Of a stretch of 64,000 nucleotides of DNA, positions 1-64,000 are shown one piece after another. The first letter of the stretch is position 1; the number at the start of each line of letters is the position of its first letter. The notes under the pieces were generated by a model. It had not been told where the DNA came from and made no database searches. It saw nothing but the letters and a program-made list of their open reading frames with translations. Origin of the DNA: Methylocystis sp. IM3 (lineage in GTDB: Bacteria; Pseudomonadota; Alphaproteobacteria; Rhizobiales; Beijerinckiaceae); the NCBI RefSeq assembly GCF_038070105.1, contig NZ_JBBPBZ010000002.1, positions 1 through 64,000 of the forward strand. The letters run 5' to 3'. The position numbers were made by a program, and so were the translations under genes.

Positions 1-50
1 GGGCCGATGCCGGACGGGTCGCCCTGGGTCAGGGCCAAAGGGAGGATCAC
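1..50 (-). CDS. pdxA: 4-hydroxythreonine-4-phosphate dehydrogenase PdxA (N-terminal fragment)
   Basis: Only the first codons are in the window; the gene runs off the left edge. The minus strand reads VILPLALTQGDPSGIGP, which is the PdxA N-terminal signature (PLALTxGDPxGIGPE). PdxA oxidises 4-phosphohydroxy-L-threonine in pyridoxal 5'-phosphate synthesis. I chose the GTG at 50-48, preceded by a GGGGG stretch about 6 bases upstream. An in-frame GTG at 113 would add 21 residues and cannot be excluded. Identification rests on about 17 residues, but the motif is distinctive. Confidence 0.8.
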   Translation of the reverse strand, partial: MILPLALTQGDPSGIG

Positions 51-295
51 GGCGCAGCCCCCGAGGGCGACGGGTGGCGGCGGCCTGTTTCTAGTCTCTG
101 CATGGCGCGACACTTGCCCATGCGGGTCCGGAAATCAAACACAACCGAAATATCGGTTTTTCCTATGGGCGCTCGCGACGGCAGGCGGCGGGCGAGGGCG
201 GATGATCGGGCTGGCGCGTGAGGGGAGGCCGATTCCTGCGGCGCCGCAGCAAAAAAACATTTTTTTCCGAGGCGCGGCCCGGCGCCATTGCTTCG

Positions 296-329
296 AACAA
301 GAAAGAGCCCCGGCGGTCCGCCGGGGCTC
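296..329 (-). terminator. Rho-independent terminator of the small secreted protein gene
   Basis: On the minus strand a GC-rich hairpin (arms GAGCCCCGGCGG and CCGCCGGGGCTC, 305-329) is followed by TTTCTTGT. It lies just downstream of the stop at 365. The remaining stretch 114-295 shows no credible gene. Confidence 0.8.
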
Positions 330-364
330 GAGTCGCGCGCCTCGCGTTTGGGGCGATTCTCGCC

Positions 365-607
365 CTACTGGGCGCCTTCCAGAATGATGTTGCCCGAGGG
401 ATCGTGCGGGCGGCCCTGGAAGACATGGCGGGGATAACGCCGCATGACGTCCCGCGGACTGGCGCTCAGGGCGTCGTCCCGCTGGTGGACGTCGACCGCC
501 TGTTTCCAGACCTCTCCAAAATCGAAATGGCGCTCATAGGCGACCGCCGAACCCGAGGACAGCGCGACGCCGATCGCCGCCGCGGCGAGCATGACTCTTA
601 GAGACAT
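365..607 (-). CDS. Small secreted protein of unknown function (80 aa)
   Basis: I do not recognise a family. The start at 607 is strongly supported by an AAGGAGGAG Shine-Dalgarno sequence 5 bases upstream. Residues 1-22 look like a Sec signal peptide: basic Arg4, hydrophobic LAAAAIGVAL, and a cleavage-like SAVA before YERHFDF. The mature part of about 58 residues is polar and aromatic, has no cysteines and ends ILEGAQ. The gene is monocistronic with its own terminator and is probably periplasmic. The more upstream in-frame ATG codons lack ribosome-binding sites. Confidence 0.7.
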   Translation of the reverse strand: MSLRVMLAAAAIGVALSSGSAVAYERHFDFGEVWKQAVDVHQRDDALSASPRDVMRRYPRHVFQGRPHDPSGNIILEGAQ

Positions 608-770
608 TTTTCTCCTCCTTGCCCCCGACGCGCCGCTCTCTCGGCCGCGCGCTCGGATGTGAGGAGAAGTGTTATTCATCTCACTGTCACAATAAAGCGT
701 ATGATGCTGCGCCCCTCTCGGGTCGCTGTGCGCCTGCGGCGCCGTCGGAAAATGCGGCTTTCGACGCATC

Positions 771-805
771 GAAAAAACAAATGCGCGCCGTTTGGGCGGC
801 GCGCA
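771..805 (-). terminator. Rho-independent terminator of the purL-bolA-grxD operon
   Basis: A 9-bp perfect stem (TGCGCGCCG / CGGCGCGCA, 782-805) is followed on the minus strand by TTTGTTTTTT. It sits 49 bases beyond the grxD stop and closes the operon. Confidence 0.88.
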
Positions 806-853
806 CGAGATGCGAGAACTCGTTGGGGAGAGCGCGTTCGGGCCTTGCCGGCC

Positions 854-1180
854 TCAGGCGTGCGGCACGCCTTCCTTGTCGAAGAGCTCCAGGAGTTCGC
901 CCGACTGGAACATCTCGCGGGTGATGTCGCAGCCGCCGATAAACTCGTTCTTCACATAGAGCTGCGGGATCGTCGGCCAGTTCGAATAGGTCTTTATGCC
1001 CTCGCGGATGTCACCGTCGGCGAGCACATTGATCGCCTTGTAGGGCACGCCGAGGTGGTTGAGAATCTGCACCACCTGCATGGAGAAGCCGCATTGCGGG
1101 GCCTGCGGCGTGCCTTTCATGAAAAGCACGACGTCGGAGGATTCGATCTCGCCCTTGATGCGGCTCATAATGTCGGACAT
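854..1180 (-). CDS. grxD: Monothiol glutaredoxin Grx4/GrxD family
   Basis: This 108-residue single-domain monothiol glutaredoxin carries the CGFS active site at about residues 30-33, the cis-Pro segment WPTIPQLYV and the glutathione-binding GGCDI loop, all typical of the Grx4/Grx5 class. These proteins bind a [2Fe-2S] cluster through glutathione and deliver it to apoproteins, usually together with BolA. The bolA gene lies immediately upstream in the same direction, so the pair probably forms the Grx-BolA complex. Length and start (MSDIMSRI) match the family. Confidence 0.95.
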
Positions 1181-1229
1181 TTGATTTTCCTTCTCTTGCG
1201 GCGTTCAAGGCGCCGCCGGCTCGCTTGTT

Positions 1230-1460
1230 TTAAGGCGCGCGGGTCGTCAGCGCCAGCGCATGCAGCTCCGTGCCGAGGCGGGGCCCGAAAGCGGCGTTGA
1301 CCAGCTGATGCTGGCGCACGCGGGGAAGGCCGCGGAACGACTCCGAGACGACGAGCGCGGCCCAATGGTCGTCGTCATTGGCGAGCGCAGTCAGTTCGAC
1401 CGTGGCGTCAGGCAAGGCGGCCTTGATGATCTTCTCGATTTCCGAGGCGGGCATCGGCAT
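1230..1460 (-). CDS. bolA: BolA family protein
   Basis: This 76-residue protein has the BolA fold signatures: an N-terminal helix IEKIIKAALP, VELTAL, then a C-terminal FRGLPRVRQHQLVNAAF segment with the FxGxxxxxRHxxV-like pattern and the conserved late histidine. BolA proteins partner monothiol glutaredoxins in iron-sulfur trafficking. The gene sits 19 bases after purL and 49 bases before grxD, so it is most likely cotranscribed with both. Confidence 0.93.
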   Translation of the reverse strand: MPMPASEIEKIIKAALPDATVELTALANDDDHWAALVVSESFRGLPRVRQHQLVNAAFGPRLGTELHALALTTRAP

Positions 1461-1478
1461 GCGATTCGTCCTTTTACG

Positions 1479-3719
1479 TCAGGAAGCGGTGGAAAAGGCC
1501 GCATCGTCTCCGGCCATATAGGCCGGCAGCGGCGATTCATGTGCGCGGCGCAGCTCGGCGAGCGCGATCGGGGCCTCGCCGGGAAGGTTCAGAGACTCCC
1601 CGCCTGTGACGCCAATGGCCTCGACGGCCACGCCCCGCGCCGCGGCGGCGGCCCGAATCGCCGTCGCCGCTTCGGGCTCTGCGGCCAAGAGATAGCGGCT
1701 CTGATCCTCGCCGAAGAGAACCGCATGGGCCGGTCCTCTCGGCAAGACGTCGAGCGTCGCGCCGATCCCGCCCGCCAGCGCCATTTCGGCGAGCGCCACG
1801 GCGAGGCCGCCGTCGGAGAGATCATGCGCGGCCGAAACCCTGCCGTCGAGAATCTGCGCCCGAACGAAGTCGCCGTTCGACCGCTCGGCGGCCAGATCGA
1901 CCGGCGGCGGCGCGCCCTCCCGGCGCCCGCAGAGATCGGCAAGATAAGCGCTTTGTCCGAGCCAGCCGACGGTCTTGCCGACCAGGAGCAGAATGTCGCC
2001 GGCGCGCGCGAAACCCGTCGGCGCGGATGTCGCGACATCCGCGATCACCCCGACGCCGCCAATCGCCGGGGTCGGCAGAATCCCTGCGCCTTGTGTCTCG
2101 TTGTAGAGCGAGACATTGCCCGAGACGATCGGGAAATCGAGCGCCGCCGCGGCCTCGCCGATCCCCTGCAGGCAGCCCACGAACTGGCCCATATATTCCG
2201 GCCGCTCAGGGTTGCCGAAATTCAGATTGTCGGTGAGCGCGAGCGGCGTCGCGCCGCGCACGGTGATGTTGCGCCAGGCCTCCGCCACCGCCTGCTTCCC
2301 GCCCTCGACCGGATCGGCCGCGCAATAGCGCGCGGTCACGTCGGTCGTGACCGCGAGGCCCTTGGGGCCGTCCTTCACCCGAATCACCGCCGCGTCGCCG
2401 CCGGGCTGGCGCACGCTGTTGCCGAGAATGAGATGATCATATTGCTCCCAGACCCAGCGCTTGGCGCAGAGGTTCGGCGTCGCGAGGAGTTTCAGCAGGG
2501 CGTCGCGATTCGAGACCGGCGGCGTCACGGACGCCGGGTCGATGACGGGCTGTTTCGGCGTCGCGACCCAGGGCCGGTCGTAAACCGGCGCCTCGTCGCC
2601 CAGTTCCTTGATCGGCAGGTCGCATTTGATCTCGCCCTGGTGCCTGACGACGAAGCGCAGCGTGTCGGTCGTCTTGCCGACGATGGCGAAGTCGAGGCCC
2701 CATTTGCGGAAAATGCCCTCGGCCTGTTCCTCGAGCTCGGGCTTCAGCACCATGAGCATGCGCTCCTGGCTCTCCGAGAGCATCATCTCATAGGCGGTCA
2801 TGCCCTCCTCGCGGCAGGGCACAGCGTCGAGATCGAGCTCGATGCCGAGATTGCCCTTGGCGCCCATCTCCACGGCCGAGGAGGTGAGGCCGGCGGCGCC
2901 CATGTCCTGAATGGCGATGACTGCGCCCGACGCCATCAGCTCCAGACAGGCCTCGAGCAGGAGCTTTTCCGAAAAGGGATCGCCGACCTGCACTGTCGGG
3001 CGCTTCTCCTCGGCGTCGGCCTCGAAGGAGGCCGAAGCCATGGTGGCGCCATGGATGCCGTCCCGGCCCGTCTTGGAGCCGAGATAGACGATCGGATTGC
3101 CGACGCCGGCCGCGGCCGAATAGAAAATCGAATCGGCCCGGGCGAGTCCGACCGCCATGGCGTTGACGAGAATATTGCCGTCATAGGACGGATCGAATTC
3201 CGTCGAGCCGCCGACGGTCGGCACGCCGAAGCTGTTGCCATAGCCGCCGACGCCCGCGACCACGCCCGACACCAGATGGCGCGTCTTGGGATGCCCGGGT
3301 CGTCCGAAGCGCAGCAGGTTCAGGCAGGCGATCGGCCGCGCGCCCATGGTGAAGACGTCGCGCAGAATGCCGCCGACGCCGGTCGCCGCCCCCTGATAGG
3401 GCTCGATGAAGGACGGGTGGTTGTGGCTCTCCATCTTGAAGACGCAGGCGTCGCCGTCGCCGATGTCGATCACGCCGGCGTTCTCGCCGGGACCGCGAAT
3501 GACCCAGGGCGCCTTGGTCGGGAGCTTGCGCAGATGGATGCGCGAAGATTTGTAGGAACAGTGCTCGTTCCACATCGCCGAAAAGATGCCGAGCTCCGTG
3601 AAGGTCGGAGTCCGGCCGATGAGCGACAGGATGCGCGCATATTCATCGGGTTTGAGCCCGTGGGCGGCGGCGAGTTCGGCGTCGACTTTGGGTTCGGCTT
3701 TGATGGCGGTGGCTGTCAA
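1479..3719 (-). CDS. purL: Phosphoribosylformylglycinamidine synthase subunit PurL
   Basis: This 746-residue small-type PurL is the ATP-dependent amidase-linked synthetase that converts FGAR to FGAM in purine synthesis, working with PurS and PurQ, which are not in the window. Visible signatures are the N-terminal [11 protein letters not shown] motif with the catalytic histidine region, [14 protein letters not shown], and METHNHPS-like MESHNHPSF. The repeated AIRS-type domains have [17 protein letters not shown] near the C terminus. Length is standard for two-domain PurL of the PurS/PurQ/PurL system. It is probably the first gene of purL-bolA-grxD. Confidence 0.97.
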
Positions 3720-4010
3720 TGGAGCAGAGCCTTGCGCAGGGGCGGCGCTTTTTTTGGCGCCGATGCGGCGCGTCGCGCGCCGGTTTGCCTGAGGTTCTCA
3801 GGCGTTTCTCGCCATCTCGATTAGCGCCCGTCGTGCGGCAAGGCAACAGCGCCGGGATGTTGCGCAAGAGTCACAATAAGAAAGAATGAACCGTCCACAG
3901 GCTTTTTTTTGATCTTTATCAATTGATATTGCCGTAAAAAAGAGCAACCTTCGGCTCGACTCGGCGCGACGGCGTCGACCGTCTGCCAAAAGATTTCAAT
4001 GGGGGTTCCG

Positions 4011-4946
4011 ATGAGGAATGTTGTTCGCGGCGCTTTCGCTGCGATTGCGATGGGGACGGCCGCCGTCTCCGCTCACGCAGCTGATTTGGCGAGCATCAAG
4101 GAGCCGCTGGCGCCGCCGCCGCCGGTTATCGAGCCCTTCCATCCCTTCCAGGTCCGCCTCAAGGTCGGCGGCGTGATCCCGACCGAAGGCTCGGCCTTCA
4201 TCACCGATCGCGGCACCGGCAGCTATCTCGCCGTCGGGGGCATCAACCCGTGGCCGCAGACGGCGCTGAACACGCTCGGCTACAGCGGCGGCCCGGGCAC
4301 CCAGTTCTTTGGTTCGAACACCAATATTTCCTCTTCGATCGTTCCGATGATCGACGTCGCCTATTATCTGACGAAGAACTGGGCGATCGAGGCGATCTGC
4401 TGCGTCACCCCGCATCACGTGACGGGCGTGGGTCCGCTTCAGGGCGCCAGCGTCATCAAGACCTGGGTCTTCCCGCCGTCCCTGATGCTGCAGTATCACT
4501 TCACCAATTTCGGCGCTTTCCAGCCCTACCTCGGCGTCGGCGTGAACTTCACGACCTTCTGGGGCACGCGCGCCGGCAACCAGACCCAGCCGATCGCGTC
4601 CGCCAATCCCGCGCTCAACGCCGCCGTCCCGGGCTTCACCGCCTGGACGACCGCCTATTCGGCAAGCATCACCCCCTCCTGGGGCGTCGTGGGCCAGGCC
4701 GGCATCGACTATATGTTCAACGACCGCTGGGGCGTGAACGTCGATGTGAAATACATCATGATGGAGCCGACCGCTCACGTCTGGGCCGCCGCCAATACGA
4801 CGCCCGTCTCGGTGGGCAGCGGCTGCTTCAACTGCGGCCCGGTCTTCGTCCCGCTGAACCTCGCCGTGAAGATCAATCCGGTCGTCATCTCGGGCGGCCT
4901 GACCTATCGCTTCGGCGCGGATTGGGGCGTTCCGAAGCTCTTCTGA
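4011..4946 (+). CDS. OmpW family outer membrane beta-barrel protein
   Basis: This is a 311-residue OmpW-type 8-stranded barrel protein. A signal peptide (about residues 1-24, ending SAHA before ADLAS) is followed by a proline-rich linker, then alternating strands. Signatures include NWAIEAICCVTPHHV (OmpW normally has ELxAatPf-H here), a PYLGVGVNFTTFW strand and a final YRFGADWGVPKLF ending in Phe, as outer membrane proteins do. I chose ATG 4011 because GGGGG lies 5 bases upstream; ATG 3999 is also in frame. The 290-base gap to purL holds both promoters and an A/T-rich stretch near 3900-3950. OmpW proteins form narrow hydrophobic channels; the substrate is unknown. Confidence 0.9.
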   Translation: MRNVVRGAFAAIAMGTAAVSAHAADLASIKEPLAPPPPVIEPFHPFQVRLKVGGVIPTEGSAFITDRGTGSYLAVGGINPWPQTALNTLGYSGGPGTQFFGSNTNISSSIVPMIDVAYYLTKNWAIEAICCVTPHHVTGVGPLQGASVIKTWVFPPSLMLQYHFTNFGAFQPYLGVGVNFTTFWGTRAGNQTQPIASANPALNAAVPGFTAWTTAYSASITPSWGVVGQAGIDYMFNDRWGVNVDVKYIMMEPTAHVWAAANTTPVSVGSGCFNCGPVFVPLNLAVKINPVVISGGLTYRFGADWGVPKLF

Positions 4947-4976
4947 GCCGGTTCCCCCGGATCGCAAATAACAGAA

Positions 4977-5005
4977 AGCCGGCTCCTCGCGGGGCCGGCT
5001 TTTTT
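4977..5005 (+). terminator. Rho-independent terminator of the OmpW gene
   Basis: A stem with arms AGCCGGC and GCCGGCT is followed directly by six T residues. It lies 30 bases after the OmpW stop codon. Confidence 0.93.
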
Positions 5006-5078
5006 GATGGCGTCTAAGCAACCCTGCGCCGCCGGCGGCGCGCCAGATGAGACGGCTTCTACGGGCGGCGGCCTGCGC

Positions 5079-5957
5079 CTATTCGCTCAACATGCGACAG
5101 ATGGCGTCGAGTTGATCGAGCGTCTGATAGCGGATGCGAAGTTCGCCGCGCTCGCCCTGATTCTTGATTTCGACCGCCATGCCCAGCGCGTCGCAGAGCG
5201 TCTTCTCCAGCGCCCGCGTATTCGCGTCCTTTTCCGCCTTGGGCTTGCGGGCCGGCGGCGAAGCGCCCGAGGCGGCCGCCGCCTGCTGCTCCTGCGCAAG
5301 GGCCTCGACGTCGCGCACAGTCAAGCCTTCTTCGACAATGCGCCGCGCGACGGCCTCCGGGTTCTCGACGGCGAGCAGGGCGCGGGCGTGGCCGGCGGAA
5401 ATGGCCCCATCCCGCACCAGAGCCTTGGCCGACTCGGGGAGATTGAGCAGCCTCAGCGTATTGGCGACATGGGATCGGCTCTTGCCGATGATCTTGGCGA
5501 TGTCGCCTTGTACATAGCCGAATTCAGCGGCAAGGCGTTCATAACCTCTCGCTTCCTCGATGGCGTTGAGGTCCGCGCGCTGCACATTCTCGATGATGGC
5601 GATTTCGAGCGCTTCCTTGTCATCCGCCTCATGGATGACAATCGGCACCTCGGCCAATCCGGCCGCCTGCGCCGCGCGCCAGCGCCTTTCGCCCGCAATG
5701 ATCTCATAGGCGTCGGCGACGCCAGCGATTGCGCGCACGACGATCGGCTGGATAACCCCCTTCTCCCGAATCGAATTGGTCAGATCCGCCAGATCTTCTT
5801 CGCGAAAAAGGCTGCGTGGATTTCGCGGATTGGGCCGCAGAAATTCAATCGGCGCCTTGCGCTGGCCGCGCGGGCGCTCGCCAGGCGCCGCCTCGCCTGC
5901 ATCGCCCAAAAGCGCGGCCAGGCCGCGGCCGAGCCGCCGGCGCGGTTCTTCAGCCAT
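5079..5957 (-). CDS. parB: Chromosome partitioning protein ParB
   Basis: ParB (292 aa) is the CTP-hydrolysing parS-binding protein that nucleates the centromere complex. Seen: the N-terminal ParA-stimulating RRRLGRGLAALLG, the CTP-binding GERRWRAAQ motif with the preceding EIIAG, and the HTH segment IAKIIGKSRSHVANTLRLL. A C-terminal dimerisation domain with the LRIRYQTLDQLD region follows. ATG 5957 has an AGGAG 10 bases upstream; a TTG at 5963 is also possible. It lies 42 bases after parA, and two parS sites lie within 4 kb. Confidence 0.97.
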   Translation of the reverse strand: MAEEPRRRLGRGLAALLGDAGEAAPGERPRGQRKAPIEFLRPNPRNPRSLFREEDLADLTNSIREKGVIQPIVVRAIAGVADAYEIIAGERRWRAAQAAGLAEVPIVIHEADDKEALEIAIIENVQRADLNAIEEARGYERLAAEFGYVQGDIAKIIGKSRSHVANTLRLLNLPESAKALVRDGAISAGHARALLAVENPEAVARRIVEEGLTVRDVEALAQEQQAAAASGASPPARKPKAEKDANTRALEKTLCDALGMAVEIKNQGERGELRIRYQTLDQLDAICRMLSE

Positions 5958-5999
5958 CTTCAAATTTCTCCTGCTTTGGTCTCGACCAACGGGGCGACG

Positions 6000-6818
6000 T
6001 CACGCCGCGCGCAGACGCTTTTCACGCTGAATCACTTCCGAGGCGAGCCTCAGATAGGCCTGGCTGCCCTGACATTTCAGATCGTAGAGCAGCACCGGCT
6101 TGCCATGAGAGGGCGCCTCTGACACGCGGACATTGCGCGGAATCATCGTTTCATAGACCTTGTCGCCCATGAAACGGCGCACATCGGCGGCGACCTGGGT
6201 CGCCAGATTGTTGCGCGGGTCATACATGGTCAAAACGACGCCATGAATCGACAGCTTCGGGTTGAGCGTCCGGGTGACCTGATCGACGGTCGACAGAAGC
6301 TGCGACAGGCCCTCGAGCGCGAAAAACTCGCATTGCAGCGGAACAACAACGGCGTCGGCGCTGGCGAGCGCGTTGATCGTCAGGAGATTGAGCGAGGGCG
6401 GGCAGTCGATCAGAATATAATTGTAGTGTTTGCCCTCGTGAAGCTCCGCAGCCGCCAGCTCGGCCAGCGCTCGCTTGAGGCGGAAGGCCCGATCCTTGTC
6501 GCCGGCGATTTCAAGCTCGACGCCGAGCAGATCGAGCGTCGAGGGCGCGATGGAAAGGCGCGGCACCACCGTCTCGACGATGGCCTCGGCAAGGCTCGAC
6601 TCGCCAACCAGCACATCATAGGTCGAGAGCTCGCGGCTTTTTCGATCAACCCCGAGACCTGTCGAGGCGTTGCCCTGCGGATCGAGGTCGATGACGAGCA
6701 CCTCCTCGCCGACAGCGGCGAGGGCGGTGCCGAGATTGATCGCCGTCGTGGTCTTGCCGACGCCGCCCTTCTGATTGGCGAGGACCAGAACGCGCGGCCC
6801 GCTAGTCTGTCCGGTCAA
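6000..6818 (-). CDS. parA: Chromosome partitioning ATPase ParA
   Basis: This 272-residue Walker-type ATPase has the deviant Walker A KGGVGKTT near residue 17, Walker A' DLDPQGNAST and Walker B IDCPPSLNLL. It binds DNA non-specifically and drives ParB-parS segregation after replication. The start is a TTG inside the 3' end of rsmG (17-base overlap), which implies translational coupling. The tight order rsmG-parA-parB is the classic origin-proximal cluster. Confidence 0.96.
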   Translation of the reverse strand: MTGQTSGPRVLVLANQKGGVGKTTTAINLGTALAAVGEEVLVIDLDPQGNASTGLGVDRKSRELSTYDVLVGESSLAEAIVETVVPRLSIAPSTLDLLGVELEIAGDKDRAFRLKRALAELAAAELHEGKHYNYILIDCPPSLNLLTINALASADAVVVPLQCEFFALEGLSQLLSTVDQVTRTLNPKLSIHGVVLTMYDPRNNLATQVAADVRRFMGDKVYETMIPRNVRVSEAPSHGKPVLLYDLKCQGSQAYLRLASEVIQREKRLRAA

Positions 6819-7449
6819 AATCTGCCTCTGGCGGTGAATTGACGACGATTAATCTGGCGCGCGGATGTGTGCGGCTCTGAACTGTGTCGACCCTGAAACT
6901 ACCGATGCCGGACGCAGCGGTCAATTCGTCCCGCCACTCCTCCCCCTTCAAAAACACCGCCGTCGCGCCTTTTTCCAAGGGTTTGCGCGCCAGTTCGACA
7001 AGCTTCCCGAGCGGGGCCAATGCGCGGGCGCTGACGGCGTCAATCCTTTCCGCGAGCGGCGGCAGCGCCGACTCGATTCGCTCGGCATGCACCGTCGCAG
7101 GCGCGCCTGTTTCACGTGAAACAGCCCGGAGAAAGGCGGCCTTGCGCTGATCACTCTCGATCAAATGGACATGCGCTCCAGGTCGATCCTTCAGAAGAAG
7201 GGCGGTGACGAGACCCGGAAAACCCGCGCCAGAGCCCAGATCAGCCCAAACGCAGGCATTCGGCGCAGCCGCGAGAACCTGCGCCGAATCGGCGAAGTGG
7301 CGAAGCCAAATCTCATCGAGCGTATTGGGTGCGACGAGATTAATCTTGGCCTGCCAACGCCTCAACAGCTCCTCATAGAGGGCAAGCTCGCGCTCGATCG
7401 GTCGAAGAGCGGGGCAAAGCGCCAACGCTCGCGCGCGCGCCTCGCTCAC
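6802..7449 (-). CDS. rsmG: 16S rRNA (guanine-N7)-methyltransferase RsmG
   Basis: This 215-residue GidB/RsmG methylates G527 (E. coli numbering) of 16S rRNA. The SAM-binding motif [14 protein letters not shown] is at about residues 68-81, followed by the [13 protein letters not shown] acidic-loop motif. It overlaps mnmG by four bases (ATGA) upstream and parA by 17 bases downstream. One of the two parS palindromes is embedded in its coding sequence (7108-7123), where it encodes FHVK-type residues in another frame. Confidence 0.96.
7108..7123. promoter_or_regulatory. parS: parS centromere site (inside rsmG)
   Basis: The sequence TGTTTCACGTGAAACA is a perfect 16-bp palindrome identical to the bacterial consensus parS bound by ParB. 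It lies within rsmG, 1.2 kb from parB. Its retention inside a coding sequence implies constraint on both. Confidence 0.93.
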
Positions 7450-9302
7450 GCCCGTCGCGCCCGCGCCGCGAGCAGGGTGAGGGCGGAGGGCGTCATGCCA
7501 TCGATCCGTTGCGCCTGACCAAGGGTGCGCGGCCTGAGATAGGCGAGCTTGCCGCGCAGCTCGGCCGAAAGACCGGCGATCGACTCATAGTCAAGCGCAT
7601 CCGGCAAGGCGAGTTGCTCATCCCGCCGGAACGCGTCAATGTCGGCTTGCTGCCGGTCGAGATAAACGGCGTAACGGGCGTCGGTCTCGACGCGCTCGGC
7701 GGTCGCCGCATCGATTTCCTTCAGTTCAGGCCAAATCTCGCCCAACCGCGCCACGGTCATGCCGGGCAGGGCCAGCAGGGCAAATCCGCTTCTCCGCTGC
7801 CCGTCCTGATTGACGGGGAGACCCTGCTTGAGGGCGGCCGCGGATGTGAGCGACACCCCCTCGAGCAATGCCCGGGCGCGGGCGCTGCTCACGGCGCGCG
7901 CCGCGAAGATGTCGCGCCGTACAGGCCCGACGCACCCGAGGTCGAGCCCCTTCGGCGTGAGGCGCTCATCGGCATTGTCTGCGCGCAGGGAAAGACGATA
8001 TTCCGCCCGCGATGTGAACATGCGATAGGGCTCGCTAACCCCACGCGTCACGAGATCATCGATCATCACGCCGAGATAAGCCTCGGCCCGGTCGAAAATG
8101 ACCGGCGACCGCCTCGCCGCCAGCCGCGCGGCGTTGAGGCCGGCGACGAGTCCCTGCGCCGCCGCCTCCTCATAGCCGGTCGTTCCATTGATCTGGCCGG
8201 CCAAAAAAAGCCCCTTCAGGCGCTTCGTTTCGAGCGCCGGCGTCAGTTCGCGCGGATCGACATAATCATATTCGATGGCGTAGCCGGGCCGCAGGATGCG
8301 GGCTTCCTCCAGCCCCGGAATGGCGCGGATGAACGCCTCCTGCGTCGCGAGGGGCAGGGAGGTCGAGACGCCATTCGGATAGACAGTATCGTCGTCGAGC
8401 CCTTCCGGCTCCAGGAATATCTGATGGCCATCGCGGTCCCCGAAGCGGGTCACCTTATCCTCGATCGACGGGCAATAGCGGGGGCCAGGACCGGAAATCG
8501 CCCCTGTTTTCAACGGCGAGCGATGCAGATCGGCGCGGATGATCTCATGCGACCGGGCCGTGGTTCGGGTGATGGCGCAAGCGACCTGCGGATTTTCGAT
8601 GCGCGCGGTCAAGGCAGAGAAGGGCTCGGGCGTTTCGTCGCCCAACTGCTTTTCGAGCGCATCCCAACGGATCGTCCGGCCATCCAGACGCGGCGGCGTT
8701 CCCGTCTTCAGCCGCCCGACCGCAAAGCCCGCGGCGCGCAAGCGACGGGCGAGGCCGAGCGCCGGCGGATCGCCCATGCGGCCGGCCGGCGTGCGTTCGT
8801 CACCAATGTGGATCACCCCGCCCAGGAACGTGCCGGTCGTGATCACCACCGCTTCGGCGCGTATCTCCTCGCCGGCCGCGGTCGCCACGCCGCGCACGCG
8901 GGCGCCTTCGACGAGAAGATCCTCGACCGACGCTTCGATCACGTCAAGATTGGGCGTCGCCTCGATCGCCGCCAACATGCCGGCGCGGTAGAGCTTGCGA
9001 TCCGCCTGAGCGCGCGGCCCGCGCACGGCGGGGCCCTTCGAGCGGTTCAACATTCGGAACTGAATGCCGCCGAGGTCCGCAATACGCCCCATGAGGCCGT
9101 CCAGCGCGTCAATCTCGCGGACAAGCTGACCCTTTCCGAGCCCGCCAATGGCTGGATTGCAGGACATGGCGCCGATCGTCTGGCGGGAATGCGTGATTAG
9201 CGCCGTGCGCGCGCCGAGTCGAGCGGATGCAGCAGCCGCTTCGCAGCCAGCATGGCCGCCGCCGATCACAACCACATCGAAGCTTTTGACAGTCCCCTGC
9301 AC
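7446..9302 (-). CDS. mnmG: tRNA uridine 5-carboxymethylaminomethyl modification enzyme MnmG
   Basis: This 618-residue FAD protein (GidA) works with MnmE to build the cmnm5 group on U34 of certain tRNAs. Seen: dinucleotide-binding [15 protein letters not shown] at the N terminus, the GidA signature [11 protein letters not shown] and [21 protein letters not shown] in the C-terminal half. The start is a GTG at 9302. Gene order mnmE-mnmG-rsmG-parA-parB is canonical. A parS site lies between it and mnmE. Confidence 0.97.
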
Positions 9303-9343
9303 AGTCCCCAGCCCCTGCTGATCCTTATTCCCAACCGCCTCAC

Positions 9344-9359
9344 TGTTTCACGTGAAACA
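9344..9359. promoter_or_regulatory. parS: parS centromere site (mnmG-mnmE gap)
   Basis: A second perfect TGTTTCACGTGAAACA palindrome sits in the 63-base gap between mnmE and mnmG, 2.2 kb from the first. Two exact copies beside parAB and within 8 kb of the predicted origin define the centromere region. Confidence 0.93.
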
Positions 9360-9365
9360 GCCTGT

Positions 9366-10664
9366 CTATTTCCCGATACAGAAACGGGAAAACACGGCGT
9401 CGAGCACGTGCTCGACATCCACCGCGCCGACAATGCGCCCCAGCGCCCGCGCTGCGGAACGTAAATCCTCCGCGATAAATTCCAAGTCTTTTTCGCTGGA
9501 AAGGGCAGCATCAACGCTCTCGAGCGCCGACGCCACGGCCGACCGATGCCGTTCACGGATCAGCAAGGCCGAGGCGCCGTCGCCCAGCCGCGCCTTGGCC
9601 CGCTCGGCGATCTCTCTCAGAAACGGCTCCAATCCCGCGCCGCTCTTCGCCGAAACCCCGAGCCAGCCCTCAGGGGCAGGGAGTAGATCGACCTTACCCG
9701 CGACCTTGAGGACCTCGGCTCCGACCGGGACCTGTTCGGGCGCCGCCTCGCCGCCAGGAGAAAGCCACAGAACCAGATCGGCGGTCTCGACGCGCCGAAG
9801 CACGCGGTCGACGCCAATCCGCTCGATTTCATCGGCGGCCTCTCGCAGGCCGGCTGTATCCACAAAGGTGACGGGAAGGCCGTCGAGATCGAGATGGGCC
9901 TCGATCATGTCTCGGGTGGTGCCGGGGGTCGGGGAAACGATGGCCAGATCGCGCCCGGCAAGGGCGTTGAGCAGGGTCGACTTTCCGGCGTTGGGCTTCC
10001 CGAGAAGCATGACCAGAAAGCCTTCGCGCATCCGCTCCGAGGCCGGCGCCTCGGCAAGCGCCGCCTGCATCGCAGCGCGCAAAGGGTCGAGCCGCCGCCG
10101 CAAGGCCTCCCGGTCGAAGGCTCCGACATCCGCCTCGTCGCTGAAATCGAGTTCGGCTTCGATGAGCGCGGAGGCGTCGATGAGCGCCGCCCGCCAGCCT
10201 TCGATCTGCCGCCGCAAGGCCCCGCCCGCGATGCGCAGCGCCTGACGCCGCTGTCCTTCGGTCTCCGCGTCGATGAGATCGGCCAGCGCCTCCGCCTGGG
10301 AGAGATCGAGCTTGCCATTCGCAAAGCCGCGCCGCGCAAATTCGCCCGGCGCCGCCGGACGCAGGCCGGGGCGGCGCGAAAGGGTCTTCAGGAGGCCGTC
10401 GATCACGGCGCGGCCGCCGTGAATGTGCAATTCAGCGTAATCGTCGCCCGTCGCGGAGTGGGGCGCAGGGAAAAACAGCGCGAGGCCCTGATCGAGCGCC
10501 TCGCCACTCTCGGGGTCACGCAAGGTGACAAAACGGGCAAGGCGGGGGGCGCCCGTCGCGCCGGTCAGATCCAGAAGAAGCCCGGCCACGTGAGGACCCG
10601 AGAGTCTGATCACCGCGATGGCGGCGCGGCCCGCGCCGGTGCCGAGGGCAAAGATCGTTTCCAT
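9366..10664 (-). CDS. mnmE: tRNA modification GTPase MnmE
   Basis: MnmE (432 aa) forms the cmnm5U34 modification complex with MnmG. Seen: an N-terminal tetrahydrofolate-binding domain (FALGTGAGRAAIAVIRLSG), a GTPase domain with P-loop GKPNAGKS, G2/G3 segments PGTTRDM and DTAGLREA, and the essential C-terminal FCIGK motif at the very end. I favour ATG 10664; an in-frame TTG lies at 10670. It overlaps or abuts the Rieske oxygenase gene upstream, so the two are probably co-translated. Confidence 0.96.
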   Translation of the reverse strand: METIFALGTGAGRAAIAVIRLSGPHVAGLLLDLTGATGAPRLARFVTLRDPESGEALDQGLALFFPAPHSATGDDYAELHIHGGRAVIDGLLKTLSRRPGLRPAAPGEFARRGFANGKLDLSQAEALADLIDAETEGQRRQALRIAGGALRRQIEGWRAALIDASALIEAELDFSDEADVGAFDREALRRRLDPLRAAMQAALAEAPASERMREGFLVMLLGKPNAGKSTLLNALAGRDLAIVSPTPGTTRDMIEAHLDLDGLPVTFVDTAGLREAADEIERIGVDRVLRRVETADLVLWLSPGGEAAPEQVPVGAEVLKVAGKVDLLPAPEGWLGVSAKSGAGLEPFLREIAERAKARLGDGASALLIRERHRSAVASALESVDAALSSEKDLEFIAEDLRSAARALGRIVGAVDVEHVLDAVFSRFCIGK

Positions 10665-10666
10665 GG

Positions 10667-11644
10667 TCAAGCCGGGAGCCTGTCGACGCCATCCGGACGG
10701 CGCGCCGAACTGCCGCGGAGCGTCTCGCGATAGATGCGCCGGAAGGCGAGCGTCGGCGCATCCGTCCTGACCGACTTTTCTTCACCGGGCGGCGGGACTT
10801 CGCCGGGCGAGGAGGATTCGACGATCCGGCGATCCTCCCCCGCGATCCGGCCGTTCATGAGACGAAAAACCGGATCGAGCAGGGTCGAGCGGGCGAAATT
10901 GCGGATCGTCAGCAGCAGGAGCCGCGTCGCGCCCTCATCTTCCGGAATGCAGGCGACCATGAGGCGTAGGAGTCGGCCGGGCGGGTCGATCGACAGCTCC
11001 ATGATGTTGGGAAAGCGGTAGTCCAGCGCGCCCGGCCGCGCGACGCCGTCGATTCTGTTCGTCATATGCGCCCCATAGGGTCGCTCTTCGAGATCAATAT
11101 CCATGCGGCGGCCGCCCTCGACCAGCCGGCTCAGGCCCTTGCCGATCGTCCGGCGGTGGACGAAGGGCAGATGCGGCATGTCGAGCATATTCTCCATCAC
11201 CCGCGTCCAATGGGCGTTCCACACGACCGACTGGGCGCAAAGGGCAATGTCTGGCGCAAGGAGCGTCTCGGAGACCAGGGGGCCGGCCTGCGGCGCGAAG
11301 CCGGTATGGAGCCACAGAAGCCCGGCGATCTCGCGCACGGGCAGGGCGCAGGCGCCGAGATGTTCGCGCTTCGCATCAGGGTTCCAGGGCACGCCGCAAT
11401 TGCGCCCCTCGCCATCGAAGCGCCATCCGTGAAAGGGGCATTCGAGTTCGCCCTTCACCACCCGGCCGAGCGACAGCGTCACGCCGCGATGCGGGCAGCG
11501 GTCGATGAGCGCGCAGGCCTTCCCGGCAGCGTCGCGGAAGAAGACGACGCGCTCCCCGGCGATGCGGCGCGCGAGGGGCTTGCCGGGCCTCAGATCGCGG
11601 GAAAGGCAGACGGGAGTCCAGATATTGGCGAAATCAGCAAACAT
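10667..11644 (-). CDS. Rieske [2Fe-2S] non-heme iron oxygenase, terminal component
   Basis: This 325-residue protein has a Rieske domain, CPHRG then CPFHGW (residues about 50-70), and a catalytic mononuclear iron motif DMPHLPFVHRRT (Asp-x2-His-x4-His). That is the architecture of single-component oxygenase alpha subunits such as VanA, PaO or KshA-like enzymes. It would need a separate ferredoxin/reductase, and none is adjacent. The substrate cannot be read from sequence. It lies between rho and mnmE, genes that are normally neighbours in this cluster, and its stop overlaps the mnmE start region. Confidence 0.85.
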   Translation of the reverse strand: MFADFANIWTPVCLSRDLRPGKPLARRIAGERVVFFRDAAGKACALIDRCPHRGVTLSLGRVVKGELECPFHGWRFDGEGRNCGVPWNPDAKREHLGACALPVREIAGLLWLHTGFAPQAGPLVSETLLAPDIALCAQSVVWNAHWTRVMENMLDMPHLPFVHRRTIGKGLSRLVEGGRRMDIDLEERPYGAHMTNRIDGVARPGALDYRFPNIMELSIDPPGRLLRLMVACIPEDEGATRLLLLTIRNFARSTLLDPVFRLMNGRIAGEDRRIVESSSPGEVPPPGEEKSVRTDAPTLAFRRIYRETLRGSSARRPDGVDRLPA

Positions 11645-11689
11645 CCGGCCTCCCGAGCTTCCCCTAAAAGCCCAATGAGAGCGGCTCTA

Positions 11690-12958
<1,269 letters not shown>

Positions 12959-13126
12959 GTGGGCCTTCAAGAGAGACGAGCGTTCGGAGAGCGGGCAGGG
13001 GAACGGGAAGGGAATTCCGCGCGCCGGAACGATAAGTCGGCGGTCGAGCTTCGACTGTCTGCCAGAGGTGAGGATTTATCTCATAAAGCTTTTTTACGCG
13101 CGGCGCAAGCGCGCTCGCAGGCGCTG

Positions 13127-13546
13127 TCAAAAGGGCTTTACGATGACCATGACGACGATCCCGATCATCAGCACGGTCGGAGCCTCGTTGATGATGCGGA
13201 AGAAACGGGGAGTATGGGGATTTGCGTCGGCCGCGAAGCGAGCCAGCAGCGCCCGGTCGTAGAAATGCGCGGCCGTGAGCAGCAGCACGAGGGCCGCCTT
13301 CGCGTGAAACCAGCCCTGCGCGAAGGCCCCGCTGTCCGCCGCCATATACAGTCCCGTGAGCCAGGCGACGACCATCGCCGGGGTCATGATGTAGCGGTAG
13401 AGCCGCCGCTCCATGATCTTGAAGGTTTCCGACTGCGGGCCGGGCCCGGTCTCCGCATGATAGACGAAGAGACGCGGCAGATAGAGCAGCCCCGCCATCC
13501 AGCTGATGATGGCGACGACATGCAAGGCCTTGATCCAGAGATACAT
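13127..13546 (-). CDS. hemJ: Protoporphyrinogen oxidase HemJ
   Basis: This 139-residue integral membrane protein has about four transmembrane helices and the HemJ signatures WIKALHVVAIISWMAGLLYLPRLFVYH, with the conserved heme-ligating histidine early in helix 1, and FKIMERRLYRYIMTPAM. HemJ oxidises protoporphyrinogen IX in bacteria lacking HemG/HemY. It lies between rho and hemE, so heme genes cluster here. ATG 13546 was chosen because helix 1 follows at once; upstream in-frame sequence is low-complexity Gly/Arg. Confidence 0.93.
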   Translation of the reverse strand: MYLWIKALHVVAIISWMAGLLYLPRLFVYHAETGPGPQSETFKIMERRLYRYIMTPAMVVAWLTGLYMAADSGAFAQGWFHAKAALVLLLTAAHFYDRALLARFAADANPHTPRFFRIINEAPTVLMIGIVVMVIVKPF

Positions 13547-13663
13547 TCTTGCTCCTGCGCGGAACCCGCCTGCGCCGTGGCGTCGCGACCGGGGTCGTCG
13601 GCCGCCATCCCCGGCCCCTCCCGCAAGGGGGAGAGGAACGGTCACGCCAAAGGTTCGAATTAT

Positions 13664-14692
13664 TTAGCCGCGTCTCACCCTGGCGACCAGGCGCTCGACA
13701 TGCTCGATGGGCGTCTGCGGCAGGATGCCATGACCGAGGTTGAAGATATGCGGGCGGCCCCGGAAGGCGTCGAGGATCGTGTCGATCTCCCGGTCGAGCG
13801 CCGCGCCGCCGGCGATCAGCGCCAGCGGGTCGAGATTGCCTTGCAGGCAGATGTCCTTCGCGGTCTCCGCGACGGCCCATTTGGGATCGAGCGCGGTGTC
13901 GAGGCCATAGCCCGCGGCGCCGAGCCGGCGTGTCAGCCCCGGCAATTGCGCGTCCGCCCCGCGCACGAAGGCGATGACCGGCGTCGCCGGACGCTTTGCT
14001 TTCAGCTCCGCGACCATGCGGGCGATGGGCCGGGCGCACCAGGCCTCGAATTCATTGGCCGGCAGAACACCCGCCCAGCTATCGAAAATCTGCACCGCTT
14101 CCACGCCGGCGTCGATCTGGCGGATGAGATACGCGACCGAGGCCTCGACCAGCCGGTCGATCAACTGCTGGAACGCGTCGGGGTGGCGGAAGGCGAAGAG
14201 GCGGGCGGGCGCCTGATCCGGCGTGCCTTTGCCGGCGATCATATAGCTCGCGACCGTCCAGGGCGCGCCGCAAAAGCCGATTAGCGCCACGTCGGACGGC
14301 AATTGCGATTTCACCCGGTCGATGGTCTCGAAGACTGGCGAGAGCTTCTCGGCGTCGAAGGCCCCGAGCCGGGCCACGCCCTCCGGGGTCTCGATCGGCG
14401 CCAGACGCGGGCCCTCGCCGGTCTCGAAGGAGACCGCCTGCCCCATGGCGTCAGGGACGACCAGAATGTCCGAGAACAGGATCGCGGCGTCGAAGTGGAA
14501 GCGCCGGATCGGCTGGAGCGTGACTTCCGCCGCCATGGCCGGCGTGTAGCAGAAGTCGAGGAAGCTTTTCGCCTGAGTCCGGAGCGCCCGATATTCCGGC
14601 AGGTAGCGTCCGGCCTGGCGCATGAGCCACAATGGCGGAATGTCCTGCGCCACGCCGCGCAGGGCCGAAATCAGGCGCTTTTCATCGCTCAA
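13664..14692 (-). CDS. hemE: Uroporphyrinogen decarboxylase HemE
   Basis: HemE converts uroporphyrinogen III to coproporphyrinogen III. Signatures are the N-terminal PPLWLMRQAGRYLPEYR and the second motif GFCGAPWTVASYMI. The longest frame opens at 14761, but an excellent GGGGAGG Shine-Dalgarno sits 9 bases before the TTG at 14692, giving 342 residues, the usual family length. The segment 14693-14761 would then be untranslated leader beside oriC. As in Caulobacter and Rhizobium, hemE borders the replication origin. Confidence 0.95.
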   Translation of the reverse strand: MSDEKRLISALRGVAQDIPPLWLMRQAGRYLPEYRALRTQAKSFLDFCYTPAMAAEVTLQPIRRFHFDAAILFSDILVVPDAMGQAVSFETGEGPRLAPIETPEGVARLGAFDAEKLSPVFETIDRVKSQLPSDVALIGFCGAPWTVASYMIAGKGTPDQAPARLFAFRHPDAFQQLIDRLVEASVAYLIRQIDAGVEAVQIFDSWAGVLPANEFEAWCARPIARMVAELKAKRPATPVIAFVRGADAQLPGLTRRLGAAGYGLDTALDPKWAVAETAKDICLQGNLDPLALIAGGAALDREIDTILDAFRGRPHIFNLGHGILPQTPIEHVERLVARVRRG

Positions 14693-15122
14693 AGCCAAAA
14701 ACCTCCCCGCCTTGCCCGGGCCCATGCCGCAAGCTCGCCTCTGGGTAGCCTGAAAGCGCAAAAAACTAAAATCCTTTAAAAAAGGATTGATTTACTTTTT
14801 CTTAACCAGTGCGACGCAGTGGTTAATTTTCGTTAACTTTTTTCCCACAGCCTGATCCGTCCGGGACGAATCCGGCGGGCCTTCGCCGGAGAGCGGAGAT
14901 AGTGAAGAAAGTGCATTCTCTTCAACATCTTGCGGGGCTCCATGGCTGGGGAAGAAACAGCGCCTTCCTGTGTATGAGTCTTGAGCAGCGGATTCACCGC
15001 CGCGTTCCCGACGACCGCTTGCCTGTTGAAAGCCGGCGGGGGATATGCCCAGCTGTCGACAGCGCCCGCGCCGGAAGGCGTCCGTCGTCCCCGCTGTTCA
15101 GATCTGTCCCGCCCGGCTGTGG
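14693..15122. other. oriC: Predicted chromosomal replication origin (oriC)
   Basis: A gene-free gap of about 430 bases between divergent hemE and maf contains a strikingly AT-rich core (14762-14848) in otherwise GC-rich DNA. It holds the inverted repeat ATCCTTT/AAAGGAT (14771-14787), a second one TTAACCA/TGGTTAA (14802-14826) and TTAA pairs resembling CtrA sites, but with a 6-base rather than 7-base spacer. DnaA-box-like 9-mers, each one mismatch from TTWTNCACA, lie at 14841-14849, 14969-14977 (reverse) and 15118-15126 (reverse). Genes left are almost all minus strand, those right begin on plus, and parS/parAB is 5.5-9 kb away. Location is inferred, not proved. Confidence 0.75.
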
Positions 15123-15761
15123 ATGAACCTTTTCGTGAGCGAAGACCCGTCCTTTCCCTTGTGGCGCGCCGGCGCGCCGCTGATTCTCGCCTCCAGGAGC
15201 GCCGGCCGGCGGCAGGTGCTGGCCCAGGCGGGCCTGCCTTTCGAATCGCGTCCGGCCGAAGTGGACGAACGGGCGATCGAGAAGGCGCTGGGGGATGTGG
15301 GCGCCGACGCCGTGGCTGCGGCGCTCGCCCGCGCCAAGGCGCTCGCCATCTCCGCCGAGGCGCCGGGCCGGCTCGTCATCGGGGCCGATCAGGTCGCAAG
15401 CTGCGGCGACCGCCTCTTCGGCAAGCCGGAGACGCTGGAGAAGGCCGCGGAGCTTTTGCGCTTTCTCTCGGGCCGGCGCCACAGGCTGCATTCGGCCATT
15501 TCGCTCGCGCGCGACGGCGCGCTGGTCCATGAGACGGTGGCCCACGCTGATCTCGATATGCGGCCGTTGAGCGAGACTTTCATCGCGGCCTATCTCACGG
15601 CCATGGGAGAGACGGCGCTGACCACCGCCGGCGCCTATCAGGTCGAGGGGCTCGGCGCGCATCTCTTCGAGCAAGTGTCGGGCGACCACTGGACGATCAT
15701 GGGCCTGCCCCTCCTGCCGCTCATCGACGCCCTGCGCCGTATCGGCGCTTTGGTCGCGTGA
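15123..15761 (+). CDS. maf: Maf-like nucleoside triphosphate pyrophosphatase
   Basis: Maf proteins (here 212 aa) hydrolyse non-canonical or modified nucleoside triphosphates. Seen: [19 protein letters not shown], the family's ASxSPRR-like N-terminal motif, then GADQV and the C-terminal [31 protein letters not shown] 15123 was chosen because homologous sequence starts shortly after; the preceding in-frame stretch belongs to the origin region. It is the first gene on the right replichore and leads a maf-coaE-dnaQ run, with 4 bases between maf and coaE. Confidence 0.92.
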
Positions 15762-15765
15762 ACGC

Positions 15766-16353
15766 ATGTTGAAGATCGGCCTCACCGGCTCCATCGGCAT
15801 GGGCAAATCGACGACCGCCGACATGTTCCGCGAGGCGGGCGCGCCCGTGCTCGATTCGGACCGGATCGTCCACGAGCTCTATCGCGGCGCGGCCGCAGCG
15901 CCGATTGAGGCGGCCTTTCCGGGCGTCGTCGTCGATGGCGCGGTCGATCGCGGCCGGCTCGCCGAGAAGGTGCTGGGAGATCCGGCGGCGCTAGAGCGGC
16001 TGGAGGGCATCGTGCATCCGCTGGTCTGGGCGGCGCGCGACGCCTTTTTGAAGGAGCAGGAAGAAAAGGGCGCGCGTGTCGTCGTCTATGACGTGCCGCT
16101 GCTCTTCGAGACGGGGGCCGAGAAAAGCGTCGACGTCGTCGTCGTCGTGTCCGCGCCGGAAGATGTGCAAAAGGCCCGCGTTCTGGCCCGCCCCGGCATG
16201 ACGGAAGAGAAATTCGCGGCCATTCTCGGCAAGCAGGTCCCCGATTCGCAGAAGCGCGCCCGCGCCGATTTCGTGGTGCGCACCGATCAGGGCCTCGACG
16301 CCGCCCGCGCGCAGGTGCAAGAAATCTTGAGAATTCTGGAAGCGAGAGCCTGA
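15766..16353 (+). CDS. coaE: Dephospho-CoA kinase CoaE
   Basis: CoaE (195 aa) phosphorylates dephospho-CoA, the last step of coenzyme A synthesis. The P-loop [17 protein letters not shown] is at residues 4-20, followed by [15 protein letters not shown] and the [11 protein letters not shown] lid-region motif. Its stop overlaps the dnaQ start (TGATG), so the two genes are translationally coupled. Confidence 0.96.
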
Positions 16354-17078
16354 TGCGCGAGATTGTCTTCGATACGGAAACCACCGGTCTCGATCCGGCG
16401 CAGGGCCATCGTGTCGTCGAAATCGGCGCGGTGGAGGTATTGAACCTCATTCCGACGGGCCGCGTCTTCCACGTCTATATCGATCCCGAGCGCGACATGC
16501 CGGAGGAGGCGTTTCGCGTTCACGGCCTCTCGAGGGAGTTTCTCGCGGGCCACAGGAAGTTTCGCGAGATCGTGGCGGAGTTCGTCGCGTTCATCGAGGA
16601 CAGCCCGCTCGTCGCCCACAACGCCGAATTCGACGTGCGCTTCCTCAACGCCGAATTCGCGATGCAGAAGCTGCCGCCGCTCGCGCCCGCGCGCATCGTC
16701 GACACGCTCGCCATGGCGCGCCGGCTCCATCCGGGCAGCCCGGCCTCGCTCGACGCCCTCTGCCAGCGTTACGGCGTCGATCTCTCGCGCCGCGAGAAGC
16801 ATGGCGCCTTGCTCGACGCGGGGCTTCTGGCGGAAGTCTATGCCGAATTGCGTGGGGGACGGCAGGCGGCGCTGTCGCTTTCGAGCGTGGGCGTCACGCG
16901 CCGCGCAGAGCGCAACGATCTGCTCCGCGCGCGTCCGGCGCCGCTCGACAGCCGGCTGACGGCCGAGGAGGACGCGGCGCATCGCGCCTTCGTCGCCGCG
17001 CTTGGCAAGGCGCCCCTGTGGGACAAATATCTGCCCCAGATACAGGACAGCGGCGAGCAGTCGCCCACCGCCGCCTAG
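16353..17078 (+). CDS. dnaQ: DNA polymerase III epsilon subunit (3'-5' proofreading exonuclease)
   Basis: This 241-residue DnaQ has the DEDDh exonuclease motifs. ExoI FDTETTGLDP (residues 5-14) and ExoII HNAEFDVRFLNAEF are clear. ExoIII HGALLDAGLLAEVY supplies the catalytic histidine and aspartate. It proofreads within the replicative polymerase core. The maf-coaE-dnaQ order beside oriC is conserved in alphaproteobacteria. Confidence 0.96.
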   Translation: MREIVFDTETTGLDPAQGHRVVEIGAVEVLNLIPTGRVFHVYIDPERDMPEEAFRVHGLSREFLAGHRKFREIVAEFVAFIEDSPLVAHNAEFDVRFLNAEFAMQKLPPLAPARIVDTLAMARRLHPGSPASLDALCQRYGVDLSRREKHGALLDAGLLAEVYAELRGGRQAALSLSSVGVTRRAERNDLLRARPAPLDSRLTAEEDAAHRAFVAALGKAPLWDKYLPQIQDSGEQSPTAA

Positions 17079-17090
17079 AGTTTTACGGCG

Positions 17091-17579
17091 TTACGCCTGG
17101 GCGATGGGCGCCTGGCCGGCGGCTTCGGCGGCCTTCTGCTGATAGAGCGCGACGAAATCGATCGGGTCGATGTAGAGGGGCGGGAAGCCGCCGTTGCGCG
17201 TCGCATCCGCCACGATCTGGCGCACGAACGGGAAGAGCAGGCGCGGGCATTCGATCATGACGATCGGATGGACCTGCTCCTGGGGAATGTTGATCAGGCG
17301 GAAGACGCCGCCATATTCAAGATCGAGCTTGAAGAGGAGGCCCTGCCCCTCGCCCGCCTTGGCGTCGAGCGTCAGCGACACTTCGAAATCGGTCGGCGCG
17401 AGCTGCTTGGCGTTGACGTTGACCTGAATGGAAATGTCGGGCGCCTTCTGCTGCGGCCCGAGCGAATTCGGGGCGTGCGGATTCTCGAAGGAAAAGTCCT
17501 TCAGATATTGCACGAGCGCATTGAGCGCCGGCGCGCCGCCCGCCTCGGCGTGGGCGCCGTTTCCATTGGTGTCGGTCAT
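17091..17579 (-). CDS. secB: Protein-export chaperone SecB
   Basis: SecB (162 aa) keeps preproteins unfolded and hands them to SecA. Seen: the core starting [19 protein letters not shown], typical INVNAKQ-like [19 protein letters not shown], and the acidic/aromatic C-terminal [17 protein letters not shown] 17579 has GGAG upstream; a much longer open frame continues upstream but is Arg/Gly-rich noise. It is convergent with dnaQ, with 12 bases between stops. Confidence 0.95.
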
Positions 17580-17665
17580 ATTGGGATCTCCAGCCTCGCG
17601 CTGATTCAAGACAAAAAGTCGCGCCCGCCTAACACGTCTCCCTTCCGTGAACAAGGCAGATGCGT

Positions 17666-18139
17666 TCAGGGCGAAGGAGTTGCGGCCTCGTCGCTCTTCT
17701 TGCGCCTTTTCCGTTTTGGCCGGCCGCTCGGCGTCAGATGCTTCCATTCGTGCGGCGCGAGGTCGATGGTCTGCGGGCCGTCGGCGGCGCGGCGGTCCCG
17801 GCTTTGACCGCGCAGGCGCGCGAGCAAAGCGGTGCGGACAGAAGGCGATTTCAGCGCGAGGCCGGCGATGTCGGACGCGAAGCCCGGCAGGATCAGCAGG
17901 AGAGAGGCGAGGGCCTGCAAGGCTCCGTCGATCATGGCCCCGTCGGCGCGCAGCCGTCCGCGCTCGCGCCAGACCGTCATCAGGCGCTTCACGTCGGAAA
18001 GCCCCAGCGCAGTCGTCCCGAGGCCGAGCGCGATCGCGACGAGCAGGCCCACCGCGCGCAGCACGAAGGCGAAGGCAAGAATTTCGAGCGCCAGCCAAAG
18101 GCCGAGCGCCAGGCCGACGAGCTTGGTCCTTTCGTTCAC
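17666..18139 (-). CDS. fxsA: FxsA family membrane protein
   Basis: This 157-residue protein has about three to four transmembrane helices ([50 protein letters not shown]). The late LLILPGFxSDxxGLxL motif is diagnostic of FxsA, which in E. coli alleviates exclusion of phage T7 by F plasmid PifA; its cellular role is unclear. I chose GTG 18139 because helix 1 follows directly; an ATG at 18226 would add 29 basic residues. The C-terminal tail is highly basic (RPKRKRRKK). It lies next to secB in the usual order. Confidence 0.85.
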
Positions 18140-18274
18140 TTCCGTAAGAGCTCTCCCGCGAGCTTTTCGCACGCGCCTTCCGGCGCGAAGCCTGCGGCGA
18201 TCCGCGCGGCCCTTGATTCGTGACATGCGAGCGGCGACATGGTAGCCCAGAACTATTCGATCCGGGAGAGATCA

Positions 18275-18961
18275 ATGTCGCCGACCGGCGAACCCTTCGA
18301 CCCGTCGCTGATCGTTTTCGCGGCGCTCGCCATTTTCGTCGTCTGGAAACTGCGCTCCGTGCTCGGCGTTCGCATCGACCGCGAGGAGGCGCCGCCGGCG
18401 CAGTTCCAGCCGCGCCGCTCGCCGCTCGCCGCCGCGCCCCTGCCCGGCGCGCCGCCGGCGTCGGACTTTCCCGCGCCTCGGCCCGAGGACCGCTGGAAAG
18501 GCGTCGCCGACAGCGACGGGGCCGTCTCCGGCCTCGACGCCATCGGAGCCGCCGACCCGCGCTTCGACGGCCGCGCTTTTCTCGACGGCGCGCGCCGCGC
18601 CTATGAGATCATCGTGACCGCCTTCGCCAAGGGCGACCGCGACACGCTGCGGCCGCTGTTGTCCAAGGGGGTCTTCGACGGTTTCGCCGGCGAGATCGCC
18701 CGGCGCGAGGCGGCCGGCGAAACGATGGAGATGGCGATCGTCGCCATCGACTCCGCATTGGTCGACTCGGCCCGCGCCGAGCCGCGCCTCAACGAGATCA
18801 CGGTGCGTTTCGCCGTGCGCCTCATGACTGTTCTCAAGGACAAGGCCGGCGAGACGATCGAAGGCGGCCATACCACGCCGGTCGAGGAGCTGTGGACCTT
18901 CGCGCGCGATCCGCGCGCCACGGACCCGAACTGGAAGCTCGTCGCCACCCGCCCCGTCTGA
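18275..18961 (+). CDS. Tim44-like domain protein (TimA family)
   Basis: This 228-residue protein has a single N-terminal membrane helix ([20 protein letters not shown]), a Pro/Ala-rich linker and a C-terminal Tim44-like fold. The fold carries [32 protein letters not shown] and ends in [15 protein letters not shown]. It is the bacterial relative of the mitochondrial import motor subunit Tim44. In Caulobacter, TimA localises to the inner membrane. ATG 18275 has GGGAGAG five bases upstream. It lies 4 bases before mltA, in the conserved secB-fxsA-tim44-mltA-smr block. Confidence 0.93.
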
Positions 18962-18965
18962 TCCC

Positions 18966-20057
18966 TTGCGTCCGCCGGGGACCCTCGCGCCTGTTTCCTT
19001 CGAGGCGATCCCCGGTCTCGGCGGCGACGACCTCGCCGCCGCCTTTTCCGTCTTTCGCCGCTCGGCGGCCCGGCTCGCAGCCGGCGGGGCGGAGCAGCGA
19101 TCCGCCTGTCCGCCGCCACCCGGCCTGATCGAGGCGGCGCGCGCCGCGCTCGAGGGCGAAAGCGCCGGCCCCGATTTCTTCCGCCGCTGGTTCACGGCTT
19201 TCGGTCTGCCCGTAAAGGGCTTCGTCACGGCCTATTACGAGCCCGAGGTCGAGGCGCGGCTTTCGCCCGAGCCGGGCTTTGCGACCCCCGTGCTGTCCCG
19301 CCCGCCGGATCTCGTCACGCTCAACGCCGAGCCGCTCCCTCTCTTATCGGGCGAGACGCTGTCGGGCGCGCGGCGCCTCCCCGACGGCGTCCTCGCGCCC
19401 TACCCGACACGCGCCGCGATCGAGGAAGAGGGGGCGGCGGGAGGATCGGCGCCCCTCGCCTATGTGCGCGATCCGGTCGAACTGTTCCTGATGCAGGTGC
19501 AGGGCTCCGCGCGACTGCGTCTGCCAGACGGCCGCCGGCTCGCCCTCACCTATGACGGGCGCAACGGCTGGCCCTATACGTCGGTCGGCCGGCTGATGAT
19601 CGAGCGGGGCCTCATGCCGCCGGGGGAGATGTCGCTCGAGCGGCTCAAGGCGCGGCTGCGCGAAATGGGCGTCGGCGCGCATCAGCCAGGCCGAAGGCTG
19701 ATGCAGGAAAACAGATCTTATGTATTCTTCCGCATCGACGAGTCGGATGACCGGACAGGCGGGCCGATCGGAGGCGAAGGCGTTTCCCTGACGCCCCTGC
19801 GCTCCATCGCCGTCGACCGGTCGATCTGGAGCTACGGCCTTCCCTTCTGGATCAGCGCGCGGATCCCGTGGGAGGACGAGGCGGAGACGCAGTTTCGGCG
19901 GCTGATGATCGCGCAGGATACGGGATCGGCGATTTTGGGAGCGGCGCGGGCGGATCTGTTTTTTGGCGCGGGCGACCGGGCGGGGTCGCTCGCCGGCCGC
20001 GTGCGCCACGAGGCCGATTTCATCGTTTTACTGCCGCGCGAGCGGTCAGCGCCATGA
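18966..20057 (+). CDS. mltA: Membrane-bound lytic murein transglycosylase A
   Basis: MltA (363 aa) cleaves the glycan strands of peptidoglycan to 1,6-anhydromuropeptides. Seen: VKGFVTAYYEPEVEARLS, DPVELFLMQVQGSARLRLPDG, NRSYVFFR and the 3D-domain motif AQDTGSAILGAARADLFFG, with the catalytic Asp. The likely start is TTG 18966. No convincing signal peptide or lipobox is visible, so the true start or localisation is uncertain. It overlaps smr by four bases. Confidence 0.94.
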   Translation: MRPPGTLAPVSFEAIPGLGGDDLAAAFSVFRRSAARLAAGGAEQRSACPPPPGLIEAARAALEGESAGPDFFRRWFTAFGLPVKGFVTAYYEPEVEARLSPEPGFATPVLSRPPDLVTLNAEPLPLLSGETLSGARRLPDGVLAPYPTRAAIEEEGAAGGSAPLAYVRDPVELFLMQVQGSARLRLPDGRRLALTYDGRNGWPYTSVGRLMIERGLMPPGEMSLERLKARLREMGVGAHQPGRRLMQENRSYVFFRIDESDDRTGGPIGGEGVSLTPLRSIAVDRSIWSYGLPFWISARIPWEDEAETQFRRLMIAQDTGSAILGAARADLFFGAGDRAGSLAGRVRHEADFIVLLPRERSAP

Positions 20058-20614
20058 GCGACAAACCCCGCTACATTCGCCGGCTGACCCATGCCGAGGC
20101 GGAACTCTGGACCATCGTCACGGCGAATGTGCGTCCCTTCCACGCCCGCCCTGCGCCTGTCGAGCCGTCGCCCGCGCCGCCTGCCGCGGAGCCCTTGCGC
20201 GAGATGGGGCAAAAGCCCGCGCCCGTCGCCCATCGCGACCGGCCGCCCGCCCCCAAGCCCCCCGCGCCGCTCGTCGAAATCGACCATCGCACCCGCGTCA
20301 AGATCAAGCGCGGGCGCCTCGATGTCGGCGCGAGACTCGATCTGCACGGCATGCGGCAGGACGAGGCGCAACGGGCGCTCACGGGCTTTCTGCGCCGCGC
20401 CCAGGCGGACGGCGCCAAGGTCGCCATCGTCGTCACCGGCAAGGGCCTGTCGCGCGAGGAGGGCGGCGTGCTGCGCCGGGTCGTGCCCATGTGGCTTCAG
20501 GCGCCGCATCTGCGCGACGTGGTGGTGGGCTTCGGGGAAGCGGCGCGCCATCATGGCGGCGAGGGCGCGCTCTATGTGCAGATTCGCCGCGCCGATCGCC
20601 TGCGCGGCGGATAG
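20054..20614 (+). CDS. Smr domain protein
   Basis: This 186-residue protein has a C-terminal Smr domain: LDLHGMRQDEAQRALTGFL (LDLHG motif) and VTGKGLSREEGGVLRRVVPMWL (TGKG motif), followed by an EGALYVQIRR end. Smr domains are linked to MutS2 and to RNA/DNA endonuclease activity in ribosome rescue, but stand-alone alphaproteobacterial members are uncharacterised. The N-terminal 90 residues are Pro/Ala-rich. It is translationally coupled to mltA (ATGA). Confidence 0.93.
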   Translation: MSDKPRYIRRLTHAEAELWTIVTANVRPFHARPAPVEPSPAPPAAEPLREMGQKPAPVAHRDRPPAPKPPAPLVEIDHRTRVKIKRGRLDVGARLDLHGMRQDEAQRALTGFLRRAQADGAKVAIVVTGKGLSREEGGVLRRVVPMWLQAPHLRDVVVGFGEAARHHGGEGALYVQIRRADRLRGG

Positions 20615-20653
20615 CGGCGCCGCTTTTCGGGCGGCGGCGCCAAAGGAGGCGCG

Positions 20654-21436
20654 ATGTGCAAAGGCAAGACCGTGCTGGTCACGGGTTCGACGCGGGGCAT
20701 CGGCTATGAAACCGCGCGCGCCTTCGCGGCGAAGGGCGCGGATGTCGTCGTCAACGGCGTGAGCGACGTCGCGCGCGTCGAGGCGGTTGCGGCGGAGATT
20801 GCGCGGGAATTCGGCGTCGAGGCGCTGGCCTGGCGCGCGGACGTTTCCGATCCCGTCGAGGTCGCGGCCATGGTCGCGGGGGCCTGCGCGCGCTTTGGCG
20901 GCGTCGACATTCTCGTCGCCAACGCCGGCGTCCAGCATGTCGCGGCGATCGAGGATTTCCCGCTCGAGCAATGGCGGCGGGTGATCGAGACCAATCTCTC
21001 CTCGGCCTTCTATGCCATGCGCGCCGTGCTGCCGCAGATGAAGGCCCGCCAATGGGGGCGCATCATCCTCATCGCCTCGGCGCATTCCGCCGTCGCCTCG
21101 CCCTTCAAGAGCGCCTATGTCGCGGCGAAGCACGGCCTCGCGGGCCTCGCCAGGACGGCGGCGCTGGAGACGGCGGCGCATGGGATCACCGTCAACGCCA
21201 TTGCGCCGGGCTATGTCTGGACCGAGCTCGTGGAGCGCCAGATTCCGGCGACCATGGCGGCGCGGGGCATGACGCGCGAGGAGGTGATCGACAAGGTGCT
21301 GCTCGCGGCGCAGCCGACGCGCCGCTTCGTCACGCCGCAGGAAGTCGCCGCCTTCGCCGTCTTTCTCGCCTCGGAAGAGGCCCGCGCCATCACCGGCGCC
21401 GTTCTCCCCATGGACGGGGGCTGGACGGCGCAGTGA
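20654..21436 (+). CDS. bdhA: D-3-hydroxybutyrate dehydrogenase
   Basis: This 260-residue SDR has the nucleotide-binding TGSTRGIG, NAGVQHVAAIEDFP and the catalytic Ser, then YVAAKHG (YxxxK). The motifs FKSAYVAAKHGLAGL, APGYVWTELVERQIP and LPMDGGWTAQ match bacterial 3-hydroxybutyrate dehydrogenases, which convert D-3-hydroxybutyrate to acetoacetate. In PHB-storing alphaproteobacteria this serves polyhydroxybutyrate breakdown. Specificity is inferred from family-level similarity. Confidence 0.9.
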   Translation: MCKGKTVLVTGSTRGIGYETARAFAAKGADVVVNGVSDVARVEAVAAEIAREFGVEALAWRADVSDPVEVAAMVAGACARFGGVDILVANAGVQHVAAIEDFPLEQWRRVIETNLSSAFYAMRAVLPQMKARQWGRIILIASAHSAVASPFKSAYVAAKHGLAGLARTAALETAAHGITVNAIAPGYVWTELVERQIPATMAARGMTREEVIDKVLLAAQPTRRFVTPQEVAAFAVFLASEEARAITGAVLPMDGGWTAQ

Positions 21437-21513
21437 AAAAATCTTCGCCGTCCGGCGAAGCGCCGCGCCGCCCGTCGTTCATCAGGGAGAGATCCCGAAG
21501 AGGATTTTACAAA

Positions 21514-22734
21514 ATGGCTCCGATTCCCCGCTACCGCGCCCGCTCGGGCGAGAGCTTCCTCGCGGACTTTCTCTCCGCCGGCTTTCGTCCCTTCTTCCTT
21601 TTCGCCGCCCTTTGGGCCGCTTTCGCCCTCCCCCTCGCCATCGCCTATCTCGAAGCCGCCGCCGCGCCGCCGTCGCGCTTCGATCCGCCGCTCTGGCACG
21701 CCCATGAGATGGTCTTCGGCTTCGGCGGCGCGGTGGTGGCGGGATTTCTGCTCACCGCGATCCCCAACTGGACCGGCCGCATGCCCCTGCAGGGCGCGCC
21801 GCTCGCCGGCCTCGTCCTGCTCTGGCTCGCGGGCCGCGCGGCGGTCTTCTTCTCGGCGGACATGCCGGCCGGCGTCGCGGCGGCGCTCGACCTCGCCTTT
21901 CCTTTCGTCTTCGTCCTCGTCGTCGCCCGGGAGATCGTCGCCGGGCGCAACTGGCGCAATCTGCCGATGCTCGCGGCGCTGACGCTGCTTCTCGTCGGCA
22001 ATCTGCTCACCCATCTGGAGGCGATGGGCGTCGCGGCGACAGGGGCGCTCGGCGCGCGCATGGGCGTCGCGACGCTCTCCATGCTCGTCGCCCTGATCGG
22101 CGGGCGCATCACGCCGAGCTTCACCCGCAACTGGCTCGTCAAGACTCTGCCGGGCGCCGAGACGCCCGCGCCCTTCGACGCGGTCGACCGCGCGGCGCTG
22201 CTGTCGACGCTCGTCGCCCTCGCCGCCTTCGTCGCCGCGCCGGAATTCCGGGGGACGGCCCTGCTGGAGATCGCGGCCGGCGTGGCGCTGTTCTTCCGAC
22301 TCGCACGCTGGCGCGGCGCCGCGACCGGCCCGGAGCCGCTGCTTTTCATCCTGCATCTGGGCTATGGCTGGCTCGCGCTCGGCCTGCTCCTGATGGGCGC
22401 CAATGGGCTTCTCGGCGTCGCCCCGCCGACGGCGCCGCTCCATGCGCTGACCGTGGGGGCCATCGGCACGATGACGCTCGCGGTAATGACCCGCGCCACG
22501 CGCGGCCACACCGGCCGCCCGCTGACCGCCGACCGGAGAACGGTGGCGATCTATGTGGCGATCACCCTCGCCGCCGTGCTGCGCATCGCCGCGCCCCTCA
22601 TCGCGCCCATCGCTGCTCCCTTGGCCGGCGGGGCCTATCTCTCCGCCCTCTGGCTCGCCGGCGCGCTCTGGAGCGCGGCCTATGGATTCTTCGTCCTCTT
22701 CTATTTCGACATGCTCACGGGGCCGCGCGCCTGA
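21514..22734 (+). CDS. nnrS: NnrS family heme-copper membrane protein
   Basis: This 406-residue protein has about 12 transmembrane helices. The N-terminal GFRPFFLFAALWA and FDPPLWHAHEMVFGFGGAVVAGFLLTAIPNWTGR are the NnrS signatures, and the later HALTVGAIGTMTLAVMTRATRGHTGRPL supplies conserved histidines. NnrS is a heme- and copper-containing protein protecting against nitric oxide and iron nitrosylation stress. ATG 21514 lies just after a purine-rich stretch. A CusF-like copper protein follows 103 bases downstream, so a shared link to copper is plausible. Confidence 0.93.
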   Translation: MAPIPRYRARSGESFLADFLSAGFRPFFLFAALWAAFALPLAIAYLEAAAAPPSRFDPPLWHAHEMVFGFGGAVVAGFLLTAIPNWTGRMPLQGAPLAGLVLLWLAGRAAVFFSADMPAGVAAALDLAFPFVFVLVVAREIVAGRNWRNLPMLAALTLLLVGNLLTHLEAMGVAATGALGARMGVATLSMLVALIGGRITPSFTRNWLVKTLPGAETPAPFDAVDRAALLSTLVALAAFVAAPEFRGTALLEIAAGVALFFRLARWRGAATGPEPLLFILHLGYGWLALGLLLMGANGLLGVAPPTAPLHALTVGAIGTMTLAVMTRATRGHTGRPLTADRRTVAIYVAITLAAVLRIAAPLIAPIAAPLAGGAYLSALWLAGALWSAAYGFFVLFYFDMLTGPRA

Positions 22735-22740
22735 GGCAAG

Positions 22741-22765
22741 GGGATGGCCGGGACAGGCCCGGCCG
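22741..22765. repeat. Intergenic palindromic repeat (GGCCGGG type)
   Basis: ATGGCCGGG and CCCGGCC face each other around a short loop. The same ATGGCCGGG...CCCGGCCAT core recurs at 30622-30656, which suggests a dispersed intergenic palindrome family. It could also help end nnrS transcription, but no T tract follows. Confidence 0.55.
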
Positions 22766-22837
22766 CCCGCGCAGGGGCCTCCCTTGCCGCCTGCGCCCTA
22801 TTTAGAGGAGCGTCCCCATGCTCGAGAGGAGACGCTC

Positions 22838-23185
22838 GTGGCAAGAATTTTTTTTGCGCTCACTGCTTTCGCCGCCCTGTTCCTGCTCTCTGGCCCTGCG
22901 ACGGTCACCGCCCAGAACGCCGCCCAGAATCTCGCCGCGCCGGCCGCGCCTGCGGCCGAGACCGTGACCGGCAAGGGCGTCGTCAAGGCCATCGACACGG
23001 AGGACCGGCAGATCCGCATCGCCCATGAGGCGATCAAGGCGCTGGACTGGCCCGCGATGACCATGGCCTTCAAGCTCGGGCCGGGCGTCGACATGGGCGC
23101 GCTCGCGCCTGGCATGAAGGTGACGTTCACCCTGAGCAAATCGCCCAAGGGCTATGTGATCGAGCGGATCGAGCGCGCCGACTGA
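22838..23185 (+). CDS. CusF-like periplasmic copper-binding protein
   Basis: This 115-residue protein has a signal peptide (FFALTAFAALFLLSGPATVTAQ, about residues 4-25) and a small OB-like CusF domain, GKGVVKAIDT, IAHEAIKALDWPAMTMAFKL. The His of HEAI, the Trp of DWPAMTM and the two methionines correspond to the Cu(I)/Ag(I) ligands of CusF, including the cation-pi tryptophan. The start is GTG 22838 with an AGAGGAG six bases upstream. No CusABC genes are adjacent, so it may act as a stand-alone periplasmic copper carrier. Confidence 0.88.
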   Translation: MARIFFALTAFAALFLLSGPATVTAQNAAQNLAAPAAPAAETVTGKGVVKAIDTEDRQIRIAHEAIKALDWPAMTMAFKLGPGVDMGALAPGMKVTFTLSKSPKGYVIERIERAD

Positions 23186-23191
23186 GCGGCG

Positions 23192-24004
23192 TCACTGACC
23201 CAGAATCTTCCTCATGCACCACTCGTAGACGCGCTGCGGGGCAAAACGATTGACGAGAAGCAGGAGCCGCTGGCTCGGCATGGCGACGACGGCGCGCATG
23301 GCGGGGGCGGGTTCGTCGAGGATGCGCTCGACCGCCGCCGCGACGGGCTCCGCCGTCGTCGCCTTGTCCTCGAAATCGCGCCTTTTGCGCAAGAAGAGAT
23401 CGAAGGCTGTTGCGTAGACGCCCTCTTTCGTCGCCTGCGAGAGGCGCCGCGCCGTGTGAATCCCGGTTTTGAAGTCGCCGGGCTCGATGATCGCGACGCG
23501 CACGCCGAAGGGGCGCATCTCGAAGCGCAGGGCCTCGCTCAGCGCCTCGAGCGCCGCCTTGCTGGCGCAATAATGCGCTGTGAAGGGCAGTCCGATCCTG
23601 GCGGCGAGCGAGCTCATGTTGACGATGACGCCGCGGCTCTCCCGCAGCGCGGGCGCCGCCGCGCGGCAGAGGCGCAGCGCGCCGAAGAAATTGGTCTCGA
23701 AGATCGCCCTGGCTTCCGCCATGGAGACATCCTCGACAGAGCCCCGCATGGAATAGCCGGCGTTGTTGACGAGCGCGTCGAGACGCCCGGCCTTCTCCAG
23801 GAGTTGTGCGACGCCGCTCTCGACCGAAGCGTCGTCGTCCACATCCATCTCGATCGCTTCGACGCCGTCGATCGCCACGGGGGTCCGCGCTGCGCCGAAA
23901 ACGCGCCAGCCTCGCGCCGCGAGCCGCTCCGCGCACAGCCGGCCGATGCCCGTCGACGCCCCCGTGATCAAAACCACACGGCCTCTCGCTGTCGCCTGGG
24001 TCAT
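23192..24004 (-). CDS. Short-chain dehydrogenase/reductase
   Basis: This 270-residue classical SDR has the N-terminal LITGASTGIGRLCAERLA (TGxxxGIG), NNAGYSMRG, catalytic Ser in NMSSLAARIGLPF and YCASKAALEALSEALRFE (YxxxK). The IIEPGDFKTGIHTARR segment resembles 'oxidoreductase of unknown specificity' SDRs. It is convergent with the CusF-like gene and 6 bases downstream of the YheT-type hydrolase, so those two are probably cotranscribed. The substrate is unknown. Confidence 0.85.
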   Translation of the reverse strand: MTQATARGRVVLITGASTGIGRLCAERLAARGWRVFGAARTPVAIDGVEAIEMDVDDDASVESGVAQLLEKAGRLDALVNNAGYSMRGSVEDVSMAEARAIFETNFFGALRLCRAAAPALRESRGVIVNMSSLAARIGLPFTAHYCASKAALEALSEALRFEMRPFGVRVAIIEPGDFKTGIHTARRLSQATKEGVYATAFDLFLRKRRDFEDKATTAEPVAAAVERILDEPAPAMRAVVAMPSQRLLLLVNRFAPQRVYEWCMRKILGQ

Positions 24005-24010
24005 GCCAGC

Positions 24011-25009
24011 CTACTCCATCGTTGCAAATCCTTGCCGCAGCCACGCCGACACGACGCGGTCGTGCCAGGGGACAGGGCTGCCGACGCCATGAAAACCCAG
24101 ATGCCCGCCATGCGGAGACATCGCGGTCTCTGTCGCCGGGAGGTGCGCCCAATCAATGGCGTCATAGCATGCTCGCGGAATCCAGGGATCGTCCAGGGCG
24201 TGAACCACGAGGGTCGGGAGCGCGATGTCCGCGAGGAAAGCCGCAGACGAATTGGATCGGTAATACTCCTCCGCGCCGCGATAGCCGAAGAGCGGCGCCA
24301 CGAATCGATCGTCGAATTCGAAGACGCTGCGCGCCTGCGCGACGGCCGCGCGCTGCGCCGTCGTGAGCGCTGCGCCGGGCGCGAGCGCCTCGCGCTTCAT
24401 CGCCGCGAGCAGATAGCGGTGATAGACGAAGTTACGCGGCTCCATCATGCGGGCGCAGGTCGCGGCGAGATCGAGCGGCGTCGAGACGACCGCGGCGCCG
24501 GCGACCGGCAAATCCCATGCGCCCTCGCCCATGAATTTGAGAATGAGATTGCCCCCGAGCGAATGGCCGACGAGGATGACGCCGCGTCGCATAAGGGGAG
24601 TCGGAAGCGCATGCAGGGCGGCGGCGAGGTCTTCGGTGCGACCCGCGTGATAGCGCCCTTTCGACGTCGGCCGAGACGGCGCCGACCCGCGCAGATTCAG
24701 GCGCAGGACGGGCCAGCCCTGGCTTATGAGACGCCGCGCCGCCGCGACGACATTGATGCTCGTCTCGGAGCCTGTGAGGCCGTGCACCAGAACGATCAGC
24801 GGCCTCTCTTCAACCGCCGCCGGCCGGTCAAGGCGCGCCGACAGGCGGTCGCCGTCCGAGACCGCCAGCAACAGGCGCTCGGCTCCCGGCGGCTCCGCGG
24901 GCCTCGGGACGAGCATGTTGCGGATCGTCTGAAGGTCGGCGCCGAACCAGGGCGCGCGCTCGCGGAAGGGCGGCGGAGCAATAAGCGCGGGCGAGTTCCT
25001 TCTGGTCAT
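24011..25009 (-). CDS. YheT-type alpha/beta hydrolase
   Basis: This 332-residue hydrolase has the oxyanion segment LVHGLTGSETS, LNLRGSAPS and nucleophile elbow VGHSLGGNLILKFMGE (GxSxG). The later acid-containing HALDDPWIPRACYD is followed by SPHGGHLGFHG, which supplies the catalytic histidine. This is the YheT/EMB8 ester hydrolase family. Its physiological substrate is not known. It is divergent from the XoxF fusion gene across a 143-base gap. Confidence 0.88.
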   Translation of the reverse strand: MTRRNSPALIAPPPFRERAPWFGADLQTIRNMLVPRPAEPPGAERLLLAVSDGDRLSARLDRPAAVEERPLIVLVHGLTGSETSINVVAAARRLISQGWPVLRLNLRGSAPSRPTSKGRYHAGRTEDLAAALHALPTPLMRRGVILVGHSLGGNLILKFMGEGAWDLPVAGAAVVSTPLDLAATCARMMEPRNFVYHRYLLAAMKREALAPGAALTTAQRAAVAQARSVFEFDDRFVAPLFGYRGAEEYYRSNSSAAFLADIALPTLVVHALDDPWIPRACYDAIDWAHLPATETAMSPHGGHLGFHGVGSPVPWHDRVVSAWLRQGFATME

Positions 25010-25048
25010 CGAGCCTTCTCCGAACGGCTCCCGGCGGGAGGCGGCCGG

Positions 25049-25077
25049 CCTAGCGGCAAGGTTATGTCCGCGCTAGG
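25049..25077. promoter_or_regulatory. Inverted repeat in the yheT-xoxF divergent promoter region
   Basis: CCTAGCG at 25049-25055 is mirrored by CGCTAGG at 25071-25077 with a 15-base spacer. It lies 75 bases before the XoxF start and 40 bases before the hydrolase start. It could be an operator or a leader hairpin; the regulator is unknown. Confidence 0.4.
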
Positions 25078-25152
25078 ATAAAAGCGTCCGCTTGCCTTCC
25101 TGTCCATTTTTGGGTTTGCCAGACGCGGCGGCGAAAACGAGAGAACTGTCGA

Positions 25153-27594
25153 ATGAGCGTCTTTGTACTCAAATTGACCCCGGCCGAGGTTGTGCGGCTG
25201 TTGCGGGCGGAAACGCAGGCGGCCCTGGGCGCGCCCGAACTCAACGTGGCCGCGAAAAAGGAATTTCTGATCGAAGAGGATTTCGACGCCGCGGCCTATG
25301 GCCTCGCCGACGCCACGGACTTCGACCTCGTCAAATCGACGGCGGTCCTCACGATCGAGCCGCGCGTCGAAAGCGGTTATTGGGTGCTCGAAACGAGCGT
25401 CGAGCGCGATTTCGGCCCCGTGAAGAAGACCGAAGAATACGGCATGACGCCCACCGAATTGTCTCTCGACGAATTCGAGGCGGAGCTCGACGGCGCCGGG
25501 ACGCAAAGCGTGGTCGTGCGCCTCGTCACCCAGACCGCCGACGGCAAGAAGGATTTCGACGACTGGCTCGCCGCCGCGCAAGCCCGCCACGGCCGCTTCG
25601 CATCCAAGAGTGGGGCCGGCGCCAATTCCAATCTCGTCGCGGCGGCGGCGGTCATCGGCCTCGTCGGCGCGGGGCTGTTCTTCGTCGATGGGTCCCTGTT
25701 CAGCACGCGGGCGCCCTCGACGCTCGAGAACAATGACGCGGACTGCGCGCCGACGCTCGCCTCGAGCCAGCAGGCGAGCGCCCCCGCCCCGCAAGCGGCC
25801 GCTCCCGCCGCCCCGGCCGCTTCCGCCGCCTCGTCGTCCTCCGATGAACTGCTCGCGCTGCAGAAGGACGCGAAGCAGTGGGTGTCGCCGACGGGCGACT
25901 ACGCCAATGTCCGCCACTCGGCCCTGAAGCAGATCACCGGCGACAATGTCGGCAAGCTTCAGCTCGCCTGGCAGTTTTCGACCGGCGTGCTGCGCGGCCA
26001 CGAGGGCGCGCCGCTGGTCGTGGGCGACGTGATGTTCCTGCACACGCCCTTCCCGAATATCGTCTACGCCCTCGACCTGAAGGATCCGGACCACAAGATC
26101 CTGTGGAAGTATGAGCCCAAGCAGGATCCGTCGGTCGTGCCGGTCATGTGCTGCGACACGGTCAACCGCGGCCTCGCTTACGGCGACGGCAAGATCTTCC
26201 TCGCCCAGGCCGACACCACCCTCGTCGCGCTCGACGCCAAGACCGGCAAGCTCGTCTGGTCGGTGAAGAACGGCGATCCGTCGAAGGGCCAGACCTCCAC
26301 CGCCGCGCCGCATGTCTTCAAGGACAAGGTGCTCGTCGGCATCGCCGGCGGCGAGTTCGGCGTGCGCGGCCACATCACCGCCTATTCGGTGAAGGACGGC
26401 AAGCAGGTGTGGCGCGGCTACTCCATGGGCCCCGACGCCGACACGCTGATCGACCCCGACAAGACCACCCATCTCGGCCAGCCGGTCGGCAAGGACTCCG
26501 GCATCAGCACGTGGCAGGGCGACCAGTGGCAGACGGGCGGCGGCACCACCTGGGGCTGGTACAGCTACGATCCGGAGCTGAACCTCGTTTACTACGGCTC
26601 GGGCAATCCCTCGACCTGGAACCCGGTGCAGCGTCCCGGCGACAATCGCTGGTCGATGACCATCTGGGCGCGCGACCTCGACACCGGCAAGACCAAGTGG
26701 CTCTATCAGATGACGCCCCACGACGAGTGGGACTATGACGGCATCAACGAGATGGTTTTGGCCGACCAGCCGATCGGCGGCAAGACGGTCAAGACGCTCG
26801 TCCACTTCGACCGCAACGGCTTCGCCTATACGCTCGACCGCACCAACGGCGACCTGCTCGTCGCGGAGAAGTATGATCCGGCGGTGAACTGGGCGACCAA
26901 GGTCGACATGGACAAGTCGTCGAAGACCTACGGCCGTCCGCTGGTCGTGGACAAATATTCGACCCAGCACAATGGCGAGGACACGAACACGCAGAACGTC
27001 TGCCCGGCGGCTCTGGGTTCGAAGGACCAGCAGCCGGCGTCGTATGACGCGGCGACGGGCCTGTTCCTGGTGCCGACGAACCATGTCTGCATGGACTATG
27101 AGCCGTTCCGCGTGAGCTACACGGCGGGCCAGCCCTATGTCGGCGCGACGCTGGAGATGTATCCGGCGGGCAAGGTGCTGGGCGACGGCACGAACAACAC
27201 GGGCAATTTCATTGCCTGGGACGCCAAGGTCGGCAAGATCGTGTGGTCGAACAAGGAGCAGTTCTCGGTTTGGGGCGGCGCGACGTCGACGGACGGCGGC
27301 GTGACCTTCTACGGGACGCTCGAGGGGTATCTGAAGGCGGTCGACACCAAGACCGGCAAGGAGCTCTACAAGTATAAGACCCCGTCGGGCATCATCGGCA
27401 ATGTGATCACCTATGAGGCGGGCGGCAAGCAGTATGTGGCGGTGCTGTCGGGCGTCGGCGGCTGGGCGGGCATCGGCCTTGCGGCCGGCCTCTCCAAGTC
27501 GAACGAGGGCCTCGGCGCCGTCGGCAACTACGCCTCGCTCGCCAATTACACGGCGCTCGGCGGCGTGCTGAGCGTGTTCGCGCTGCCGAACTAA
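25153..27594 (+). CDS. xoxF: Membrane-anchored XoxF-type (lanthanide) PQQ methanol dehydrogenase with novel N-terminal domain
   Basis: This protein has 813 residues, about 200 more than ordinary XoxF. Residues about 230-813 are a complete PQQ beta-propeller dehydrogenase: adjacent-cysteine [10 protein letters not shown] (Cys333-Cys334), [18 protein letters not shown], and [10 protein letters not shown] with catalytic Asp527 and the extra Asp529. That Asp two residues after the catalytic one marks lanthanide-dependent XoxF (Ala in MxaF). The usual signal peptide is absent. Instead there is a 155-residue soluble domain, a transmembrane helix (about 160-180, basic side N-terminal so N-in/C-out) and an Ala/Pro-rich linker. 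No in-frame start exists near the junction. No xoxG or xoxJ is adjacent. Confidence 0.88.
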
Positions 27595-27604
27595 GTTTAA
27601 AAAG

Positions 27605-27631
27605 AAGGGCGCCCGGTTTCGCCGGGCGCCC
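27605..27631 (-). terminator. Hairpin terminator downstream of the small lipoprotein gene
   Basis: A 10-bp perfect stem (GGGCGCCCGG / CCGGGCGCCC) is followed on the minus strand by CTTCTTTTT, so it terminates the lipoprotein transcript. On the plus strand no T tract follows, but the hairpin could still cap the xoxF mRNA. Confidence 0.75.
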
Positions 27632-27691
27632 GAAGCGCTGCGAGACGGCGTCGGCGCCCATCATTTTTTGAGGGCGCCTTCTCTTTTGATC

Positions 27692-28072
27692 TCAATAGAA
27701 GCCGGCTCCCCACGGACCCCAGGCGCCCCAATCCATCATCGCCTGCTGGTTCATTTCCGCCGCCATCAACTGGTCGCTGGCGATGTTCTTGGCGATGCGC
27801 ATCTGCTGGTAATTCTGAAAGGCGGCCTCATTGCCGACATAGACGCACTGGCATCCGGCGGCGTCGGCATAGACATAGAAGTTCTTGCCGTTCTTCACGT
27901 GCAGAACGAGCTTGTTCTGCGGCATCGCCTTGAGATTGGCGAGTTTGGCCGGGCTGTCCGCGACCTTCATGTTGAATTGCGCCGCGGCCAGCATGTTTTC
28001 GGTATCCTGTGCCCCGATGCTCGCGCAGGCGGAGAGGGTGAGAACCGCCCCGATCGTCGCCAATCTTTTCAT
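27692..28072 (-). CDS. Small lipoprotein of unknown function (126 aa)
   Basis: A lipoprotein signal with lipobox LTLSAC (cysteine near residue 18) predicts outer or inner membrane anchoring. The mature part contains LVLHVKNGKNFYVYADAAGCQCVYVG with a CxC pair, a Gln/Met-rich helix, and a Trp/Gly-rich tail (DWGAWGPWGAGFY). I do not recognise a named family. ATG 28072 was preferred (GGAG 10 bases upstream); ATG 28078 is also in frame. It is convergent with the XoxF fusion gene. Confidence 0.72.
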   Translation of the reverse strand: MKRLATIGAVLTLSACASIGAQDTENMLAAAQFNMKVADSPAKLANLKAMPQNKLVLHVKNGKNFYVYADAAGCQCVYVGNEAAFQNYQQMRIAKNIASDQLMAAEMNQQAMMDWGAWGPWGAGFY

Positions 28073-28217
28073 CTGCATCCCACTCCATACTGTTGGAATT
28101 TTCAATGTGCGGCGCAGCTTTCGCCCCGCGCCCGACAAAAAGCAAGCGCGGGGCCGCCGGAAGGCGCCCCGATTTGTCCGCCAGGACGAATCCGATCGTC
28201 TCTCGCCGGCCCGCCGC

Positions 28218-28439
28218 CTAACAGCAGCGAAACGCCCGCGCGCCGCCCGCGCCGAAGCGCGCATCCTCGCGCGCCCGGAAAAACTCCTCGCGCGTCATGA
28301 CCGGCTGGTTCTCATGCGCGGCGCGCGCATGGGCGACATAGGCGTCGTAATCGCCCTGTCCGACCATCAGCCGCGCGCCGTCGCGCAGTTTCGCGGCGAG
28401 TCTGGCGAGATCAAGCCCCGGCAGGCTGCAGCAATTCAT
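28218..28439 (-). CDS. ybdD: YbdD/YjiX family protein
   Basis: This 73-residue protein matches the small YbdD/YjiX (DUF466) family: LRDGARLMVGQGDYDAYVAH, HENQPVMTREEFFRAREDARFG. These proteins are encoded next to CstA/BtsT-type pyruvate or peptide transporters and are needed for their function in E. coli. Here the gene overlaps the 3' end of cstA by 29 bases, so the two are translationally coupled. Confidence 0.9.
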   Translation of the reverse strand: MNCCSLPGLDLARLAAKLRDGARLMVGQGDYDAYVAHARAAHENQPVMTREEFFRAREDARFGAGGARAFRCC

Positions 28440-30489
28440 CTTCGCTCTCCCGCGTGGTGACGGTCTGCGCCGCGCGCGCGGCGCGAATGGCTCGCAATGC
28501 AAAGCCGAGAATGGCGAGGACCAGGACGATGTAGATCGCGCAGAGCGTCGCGTCGACATAGTCGTTGAAGATCACGCGGCGCATCTCCTCGAGCGTCTTG
28601 GCCGGCGCGAGCAGCTGGCCCTTGTCGAGCGCCGCGGCGAATTTGCGCGCATGCGCCAGAAAGCCGATGCGCGGATCCGCGTGGAAGATCTTCTCCAGTC
28701 CTGCCGTCATGGTGCAGATGTAGAGCCAGCTCGTCGGAACGATCGCGACAAAGGCGTAACGCTCCCGTTTCATGCGATAGAGCACCACGACGCAGAGCGT
28801 GAGCGCCATCGCCGCGAGCATCTGATTGGCGATGCCGAAGAGCGGCCACAACGTATTGATGCCGCCCAGCGGGTCGATGACGCCCTGATAAAGAAAATAG
28901 CCCCAGCCCGTGACCGCGACGCCCGTCGCGACGAGATTGGGGCCCCAGGCCTGCGTCTCCCTGAAGGCGGGGACGAAGGTCCCGATCAGATCCTGAATCA
29001 TGAAGCGCGCGACGCGCGTGCCGGCGTCGATGGTGGTGAGGATGAACAGCGCCTCGAAGAGAATGGCGAAGTGATACCAGAAGGACATGGCGGTCGAGCC
29101 GCCGATGACGGAAGACAGAATCTTCGCCATGCCGACGGCGAGCGTCGGCGCGCCCCCGGTGCGCGAGAGAATGGTCTTCTCGCCCACCTCCTGCGCGACG
29201 CCCGCGAGCGTTTCCGGCGCGACGGCGAAACCCCATGAGGAAATGGCCGCCGCCGCCGCCTCGGGCGTCGCGCCGATGACGGCGGGCGCGCTGTTCATGG
29301 CGAAATAGACGCCGGGCTCCAGCACGCTCGCCGCGATCAGCGCCATGATGGCGACGAAGCTCTCCATCAGCATGGCGCCGTAGCCGATGACGCGCGTCTG
29401 CGTCTCGTCGGCGATCATCTTGGGGGTCGTGCCGGAAGAAACCAGCGCATGGAAGCCCGAGACCGCGCCGCAGGCGATGGTGATGAAGAGGAAGGGAAAG
29501 ACGCTGCCCGCGAAGACCGGGCCGGTCCCGTCGATGAAGCGGCTCACCGCCGGCATCTGCAAATCGGGCCAGACGACGAAAATGCCGAGCGCGAGCGACA
29601 GGATCGTGCCGATCTTCAGGAAGGTCGAGAGATAATCTCGCGGCGCGAGCAAGAGCCACACGGGCAGAACCGACGCGACGAAGCCATAGGCGATCAGCAT
29701 GAAGGCGAGCGTCTCGCCCTTGTAGCTGAAGAGCGGCGCGAGCGCCGCGCTCTCCGCGACCGTGCGCCCGAAAGCGATGCTGGCGATGAGCAGCGCGAAG
29801 CCGATGACGGACATTTCGCCGATGCGGCCGGGGCGGATGTAACGCCCGTAAACGCCCATGAAGACGGCGATGGGCAGCGTGGCGAAGACGGTGAAGGCGC
29901 CCCAGGGACTGTCCGCGAGCGCCTTGACGACGACGAGCGCCAGCACCGCGAGCAGGATGATCATGATCGAGAGAATGCCGACCATGGCGATGACGCCGGG
30001 GATCTCTCCCATCTCCGTCTTGATGAGGTCGCCGAGCGAACGGCCGTCGCGGCGCGTCGAAATAAAGAGGACGAGAAAATCCTGAACGGCGCCGGCGAAA
30101 ATCACGCCGGTGAGAAGCCAGAGCGTGCCGGGCAGATAGCCCATCTGCGCCGCGAGCACGGGGCCGACGAGCGGGCCGGCGCCCGCGATCGCCGCGAAAT
30201 GATGGCCGAACAGCACCCACTTGTCCGTCGGCACGTAATCGAGCCCGTCATTGCGCCGATGCGCGGGCGTGCGGCGGCGCGCGTCGAGGCCGAGCACCCT
30301 GTCCGCGATGAAGCGCGAATAGAAGCGGTAGCCGATGGCGTAAACGCCGATCGCTGCGGTGACGAGCCACATGGCGTTGACCGGCTCGCCGCGCGCGTTC
30401 GCGAGCGTATAGAGCGCGTAAAGCGCGAGCAGGAAAACAAGCGCCCAGGGGGCGAGGGCAAGCGGATGCTTTCTGGCGTGATCGGACAT
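28411..30489 (-). CDS. cstA: Carbon starvation protein A (CstA family transporter)
   Basis: This 692-residue inner-membrane protein has about 16-18 helices. Signatures are VPTDKWVLFGHHFAAIAGAGPLVGPVLAAQMGYLPG and SGFHALVSSGTTPKMI, and the C-terminal domain runs on past the last helix. CstA and its relative BtsT import pyruvate or peptides under starvation. Upstream codons beyond ATG 30489 are in frame but lack family similarity. It is followed by ybdD. The 181 bases upstream include a palindromic repeat and the metH end. Confidence 0.93.
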   Translation of the reverse strand: MSDHARKHPLALAPWALVFLLALYALYTLANARGEPVNAMWLVTAAIGVYAIGYRFYSRFIADRVLGLDARRRTPAHRRNDGLDYVPTDKWVLFGHHFAAIAGAGPLVGPVLAAQMGYLPGTLWLLTGVIFAGAVQDFLVLFISTRRDGRSLGDLIKTEMGEIPGVIAMVGILSIMIILLAVLALVVVKALADSPWGAFTVFATLPIAVFMGVYGRYIRPGRIGEMSVIGFALLIASIAFGRTVAESAALAPLFSYKGETLAFMLIAYGFVASVLPVWLLLAPRDYLSTFLKIGTILSLALGIFVVWPDLQMPAVSRFIDGTGPVFAGSVFPFLFITIACGAVSGFHALVSSGTTPKMIADETQTRVIGYGAMLMESFVAIMALIAASVLEPGVYFAMNSAPAVIGATPEAAAAAISSWGFAVAPETLAGVAQEVGEKTILSRTGGAPTLAVGMAKILSSVIGGSTAMSFWYHFAILFEALFILTTIDAGTRVARFMIQDLIGTFVPAFRETQAWGPNLVATGVAVTGWGYFLYQGVIDPLGGINTLWPLFGIANQMLAAMALTLCVVVLYRMKRERYAFVAIVPTSWLYICTMTAGLEKIFHADPRIGFLAHARKFAAALDKGQLLAPAKTLEEMRRVIFNDYVDATLCAIYIVLVLAILGFALRAIRAARAAQTVTTRESEDELLQPAGA

Positions 30490-30621
30490 GTTCGGGCCTT
30501 GGGCGATTCCGCCCTCTCCCGCGCGTGGAGAAAGGGCAGGGTGAGCGGCGTTTGAAATGATGTTTTTACGCTTCAACTAAACGCTCGCGCCAAGGAGCGT
30601 CTACAATTTCCGCTTGCCTGT

Positions 30622-30656
30622 CCCCGTCATGGCCGGGCTCGGCCCGGCCATCCACG
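30622..30656. repeat. Intergenic palindromic repeat (GGCCGGG type)
   Basis: ATGGCCGGG (30629-30637) and CCCGGCCAT (30643-30651) form a near-perfect palindrome flanked by CCCCGTC and CCACGC. The same core occurs at 22741-22765. Such dispersed palindromes are common between genes of Hyphomicrobiales. Confidence 0.6.
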
Positions 30657-30670
30657 CAACCGCGAGAGGC

Positions 30671-34389
<3,719 letters not shown>

Positions 34390-34393
<4 letters not shown>

Positions 34394-35289
34394 GCGTTTA
34401 CTTTCTCGCGAACGGGACGGACGCCGAGGAGATGGCAGATCGCGAAGACCATATCGGCGCGATTGTTGGTGTAGAAATGGAATTCGTCGACCCCGGCGCG
34501 GGCGAGGCCCATCACCTGCTCGACGGCGGTGGTGGCTGCGACGAGCGCGCGGGTCTCGGGGTCGTCGTCGAGGCCCTCGAAGCGCTCGGCGACCCAGCGC
34601 GGAACGCTCGCGCCGGCCTTCGCCGCGAAACTGGCCACCTGGCGAAAATTGCGGATGGGCATGATGCCGGGAACGATCGGGATTTTTATGCCCCGCGCGC
34701 GGGCCTTGTCGAGGAAGCGGAAGTAGATGTCGTTGTCGAAGAAGAACTGCGTGATGGCGCGCGTCGCGCCGGCGTCGATCTTCGCCTCCAGCGCGTCGAG
34801 GTCCTGCTCGATCGAGGCGCTTTCGGGGTGGCCCTCCGGATAGGTGGAGACGGAAATCTCGAAGTCATGCAGGCGCCGGATGCCGCGCACGAGATCGGAG
34901 GAGCTGGCGTAGCCCTCGGGATTGGGTTCGAATTTCGTGCCGACGCCCGTCGGCGGATCGCCGCGCAGCGCAACGATGTGGCGCACGCCCGCCGCCCAAT
35001 ATTCCCGCAGGATGTCTTCGATCTCGGCTGCGGAGGAAGAGACGCAGGTCAGATGGGCGGCCGGCTTCATCGCCGTTTCGCGGGCGATGCGCTCGACGAT
35101 GGCGTGGGTGCGCTCGCGCGTCGAGCCGCCCGCCCCATAGGTGACGGAGACGAAATGGGGCTTCAGCGCCTCGAGGCGCTTGACCGACTCCCAGAGCTGT
35201 TTCTCCATTTCCGCGCTTTTCGGCGGAAAGAACTCATAGGATATCTTGAAACGCTTGCCGGCGGCGGTGGGGTGGAGCGCGTTGAACAT
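34390..35289 (-). CDS. metF: 5,10-methylenetetrahydrofolate reductase MetF
   Basis: MetF (299 aa) is the FAD enzyme that makes 5-methyl-THF for MetH. Seen: [13 protein letters not shown] at the N terminus (catalytic Glu region), [35 protein letters not shown] and [18 protein letters not shown]. The gene overlaps both neighbours by one to four bases, so sahR, metF and metH are co-translated. Confidence 0.97.
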
Positions 35290-36299
35290 CAGGCAATCTC
35301 ATAGGAAGACGCGGGAATCTTGTCGGCGATGATGCGCGGGTCGCGGGCGAGCCAGAGGGAAACGGTGAGCTTGGCCCCTTCCCGGACGTCCGGCGCGAGT
35401 TCGCGGTGCAGGACCGTCTCCAGCCCCGCCTGGGCGAGAAGCCCGGCGATCTCCTCTTTCGAAAAGCCAAGACGGCGATGGGCGTGCTTGTCGCGCAGCG
35501 CCTCTTCCTGATGGGGCGCGAAATCCACGACGAGAAGTCGGCCGCCCGGCGCCAGCGCGCGCGCCGCCTCGCGCAGGGCGCGGGCGGGGTCGTCGAGATA
35601 ATGCAGCACCTGATGCATGATGGCGAGATCGACGGAGTTGCGCTCGACGGGCGGCGCGTACATGTCGCCCTGCCGCAGCTCGATGTTGCGCAGCCCCGTC
35701 TCCTCCATCCGCCCGCGCGCCACGGCGAGCATGGCGGTGGAAAGATCGACGCCGATGGCGCGCTCGGCGCGCGGCGCGAAGAGCTCCAGCATGCGTCCGG
35801 CGCCCGTACCGAGATCGAGCACGCAGCGCAGAGGCTTGTCGCCGACGGCCTCGCGCATCGCCGCTTCGACGAGCGCCTCGGGCGCGTGCAGGGACCGGAT
35901 GTCGTCCCACTCGGCGGCGTGGGCGGCGAAATAGCGGGCGGCGTTTTCGGCGCGGGCGTGGCGAATGTCGGCGAGCCGGGCCTGATCCTCCGCGAGCACG
36001 GGGTCGCGCGGATCGAGCCAGGCGGAAAGATTGCGGGCCAGCGCCCCGGCGTCGCCGCCGGGCGCGAGGCGGAAGAAGGCCCAGGCCCCTTCGCGCCGCC
36101 GTTCGACGAGCCCGGCTTCGACCAGAAGCTTGAGATGCCGCGAGACGCGCGGCTGCGACTGGCCGAGAATGGCGACCACTTCGGTGACCGTCAGTTCGGA
36201 CTGCGCCAGAAGCGCGAGAAGACGCAGCCGCGTCTCTTCGGCGGCGGCGTTGAGCGCCGCGAGCGCTGGCTCCAGTCTGAGGCGATGCGGGGCGGTCAT
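35289..36299 (-). CDS. sahR: SahR-type ArsR regulator fused to SAM-dependent methyltransferase domain
   Basis: This 336-residue protein has an N-terminal ArsR-type winged helix (EETRLRLLALLAQSELTVTEVVAILGQSQPRVSRHLKLL) and a C-terminal class I methyltransferase fold (VLDLGTGAGRMLELFA, HQVLHYLDDPARALREAARALAPGGRLLVVDF). This fusion defines SahR, an S-adenosylhomocysteine-responsive repressor of methionine-cycle genes in proteobacteria. It leads the operon with metF and metH. An ATATAAAGATATCT-type palindrome 15-35 bases upstream is a likely autoregulatory operator. Binding of SAH rather than true methyl transfer is the expected role. Confidence 0.88.
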   Translation of the reverse strand: MTAPHRLRLEPALAALNAAAEETRLRLLALLAQSELTVTEVVAILGQSQPRVSRHLKLLVEAGLVERRREGAWAFFRLAPGGDAGALARNLSAWLDPRDPVLAEDQARLADIRHARAENAARYFAAHAAEWDDIRSLHAPEALVEAAMREAVGDKPLRCVLDLGTGAGRMLELFAPRAERAIGVDLSTAMLAVARGRMEETGLRNIELRQGDMYAPPVERNSVDLAIMHQVLHYLDDPARALREAARALAPGGRLLVVDFAPHQEEALRDKHAHRRLGFSKEEIAGLLAQAGLETVLHRELAPDVREGAKLTVSLWLARDPRIIADKIPASSYEIA

Positions 36300-36313
36300 G
36301 GGCTTCTCGGTCA

Positions 36314-36334
36314 AGATATAAAGATATCTATATG
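36314..36334. promoter_or_regulatory. Putative SahR operator
   Basis: The palindrome ATAaAGATATCTaTAT (centre AGATATCT, 36321-36328) is the only strongly AT-rich symmetric element in front of the sahR-metF-metH operon. It resembles ArsR-family operators and the AT-rich SahR motif, and lies about 15 bases before the start codon, suited to repression. Confidence 0.6.
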
Positions 36335-36592
36335 CGTTGATCGAGAGGGAGGCAAGCGCCGCCGGGACGAGAAACGGCGTTCTGGAAACCGGAGCAATTA
36401 GTGGCTTGACGGGAATTGGAAGCGGGCGCATCCTCCTCTCATCGCACCCGTCTCCAGCACATGGCGAGGCGGGACCCCTCGGGCGGGACCTCGAGGCGAG
36501 CGCGATCAGGAAGCGCCGACGAACTCCCCTGTCGTCGGCGAAGCCGTCGGAAGCAAGGTTGAGAGGAGCATGACGCCACCGGGTCAGATTGC

Positions 36593-36796
36593 GTGACCGG
36601 CGTGTCGTTCCGGTCACATCGGGAAGTCAGGCTCAGCGCTGCCTGACGACTACCGAACCCTCCAGAGAGCTGCAACTTAACCAGGGTAGCCCGCCGCGAA
36701 GGCCAAGCAGCGGGCAGGCCCGACGTAGAGACTGGACCACCCAGACCGCTTCTCAAGGAAGCTTCGGCCCCGTGCGCTTCTAGCGACGGGGCCTTT
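36593..36796 (+). ncRNA. Structured non-coding RNA of unidentified family
   Basis: About 200 bases with no coding potential contain a series of hairpins ending in a terminator. Stems are GTGACCGG/CCGGTCAC (36593-36617), GTCAGGC/GCCTGAC (36626-36647), CTACC/GGTAG around a large loop (about 36650-36690), GCCCGC/GCGGGC (about 36688-36715), GCTTC/GAAGC near 36750 and the terminal hairpin 36766-36793. A weak TTGACG/CATCCT promoter candidate lies at 36406-36434. I could not match it to 6S, tmRNA, RNase P, SRP RNA or any riboswitch. The interval 36335-36592 shows nothing else. Confidence 0.55.
36766..36796 (+). terminator. Rho-independent terminator of the structured RNA
   Basis: GGCCCCGT (36766-36773) pairs with ACGGGGCC (36786-36793), extended by an inner CGC/GCG, and is followed by TTT. 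It points in the plus direction, away from the sahR operon, which is why I propose an independent plus-strand transcript. Confidence 0.7.
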
Positions 36797-36892
36797 GGTC
36801 GTCGAGACGCGCCGTCTGCGCGCCACCCCCCAATATGATCCATCGCGAGACGGGCTTTTCCCTCCCCCTTCGGATTGGTCAGGCTTCGCGAC

Positions 36893-36930
36893 AAAAAAAA
36901 ACCCTCCGGTCCGGGACCGGAGGGGGTTTT
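36893..36930 (-). terminator. Bidirectional terminator after the CoA-transferase gene
   Basis: A strong stem (CCCTCCGGTCC / GGACCGGAGGG) has a run of nine T residues on the minus strand after the hairpin and TTTTAT on the plus side. It lies 18 bases past the CoA-transferase stop. Confidence 0.9.
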
Positions 36931-36947
36931 ATCGCTGGTCCGGTCCT

Positions 36948-38909
36948 TTACGCCGGGGCCTTCTCTTCCTCGCTGGCGACGACCTGAAGGAAGGTCTCGG
37001 CCGCCTCGCGGCGCTCGAAGACATGCGGCTGCAGGCCGCGCTTGGCCATGGCCTCCTTCATCTTCATGCGGGCGAAGGCGCTCGTCGCGTAGCGCGTCGT
37101 CGTCAGATAATAATGCTGGCTCAGATATTCGATCATCTCGGCGTAATCATCATAGAGCGCCTCGTTGATCCGCGCGCCGTCGTGGTTGACGACGGAATTG
37201 ACGCGCTTGCCGACCTTCTGACACGCCGCGACCAGCGCATTGCGCATCTCGTCGATGTCCTTCTTGGTGCGCGCGTTCCAGCCCTCGAGATTGAGGAAGA
37301 GGATGTTGCGCGCCGGATCATAGCTGATGCGCTGATCGAGATTGAGATTGAGCAGATCGTTGATCAGCCCCATCGGCTCGTCGATGAAGATGCGCCGGTC
37401 CATCAAATCCGGCTCATTGATGATCGGCTTGAAGTCCATGAAGGGCAGAATGTGCTTTTCGATGTCTATGCCCGGCGCGATCTCGACGAGCTCCAGCCCC
37501 TTGTCGGCGAGTTTGAACACGCAACGCTCGGTCACGTAATAGACCGGCTGCCGGCGCTTCTGGGCGAACTTGCCCGAGAAGGTGATCTGCTCGACGGAAT
37601 TAAGAAACTTCTTGTTGCGGCCTTCCTGAAGGATGTTGACCTTGCCGTCGGCGATCTCGACGCGCAGGCCGCCATTGGTGAAGGTGCCGGCGAAGACGAC
37701 GAGCCGCGCATTCTGGCTGATGTTGATGAAGCCGCCGCAGCCGTTCAGGCGCCCGCCGAATTTCGACGTGTTGACATTGCCCTGCAGGTCGCATTCGGCC
37801 ATGCCGAGGCAGGTCATGTCGAGACCGCCGCCGTCGTAGAAATCGAACTGCTGGTTCTGCTGGATGATGCTGTCGGCGTTCATCGCCGCGCCGAAGCTCG
37901 ACCCGGACGCCAGCACGCCGCCGATGGCGCCGGCCTCGGTGGTCAGGGTGATGTAGGGGGTGAGCTTTTCCTCATTGGCGACGGCGGCGATGCCCTCCGG
38001 CGCGCCGACGCCGAGATTGACGACGCCATTCGGCGGCAGCTCGAAGGCGGCGCGGCGGGCGATCACCTTGCGCTCGTCGAGCGGCATCTTGGCGAGCTTC
38101 TCGACCGGGACGCGCACTTCGCCGGCGAGCGCGGCATTGTACATGACGCCGTAGTTCATGCGGTGCATTTCGGGCTGATCGGCGACGACGACGGCCGAGA
38201 CCAGAATGCCCGGCACATGAACGTCCTTCGGCTTGATCGACCCCTGCTCGACGATGCGCTCCACCTGGGCGATGACGAGGCCGCCATTGTTGTGGGCGGC
38301 CATGGCCTGGGCGAGATTGTCGAGAACGAGCGCCTCTTTCTCCATGCTGATGTTGCCGGAGGGATCGGCCGAGGTGCCGCGGATGAAGGCGACGTCGATC
38401 TTGGTGGCGATATAGAAGAGCCACTCCTCGCCCTGGATGTTGTGATATTTGACGATGTCCTCGGTCGTGACCTCATTGACCTTGCCGCCGCCGAAGCGCG
38501 GATCGACGTAGGTGTAGAGGCCGACCTTGGAGAAGAGCCCCGGTTGGCCGGCGGCGCAGGCGCGGTAGAGCTGGGAAATGACGCCCTGCGGCAGGTTGTA
38601 GCCCAGAATCTTGTTTTCCTGGGCGGCCTGCGCGACCTTCGGCATGCGGCCGAAATTAGCGGCGATCACGCGCTTCAGCAGCCCCTCGTGATGGAAGCGG
38701 CCGGTGCCCAGGCCCTTGGAGTCGCCCGCGCCGGCGGTCATGATGAGGGTGAGGTCGCGCGGATGCTGCGACTCGACGAAACGCTTCTCGAGGGCGGCGT
38801 GCAGCGCCTCGGGGATACAGCTCTGGACGAAGCCCGTGGTGGTGACGACGTCGTTGTCGCGGATGAGCGCAATCGCCTCGTCGGCGCTGATGACCTTGTT
38901 GTTCGCCAT
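36948..38909 (-). CDS. Family I CoA-transferase (YdiF/propionate CoA-transferase-like) with C-terminal extension
   Basis: This 653-residue protein carries fused alpha and beta CoA-transferase domains. The N-terminal part includes DNDVVTTTGFVQSCIPEAL, LTLIMTAGAGDSKGLG and the second domain NLGVGAPEGIAAVANEE. The catalytic Glu is expected at 325 in TTEAGAIGG. YdiF-like enzymes are about 530 residues; here about 110 extra residues follow (from ISYDPARNILFLNLEGW to ETFLQVV). Start 38909 has an AGAAGGAC Shine-Dalgarno. It probably moves CoA between acetyl- or acetoacetyl-CoA and short-chain acids, possibly in PHB metabolism; specificity is unknown. Confidence 0.88.
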   Translation of the reverse strand: MANNKVISADEAIALIRDNDVVTTTGFVQSCIPEALHAALEKRFVESQHPRDLTLIMTAGAGDSKGLGTGRFHHEGLLKRVIAANFGRMPKVAQAAQENKILGYNLPQGVISQLYRACAAGQPGLFSKVGLYTYVDPRFGGGKVNEVTTEDIVKYHNIQGEEWLFYIATKIDVAFIRGTSADPSGNISMEKEALVLDNLAQAMAAHNNGGLVIAQVERIVEQGSIKPKDVHVPGILVSAVVVADQPEMHRMNYGVMYNAALAGEVRVPVEKLAKMPLDERKVIARRAAFELPPNGVVNLGVGAPEGIAAVANEEKLTPYITLTTEAGAIGGVLASGSSFGAAMNADSIIQQNQQFDFYDGGGLDMTCLGMAECDLQGNVNTSKFGGRLNGCGGFINISQNARLVVFAGTFTNGGLRVEIADGKVNILQEGRNKKFLNSVEQITFSGKFAQKRRQPVYYVTERCVFKLADKGLELVEIAPGIDIEKHILPFMDFKPIINEPDLMDRRIFIDEPMGLINDLLNLNLDQRISYDPARNILFLNLEGWNARTKKDIDEMRNALVAACQKVGKRVNSVVNHDGARINEALYDDYAEMIEYLSQHYYLTTTRYATSAFARMKMKEAMAKRGLQPHVFERREAAETFLQVVASEEEKAPA

Positions 38910-39053
38910 GTCCTTCTGGGTTCCCCTCGAATCCGCTCTTGATTGCGCGGGCGCCCATTCGCGCCGCCGCCCGGCGGTTCCTGTGCTCAAATGACGGGCG
39001 CGAGCCTAGAGACCGCGTACACAAAGCGCAATAGCGACGATGCCGCAGGAAGG

Positions 39054-39434
39054 CTAGTCGCCGCGATAGACGCAGCCCTCGAAGCAGCTGTCCCGGAAAA
39101 TCCCGACTTCGGAGAGGCCCGGCGCGTCGGGCGCAAGCTCCCGCCAGACATAGAGGCAGAGGTTCTCGAGCGTCGGCTTGCCGAGCCCGTCCAGATCGTT
39201 GAGGAAGGAATGGTCGAGCTTTTCCCGCAGAACCGCGAGGCGGCGGCCGAGCTTGCCGAGGTCGATCACCCACTGCTCCTCGGGGTGGCGCTCGCCGCGC
39301 AGGCTCACGCGCACGCGGAAGGAATGGCCGTGCAGGTTGCGGTATTTGCCGCCGTCCTTGGCTTCCGGATCGTAAAGGGCGTGCGCCGCCTCGAAATAGA
39401 ACTCGCGGTAGACTTCGAACGTCGCCACCTTCAC
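39054..39434 (-). CDS. queD: QueD-like 6-carboxytetrahydropterin synthase family protein
   Basis: This 126-residue PTPS-fold protein has zinc-ligand histidines in EAAHAL and LHGHSF, the catalytic-dyad segment KLDHSF and a C-terminal SCFEGC with the pterin-anchoring Glu. The family's catalytic cysteine (CxxxHGH) is replaced by Tyr31 (YRNLHGH). GTG 39434 overlaps the queE stop, so the genes are coupled. QueD makes 6-carboxytetrahydropterin, the QueE substrate, in queuosine precursor synthesis. With the Cys missing, activity on the standard substrate is uncertain. queC and queF are not in the window. Confidence 0.88.
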   Translation of the reverse strand: MKVATFEVYREFYFEAAHALYDPEAKDGGKYRNLHGHSFRVRVSLRGERHPEEQWVIDLGKLGRRLAVLREKLDHSFLNDLDGLGKPTLENLCLYVWRELAPDAPGLSEVGIFRDSCFEGCVYRGD

Positions 39435-40063
39435 TTCACCCCGATCATCTTGTGGGTTTGCAGCGACAGGCGCCAGCGCGGATGCGCGAGGCAATAGTCG
39501 ACCGCGGCCCTCGTATTGCGCAGAATCTCCGGGCCGTCCATGGGCTGGAGCAGGAAATGGCCAAAGTCCAGCCCCTCGTAGAGCGACGGGTCGGCGCCCG
39601 CCTGCGGATAGACGAGCTTGAGCTCGTCGCCGCGGGTCTGCCTGAGCGGCGCTCCGGCCTTCGGCGAGACGCAGATCCAGTCGAGGCCGGGCAGGGCCTC
39701 GATCGAGCCATTGGTCTCGACGGCGATCTCGAACCCTTCGCGATGCAGGGCGTCGATCAAGGGTGCGTCGATCTGAAGCATGGGCTCGCCCCCGGTCAGG
39801 ACGGCGAAGCGCCCCTCCCGCTCCGGCCCCCAGAGCGCGGCGAGACGCCTCGCCAGCGTTTCGGCGTCGGCGAATTTGCCGCCCGCTTCGCCGTCGGTCC
39901 CGATGAAATCCGTGTCGCAGAAGCGGCAGGTCGCGTCGGCGCGGTCGTCTTCGCGCCCGCTCCAGAGGTTGCAGCCGGCGAAACGGCAGAAGACCGCGGC
40001 GCGGCCGGCGTGCCGGCCCTCGCCCTGTAGCGTCTTGAAGGCTTCCTTGACTGAATAGGCCAT
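39431..40063 (-). CDS. queE: 7-carboxy-7-deazaguanine synthase QueE
   Basis: QueE (210 aa) is the radical SAM enzyme that contracts 6-carboxytetrahydropterin to 7-carboxy-7-deazaguanine. It starts AYSVKEAFKTLQGEG and has the unusual CX14CX2C cluster motif (CNLWSG ... CRFC) characteristic of one QueE class, then VLTGGEPMLQID and VETNGS. ATG 40063 fits family length. It precedes queD with overlapping stop/start, a compact queE-queD pair. Confidence 0.95.
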   Translation of the reverse strand: MAYSVKEAFKTLQGEGRHAGRAAVFCRFAGCNLWSGREDDRADATCRFCDTDFIGTDGEAGGKFADAETLARRLAALWGPEREGRFAVLTGGEPMLQIDAPLIDALHREGFEIAVETNGSIEALPGLDWICVSPKAGAPLRQTRGDELKLVYPQAGADPSLYEGLDFGHFLLQPMDGPEILRNTRAAVDYCLAHPRWRLSLQTHKMIGVK

Positions 40064-40177
40064 GGCTCCGGCCCCGCCGCGCGATCCTGTGCGCGCGGCC
40101 GCTCTATCGTTTCGCAGGCCGAAGGTCCAGCGCAAGCCCGAAGTCCGCCGCCTGCGCCCGCCCCCGTTTGCCGCTTC

Positions 40178-40555
40178 TCACCCGTTCTTGGGCAATTCCT
40201 CGTCCTTGCCGTCGGGGTCGCCCTTGGGCTGGGGGCGCGGGTCGAGACTGCGGATATAGGAAACGATGTCCTCAATTTCCTTCCGGGACAGGTGCATGTC
40301 CGGCATCGGCGGATGCGGGTCCATGAGGAAATTGCCGAGCTGCTTCCTGTCCGTGCGCCGTTTGGCGACATCGAAGAAGGAGGGCGCGTCGGCGTTGGCC
40401 GAGCTCTGGTCCTTCGAGACGACGTGGCAGCTCGCGCACCAGCGCTTGGCGATCGCCGCGCCTTTTTGCGCGTCCCCGGCTGCCGCCGGAACGGCGATGA
40501 GCGCCGCGGCGCCGGCGAGGCCGAGAAGGATCGAGGCGCGTGAAACAGAAGCCAT
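40178..40555 (-). CDS. Small class I c-type cytochrome
   Basis: This 125-residue protein has a signal peptide (SILLGLAGAAALIAVPAAAG), the heme c motif WCASCHV and a distal methionine in PPMPDMHLS. The C-terminal helix IEDIVSYIRSL is typical of class I cytochromes. ATG 40555 has AAAGGAC seven bases upstream. It is probably a soluble periplasmic electron carrier. A c-type acceptor for the XoxF dehydrogenase is one possibility, but nothing in the context proves it. Confidence 0.88.
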   Translation of the reverse strand: MASVSRASILLGLAGAAALIAVPAAAGDAQKGAAIAKRWCASCHVVSKDQSSANADAPSFFDVAKRRTDRKQLGNFLMDPHPPMPDMHLSRKEIEDIVSYIRSLDPRPQPKGDPDGKDEELPKNG

Positions 40556-41017
40556 TCGTTTTGTCCTTTTTGGCGCCATGGCGGCCGCCGCGATTCGCCG
40601 CCCGGCGAGGCGCGATGTAAGCACAATTGGAGGGCTGGCGGAACGCTGACGCGCCTGCCGCCACGCACGCCCGTTCACAAGCGCCTTGCGCCGGACCTTC
40701 CGGATCGTCTTCGCAGGCGCGAAACACGAAGCCGGATCGCCGCTAGTGCAATTTTGCAACAGTTATTGTGCTCTTGTTGCAACACCGCAGGAACATAAGC
40801 GGCAGGCGGGTTCCCGCCGGGCCAGAAGCCCCTTTTCAGCCATAAAAGCTACGATAAGGTCCCCTGGTCACTTGCTCATCCAAGGTGCGGGAAGACAGCC
40901 CGGCGGCCGGTCGCCGCAGGGGACGGGCGTCTGTTTCTCCAGACCCTCTGGATGTGGGGCGAAGCGGTTTTATTTTGCGTTGGGGGTCGCCTGTTTTCCA
41001 GGCGCCGGGGGTTCGGG
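40556..41017. other. Intergenic region with TTGCAAC repeats
   Basis: This 460-base gap separates the divergent cytochrome and ExoR-like genes. I see no credible gene. It has a local AT-rich stretch (40744-40785) with TTGCAAC at 40754-40760 and 40777-40783 and a partial copy TGCAA at 40747. GCAACA and TGTTGC also form an inverted repeat, so this is a likely regulatory or promoter region. Similar TGCAAC clusters occur at 46893-46934. Confidence 0.5.
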
Positions 41018-41923
41018 ATGTCGGGTCGCACGATGGTTGCATGGGCGCATAAGAACGCAATCTCCGCCGCATCGCAAAAGCCGGGGCGCGCCATGCTGCC
41101 CGCGTGCCTGTTCGCGGCGAGCTTCGCCATGTTCGTGACGGCCTTCGTAGATCCGGCGCCGGCGCTCGACGCGCCCGCCGTTCGCGCGCCCGAAACGTCT
41201 CCCTTGCCCATGTTCAAGAATCCCCGCGCGGCGTTGCGGGCCGGGCTCGAGAGCTATCATGCGGGCGACGCGAGCGCCTCCGTGGCCGCGCTGCGCTACG
41301 CCGCCGAGGGCGGCGAAGCCCTTGCGCAGTGGAAGCTCGGCCGAATGTACGCCGATGGCGACGGCGTCGGCCGCGACGACGCCAAGGCCTATGAATATTT
41401 CTCACGCATCGTCGAGCATTTCGCCGAGGCCGACCCCGATCCGCGCGAGCGCTCGATGGCGGCGAACGCCTTCGTCGCCGTGGGCCTTTATCTGAGGGAC
41501 GGCGTCCCCTCTGCGAGGATCGAGCCCGACCTCGATCGCGCTTTCGAACTTTTCCGCTATGCCGCGACCTATTTCCGCAACGCCGACGCGCAGTATCACC
41601 TGGCGCGCATGTATCTCGACGGCGCGGGCGTGAAGAGGGATCTGCGGCAGGGCATGAGCTGGCTGGAGCTCGCCGCGCGCAAGGGCCATCCGCAGGCGCA
41701 GGCCGTGCTCGGCGGCCTCATGTATAGTGGCGAGGCCGGCGGCGGCGCGGCGCAGAAGGCGCGGGGCCTGATGTATCTGACTTTGGCCCGCGACGCGGTC
41801 GCGGGCGGCGCCGGCGAGCAGTGGATCATCGACGCGCAGGCGAAGGCGCTGGCCTCGGCGAGCGACGCCGACCGAAGGGCGGCCGTCGCCCTCCTCGAGG
41901 ATTATCTGCGCGCCCGCAACTAA
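41018..41923 (+). CDS. ExoR-like periplasmic Sel1-repeat protein
   Basis: This 301-residue secreted protein has an N-terminal signal region with hydrophobic LPACLFAASFAMFVTAFV, then LPMFKNPRAALRAGLESYHAGD. Sel1 repeats follow: ALRYAAEGGEALAQWKLGRMYADGDGV, ADAQYHLARMYLDGAGV, GHPQAQAVLGGLMYSGE. The order and wording closely follow rhizobial ExoR, the periplasmic inhibitor of the ChvG/ExoS sensor kinase that controls exopolysaccharide and motility. ATG 41018 has GGGGG upstream. Its stop overlaps the convergent persulfide dioxygenase stop by four bases. Confidence 0.82.
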   Translation: MSGRTMVAWAHKNAISAASQKPGRAMLPACLFAASFAMFVTAFVDPAPALDAPAVRAPETSPLPMFKNPRAALRAGLESYHAGDASASVAALRYAAEGGEALAQWKLGRMYADGDGVGRDDAKAYEYFSRIVEHFAEADPDPRERSMAANAFVAVGLYLRDGVPSARIEPDLDRAFELFRYAATYFRNADAQYHLARMYLDGAGVKRDLRQGMSWLELAARKGHPQAQAVLGGLMYSGEAGGGAAQKARGLMYLTLARDAVAGGAGEQWIIDAQAKALASASDADRRAAVALLEDYLRARN

Positions 41924-42804
41924 TCGCGCGGCGCAGCGTCGCCCCTGAAGGTCACGGGGATCAGCAGGCGCCGCGCGCCATCCGGCCCCGGCGGCGGAAA
42001 GCGCCCGGCGCGAATGTTCACCTGGATCGATGGCAGGAGAAGACGCGGCGCGGCGAGCCCCCTGTCGCGGCCTTCGCGCGAGGCGATGAATTCCTCCTCG
42101 CCGACGGCGTCGTTGATCTGCACATTCTTGGCCCGCTCCTCGGCGACGGTCGTCTCCCAGGCGTAGAAGTCGCGGCCCGGCGCCTTGTAGTCGTGGCACA
42201 TGAAGAGGCGCGTTTCGGGCGGCAGGGCCAGCAGGCGGCGGATCGAGTGATAGAGGTCGCGCGCGTCGCCACCGGGAAAGTCGGCGCGCGCGGTTCCATA
42301 GTCCGGCATGAACAGCGTATCGCCGACGAAGACGGCGTCGCCGATCCTGTAGGAGACGCAGGCCGGCGTATGGCCCGGCGTGTAGAGAACCTCGATGTCG
42401 AGCTCCCCGAGCGGGACATGCGCGCCGTCCGCGAACAGGCGGTCGAAATCCGCGCCGTCGGGAGCGATGTCGTCGGCGAGGAACTTCGACCGGAAGATGT
42501 CCTGCACTTTCGTGATGTGCTCGCCGATGCCGATCTTGGCGCCCGTGCGCGCCTTGACGATCTGGGCGCCCGAGAGATGATCGGCGTGGGCGTGGGTCTC
42601 CAGCGCCCAGTCGATCGTCAGGCCCTCGGCGCGGGCGACGTCCAGAACCACGTCGATCGAGCGGGAATCGGCGACGCCGCCGCCGGAGTCGAAGTCGAGC
42701 ACGGGATCGATGACGGCCGCTCTCTTGGTCGCCGGATCGGAAACGAGATAGGTGACGGTGAAGGTGGGTTCGTCGAAAAAGCCCCGTATATCCGGCTTCG
42801 GCAT
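41920..42804 (-). CDS. Persulfide dioxygenase (Blh/ETHE1-like MBL-fold)
   Basis: This 294-residue metallo-beta-lactamase-fold enzyme has ETHAHADHLSGA, YTPGHTPACVSY and FVGDTLFMPDYGTARADFPGG, matching the Blh/PDO family that oxidises glutathione persulfide to sulfite. The C-terminal segment is an extension typical of Blh proteins. In other bacteria this gene is repressed by the ArsR-type persulfide sensor BigR. A SqrR/BigR homologue lies at 50837, and a matching operator candidate sits in the divergent promoter (42865-42879). A -35 TTGCTT and -10 TATATC flank that operator on the minus strand. Confidence 0.9.
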   Translation of the reverse strand: MPKPDIRGFFDEPTFTVTYLVSDPATKRAAVIDPVLDFDSGGGVADSRSIDVVLDVARAEGLTIDWALETHAHADHLSGAQIVKARTGAKIGIGEHITKVQDIFRSKFLADDIAPDGADFDRLFADGAHVPLGELDIEVLYTPGHTPACVSYRIGDAVFVGDTLFMPDYGTARADFPGGDARDLYHSIRRLLALPPETRLFMCHDYKAPGRDFYAWETTVAEERAKNVQINDAVGEEEFIASREGRDRGLAAPRLLLPSIQVNIRAGRFPPPGPDGARRLLIPVTFRGDAAPRD

Positions 42805-42864
42805 GTTCTTCCCTCCATCTGGCCGAATTCCGACCTTGGCGCTTGCACAGGAGATATATGCGGG

Positions 42865-42879
42865 TTATCTAAATAAGCA
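42865..42879. promoter_or_regulatory. Candidate persulfide-sensor operator (pdo/tauE)
   Basis: TTATCTAAATAAGCA differs by two bases from the reverse complement of 52107-52121 (TTATCTAAATTAGAA) in front of sqr. For the persulfide dioxygenase it falls between a -35 TTGCTT and a -10 TATATC, well placed for repression of both divergent genes. Confidence 0.6.
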
Positions 42880-42910
42880 AGTTCTAATGTAGTGAGCGCC
42901 CCTTCCCGCC

Positions 42911-43699
42911 ATGCTGACGCCTTTCGTCCTGAAGATCGCCGCCGGCGCCCTCTCCGGCGTCTTGGTCGGCTTTTCGCTCGGCCTCGTCGGCGGCGGCGGC
43001 TCGGTTCTGGCCGTGCCGCTCCTCGTCTATTTCGTGGGCGTGCCGGACCCCCATATCGCCATCGGCTCCAGCGCCGTGGCGGTGGCCGCCAACGCTCTGG
43101 TCGGCCTGGCGCATTACGCGCGCGCGGGAACGATCAAATGGCGCTGCGCGGCGATCTTCGCCCTCTTCGGCGTCCTCGGGGCCTTCGGGGGCTCGACGCT
43201 GGGCAAGCTGATGAATGGGGAGAAGCTGCTGGCGCTCTTTGGCGTGCTTATGCTCGTCGTCGGCGCGCTGATGTTCAGGGGCCGTGGCGGCGCCGGCTTT
43301 CCGCAGGTGCGGCTCAATCGCGAGAACTTCCCGCGCCTCGCCGGCCTGGGCGCCACGACCGGCGCGCTCTCGGGCTTTTTCGGCGTCGGCGGCGGCTTTC
43401 TCATCGTGCCGGGGCTGATCTACGCGGCCGATCTGCCGATCATCAACGCCATCGGCTCCTCGCTCGTCTCGGTTTCGGCCTTCGGCGTGACGACGGCGGC
43501 GAATTACGCCCGCTCGGGCTTCGTCGACTGGACCCTCGCCACGAGCCTCCTCGGCGGCGGCGTCGGCGGCGCGCTCCTCGGCGCGGCGGCCGCGCGGCGC
43601 CTCGCGCCGAAACGCGGCGCGCTCGCCGCGATCTTCGCCGGGATCGTCGTCGTCGTGGCGATCTATGTGATCGTCAGGGCCGTCGCCGCGCTCGCCTGA
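42911..43699 (+). CDS. TauE/SafE family sulfite exporter
   Basis: This 262-residue membrane protein has about eight helices in two related halves: GFSLGLVGGGGSVLAVPLLVYFVG and GALSGFFGVGGGFLIVPGLIY, each with the GxxxGxGGG TauE signature. TauE/SafE proteins export sulfite or sulfoacetate-type anions. It is divergent from persulfide dioxygenase, whose product is sulfite, so it probably clears sulfite made from persulfide. Its stop abuts that of xthA. Confidence 0.9.
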   Translation: MLTPFVLKIAAGALSGVLVGFSLGLVGGGGSVLAVPLLVYFVGVPDPHIAIGSSAVAVAANALVGLAHYARAGTIKWRCAAIFALFGVLGAFGGSTLGKLMNGEKLLALFGVLMLVVGALMFRGRGGAGFPQVRLNRENFPRLAGLGATTGALSGFFGVGGGFLIVPGLIYAADLPIINAIGSSLVSVSAFGVTTAANYARSGFVDWTLATSLLGGGVGGALLGAAAARRLAPKRGALAAIFAGIVVVVAIYVIVRAVAALA

Positions 43700-44482
43700 T
43701 CAGGCGATCTCCGCCACGACCGGCACATGGTCGGAGGGCTTGTCGCCCGCGCGCAGGCTTTTCACGATCTCGACGTTTTTGAGCCTGTCCGCCGCCTGCG
43801 GCGACAGCAGCAGATGGTCGATGCGGATGCCTTTGTTCTTCTGCCAGGCGCCCGCCTGATAGTCCCAGAAGGTGTAGAGCCCGGCGTCGTCGGTGACGGC
43901 GCGCAGCGCGTCGGTGAAGCCGAGATTGACGAGGCGCCGGTAGGCCCTTCGGCTTTCCGGCAGGAACAGCGCGTCGCCTTCCCAGGCCGCGGGGTCGTGA
44001 ACGTCGCGCGCCTGCGGGATGATGTTGTAATCCCCCGCCAGCACGGTCGCCTCCTCGAGCCGCAGCAGCCCCGCCGCATGGGCCGTCAGCGCCTCCATGA
44101 AGGCGAGCTTGTAGGGATATTTCGGCGTCTCGGGCGGATTGCCGTTCGGCGCATAGATCGAGGCGACGCGGACCGCGCCGCTTTCGCCGTCGGAGATCAC
44201 CGCCTCGATGTAACGGGACTGGCCCTCGTGATCGAAGCCGGGAAGGCCCGAAAACGATTCCGCGATCGGGTTCTTGGAGAGGATGGCGACGCCGTTGAAC
44301 GTCTTCTGCCCGTGCAGGACGACATTATAGCCGGCGTCTTCGACCTCCATGCGCGGGAAGGCCGCTTCCTCGCATTTCAGTTCCTGAAGGCAGAGCACGT
44401 CCGGCGCGGTGTCTTTGAGGAAGGCGAGCAGCGGCGCAAGCCGCTGCCGCACCGAGTTCACATTCCAGGTGGCGATGCGCAA
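43700..44482 (-). CDS. xthA: Exodeoxyribonuclease III
   Basis: This 260-residue AP endonuclease/3' exonuclease has LRIATWNVNSVRQRL, LCLQELKCEE (catalytic Glu), IYAPNGNP, AGDYNIIP and the terminal SDHVPVVAEI motif with the catalytic Asp-His. The start is TTG 44482 with GGAG six bases upstream. It acts in base excision repair and appears unrelated to the surrounding sulfur genes. Confidence 0.96.
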   Translation of the reverse strand: MRIATWNVNSVRQRLAPLLAFLKDTAPDVLCLQELKCEEAAFPRMEVEDAGYNVVLHGQKTFNGVAILSKNPIAESFSGLPGFDHEGQSRYIEAVISDGESGAVRVASIYAPNGNPPETPKYPYKLAFMEALTAHAAGLLRLEEATVLAGDYNIIPQARDVHDPAAWEGDALFLPESRRAYRRLVNLGFTDALRAVTDDAGLYTFWDYQAGAWQKNKGIRIDHLLLSPQAADRLKNVEIVKSLRAGDKPSDHVPVVAEIA

Positions 44483-44526
44483 GAGGGGCTCCGGGCGGAT
44501 GGCGGGGGCGCGCCCGCCGCCGCAGA

Positions 44527-45039
44527 TCAGTCGAGCCGATAAGCGGCGTGGCAGGCGTTGCAGGCTTGCACGACCTGGCCGAGCTCGGCAAGCGCCGGCC
44601 GCAGATCGCCGCCCTGTTTCACCTTCGCGGCCTCTTCCGCGAATTTCGACGCCTGAGTGTGCATGGTCATGCCGAGCGCGCGCATGTCCTGAGGCATGTG
44701 GCTCGCCATCATCATGGGCATGTCGCCGTGCGCGCCGGATTTGGCGTCGGGTCTGCACGCCGCCGCGCCCGGCGAATTCGCGCCGAGCCGCGCATCGGCG
44801 ATTTTCGCGGCCGCCTCCCCGTCGCCCTTGGCGAGCGCGGCGAGAATCTCCGCGACGGCCTCCTGATGGGCGCGCATATTGGCGAGCATCTTCGCCTTCA
44901 TCGGATCGGGAACGTCGACCTCGATTCGCGTGTCCTTCATCATCTGCGACATGTGCATGCGCTCGTGCCCGGCGTCCTCGGCCAGCGCCGCGCCCACGGC
45001 GGCGAGGGCGCAGACGGCGGCGGCGAAAATTCTTTTCAT
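44527..45039 (-). CDS. Cytochrome c556/c' family protein
   Basis: This 170-residue protein has a signal peptide (FAAAVCALAAVGAALA) and a C-terminal heme-binding CNACHAAYRLD, the hallmark of class II cytochromes (four-helix c' and c556). The middle is unusually Met/His-rich (HGDMPMMMASHMPQDM), suggesting extra metal binding such as copper. It lies 68 bases downstream of the HMA-TauE-cupredoxin gene in the same direction, possibly the same transcript. Confidence 0.85.
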   Translation of the reverse strand: MKRIFAAAVCALAAVGAALAEDAGHERMHMSQMMKDTRIEVDVPDPMKAKMLANMRAHQEAVAEILAALAKGDGEAAAKIADARLGANSPGAAACRPDAKSGAHGDMPMMMASHMPQDMRALGMTMHTQASKFAEEAAKVKQGGDLRPALAELGQVVQACNACHAAYRLD

Positions 45040-45107
45040 GTCGAAGTCTCCTTTTCCAGCGTCGTCAGACTACCGCGCTGCCCCGCGCTTTGCGCCATGG
45101 CGGATCG

Positions 45108-46721
45108 TCACGGCCCCGGCGGCAGCCGCAAGACCTGCCCTGCCTTCAAGACCTGCCCCGCCTTCACGCGGCCCTTGCGCAGGCCGGGATTGGCGGCGGC
45201 GATGTCGCGCCAGCGCCCGGCGTCGCCATAGAGCCGGCGCGCGACGCTGGCGAGCGTATCGCCGCGCCGCACGACGTAGCGGCGTGGCGTCTCGGGGGCG
45301 GCCGGCCGCGTCTCGGCCGGCGGCGCCGCCGTCGTGGCGGCGGCCGCCTCGGGCGCGGACGCGGGCGCTTCGCCGGGCTCCACCACGTCGAACTCGCCGC
45401 GGATCATGCCCATCCAGCAGCTCCAGGGGATGACGCCGCTTTGCGTCGGCGTGAACTCGATCGTCTGAAGGCCGGGCTTCAGATCGAACTCGAGCCCCAG
45501 CGCGGGGACGACGATGCGGTTGTTGCAGCTCGTGAGCTCCGTGGCGTCGATCACCCATTTGACCGGCGCGCCCCTCGTCAGCGTGAAGCGGGACGGATGG
45601 TAGCCCAGTCCATTCGCCTCCATCTCGATGATCTGCACGGCGGACGCCGGCGGCGGGGCCGGGGCTTCGGCGCGCCGGATGCGCGCGGCGATCGAGGCGA
45701 GATCGGCGCCGGAGCCGGTCAGGATGAGGCCGCGATTGATCATCACCGCGCCGAGCGCCACGACGATGACGCCCGAGGCGCGCAGCAGTCGATGCGTGAG
45801 CGCGCTCGAGAGCATCGAGGCGACGGCGCCGAAGGCGAGCATCACCGGCAGCGTCCCGAGGCCGAAGGCGAAGAGCATCTTGGCGCCCTCGACCGCGCTG
45901 CCCGTTCCCGCCGCCATCACATACATGGCCTGAAGCGGGCCGCAGGCGATCATCAGCCCGTTGAGGAGGCCAATGACGAAGGGCCGATGGCGTCCGCTCG
46001 CCTCCCGAAAGATCCAGCGCTGCAGCGGCGCCGGCAGGCCGAGCCGGAATCGCCGCAGCGGCGCGAAAAGCCCCAGCATGTTGAGGCCGAAGACGATGAG
46101 GAACAGGCCCGCCGCCACGCCCGCCGCGCCACGCAGCAGCGGCGTAAAGGCGACGACGGCGCCGAGCGCGCCGAACAGCGCGCCGATGGCCGTATAGGAG
46201 AGCGTCTTGCCGGCCGCGAAGGAAAGATGGGCCAGCGCGGGGGCGCGCCCCGCCCTGGCCTCCGCCGTCGAATAGCCGACGACGAAAGCGCCGCACATGC
46301 CGACGCAATGGAAGCCCGTGACGAGGCCCAGCACGAAGATGAGCCACAGGCTCATCCGCCGGGAGGCGTCCGGCGCGCCGCTGTCGCCGATCCAGCGCGT
46401 ATCGATGAAAACGAGCGCGGCGAGCAGGAGCAGCGCGCCGGCCGCGAGCGCGAGACGCGCGGCAAGCGGCCGCTGCGGCCGGTTCTCCTCCTCGACGCGA
46501 TAGCCGAGCGCCTCGATGCTGCGGCGGATGACGGCGCAATCGACCCGCGCCGGATCATAGTCGACGACGACCGTTTCGGTCGGATAGCAGGCCGTCGCGC
46601 GGCGAACGCCTTCGAGCTTGCGCAGGCGCGCCTCGATGACATGCTCGCATCCATGGCAGTGCATGCCGCGGGCTCTCAAGCTGACGCTGGCGCATGTCCC
46701 GCTTGTCTCTGCGTTACTCAA
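45108..46721 (-). CDS. Four-domain fusion: HMA + TauE/DsbD-like membrane + cupredoxin-like + LysM
   Basis: This 537-residue protein has four modules in order. Residues 12-77 are a heavy-metal-associated domain (MHCHGC, Cys22/Cys25), and 123-335 are a six-helix sulfite-exporter/DsbD-type membrane domain (GFHCVGMCGAF, IACGPLQAMYVM). Residues 362-447 form a cupredoxin-like domain with Cys399, Cys435 and Met437 as possible copper ligands (PWSCWMGM). Residues 481-533 are a LysM domain (YVVRRGDTLASVARRLYG). The LysM end has an in-frame 18-base tandem duplication (repeated KAGQVL). The start codon is probably TTG 46721. A role in copper delivery or cytochrome oxidase assembly is inferred; the LysM part could bind peptidoglycan. 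Confidence 0.82.
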   Translation of the reverse strand: MSNAETSGTCASVSLRARGMHCHGCEHVIEARLRKLEGVRRATACYPTETVVVDYDPARVDCAVIRRSIEALGYRVEEENRPQRPLAARLALAAGALLLLAALVFIDTRWIGDSGAPDASRRMSLWLIFVLGLVTGFHCVGMCGAFVVGYSTAEARAGRAPALAHLSFAAGKTLSYTAIGALFGALGAVVAFTPLLRGAAGVAAGLFLIVFGLNMLGLFAPLRRFRLGLPAPLQRWIFREASGRHRPFVIGLLNGLMIACGPLQAMYVMAAGTGSAVEGAKMLFAFGLGTLPVMLAFGAVASMLSSALTHRLLRASGVIVVALGAVMINRGLILTGSGADLASIAARIRRAEAPAPPPASAVQIIEMEANGLGYHPSRFTLTRGAPVKWVIDATELTSCNNRIVVPALGLEFDLKPGLQTIEFTPTQSGVIPWSCWMGMIRGEFDVVEPGEAPASAPEAAAATTAAPPAETRPAAPETPRRYVVRRGDTLASVARRLYGDAGRWRDIAAANPGLRKGRVKAGQVLKAGQVLRLPPGP

Positions 46722-46994
46722 CGTCTCGGGTTTTCCTTCCCCAGAAAGTCCGTCGCCCGGGCGGCGGCCGATCCGATTGATCGGATTTTATGACTTTTTG
46801 CGGCCCGCGTCCCCTTTTCGATCCTTTTCAAGCAGAAACCGCCTCACCTGTTCAATTTGCGAAAGCGCGCGCCTTGCGGGGTCCTTGTCCTGTTGCAAAA
46901 CTCCAAAAACTTGGTAAATGCAACAAAGTGCAACTTGTCGCCGCCGGAATTCTTGTCTAGGTTGCGTTTCTTTTAATGCAATCGGAGCGTGTCC

Positions 46995-47192
46995 ATGGCA
47001 GACGAGAAGGTCGGTGGAAACGAACTGCGCCAGCCCGAAAAGGGGGGCGCGTTTCTTTCCGACGCGGAGCGTCGCGAAGCATTGAAGAAGATTGGCCGCT
47101 ACGCGGTCTATGCGTCCCCCTTGATGGTCGGGCTCTTGAAGGCCGACAAGGCGCGCGCGGACATTCCTCCAGGATCGATCCCACCTGGCTAG
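46995..47192 (+). CDS. Putative RiPP-type precursor peptide 1 (65 aa)
   Basis: This 65-residue peptide starts at ATG 46995, with CGGAG seven bases upstream. Residues 21-56 (from LSDAERREALKKIG to KARADIP) are nearly identical to the second peptide at 47327. The last ten residues, IPPGSIPPG, are quite different. A conserved leader with a divergent short Pro/Gly/Ser-rich tail is the hallmark of ribosomally made, modified peptide precursors. A leader-cleavage-like ARA lies just before the tail. A PqqD-type protein, which normally binds leaders, is encoded downstream. No known family is recognised. Confidence 0.7.
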   Translation: MADEKVGGNELRQPEKGGAFLSDAERREALKKIGRYAVYASPLMVGLLKADKARADIPPGSIPPG

Positions 47193-47269
47193 CGGCGACT
47201 CCCGAGGCGCGTTCGACTCGTAGTCGGCTCGTGAGTCCGGTCTCGCCGTTTCCTGTTGGTTTGTCGATG

Positions 47270-47285
47270 TTCCCGCGCGCGGGAA
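47270..47285. repeat. Perfect 16-bp palindrome between the two peptide genes
   Basis: TTCCCGCGCGCGGGAA is perfectly symmetric and lies 42 bases before peptide gene 2. It may be an operator or RNA hairpin separating expression of the two peptides; function is unknown. Confidence 0.5.
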
Positions 47286-47326
47286 TCTGTGTGGTTCGTG
47301 GGTTTCCTCCGAGCGGAGCAATCAAA

Positions 47327-47512
47327 ATGATGGATGAGGAAAAACCGCAGACGACGCCTGTCAGGGAGGCCGCCTCTCTTTCCGACGTCGAGCGTCGCGA
47401 GGCGCTGAAAAAGATTGGCCGTTACGCAGCCTATGCGGCTCCCTTGATGGTCGGCCTCTTGAAGGCGGACGCGGCGCGCGCGGGCATTCCTGTGGCGTCT
47501 GGCGATACATAG
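47327..47512 (+). CDS. Putative RiPP-type precursor peptide 2 (61 aa)
   Basis: This 61-residue paralogue of the peptide at 46995 has SD CGGAG eight bases upstream. Shared core: LSDxERREALKKIGRYA, then PLMVGLLKAD and ARAxIP. The C-terminal tail is GIPVASGDT, unrelated to peptide 1 and ending in a hydroxyl residue. Duplication is visible at DNA level from about 47059 versus 47379. The downstream HPr-kinase-like domain and the terminal Thr recall kinases that phosphorylate the C-terminal residue of lasso peptide precursors, but this is analogy only. The 216 bases to the next gene hold a short CGAGCC/GGCTCG hairpin. Confidence 0.7.
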   Translation: MMDEEKPQTTPVREAASLSDVERREALKKIGRYAAYAAPLMVGLLKADAARAGIPVASGDT

Positions 47513-47728
47513 CAGCGTATGTGAAATGTGCTCGAGCCGGTATGGGCTCGTTTCCGAGCGCAGGACCAAGCGTGCAGTCGGTTCGGGACGTCGGTCGCAG
47601 TATATCGGGCTGGCAGTGTTCGCGCGGCTTCCCTGCGGGATCGCTACCCTGATCGCTGATCGCGCGAACAGGGCGGGACGTTTGCGATTACGCTTTTTTG
47701 AGCCCAGACGCCTGGTCGGCGATTCCAG

Positions 47729-48916
47729 ATGAACATGCGCAGTCGCTCGATCGAATCCTGGTTCCTGGACGATCACCTGTTGATCGCCTCGCTCGAAGAC
47801 CGTGCGCTCAGACTATACAACGCGACTGCCGCGGGCTTGTGGCTCCTCTTGTCGGAAGGCCCCCAGAGTCGCTCAGAGCTTGCTGACCGTTATGCGAGCC
47901 TGTTCGGGATCGACAGCGCCAGAGCAGACCGCGATGTCGAGGCGCTCCTCTCGGAATGGGAAGAGATCAAAATCATCACGGGTCGGGCGGAGGGCCGAAT
48001 AAGGCCCGCGACAGAAAGCTCTCCGGTCGAAACGGTTTCCCATCGCCATCCGTCCGACGTTCCCGATCGGACAAAGATATTTTCGAAGGACTTTCAACTT
48101 CAGAATACAGCCTTTCGGGTCGAGGTCAGCAAATCCGACGGCATGGACACGCCGTTGGAGGCGACGCGGCTCGTTGCGATGCTCGCGGGCTTTCCGGCGG
48201 CTCGCGACGAGCCATCCACGACGTTCGAGGCAATCTTTGGAAGCGCGTCCGTTTATGTCAATGAAGGAAACGGCTCGATTTCAGCCTGGAGCGACAGCAT
48301 CGAGGCGGTCGCCGCGCTTCTGTCGAAAATATGTGAGACGGCGTATCCCGAGCGGAGGCTTCTCGCCGGGCTGCACGCGGCCTCCGTGGGGCTGGGCAAG
48401 GCGCTGATCCTGCCAGGGGTTTCGGGCGCCGGCAAAAGCACGCTTTCCGCTTATCTCTCCAGCCAGGGATGGCGCTACTTCGGCGACGACGTCATCGGCG
48501 TCGACGACGAGTCGTCCGTGATGCCCTTGCCGACCTCCGCCAATCTGAAGGATGGCAGCTTTTCGATTCTCGCCGACATGCACCCGCGCCTCTCGACCCT
48601 CGATGCTTTGGCGTTCGGCGCCAAAACAGTGAAATATCTGCCTTTGCCTTGCCAGGTCGACGGACCGGAAGATTTGAAGGTGGCGGGGTTCGTGTTTCTC
48701 AAATACGCACGAGGGAGCGAAACCGACCTGCAAACGATCGGAACCGTCGAGGCGCTCCAGAGGCTGATCGAAGCGCGCATTTGTCTCAGCAAGGACATCT
48801 CGATGAGCGGAATGGGCAAATTCGTCGCGATGATCCACGAAACGCCCAAATACGCTTTGGTCTATTCCGATCTTAAAGAGGCCGAGTCATGCCTGAGGTC
48901 GCTCATCCCGAATTGA
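47729..48916 (+). CDS. PqqD domain fused to HPr-kinase-like P-loop domain
   Basis: This 395-residue protein has two parts. Residues about 1-90 match the PqqD fold (ALRLYNATAAGLWLLLSEGPQSRSELADRY ... VEALLSEWEE), a RiPP recognition element that binds leader peptides. Residues about 125-395 form an HPr kinase/phosphorylase-like domain with Walker A GVSGAGKS (230-237) and acidic YFGDDVIGVDD. Such kinases tailor some lasso peptides. It lies downstream of two leader-like peptides and overlaps the nucleotidyltransferase gene by 28 bases, implying joint function. Expected role: leader binding and phosphorylation of the peptide tail (inference). Confidence 0.8.
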   Translation: MNMRSRSIESWFLDDHLLIASLEDRALRLYNATAAGLWLLLSEGPQSRSELADRYASLFGIDSARADRDVEALLSEWEEIKIITGRAEGRIRPATESSPVETVSHRHPSDVPDRTKIFSKDFQLQNTAFRVEVSKSDGMDTPLEATRLVAMLAGFPAARDEPSTTFEAIFGSASVYVNEGNGSISAWSDSIEAVAALLSKICETAYPERRLLAGLHAASVGLGKALILPGVSGAGKSTLSAYLSSQGWRYFGDDVIGVDDESSVMPLPTSANLKDGSFSILADMHPRLSTLDALAFGAKTVKYLPLPCQVDGPEDLKVAGFVFLKYARGSETDLQTIGTVEALQRLIEARICLSKDISMSGMGKFVAMIHETPKYALVYSDLKEAESCLRSLIPN

Positions 48917-49980
48917 CGAGGCTCAAATGGCTCGGTCATGCCTTGTCGCCTTACGGAGACAAGGACTGGGTTTGCCGGAACATCCCTCGCGATGAGCAGG
49001 ACTGGCGTTTCCTGATCGGCGTCGGCAGCCGGCATCTTGTTCTTCCGGCGCTCCATCGCGCGCTCGTCGCGGAAAAGATGGAAACGGAGCCGCCAGACGA
49101 CGCGCGGGAGGCGCTGGAAGGAGTCTATCTCCTGAATCGGGAGCGCAACCGTGCTCTCCGCGCGCAAATGCTGGAATTGAGTCATTTGCTGAACGGCCTC
49201 GGCGTGGCACCTGTTTGGCTGAAAGGCGCGACGACGCTCCTGAACGAGGATTGGGCCGCCAGCGCCCGCATGATGGTCGATCTGGACTTCTGGATCGAGG
49301 ACGAGCGGGCCTATGACAACATCCTCGCCACCTTCGATCTCGACGGTTACCAAACCTGTGAGGGCGATACCGGGGAAAATCATCTCGAACATCACCACTT
49401 TGCCCCGAGATACAAGAAGGGGCGGCCTGCCTCGGTCGAGTTCCACAAAAGCCCCTGCGAGTTGAAGTTCCAGGATCTTCTCGACGGCGCACGCGCAATC
49501 GATCGCGTCGAGTGGATCGCGTGGGAGGGGACGGAGATCGGCCAGCTCTGCGCCGTCGACCGGCTGATGAACAGCTACCTTCAATGCATCAGTTTCCACG
49601 CGGACGTGAACAGGCCAGACGACCGCCGCCTGACGGCCGTCGCCCATTTTTCGAAAACGCTCGACTTTCTGGAGAGGTTCGCTGCCTCTCAGACGTCCAC
49701 GAAGGATGAGTTTTTCCAACGCCTGCGCGCCGGGCGTCGAATGTCGGACGCACGAAAGTTTTTTTCGATCCTGAAACTCTATTTCGGTCTGGAGGCCGGC
49801 CTCGACGTCGACGCGTCCTTTCTAAAATCGATTGTTTTTGCGACCAGACACCCGAAATTTGTCTATGCGAGGTACATGGCGGGGCATGCCTGGAAAACAG
49901 TGGTCGACGGTCGTCTGGGGCCACCGGGCGCATGGTGGACCAAGATTTACCGGCACGCGCGGAATTTCCACGAACGGTGA
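48889..49980 (+). CDS. Nucleotidyltransferase family protein (NTP_transf_5-like)
   Basis: This 363-residue protein has PVWLKGATTLL followed by RMMVDLDFWIED, the KG...DxD pattern (Asp131, Asp133) of the uncharacterised nucleotidyltransferase family found beside PqqD and HPr-kinase-like genes in RiPP clusters. Later motifs are HHFAPRYKKGRPASVEFHKSP and DRLMNSYLQCISFH. Its start lies inside the preceding kinase gene, so translation is coupled. A plausible task is nucleotidylation or other modification of the peptide, or of a phosphate placed by the kinase; this is untested. Confidence 0.78.
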   Translation: MPEVAHPELTRLKWLGHALSPYGDKDWVCRNIPRDEQDWRFLIGVGSRHLVLPALHRALVAEKMETEPPDDAREALEGVYLLNRERNRALRAQMLELSHLLNGLGVAPVWLKGATTLLNEDWAASARMMVDLDFWIEDERAYDNILATFDLDGYQTCEGDTGENHLEHHHFAPRYKKGRPASVEFHKSPCELKFQDLLDGARAIDRVEWIAWEGTEIGQLCAVDRLMNSYLQCISFHADVNRPDDRRLTAVAHFSKTLDFLERFAASQTSTKDEFFQRLRAGRRMSDARKFFSILKLYFGLEAGLDVDASFLKSIVFATRHPKFVYARYMAGHAWKTVVDGRLGPPGAWWTKIYRHARNFHER

Positions 49981-50120
49981 GGCCAAGCTGGTCGGGATCG
50001 GCCGCGACATGTTCGTCGGACGCTCTGGGGCGCAAACCGCGACGTTTGCTCGACCGCCACGATTTGACGCATGCCTTTCGGCCAGCTCACGCGCTTTGGC
50101 CCGAGCTGGCCGTTTCAGCC

Positions 50121-50306
50121 TTATCGGCCGAGCGTGTTCATGCCCAGCAGCTTGTAGGCCGGGCAGAAATTGATGAAGGCCGTCGCGAGCGGCACAAGGC
50201 CGATGAGGCCCCACCAGCTTTGCGGACCGATGAAAACAAGACTGAGGAGAAGAACGCCCGCGACGATGCGGATCATCTTGTCTGTCCTGCCGACATTGGC
50301 TTCCAT
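50121..50306 (-). CDS. DUF2892 (YgaP transmembrane domain-like) protein
   Basis: This 61-residue protein has NVGRTDKMIRIVAGVLLLSLVF and LIGLVPLATAFINFCPAYKLLG. This is the two-helix DUF2892 domain that in E. coli YgaP is fused to a rhodanese and helps handle thiol or cyanide/sulfur species. ATG 50306 was chosen from the family start (MEANVGRTD). It is minus strand beside a HiPIP gene and divergent from the sulfide block. Confidence 0.85.
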   Translation of the reverse strand: MEANVGRTDKMIRIVAGVLLLSLVFIGPQSWWGLIGLVPLATAFINFCPAYKLLGMNTLGR

Positions 50307-50419
50307 CTTGCCCTCCTCATGATGTGTGCCGATGGGGCGAAAGGTTGCGCCTTCCCGCGCAGGGCTCAAAGGACTTTGTCACAAAAGCGCCTGCGGCGCG
50401 CTGTCGCTTCGGACGCCTG

Positions 50420-50671
50420 CTAGCCCCAAAGATTGCACCAGCCGCGCGCGCTCACCGGCCCCTTGATGACGCCGCAGCCCGACGGCGGCTCGAACCAGGA
50501 GCAATTGGCGCAGCGCTGGCGCCCATTGGGCGACGCGCGATAGGCGGCCGCCGACTGGCTGGTCTTGGCTCGCGCCGGGGCCGCGCCGAAAAACGCGCCG
50601 AGCCCTGAAAAAACAGCCGTCGCGCCAAGGAGCGCGAGGACGCCGCGCCGTCCGTGATCGCTTTTGCGCAT
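50420..50671 (-). CDS. High-potential iron-sulfur protein (HiPIP) with Tat signal
   Basis: This 83-residue protein begins MRKSDHGRRGVLALLGAT, a twin-arginine-type signal with cleavage near ARA. The mature part has four cysteines, CANCSWFEPPSGC and ARGWC, spaced as in HiPIPs (CxxC-x8-C-x12-C) holding a [4Fe-4S] cluster. It is probably a periplasmic electron carrier. A role next to sulfide oxidation is suggested by position only. Confidence 0.85.
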   Translation of the reverse strand: MRKSDHGRRGVLALLGATAVFSGLGAFFGAAPARAKTSQSAAAYRASPNGRQRCANCSWFEPPSGCGVIKGPVSARGWCNLWG

Positions 50672-50800
50672 GAGAACCTCCCCGCCCAAAGCGACGCCGA
50701 CCGCCGCGCCGGCGTCTTTAATTCGCTTTGTCTAATGTAAGCGCGCCGGCCGCGCCCAAGAATGCGACAAATCGAGCCAGGCAGGCCGACGGCGCGCTGC

Positions 50801-50829
50801 TTGACTTATATATTCGAAAATCATAATTT
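50801..50829 (+). promoter_or_regulatory. Sigma-70-type promoter of the ArsR regulator gene
   Basis: TTGACT (50801-50806) and TAATTT (50824-50829) are separated by 17 bases. The predicted start of transcription falls on the ATG at 50837, so the mRNA is probably leaderless. The spacer holds ATTCGAAAATCATAATTTAG, similar to the AATTTAG part of the sqr operator, compatible with autoregulation. Confidence 0.7.
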
Positions 50830-50836
50830 AGCGGTC

Positions 50837-51190
50837 ATGAATATGCGTCTCGCCGAACTCGCGCCCAAAGCCGCCGAGGCTGAGAGCTTCCTCAAGGCCC
50901 TCGCCAACCGGCACCGGCTGATGGTGCTGTGCGAATTGCACAAGGGCGAGCATTCGGTCACCCGTCTGCAGGAGGCGGTGGGGCTGAGCCAATCCTCGCT
51001 CTCCCAGCATCTGGCGCGGCTGCGGGAGGACAAGCTCGTCAAGACGCGGCGCGAATCCCAGACGATCTATTATTCCCTCGCCAATGAGAACGTCTCGCGG
51101 ATCATCGGCCTCCTCTACGAGCTCTTCTGCGCAGGCGAATGCGACGCGCCGCCGCAAAGGAAGCCGCGCGCGGCGGTCGCCAAAGGCTGA
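50837..51190 (+). CDS. SqrR/BigR-type persulfide-responsive ArsR repressor
   Basis: This 117-residue ArsR-family protein has an HTH of VTRLQEAVGLSQSSLSQHLARLRED and a wing of VKTRRESQTIYYSL. Cys32 (VLCELH) and Cys98 (LFCAGE) are 66 residues apart, exactly the spacing of the tetrasulfide-forming pair in SqrR (Cys41/Cys107) and BigR. A third cysteine is Cys102. In those proteins, persulfide links the pair and releases DNA. It heads the sulfide block and probably controls itself, sqr and the persulfide dioxygenase promoter. Confidence 0.88.
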   Translation: MNMRLAELAPKAAEAESFLKALANRHRLMVLCELHKGEHSVTRLQEAVGLSQSSLSQHLARLREDKLVKTRRESQTIYYSLANENVSRIIGLLYELFCAGECDAPPQRKPRAAVAKG

Positions 51191-51205
51191 ACAAGGAAAA
51201 TCCAC

Positions 51206-51406
51206 ATGAGCATCGATCAGATTGTCATGGCTTTCGCGGGCGCGATGGTGCTGCTCAGCGTGACGCTGGCGCATTTCGTCTCTCCCTGGTGGCTGCTGCT
51301 CGCCGTCTTCGTCGGCCTCAACATGTTTCAGGCAGCCTTTACAGGGCTTTGTCCTTTGGCGATGATGCTGAAGCGTTTCGGCGTCCGGCCGGGCGCAGCT
51401 TTCTAA
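51206..51406 (+). CDS. DUF2892 membrane protein
   Basis: This 66-residue protein with two transmembrane helices (VMAFAGAMVLLSVTLAHF, WWLLLAVFVGLNMFQAAFTGLCPLAMMLKRFGV) matches the YgaP membrane domain, including the conserved GLCP cysteine. It sits 15 bases after the sqrR-like gene and 10 bases before the Crp-type regulator. In related sulfide loci it accompanies sqr and rhodanese genes. Confidence 0.88.
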   Translation: MSIDQIVMAFAGAMVLLSVTLAHFVSPWWLLLAVFVGLNMFQAAFTGLCPLAMMLKRFGVRPGAAF

Positions 51407-51416
51407 ACGGGCTTCG

Positions 51417-52091
51417 ATGGGCTTCATGCCGGATTGGATCGAGGATATTCCCCTCCTTAGCCGGCTGGACGAGCCGGCGAAGGGGCAGCTGCGCGAGGCG
51501 GCGATCCGCAAGCAGATCCCGCGCGGCGCGGTGCTGTTTCGTCCCGGCGATCAGTGCGTGCATTTCCCGCTGATCGCCGCCGGCACGGTGCGGGTCCAGC
51601 GCGTGACCGAATCGGGGCGGGAAATCGTCCTCTACCGGGTCTCGAACAACGAGACCTGCATCCTCACCACGGCCTCGCTGCTCTCCGACGACGCCTATTC
51701 GGCGGAGGGAATCGCCGAGACCGACGTGACCGCCTATATCGTCCCGTCCGAGCGTTTCGCCGCGCTGATGAACATGTCGGCGCCGTTCCGCGCCCTCGTC
51801 TTCGACGGCTATTCCAAACGCATCGCCACGCTGATGTCGCGCATCGAGGAAATCGTCTGCACGCGCATCAATGTACGTCTGGCGGAGCGCCTGCTGGCGC
51901 TCAAGGGCGCAGACAACCGCATCAACGTCACCCAGCAGGCGCTCGCCGCCGATCTCGGCACGGCGCGCGAAGTGGTGGGCCGCACGCTCAAGAGTTTCGA
52001 GCGTTCGGGCTGGGTCAGATTGTCGCGGGGCGGCGCCGAAATCACCGACGCCAGGGCTTTGCGCGCCCTCTGCGACGCCGAGCGTGACTAA
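51417..52091 (+). CDS. Crp/Fnr family transcriptional regulator
   Basis: This 224-residue protein has a cyclic-nucleotide-type sensor domain (IPRGAVLFRPGDQCVHFPLIAAGTVRVQR) and a C-terminal HTH (VTQQALAADLGTAREVVGRTLKSFERSGWVRL). It lacks the Fnr N-terminal cysteine cluster, but has Cys residues in DQCVHF and NETCIL that could sense thiols. It lies directly upstream of sqr and may activate it, since the sqr promoter has a good -10 but no clear -35. The ligand is unknown. Confidence 0.87.
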   Translation: MGFMPDWIEDIPLLSRLDEPAKGQLREAAIRKQIPRGAVLFRPGDQCVHFPLIAAGTVRVQRVTESGREIVLYRVSNNETCILTTASLLSDDAYSAEGIAETDVTAYIVPSERFAALMNMSAPFRALVFDGYSKRIATLMSRIEEIVCTRINVRLAERLLALKGADNRINVTQQALAADLGTAREVVGRTLKSFERSGWVRLSRGGAEITDARALRALCDAERD

Positions 52092-52106
52092 GTCGCAGTT
52101 ATAATC

Positions 52107-52121
52107 TTCTAATTTAGATAA
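52107..52121. promoter_or_regulatory. Candidate persulfide-sensor operator in front of sqr
   Basis: TTCTAATTTAGATAA lies just downstream of a perfect TATAAT (52100-52105). It matches, inverted and with two mismatches, the pdo/tauE site at 42865-42879. Surrounding sequence is exceptionally AT-rich for this genome. Confidence 0.62.
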
Positions 52122-52178
52122 TTTGAATATATAAGGAGCGCCGCGGCGACGGCAGCGGCTCCTGGGAGGAATATCCGA

Positions 52179-53459
52179 ATGGCTCATATTGTAATTCTCG
52201 GCGCCGGCATTGGCGGCGTGGCGGCGGCGATCGAAGTGCGCGACGGGCTGAAGAAAGAGCATAAAGTCACCGTCGTGTCGGATCTGCCGAACTTCCAGTT
52301 CACGCCCTCCAATCCCTGGCTCGCGGTCAACTGGCGCAAACCCGATGAGCTGAAGGTGCCGCTCGCGCCTGTCTTCAAGAAGAAGAACATCGGTTTCACC
52401 GATGTGGGCGCGAAGAAGGTGCATCCGGCGGAAAACCGCATCGAGCTCAACAATGGCGAGAGCCTCGCCTACGACTATCTGGTGATCGCGACGGGGCCCA
52501 AGCTCGCCTTCAGTGAAATTCCGGGGCTGGGGCCGCATGGCGGACACACTCATTCGATCTGCACCTTGCAGCATGCCGAGGTCGCCTCCAAGGCCTGGGA
52601 CGACTTCTGCAAGGATCCGGGCCCCATCGTGATCGGCGCGGCGCCGGCGGTCTCCTGCTTTGGCCCGGCCTATGAATACGCCATGATCGTCTCGACCGAT
52701 CTGCGCCGACGCGGCATCCGCCACAAGGTGCCGATGACCTTCGTCACCGCCGAGCCCTATATCGGCCATCTGGGCCTTGGCGGCGTGGGCGACACCAAGG
52801 GAATGCTCGAATCGGCCTTCCGCGACCGCGACATCAAATGGATCACCAACGCCAGGACGACCGCCGTCGAGCCGGGCGTGCTGAAATGCGACGAGCTCAA
52901 CGAGGACGGCTCGGTGAAGAAGGCGCATGAGCTGCCGTTCAAATTCGCGATGATGATGCCGGCCTTCACGGGCATTGACGCGCTGATGGGAATAGAGGGC
53001 CTCGTCAATCCGCGCGGCTTCGTGCTCATCGACAAGAACCAGCGCAATCCGAACTTCCCGAATGTGTTCGGCGTCGGGGTCTGCGTGGCGATACCGCCCG
53101 CCGAACCGACCCCGGTGCCGACCGGCATGCCGAAGACGGGCTATATGATCGAATCCATGGTGACGGCGACCGCACACAACATCGCGGCGCTGATCAACGG
53201 CAAGGAAGCCAAGGAAGAAGGCACCTGGAACGCGGTCTGTCTCGCCGACTTCGGCGACCGCGGCGTCGCCTTCGTCGCGCAGCCGCAGATCCCGCCGCGC
53301 AACGTCAACTGGTCGAGCGAAGGGCGCTGGGTGCATCTCGCCAAGGTCGCCTATGAGAAATACTTCCTGCGCAAGGTGCGCAAGGGCCAGAGCGAGCCGG
53401 TCTATGAGCGTTACATCATGAAGCTTCTCGGCATCGAGCGGCTGCGCAACGCGCTCTAG
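52179..53459 (+). CDS. sqr: Sulfide:quinone oxidoreductase, type I
   Basis: SQR (426 aa) is a membrane-associated FAD enzyme that oxidises sulfide to persulfide/polysulfide and reduces quinone. Seen: FAD-binding VILGAGIGGVAAAIEVRDGL, YDYLVIATGPKL, Cys128 (HSICTLQHA), Cys160 (AVSCFGPAYEY) and Cys354 (AVCLADFG). These correspond within one residue to Cys127, Cys159 and Cys353 of Rhodobacter capsulatus type I SQR. The C-terminal amphipathic end for membrane binding is present (KYFLRKVR ... LGIERLR). It is followed by cytochrome bd genes, so quinol from sulfide likely feeds that oxidase. Confidence 0.95.
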   Translation: MAHIVILGAGIGGVAAAIEVRDGLKKEHKVTVVSDLPNFQFTPSNPWLAVNWRKPDELKVPLAPVFKKKNIGFTDVGAKKVHPAENRIELNNGESLAYDYLVIATGPKLAFSEIPGLGPHGGHTHSICTLQHAEVASKAWDDFCKDPGPIVIGAAPAVSCFGPAYEYAMIVSTDLRRRGIRHKVPMTFVTAEPYIGHLGLGGVGDTKGMLESAFRDRDIKWITNARTTAVEPGVLKCDELNEDGSVKKAHELPFKFAMMMPAFTGIDALMGIEGLVNPRGFVLIDKNQRNPNFPNVFGVGVCVAIPPAEPTPVPTGMPKTGYMIESMVTATAHNIAALINGKEAKEEGTWNAVCLADFGDRGVAFVAQPQIPPRNVNWSSEGRWVHLAKVAYEKYFLRKVRKGQSEPVYERYIMKLLGIERLRNAL

Positions 53460-53499
53460 CAAGCGCCGGCGCCGGGCTCTTTTGGAGGTTTTGAATCAG

Positions 53500-53661
53500 A
53501 TGGCGCGAAGACGGCTGAGACGGGAGCTCGCGGCGGCGATCTTCTTCAAGATCGCGGCGATCTTCCTGCTCTGGTTCTGGTTCTTCGGCCCGGCGCAACG
53601 CGTGCATGTCACGCCGGCGGACATGGCCGCGGCCCTCGCCCGGGGGCCGCAGCCGCATTAA
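53500..53661 (+). CDS. cydP: Cytochrome bd small subunit CydP
   Basis: This 53-residue single-span protein reads ARRRLRRELAAAIFFKIAAI then a WFWFFGP stretch and a short periplasmic RVHVTPADM tail. It matches CydP, the small protein encoded upstream of cydA in many proteobacteria. It is only 20 bases before cydA and has GGAGG 11 bases before its ATG. Confidence 0.85.
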   Translation: MARRRLRRELAAAIFFKIAAIFLLWFWFFGPAQRVHVTPADMAAALARGPQPH

Positions 53662-53680
53662 GCATTCGAAAGCGAGCCTC

Positions 53681-55261
53681 ATGTTCGACCATCTCGACGT
53701 CGTCACGCTCTCCCGCCTGCAATTCGCGCTGACCGCGCTCTATCACTTCCTGTTCGTGCCGCTGACCCTCGGCCTCTCGCTCATCATCGCGATCATGGAG
53801 AGCGTCTATGTGATGACCGGCCGCGAGATCTGGCGCGACGCGGTGAAATTCTGGGGCACGCTGTTCGGCATCAATTTCGTCATGGGCGTCGCGACCGGCG
53901 TGACCATGGAATTTCAGTTCGGCACCAATTGGGCCTATTACTCCCATTACGTCGGCGACATTTTCGGCGCTCCGCTCGCCATCGAAGGGCTCATGGCCTT
54001 TTTCCTCGAGGCGACCTTCGTCGGACTCTTCTTCTTCGGCTGGGATCGGCTCACCAAGGTCCAGCATCTCATCGTCACCTGGTGCGTCGCGCTCGGCTCC
54101 AATTTCTCGGCGCTGTGGATTTTGATCGCCAACGCCTGGATGAGCAATCCGGTCGGCGCCGCCTTCAATCCGCAGACCATGCGCATGGAGCTGACCTCCT
54201 TCCTCGAGGTGATGTTCAATCCCGTCGCCCAGTCCAAATTCGTGCATACGGTGAGCGCCGGCTATGTGACGGGCGCCGTCTTCGTCATGTCGGTCGGCGC
54301 CTATTACATTCTGCGCCAGCGCCATGTGGACATCGCCCGCCGCTCGCTCACCGTCGCCGCGAGCTTCGGCCTCGCCTCCGCGCTTTCGGTCGTCGTGCTC
54401 GGCGACGAGAGCGGCTATACGGCGGGCGAGAACCAGAAGATGAAGATCGCCGCCATCGAGGCCATGTGGGAGACCGAGCCCGCGCCCGCCTCCTTTACGC
54501 TGTTCGGCCTGCCCGATCTCAAGACCCAGACGACGAAATATGAAGTGACGGTGCCCTATGTGCTGGGCCTCATCGCCACGCGCTCCCTCGACAAGCCCGT
54601 CGAGGGAATCAAGCCGCTCGTCGAGCGCAACGAGGAGCGCATCCGTCACGGCTTGCCCGCCTATAAATGGCTGACCGAACAGGGCGGCCGGCCCAATGCG
54701 CGGGTGCCCGCCGAGCTCGAGGATTCGATGCGCGACGCCGGCTATGCGCTGCTGCTGAAGCGCATCCGCGGCGACATCGAGAACGCCACGCCGCAGCAGA
54801 TCCACGAGGCCGCGCTCTCCACCATTCCAGACGTCCCCGTGCTGTTCTGGAGCTTCCGCATCATGGTGGCGCTCGGCTTCTATTTCATCGCGCTCTTCGC
54901 CGTCGCCTTCTATCTCTCCAGCCGGCGCCGCTGCGGCCGTCCCTGGTTCCTGCGGCTTTGCATGTTGAGCCTGCCGCTGCCCTGGATCGCGGCGGAGCTC
55001 GGCTGGATCGTCGCGGAATATGGCCGTCAGCCCTGGATCATCGACGGCGTGATGCCGACCTTCCTCGGCGTCTCCGGCGTGCCGGCCTCCAATGTGCTGG
55101 CGAGCCTTCTCGCCTTCGTCGTCTTCTACACGGCGCTCGCCGTCGTCGATGTGGCGCTGCTCGCAAAATACATCCGCAAGGGACCGCATGGCGAAGAGGC
55201 GCATGCGCCGGGCGCGAGCGCGCTGCCCGAGGCGCAGCCCGCCTATGACGCTTCACGCTAG
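53681..55261 (+). CDS. cydA: Cytochrome bd-type quinol oxidase subunit I
   Basis: CydA (526 aa) has LSRLQFALTALYHFLFVPLTLGL with the early heme-ligand histidine and MEFQFGTNWAYYSHYVGDIFGAPLAIEGL. Later come AGYVTGAVFVMSVGAYY and the signature GRQPWIIDGVMPT. It oxidises ubiquinol and reduces oxygen at hemes b558/b595/d. bd oxidases resist sulfide and cyanide, which fits its place after sqr. ATG 53681 gives the family start MFDHLDVVTLSRLQF. Confidence 0.97.
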   Translation: MFDHLDVVTLSRLQFALTALYHFLFVPLTLGLSLIIAIMESVYVMTGREIWRDAVKFWGTLFGINFVMGVATGVTMEFQFGTNWAYYSHYVGDIFGAPLAIEGLMAFFLEATFVGLFFFGWDRLTKVQHLIVTWCVALGSNFSALWILIANAWMSNPVGAAFNPQTMRMELTSFLEVMFNPVAQSKFVHTVSAGYVTGAVFVMSVGAYYILRQRHVDIARRSLTVAASFGLASALSVVVLGDESGYTAGENQKMKIAAIEAMWETEPAPASFTLFGLPDLKTQTTKYEVTVPYVLGLIATRSLDKPVEGIKPLVERNEERIRHGLPAYKWLTEQGGRPNARVPAELEDSMRDAGYALLLKRIRGDIENATPQQIHEAALSTIPDVPVLFWSFRIMVALGFYFIALFAVAFYLSSRRRCGRPWFLRLCMLSLPLPWIAAELGWIVAEYGRQPWIIDGVMPTFLGVSGVPASNVLASLLAFVVFYTALAVVDVALLAKYIRKGPHGEEAHAPGASALPEAQPAYDASR

Positions 55262-55273
55262 AGGAGAGCGGCA

Positions 55274-56413
55274 ATGTTCGACTATATGACGCTGCGCTTC
55301 ATCTGGTGGGCGCTGCTGGGCGTGCTGCTCGTCGGCTTCTCCATCACGGACGGCTTCGATCTCGGCGTCGCCATGCTGCATCCCTTCGTGGCGAAGACGG
55401 ATGTCGAGCGGCGCGTCTCGATCAACGCCATCGGACCGGTGTGGGAAGGCAATCAGGTCTGGTTCATCCTCGGCGGCGGCGCCGCCTTCGCCGCCTGGCC
55501 GCCGCTTTACGCGGCCTCCTTCTCTGGCTTCTATCTCGCCATGCTGCTGGCGCTGGTCGGCTTCATCCTGCGGCCGGTCTCGATCGCCTTTCGCAGCAAG
55601 ATCGACCATCGGCTCTGGCGCCGGGTCTGGGACTGGCTGTTCTTCGTCTCGGGCTTATTGCCGTCGTTCCTCTTCGGCGTCGCCTTCGGCAATCTGCTGC
55701 TCGGCGTTCCCTTTCACTTCGACCAGACCTTGCGCTTCGTTCACGAGGGCGGCTTCTCGAATCTCCTGCGGCCCTTCCCGCTGCTCTGCGGGCTGGTGAG
55801 CGTCGTCATGCTGCTCATGCAGGGCGGGGCCTGGCTCGCCGGCAAGACCGAGGGCGCGGTCTCGGTTCGCGCTAGGCGCGCCGGCGCGCTCGCGGCGCTG
55901 GCGCTGGTCGCGCTGTTTCTGGCGGCGGGCCTGTGGATCGCGACGGGCGTCGAGGGCTACCGCATCACGTCGACGGTCGATTTTTCCGGCCCCTCCAATC
56001 CTTTCGGCAAGGAGGTGACGCGGGGGACCGGCGACTGGCTTTTGAACTACGCGCGTTATCCAATCAGCGCCTTTGCGCCGGCGGCGGGCCTCTTCGGCGC
56101 GCTCGCCGCCGCCGTGCTGCTGGCGGCCGGCGTCAACCGCGCGGCGCTTCTCGCCTCGAGCCTCGCGACGGCGGGCGTCGTGACGACGGCGGGCTTCAGC
56201 CTGTTTCCCTTTCTGCTGCCCTCCTCCTCGCATCCCGATCAGAGCCTGACCGTGTGGGATTCGTCCTCCAGCCAGGGAACGCTCGGCCTCATGCTCGTCG
56301 CCGTGATCCTCTTCCTGCCGATCATCCTCGCCTACACCTCATGGGTCTATTGGGTGCTGCGCGGCCCGGTGACGACGGCGGCGATCGAAAAGAGCGACGG
56401 GCATTACTATTGA
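55274..56413 (+). CDS. cydB: Cytochrome bd-type quinol oxidase subunit II
   Basis: CydB (379 aa) has the signatures IWWALLGVLLVGFSITDGFDLGVAMLHPF, GPVWEGNQVWFILGGGAAFAAWPPLYA and the C-terminal PSSSHPDQSLTVWDSSSSQGTLGLML. About eight transmembrane helices are visible. It is preceded by GAGGAGAG, lies 12 bases after cydA and is followed by cydX. Confidence 0.97.
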   Translation: MFDYMTLRFIWWALLGVLLVGFSITDGFDLGVAMLHPFVAKTDVERRVSINAIGPVWEGNQVWFILGGGAAFAAWPPLYAASFSGFYLAMLLALVGFILRPVSIAFRSKIDHRLWRRVWDWLFFVSGLLPSFLFGVAFGNLLLGVPFHFDQTLRFVHEGGFSNLLRPFPLLCGLVSVVMLLMQGGAWLAGKTEGAVSVRARRAGALAALALVALFLAAGLWIATGVEGYRITSTVDFSGPSNPFGKEVTRGTGDWLLNYARYPISAFAPAAGLFGALAAAVLLAAGVNRAALLASSLATAGVVTTAGFSLFPFLLPSSSHPDQSLTVWDSSSSQGTLGLMLVAVILFLPIILAYTSWVYWVLRGPVTTAAIEKSDGHYY

Positions 56414-56429
56414 GAAAGGGAAGGCTGGC

Positions 56430-56534
56430 ATGTGGTATTTTTCCTGGATCCTCGGCCTCGGCCTCGCCTGCGCCTTCGGCATCCTCAACGCCATGTGGCT
56501 CGAACTCGACGACGACGACGAGCGTCGCAAGTGA
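56430..56534 (+). CDS. cydX: Cytochrome bd small subunit CydX
   Basis: This 34-residue single-helix protein starts MWYFSWILGLGLACAFGILN and ends in the acidic ELDDDDERRK tail, the standard CydX (YbgT) pattern. CydX stabilises the hemes of cytochrome bd. It lies 16 bases after cydB and 25 bases before the membrane fusion protein gene. Confidence 0.93.
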   Translation: MWYFSWILGLGLACAFGILNAMWLELDDDDERRK

Positions 56535-56559
56535 GCGCCGCCGCCGGCTGGGAGATTTC

Positions 56560-57524
56560 ATGAACCGCTTCCGTTTGATCCTTCCCTTGGCCTTTCTGGC
56601 GTGGGCGCCGATGGCCGCCGCCGGGGAAACGACCGTCCATGTCGCGCCCATCGACGACATGAAGGCGGTGGTCGCCTCGGTCGAGCCGGCCCATCAGCTC
56701 ATCGCCCGCGCGCGCATCGGCGGCACGGTCACCTCGCTCAAGATCAGGGAGGGCGACATCGTCACGGCCGGCGCCGAGATCGCCGCCGTCGCGGACCAGA
56801 AGCTCTTCTTGCAAATGCAGTCGCTCGACCAGCGCATCCGCGCGCAGCAGGCGCAGCGCGACAAGGCGAAGACGGATTTCGACCGGGCCCAGGAGCTGCT
56901 GCGCCGCGGCGTCTCGACCAAGGTGATGTTCGATCAGGCCAAGACCGCGCTCGACGTGGCGGAGCGCACGCTCTCCGCCCTCCAGTCGGACAGAAGCGTC
57001 ATCGAGCAGCAGGCCGCGGAAGGCTCGGTGAAGGCGCCGGGGCCGGGCCGTATTCTGACGATCCCGGTCTCGGTCGGCCGCGTCGTCATGCCGGGCGAGA
57101 CCATCGCCACGCTCGCCGAGGACAATTACATCCTGCGTCTCCAGCTCCCCGAGCGCCACGCGCGCTTCATGCGCGCGGGCGACCGCGTCGAGATCGGCGA
57201 GCGCGGCGTCAATACGGGCGCGGGCGCCCGCAAGGAAGGGCGCGTGCGCATCGTCTATCCCGAGATTCAGGGCGGCCGCGTGATCGCCGACGTGGATGTG
57301 AAGGGGCTCGACAATTATTTCGTCGGCGAACGGGCGCGCGTGTATCTGACGACCGGCAAGCGCAACGCCATTCTCGCGCCGAAATCCGCCGTTTACCGCC
57401 GCGCGGGCGTCGATTTCGTGAAGCTCGCCACCGGCGCCGAGGTGGTCGTGCAGACCGGCGACCCTCACGGCGACGCCGTGGAGATTCTTTCCGGCCTGCA
57501 TGACGGCGACGTGGTGCTAACGCC

Positions 57525-57528
<4 letters not shown>
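56560..57528 (+). CDS. RND efflux membrane fusion protein
   Basis: This 322-residue periplasmic adaptor has a signal peptide (LILPLAFLAWAPMAAAGE), a biotinyl-lipoyl-like half (RARIGGTVTSLKIREGDIVTAGAEIAAV) and a coiled-coil hairpin (residues about 85-140, QRIRAQQAQRDKAKTDFDRA). The second lipoyl half (VKAPGPGRILTIPVSVGRVVMPGE) and a beta-barrel follow. It overlaps the RND gene by four bases. No outer membrane factor gene is adjacent. Confidence 0.93.
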
Positions 57529-60790
<3,262 letters not shown>

Positions 60791-60794
<4 letters not shown>

Positions 60795-61159
60795 CGAACG
60801 ACTGGCCCGAACTCGCCAAGGCGCTCAGCGCCGATCTGCGCAATCTGCGCCTCGGCGCCCCGGATGTGATGAAGGCGTTCGGCGCCATGGCGACGTCGGC
60901 CGGCGCCGCCGGCGCGCTGGACGCGAAGACAAAGGAATTGATCGCTCTTGCGGTGAGCGTCGCCGTGCGCTGCGACGACTGCATCGCCTTCCACGCCAAG
61001 GCCGCCGCCGGACGCGGCGCGACGCGCGAGGAGGTCATGGAGACGCTCGGCATGGCGATCTATATGGGCGCTGGACCCTCCGTGATGTATGCGAGCCACG
61101 CGCTCGCCGCCTTCGCGCAGTTCGACGCCGAAAAAGCCGCGTCGTCCCAGGCCGGCTGA
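60791..61159 (+). CDS. AhpD-like carboxymuconolactone decarboxylase family protein
   Basis: This 122-residue protein of the AhpD/CMD fold has LDAKTKELIALAVSVAVRCDDCIAFHAKAA, with the redox CxxC motif and following His of AhpD-like peroxidase reductases, and VMETLGMAIYMGAGP. It overlaps the RND stop by four bases and precedes a rhodanese. It probably handles thiol or persulfide redox chemistry. Confidence 0.9.
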
Positions 61160-61181
61160 AGCGAAAGAAAGGAAGAAGGCA

Positions 61182-61526
61182 ATGTTCTCAGGTCTGATGT
61201 CGAAACTTGCGGGCGGCGGCGGATCGCTGCCGACGATCGAGCACGAGGATTTCGAGCGCGTGGTGTCGGACAAGTCCTGCGCCATCGTAGACGTGCGCGA
61301 GCCAAACGAATATGCGGCGGGCCATGTGCCCGGCGCGAAGAATCTGCCGCTGTCGCAGTTCGATGCGTCGCAATTGCCGCAGGGCCGGTGCGTCATCATC
61401 TGTCAGGCGGGCGGCCGCTCGGCCAAGGCGCTGGCCAAGGCGATCGAAGCCGGCCGCAAGGACGTTCGCCACTATGCGCCCGGCACCGGCGGCTGGCGCG
61501 CCCGCGGCGGCGCGGTGTCCGCGTAA
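61182..61526 (+). CDS. Rhodanese-like sulfurtransferase
   Basis: This 114-residue single rhodanese domain has IVDVREPNEYAAGHVPGAKNLPLSQ and the active-site loop CQAGGRSA with catalytic Cys near residue 79. A short N-terminal FSGLMSKLAGGGG linker precedes the domain. ATG 61182 follows a GGAAGAAGG. Rhodaneses transfer sulfane sulfur to thiols; as the last gene of the sqr operon it probably carries persulfide from SQR to acceptors for the dioxygenase. Confidence 0.92.
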   Translation: MFSGLMSKLAGGGGSLPTIEHEDFERVVSDKSCAIVDVREPNEYAAGHVPGAKNLPLSQFDASQLPQGRCVIICQAGGRSAKALAKAIEAGRKDVRHYAPGTGGWRARGGAVSA

Positions 61527-61536
61527 GGAGACGCGC

Positions 61537-61575
61537 CTTTCCCTCTCCCCGCGTCCGGGGAGAGGGAAGGCTTTC
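61537..61575. terminator. Hairpin between convergent rhodanese and carbonic anhydrase genes
   Basis: A 12-bp stem (TTCCCTCTCCCC / GGGGAGAGGGAA) lies in the 50-base gap, with only CTTTCG on the plus side. CCCTCTCCC-type palindromes recur at 13612-13637 and 30507-30545, so this may be a repeat doubling as a terminator. Confidence 0.55.
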
Positions 61576-61576
61576 G

Positions 61577-62164
61577 TCAGGCCGCCTTGCCGATCGCCGT
61601 CGCCTTGGGCACTTCGATCAGCTTGCCGGTCTTGACGTCGTAGATATAGCCGTAGATCGGAACATTCTTCGGCACGAGCGGATGCGAGCGAATGCGCGCC
61701 ACGTCCTGCGCGACGCTGTCCTCCTGATTCTTGATCGTGTGCCATTTGATGAAATGGCCGGCCGCGCAGCCGCCGCCATGCTGCGGATTCGACCATTTCA
61801 GCGTCGGCATGTCGAGCGCGGCGGTCGCGAGGCTGTCTTCGAGAAGATCGCCCATGACCTCGTCGCAGAAGAGCTCCATGCCGCAATTGGTGTGATGGAT
61901 CACGAACCATTCATTCGTGCCGAGCAGCTTGTGGGAAATGACCAGCGAACGAATGGCGTCGTCCGTGGCGCGTGCGCCGGCGTTGCGGATCACATGCGCG
62001 TCGCCTTCCGAGAGACCGGCGTATTTCGCCGGATCGAGACGTGCGTCCATGCAGGTGAGAATCGCGAAGCGCCGCGCCGGCGGCAGCGCGAGATCCCCCT
62101 TCGCGCCGAACCCCGAAACATAGGCCGCGTTGGCCGCCATGACCTCGTCGACGATCTTGCTCAT
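61577..62164 (-). CDS. Beta-carbonic anhydrase
   Basis: This 195-residue beta-class enzyme interconverts CO2 and bicarbonate. Zinc ligands and dyad are visible: CMDARLDP (Cys38, Asp40, Arg42) and HHTNCGM (His near 90, Cys near 94). The family-typical [32 protein letters not shown] is intact. The promoter lies in the 193-base gap toward the next, divergent gene. Confidence 0.93.
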
Positions 62165-62357
62165 TTTCGTTTCCTCCCCGAAAGCGCCGATTGATTCCTT
62201 TTTCGCTTTCCAGGGGGCGAAGTCTCTGACGCTTCGAGACGCTTTTCAAGCAAGGTAAGAATATGCTTTTGGTGACAAAGTCGCTTGACCGGACGACGAT
62301 AGAAATATCGTGACGCGTCGCCTGCGCGTTACTATATAACATCGCTGCCGAAGGCGC

Positions 62358-63275
62358 ATGGCCCTCATCCTCAACATGGTCTTTACAGGAATGTCAGAGC
62401 TACCCGATCTCTTCCCTGGTTTCGCCGCGCATTGGATCGACACGCAGGCGGGAAAAATCTTCGTGCGCGCTCACGGCGCCGGGCCGGCGCTCCTGCTGCT
62501 GCACGGTTTCGGCGAGACCCATGTCGCCTGGCATAAAATCGCGCCGGCCCTCGCAGGGCGTTTTTCCGTCGTGGCGATGGATCTGCGCGGCTATGGCTGG
62601 TCGGCGGCGCCCGACAGCGAGAAGGGCGACGCCTATACGAAGCGGGAAATGGCCGGCGACGCGGTGAAGGTCATGGAGGCGCTCGGGCATGTGCAATTCG
62701 CGCTCGCGGGCCACGATCGCGGCGCGCGGGTCGGTTTTCGCCTGGGGCTCGACCATCCCGGCCGGCTGACGAAGCTGGCGCTTCTCAATATCGCGCCGGT
62801 CGACGACGCCTTCGGCGCGGGGGATCTTCAGCGCATGGGGCGCGCGCGGCTTCTGTCCATGGAGGCTCCGCGCCCGGAGGAGCTCATCGCCCTCGATCCG
62901 AAAGGCTTCCTCGACGACGCGCTGCAAAGCTCCACGAAGGAGAAGTCGCTCGACGCCTTCGGCGCGGCGGCGCTCGCCCATTACCGCGCCGCCTTCAACG
63001 AGCCCTCGCGCATCCACGCCTTTTGCGAGGATTACCGCGCCGGCGCCACGATCGACCGCGAGCTGACGCTCGCCGACAGGGCGGCGGGCAAGACGCTCGA
63101 CGTTCCGACTCTCGTCCTTTACGGCGAGACGAGCTTCCCCGCCGAGGGGCCGTCGCTTTCCGACGCCTGGCGCGAATGGGGCGGGTCCGTTGCGACTGAA
63201 AGCGTCGACAGCGGCCTCTACCTCATGGAAGAGGCGCCGGAGGCGACGCTCGCCGCGCTCGACCGCTTCCTCTGA
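62358..63275 (+). CDS. Haloacetate dehalogenase-like alpha/beta hydrolase lacking catalytic His
   Basis: This 305-residue alpha/beta hydrolase has LLLLHGFGETHVAWHKIAPAL, the MDLRGYGWS segment and the nucleophile motif AGHDRGARVGFRLGLDHP typical of fluoroacetate/haloacetate dehalogenases (Asp nucleophile in GHDRG). The C-terminal motif normally read GHFLxEEAPE is here GLYLMEEAPE, so Leu287 replaces the catalytic His. Either activity is lost or chemistry has changed. ATG 62358 has GAAGG upstream; ATG 62394 is an alternative. It overlaps the phospholipase gene by one base. Confidence 0.87.
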   Translation: MALILNMVFTGMSELPDLFPGFAAHWIDTQAGKIFVRAHGAGPALLLLHGFGETHVAWHKIAPALAGRFSVVAMDLRGYGWSAAPDSEKGDAYTKREMAGDAVKVMEALGHVQFALAGHDRGARVGFRLGLDHPGRLTKLALLNIAPVDDAFGAGDLQRMGRARLLSMEAPRPEELIALDPKGFLDDALQSSTKEKSLDAFGAAALAHYRAAFNEPSRIHAFCEDYRAGATIDRELTLADRAAGKTLDVPTLVLYGETSFPAEGPSLSDAWREWGGSVATESVDSGLYLMEEAPEATLAALDRFL

Positions 63276-64000
63276 TGCCGCAGCGCGGCGTCCTCGGCGG
63301 CCGCACCGTCGCCGTGGCGCTCGGCGGCGGCGGCGCACGCGGACTCGCCCATATCAGCGTGCTGCAGGCGCTCGACGACATGGGCGTGCGCCCGGTCGCG
63401 CTCGCCGGCGCCTCCATCGGGGCGATCATCGGCGCGGCCTATGCGGCGGGCTTCTCCGGCGAGGCGCTGCGCGAACACACGGAGGCGGTGCTCGCCAATC
63501 GCTTGAAGCTCGCGCGCCGTCTGCTCTACGCGCGCGCGCGCGGGCGCAAGCGGCTGTTCAAGGGCGTCGGCCATCCCTTTCTCATCGACGGCGAGAGATT
63601 TCTCGACGCCTTCTGGCCCGAGGGCGTGCCGGAGCGATTCGAGGATCTGCAAATACCGCTCACCGTCGTCGCGACGGATTTCCGGCGCCGCTGCGAGGTC
63701 GCCTTCACGAAGGGACTTCTGCGCCCCGCCATCGCCGGCTCCATGTCGGTTCCCGGCGTCGTGCGCGCGACGAAGACGGAGGCCGGCTATCTCGTCGACG
63801 GCGGCCTCGTCAATCCGCTCCCTTACGACCATCTCGCCGGCAAGGCGGACATCATCGTCGCGGTGAACGTCTCCGGCAACTTTGGCGCCGAAAGCGAGAC
63901 GCGCGCGCCGACGGCGTTTCAGACCATGATGGTCGCAACGCAGATTCTCACCAATTCGATCAGCGCGCGCATGATCGAGGACAATCCGCCGGACGTGCTG
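63275..64000 (+). CDS. Patatin-like phospholipase, RssA-type (C-terminal part outside window)
   Basis: The first 242 codons are present. VALGGGGARGLAHISVLQAL is the oxyanion-hole Gly-rich motif, GASIGAIIGAAYAAG the GxSxG nucleophile elbow, and DGGLVNPLP the Asp of the Ser-Asp dyad. It is a bacterial patatin/RssA-like serine lipid hydrolase. It starts within the hydrolase stop codon (TGATG), indicating an operon, and runs off the right edge. Confidence 0.92.
   Translation, partial: MPQRGVLGGRTVAVALGGGGARGLAHISVLQALDDMGVRPVALAGASIGAIIGAAYAAGFSGEALREHTEAVLANRLKLARRLLYARARGRKRLFKGVGHPFLIDGERFLDAFWPEGVPERFEDLQIPLTVVATDFRRRCEVAFTKGLLRPAIAGSMSVPGVVRATKTEAGYLVDGGLVNPLPYDHLAGKADIIVAVNVSGNFGAESETRAPTAFQTMMVATQILTNSISARMIEDNPPDVL

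Follow-up and report, generated by a model that had tools for sequence, protein, structure and literature searches.

What does a pair of short leader-type peptides do beside a PqqD-HPr-kinase fusion and a nucleotidyltransferase, when no lasso cyclase accompanies them? This question is raised by a locus in the window, by which we mean the whole 64-kb stretch of Methylocystis sp. IM3 DNA that was analysed.

Layout of the cassette

According to the list of open reading frames of the window, the cassette consists of four adjoining genes, all on the forward strand, with the following features.

46995-47192, + strand: precursor peptide 1, 65 aa
47070-47075, + strand: RR of peptide 1, a leader feature
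47109-47120, + strand: YASP (YxxP) of peptide 1, a leader feature
last base 47159, + strand: ARA of peptide 1, the AxA end of the leader; predicted core DIPPGSIPPG
47175-47177, + strand: Ser61, predicted acceptor of peptide 1
47327-47512, + strand: precursor peptide 2, 61 aa
47393-47398, + strand: RR of peptide 2, a leader feature
47432-47443, + strand: YAAP (YxxP) of peptide 2, a leader feature
last base 47482, + strand: ARA of peptide 2, the AxA end of the leader; predicted core GIPVASGDT
47498-47500, + strand: Ser58, predicted acceptor of peptide 2
47729-48916, + strand: PqqD (RRE)-HprK fusion, 395 aa
47741-47992, + strand: RRE domain of the fusion, residues 5-88, matching the lasso RRE TbiB1
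48347-48913, + strand: HprK-like kinase domain, residues 207-395, matching HPr kinase
48889-49980, + strand: NTP_transf_5 nucleotidyltransferase, 363 aa, PF14907

The kinase and nucleotidyltransferase genes overlap by 28 bases, and the ATG of the latter lies within the kinase frame, which makes translational coupling of the two plausible. GGAG precedes each of the two peptide genes. Six profiles (kinase, NTP, PqqD, peptide, lasso cyclase and lasso B2) run over the whole 64-kb window found matches in the cassette genes only, and no further copy. The lasso cyclase and B2 protease profiles, each made from one sequence of the lasso-type locus L015 described below, had no match in the window, in agreement with the preliminary description, which had seen no cyclase nearby. 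A QueE-like radical SAM gene, so named from its sequence only, lies 7 kb away (39431-40063) and looks unrelated to the cassette.

The fusion protein and the nucleotidyltransferase

The N-terminal half of the fusion matches Pfam PqqD (PF05402, E 1.6e-7, residues 31-83, above cut-off), and its C-terminal half matches NCBIfam HprK_rel_A over residues 215-392 with 73.1 bits, which is below the 200-bit cut-off of that model. In the structure model (pLDDT 87.3), residues 5-88 resemble TbiB1, a lasso-peptide RRE solved with its leader, and residues 207-395 resemble HPr kinase (HprK/P). The kinase domain conserves His216, Gly235-Lys236 and Asp253-Asp254; among 14 aligned kinases His216, Lys236 and Asp253 are invariant, and Asp254 is kept in at least 90%. 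A His-Lys-Asp-Asp motif is reported for lasso-tailoring kinases (PMC9266682).

The nucleotidyltransferase matches PF14907 with E 2.6e-20, above the Pfam cut-off, and Lys112-Gly113 and Asp131-x-Asp133 are invariant among five aligned NTP_transf_5 sequences; its structure model, built from five sequences, is poor (pLDDT 49). Open reading frames, PF05402, PF14907 and the structure match together confirm the leader-type peptides, RRE-kinase fusion and nucleotidyltransferase that had been proposed for this locus.

A peptide family with a fixed serine

Peptides 1 and 2 are paralogues, with 73% identity across 49 residues and 77 of 90 bases identical in the RR..ARA stretch of their genes. Neither Pfam nor NCBIfam has a model that convincingly matches the two peptides or any of 17 relatives. 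A profile search at E 1e-3, in which 7988 candidates were scored, gave a family of 1129 proteins. The best 120 of these 1129 all have RR and a serine at proline +18, none has a threonine there, and alanine occupies +14 in 117 of them and +16 in 96. The two window peptides have their serine at +19, beyond the ARA, despite differing tails, and the peptide of a second cassette, which the same genome carries on contig C6, has it at +15. The fixed serine of each peptide is probably the acceptor of a modification.

YxxP is kept by the window peptides, and Methylobacterium tardum and Shinella are among those whose peptides have it too; it is missing from the TPP-type peptides of A7. Peptides next to non-fused HprK-like kinases also start with RR, several of them with YxAP, so that either the pairing of kinase and peptide predates the fusion or there were multiple origins.

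RR and AxA together suggest a signal peptide that would replace a dedicated protease and exporter. The RR is reminiscent of the twin-arginine (Tat) consensus, yet no Tat-signal model is found among the matches of the 19 peptides, and for this reason Tat, as opposed to Sec, is a guess at the export route.

Peptide and kinase occur together beyond the window

With the genome of the window counted in every case, the kinase profile is matched at E 1e-15 by 2 of 39 genomes of the genus (its own and one of the same species), and the window kinase at 1e-10 by 6 of 149 genomes of the family. A kinase profile is matched by 35 of 385 genomes of the class at 1e-15 and by 56 of 299 genomes of the phylum at 1e-30, many of these class and phylum matches spanning the kinase domain alone; 15 of the 385 class genomes match a peptide profile at 1e-3. 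The second cassette of the same genome (locus L014 on C6) comprises peptide, fusion and nucleotidyltransferase. A scan of genome contigs with a kinase alignment, dominated by the P-loop pattern, gave two distant loci.

Full-length fusions outside the species were taken to be matches starting in the first 30 model positions or, for family-search loci, PqqD and kinase matches that share one frame. The family search contributed 4 (G123, G100, G046, G071), the class search 11 (G506, G493, G528, G333, G234, G458, G226, G515, two in G379, G373) and the phylum search 7 (G748, G732, G706, G792, G775, G637, G704). G078 (family search; no PqqD match) and G660 (phylum search; positions 22-336, two internal stops) were omitted. 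In stretches that varied from 6.7 to 20 kb per locus, an RR-leader peptide was found near 17 of the 22 fusions, an NTP_transf_5 gene near 16 and both together near 14, where G748 and G732 are near-copies and the peptide calls of G515 (across two contig ends), G775 (profile E 2e-3) and G704 (loose pattern only) are weaker. The G506 fusion has no adjoining peptide, its peptides lying about 50 kb off and elsewhere. For G458, where the contig ends, a weak edge piece was not counted as a peptide; the 6.7-kb contig of G226 has none, with weak peptide matches on other contigs; and no peptide was found near the G373 fusion or the second G379 fusion. The homologues thus do not consistently stand without a leader-type peptide, the outcome that the preliminary description had named as speaking against it.

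Of 30 kinase loci, each 2.3-4.2 kb long, 18 gave at least one match to a strict leader regex that was derived in part from the very peptides that it scored (17 of 29 once the window locus is set aside), as did 11 of 19 phylum loci, against a background of 4 matches per 220 kb outside cassettes; the first match in L037 (inside the kinase) and those in L143 and L144 look spurious. On these counts, the association between peptide and kinase exceeds chance.

Plasmids carry the pair as well. Among 32 plasmid records matching either kinase query, 8 were opened, and an RR-leader peptide adjoins the kinase in Methylobacterium tardum pMt-1 (L079), Ensifer adhaerens (L080), Sinorhizobium meliloti Ak57 pSymB (L081), Leisingera aquaemixtae (L082), Parasedimentitalea psychrophila (L086) and Shinella (L084). 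All of these except Shinella also have an NTP match, and L082, L084 and L086 gave no match to the PqqD profile. The kinase locus of Methylosinus sp. C49 (L083) gave no match to the PqqD, peptide and NTP profiles, and the eighth record is that of the Sphingomonas HPr-rel-A system (L085), taken up below.

A model for the cassette

The joint reading that we favour, and consider rather likely, is that the RRE binds the leader, the kinase phosphorylates a serine, NTP_transf_5 extends the modification and the signal-type leader is removed. The N-terminal RRE of the fusion would bind the YxxP part of the peptide leader, and the HprK domain would transfer one or more phosphates from ATP to the single serine past the AxA (Ser61 or Ser58). 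The coupled NTP_transf_5 protein may then place a sugar or nucleotidyl group on the phosphoserine, a step for which PsmN of pseudomycoidin is an apparent precedent: there, the kinase phosphorylates and PsmN is required for hexose addition (PMC9266682). The leader, with its RR start, weakly hydrophobic middle and AxA end, would be a Tat-like signal peptide, and housekeeping export and signal peptidase would free a linear modified peptide of 9-10 residues without the need for a dedicated protease or exporter. We infer phosphorylation, second modification, export and cleavage and, by analogy, the order of phosphate before NTP step and the choice of Ser61 and Ser58 as acceptors. A phosphorylation pathway, as originally proposed for this locus, is likely in view of the HprK fold, the kept catalytic residues and the recurrent peptides.

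The NCBI annotation of such a kinase-nucleotidyltransferase pair names no substrate; the model offers a testable one, with a predicted residue, and would extend linear phosphorylated RiPPs from Bacillota to Alphaproteobacteria. Members lie on replicons of the genetically tractable Sinorhizobium meliloti, Ensifer and Methylobacterium, and the role of NTP_transf_5, unsettled so far, would become approachable in a system of three or four genes. Should the leader prove to be a genuine Tat signal, a RiPP would be shown to be able to forgo its own protease and exporter. A broader idea, which we put forward tentatively and would sooner expect to fail than to hold, is that the cassettes represent an unnamed, large alphaproteobacterial class of exported phospho- or glycophosphopeptides. 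In this class the Tat signal would double as leader, the RRE-kinase would carry out the class-defining chemistry, the nucleotidyltransferase would tie the peptide to a surface polymer via a phosphodiester-linked group, and the several precursors scattered over a genome would share one kinase.

Genomic neighbourhood and alternative readings

Genes of the exopolysaccharide type, judged from sequence, adjoin the loci L102, L103, L108 and L111. A cluster of ABC proteins (11 proteins from 10 loci) proved mixed, and a general link to an ABC exporter was dropped: of seven members tested, five are of the type I secretion kind (L017, L018 and L126 above cut-off, L112 and L113 below), the remaining two being an ABC-F protein (L125) and a sugar importer (L105). 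Of the five loci in which HlyD clustered, three were confirmed to have it.

These neighbours, both the exopolysaccharide-type and the type I secretion genes, bear on an alternative reading. The peptides could be ordinary exported signal-peptide proteins, while the kinase and the nucleotidyltransferase act elsewhere, for instance on a sugar or surface polymer, all of them sharing an export or exopolysaccharide setting. The resemblance of RR and AxA to a signal peptide would fit as well. We consider this unlikely, since an RRE on the kinase itself calls for a peptide partner, since the peptides recur beside the kinase on either side and either strand, and since one serine is fixed though the tails diverge. 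Modification of the peptides by the adjoining enzymes remains the better reading.

In the window itself, the neighbours are sulfide-like: a BigR-like regulator (94 bits, below cut-off), TauE, two YgaP-like proteins, cytochrome bd, and, each below cut-off, a persulfide-dioxygenase-like protein of the metallo-beta-lactamase fold and a sulfide:quinone-reductase-like oxidoreductase. Compared by tblastn (E 1e-5) with 60 other loci totalling 923 kb, 11 of 13 such neighbours have no match. The metallo-beta-lactamase-fold protein has two matches (32-35% identity) beside the kinase-less peptide loci L119 and L124, and a YgaP-like protein has one, near the L018 cassette. The sulfide-response setting of the preliminary description thus looks present here and is hardly common to other loci, and a general sulfide link was dropped.

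The cassette adjoins the BigR-like and Crp-type regulators of the sulfide block, which, together with the HprK-like fold of the kinase, would suit a regulatory switch, with the peptides as small inhibitors or sensors that are phosphorylated in the manner of HPr and not exported. This is more doubtful still, as the block is hardly shared by other loci, and as the AxA end, the hypervariable low-complexity tails and the NTP gene fit an exported product better.

As to its origin, the cassette has a GC3 of 0.71-0.73 versus 0.85-0.90 in six other genes of the window. This low GC3 and the absence of the cassette from the other 37 searched genomes of the genus point to a probable acquisition. Genome G544, of the same species, carries the locus at 98.5% identity, with the SQR-like gene at equal distance; there, the kinase gene differs by 6 silent and 6 replacing codon changes and the NTP gene by 5 silent and 4 replacing ones, and peptide 2 is frameshifted.

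The lasso-type cluster of the same genome

Contig C6 also carries a lasso-type cluster (L015) with radical SAM, HprK-like, B2-like, Asn synthase, PqqD and NTP_transf_5 genes, the sole match of the single-sequence cyclase and B2 profiles among the scanned loci. In the kinase tree, a branch with support 98/93 separates the L015 kinase and 14 other rows from the window kinase, the L015 row being a long branch of unsure placement. On the window side fall 24 of the 26 rows labelled fused; in the other two (L106, L107), PqqD is placed behind the kinase. The fused state requires seven changes in this tree, at least three of them forced by well-supported branches.

Lasso clusters employ the same tailoring enzymes (PMC9266682) and L015 lies in the same genome, but it is very improbable that the cassette was left over from, or is a satellite of, a phosphorylated lasso pathway and acts in trans with L015, given that the cassette has its own RRE and peptides and L015 its own kinase and NTP gene, that the tree parts the two kinases as described, that cyclase and B2 matches are confined to L015 among the scanned loci, and that the window peptides are without the C-terminal serine of paeninodin-type precursors.

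Comparison with known systems

Paeninodin and pseudomycoidin resemble the cassette in their tailoring by HprK-like kinase and nucleotidyltransferase (PMC9266682). Paeninodin-type systems have the serine at the C-terminus, a lasso cyclase and B2, whereas the window peptides carry it elsewhere and the window has no cyclase or B2 match.

The HPr-rel-A system of NCBI places the same three protein types side by side: the TIGR04352 kinase, the TIGR04353 PqqD protein and a nucleotidyltransferase. Its PqqD is separate, however, while that of the window is fused to the kinase, which scores 73.1 bits against the TIGR04352 cut-off of 200; TIGR04353 matched none of the four cassette proteins at E up to 10. 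The HPr-rel-A kinase of a Sphingomonas parapaucimobilis plasmid (L085) belongs to a starred clade of nine non-fused kinases with the window kinase outside; at this one locus, the regex and the peptide profile both came up without a peptide.

The linear polyphosphorylated peptides (LPPs) of Bacillota are a cyclase-free HprK/NTP peptide pathway (Popov et al., May 2026, PMC13381572, here as given in its main text). Both systems have an RRE, an HprK-like kinase and an NTP transferase (LppN compared by its description) and no cyclase, a YxxP leader, to which both lasso and LPP RREs bind, and a single conserved serine early in the core; LPP loci, too, often lie within polysaccharide loci. In LPPs, Ser3 of the core bears several phosphates; S3A abolishes modification and S3T is left unmodified by LppK, which fits the finding that the serine is never threonine among the best 120 family members. 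Deletion of lppN left the detectable LPP products unchanged. There are also differences. The LPP RRE is a discrete protein, whereas that of the window is fused to the kinase; the window peptides share only the YxxP part of the LPP leader motif YxxPxVLxHQxIxFETxxS and have RR and AxA in addition; and LPP clusters include a SipW-like peptidase and an MsbA-like exporter, neither of which was recognised, without a dedicated profile, among 10 scanned neighbours or as a recurrent neighbour.

LPPs are stated to be restricted to Bacillota, and the main text of PMC13381572 mentions neither Pseudomonadota, Alphaproteobacteria nor Proteobacteria; the main text of the 2025 RRE survey (PMC12710340) does not mention HPr, kinase or nucleotidyltransferase. 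In the open-licence PMC literature, where absence is weak evidence, nothing was found on the alphaproteobacterial peptides, the invariant serine or the RRE-HprK fusion. Of the distinct pathway suggested by the preliminary description, the cyclase-free set holds here; the claim to distinctness gives way to the LPPs already published and to the spread of the set well beyond the window.

By the tests made, the cassette belongs to none of the LPP, HPr-rel-A and lasso groups as their sequences define them. It most likely works like an LPP, to judge by the analogies above. The cassette would then be an alphaproteobacterial variant of the linear phosphorylated RiPP kind, closest to the LPPs and next to the HPr-rel-A system.

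Distribution and neighbours of the peptides and kinases

RR-leader peptides, whose leader carries a twin arginine, also occur apart from a kinase: at L119, L120, L121, L122, L123, L124, L125 and L126, no kinase match was present in the locus stretch examined. Three genomes (G506, G528 and G226) each carry several such peptides, which suggests that one kinase may serve scattered precursors. In the same-species genome G544, the frames of peptide 1, the kinase and the NTP_transf_5 protein are intact across the compared stretch of the cassette locus (L128), and peptide 2 is short and frameshifted.

Kinase architecture varies between loci. At L106 and L107, the fusion is reversed, a single reading frame encoding the kinase first and the PqqD-type match after it. 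In a Methylosinus plasmid region (L083/L016), an HprK-like kinase lies next to a CusA efflux gene. Neither a PqqD half nor a peptide or NTP gene could be recognised with this kinase, which may be what is left of a decayed cassette. Non-fused kinases and RR-leader peptides are enclosed in exopolysaccharide-type loci (L102, L103, L108 and L111), whose contents, judged from sequence, appear to be glycosyltransferases and sugar enzymes, and where some peptides bear PSRP-type repeat tails.

Type I secretion ABC genes, together with HlyD genes, lie close to the kinase or peptides at five loci (L017, L018, L112, L113 and L126). The genome that contains the window additionally has a lasso-type cluster on contig C6 (L015).

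Features in the window and at related loci
Window, 45108-46664 (-): single protein combining HMA, DsbD_2 and LysM domains
Window, 50420-50689 (-): short protein that contains Cys and starts with RR; resembles iron oxidase Iro weakly (36 bits, below cut-off)
L015, 9425-15362: the lasso-type cluster, which encodes a radical SAM/SPASM protein, an HprK-like kinase, a transglutaminase-like B2 (lasso peptide protease), an Asn synthase, and PqqD and NTP_transf_5 proteins
L017, 14925-18091: type I secretion ABC/HlyD genes
L018, 4709-7929: type I secretion ABC/HlyD genes

The small Cys-containing protein of the window is possibly a high-potential iron-sulfur protein. The stretch 2517-4464 of L017 encodes a secreted Cys-rich peptide of 85 aa and, adjoining it, two genes that appear to resemble a bufferin-type MNIO cluster.
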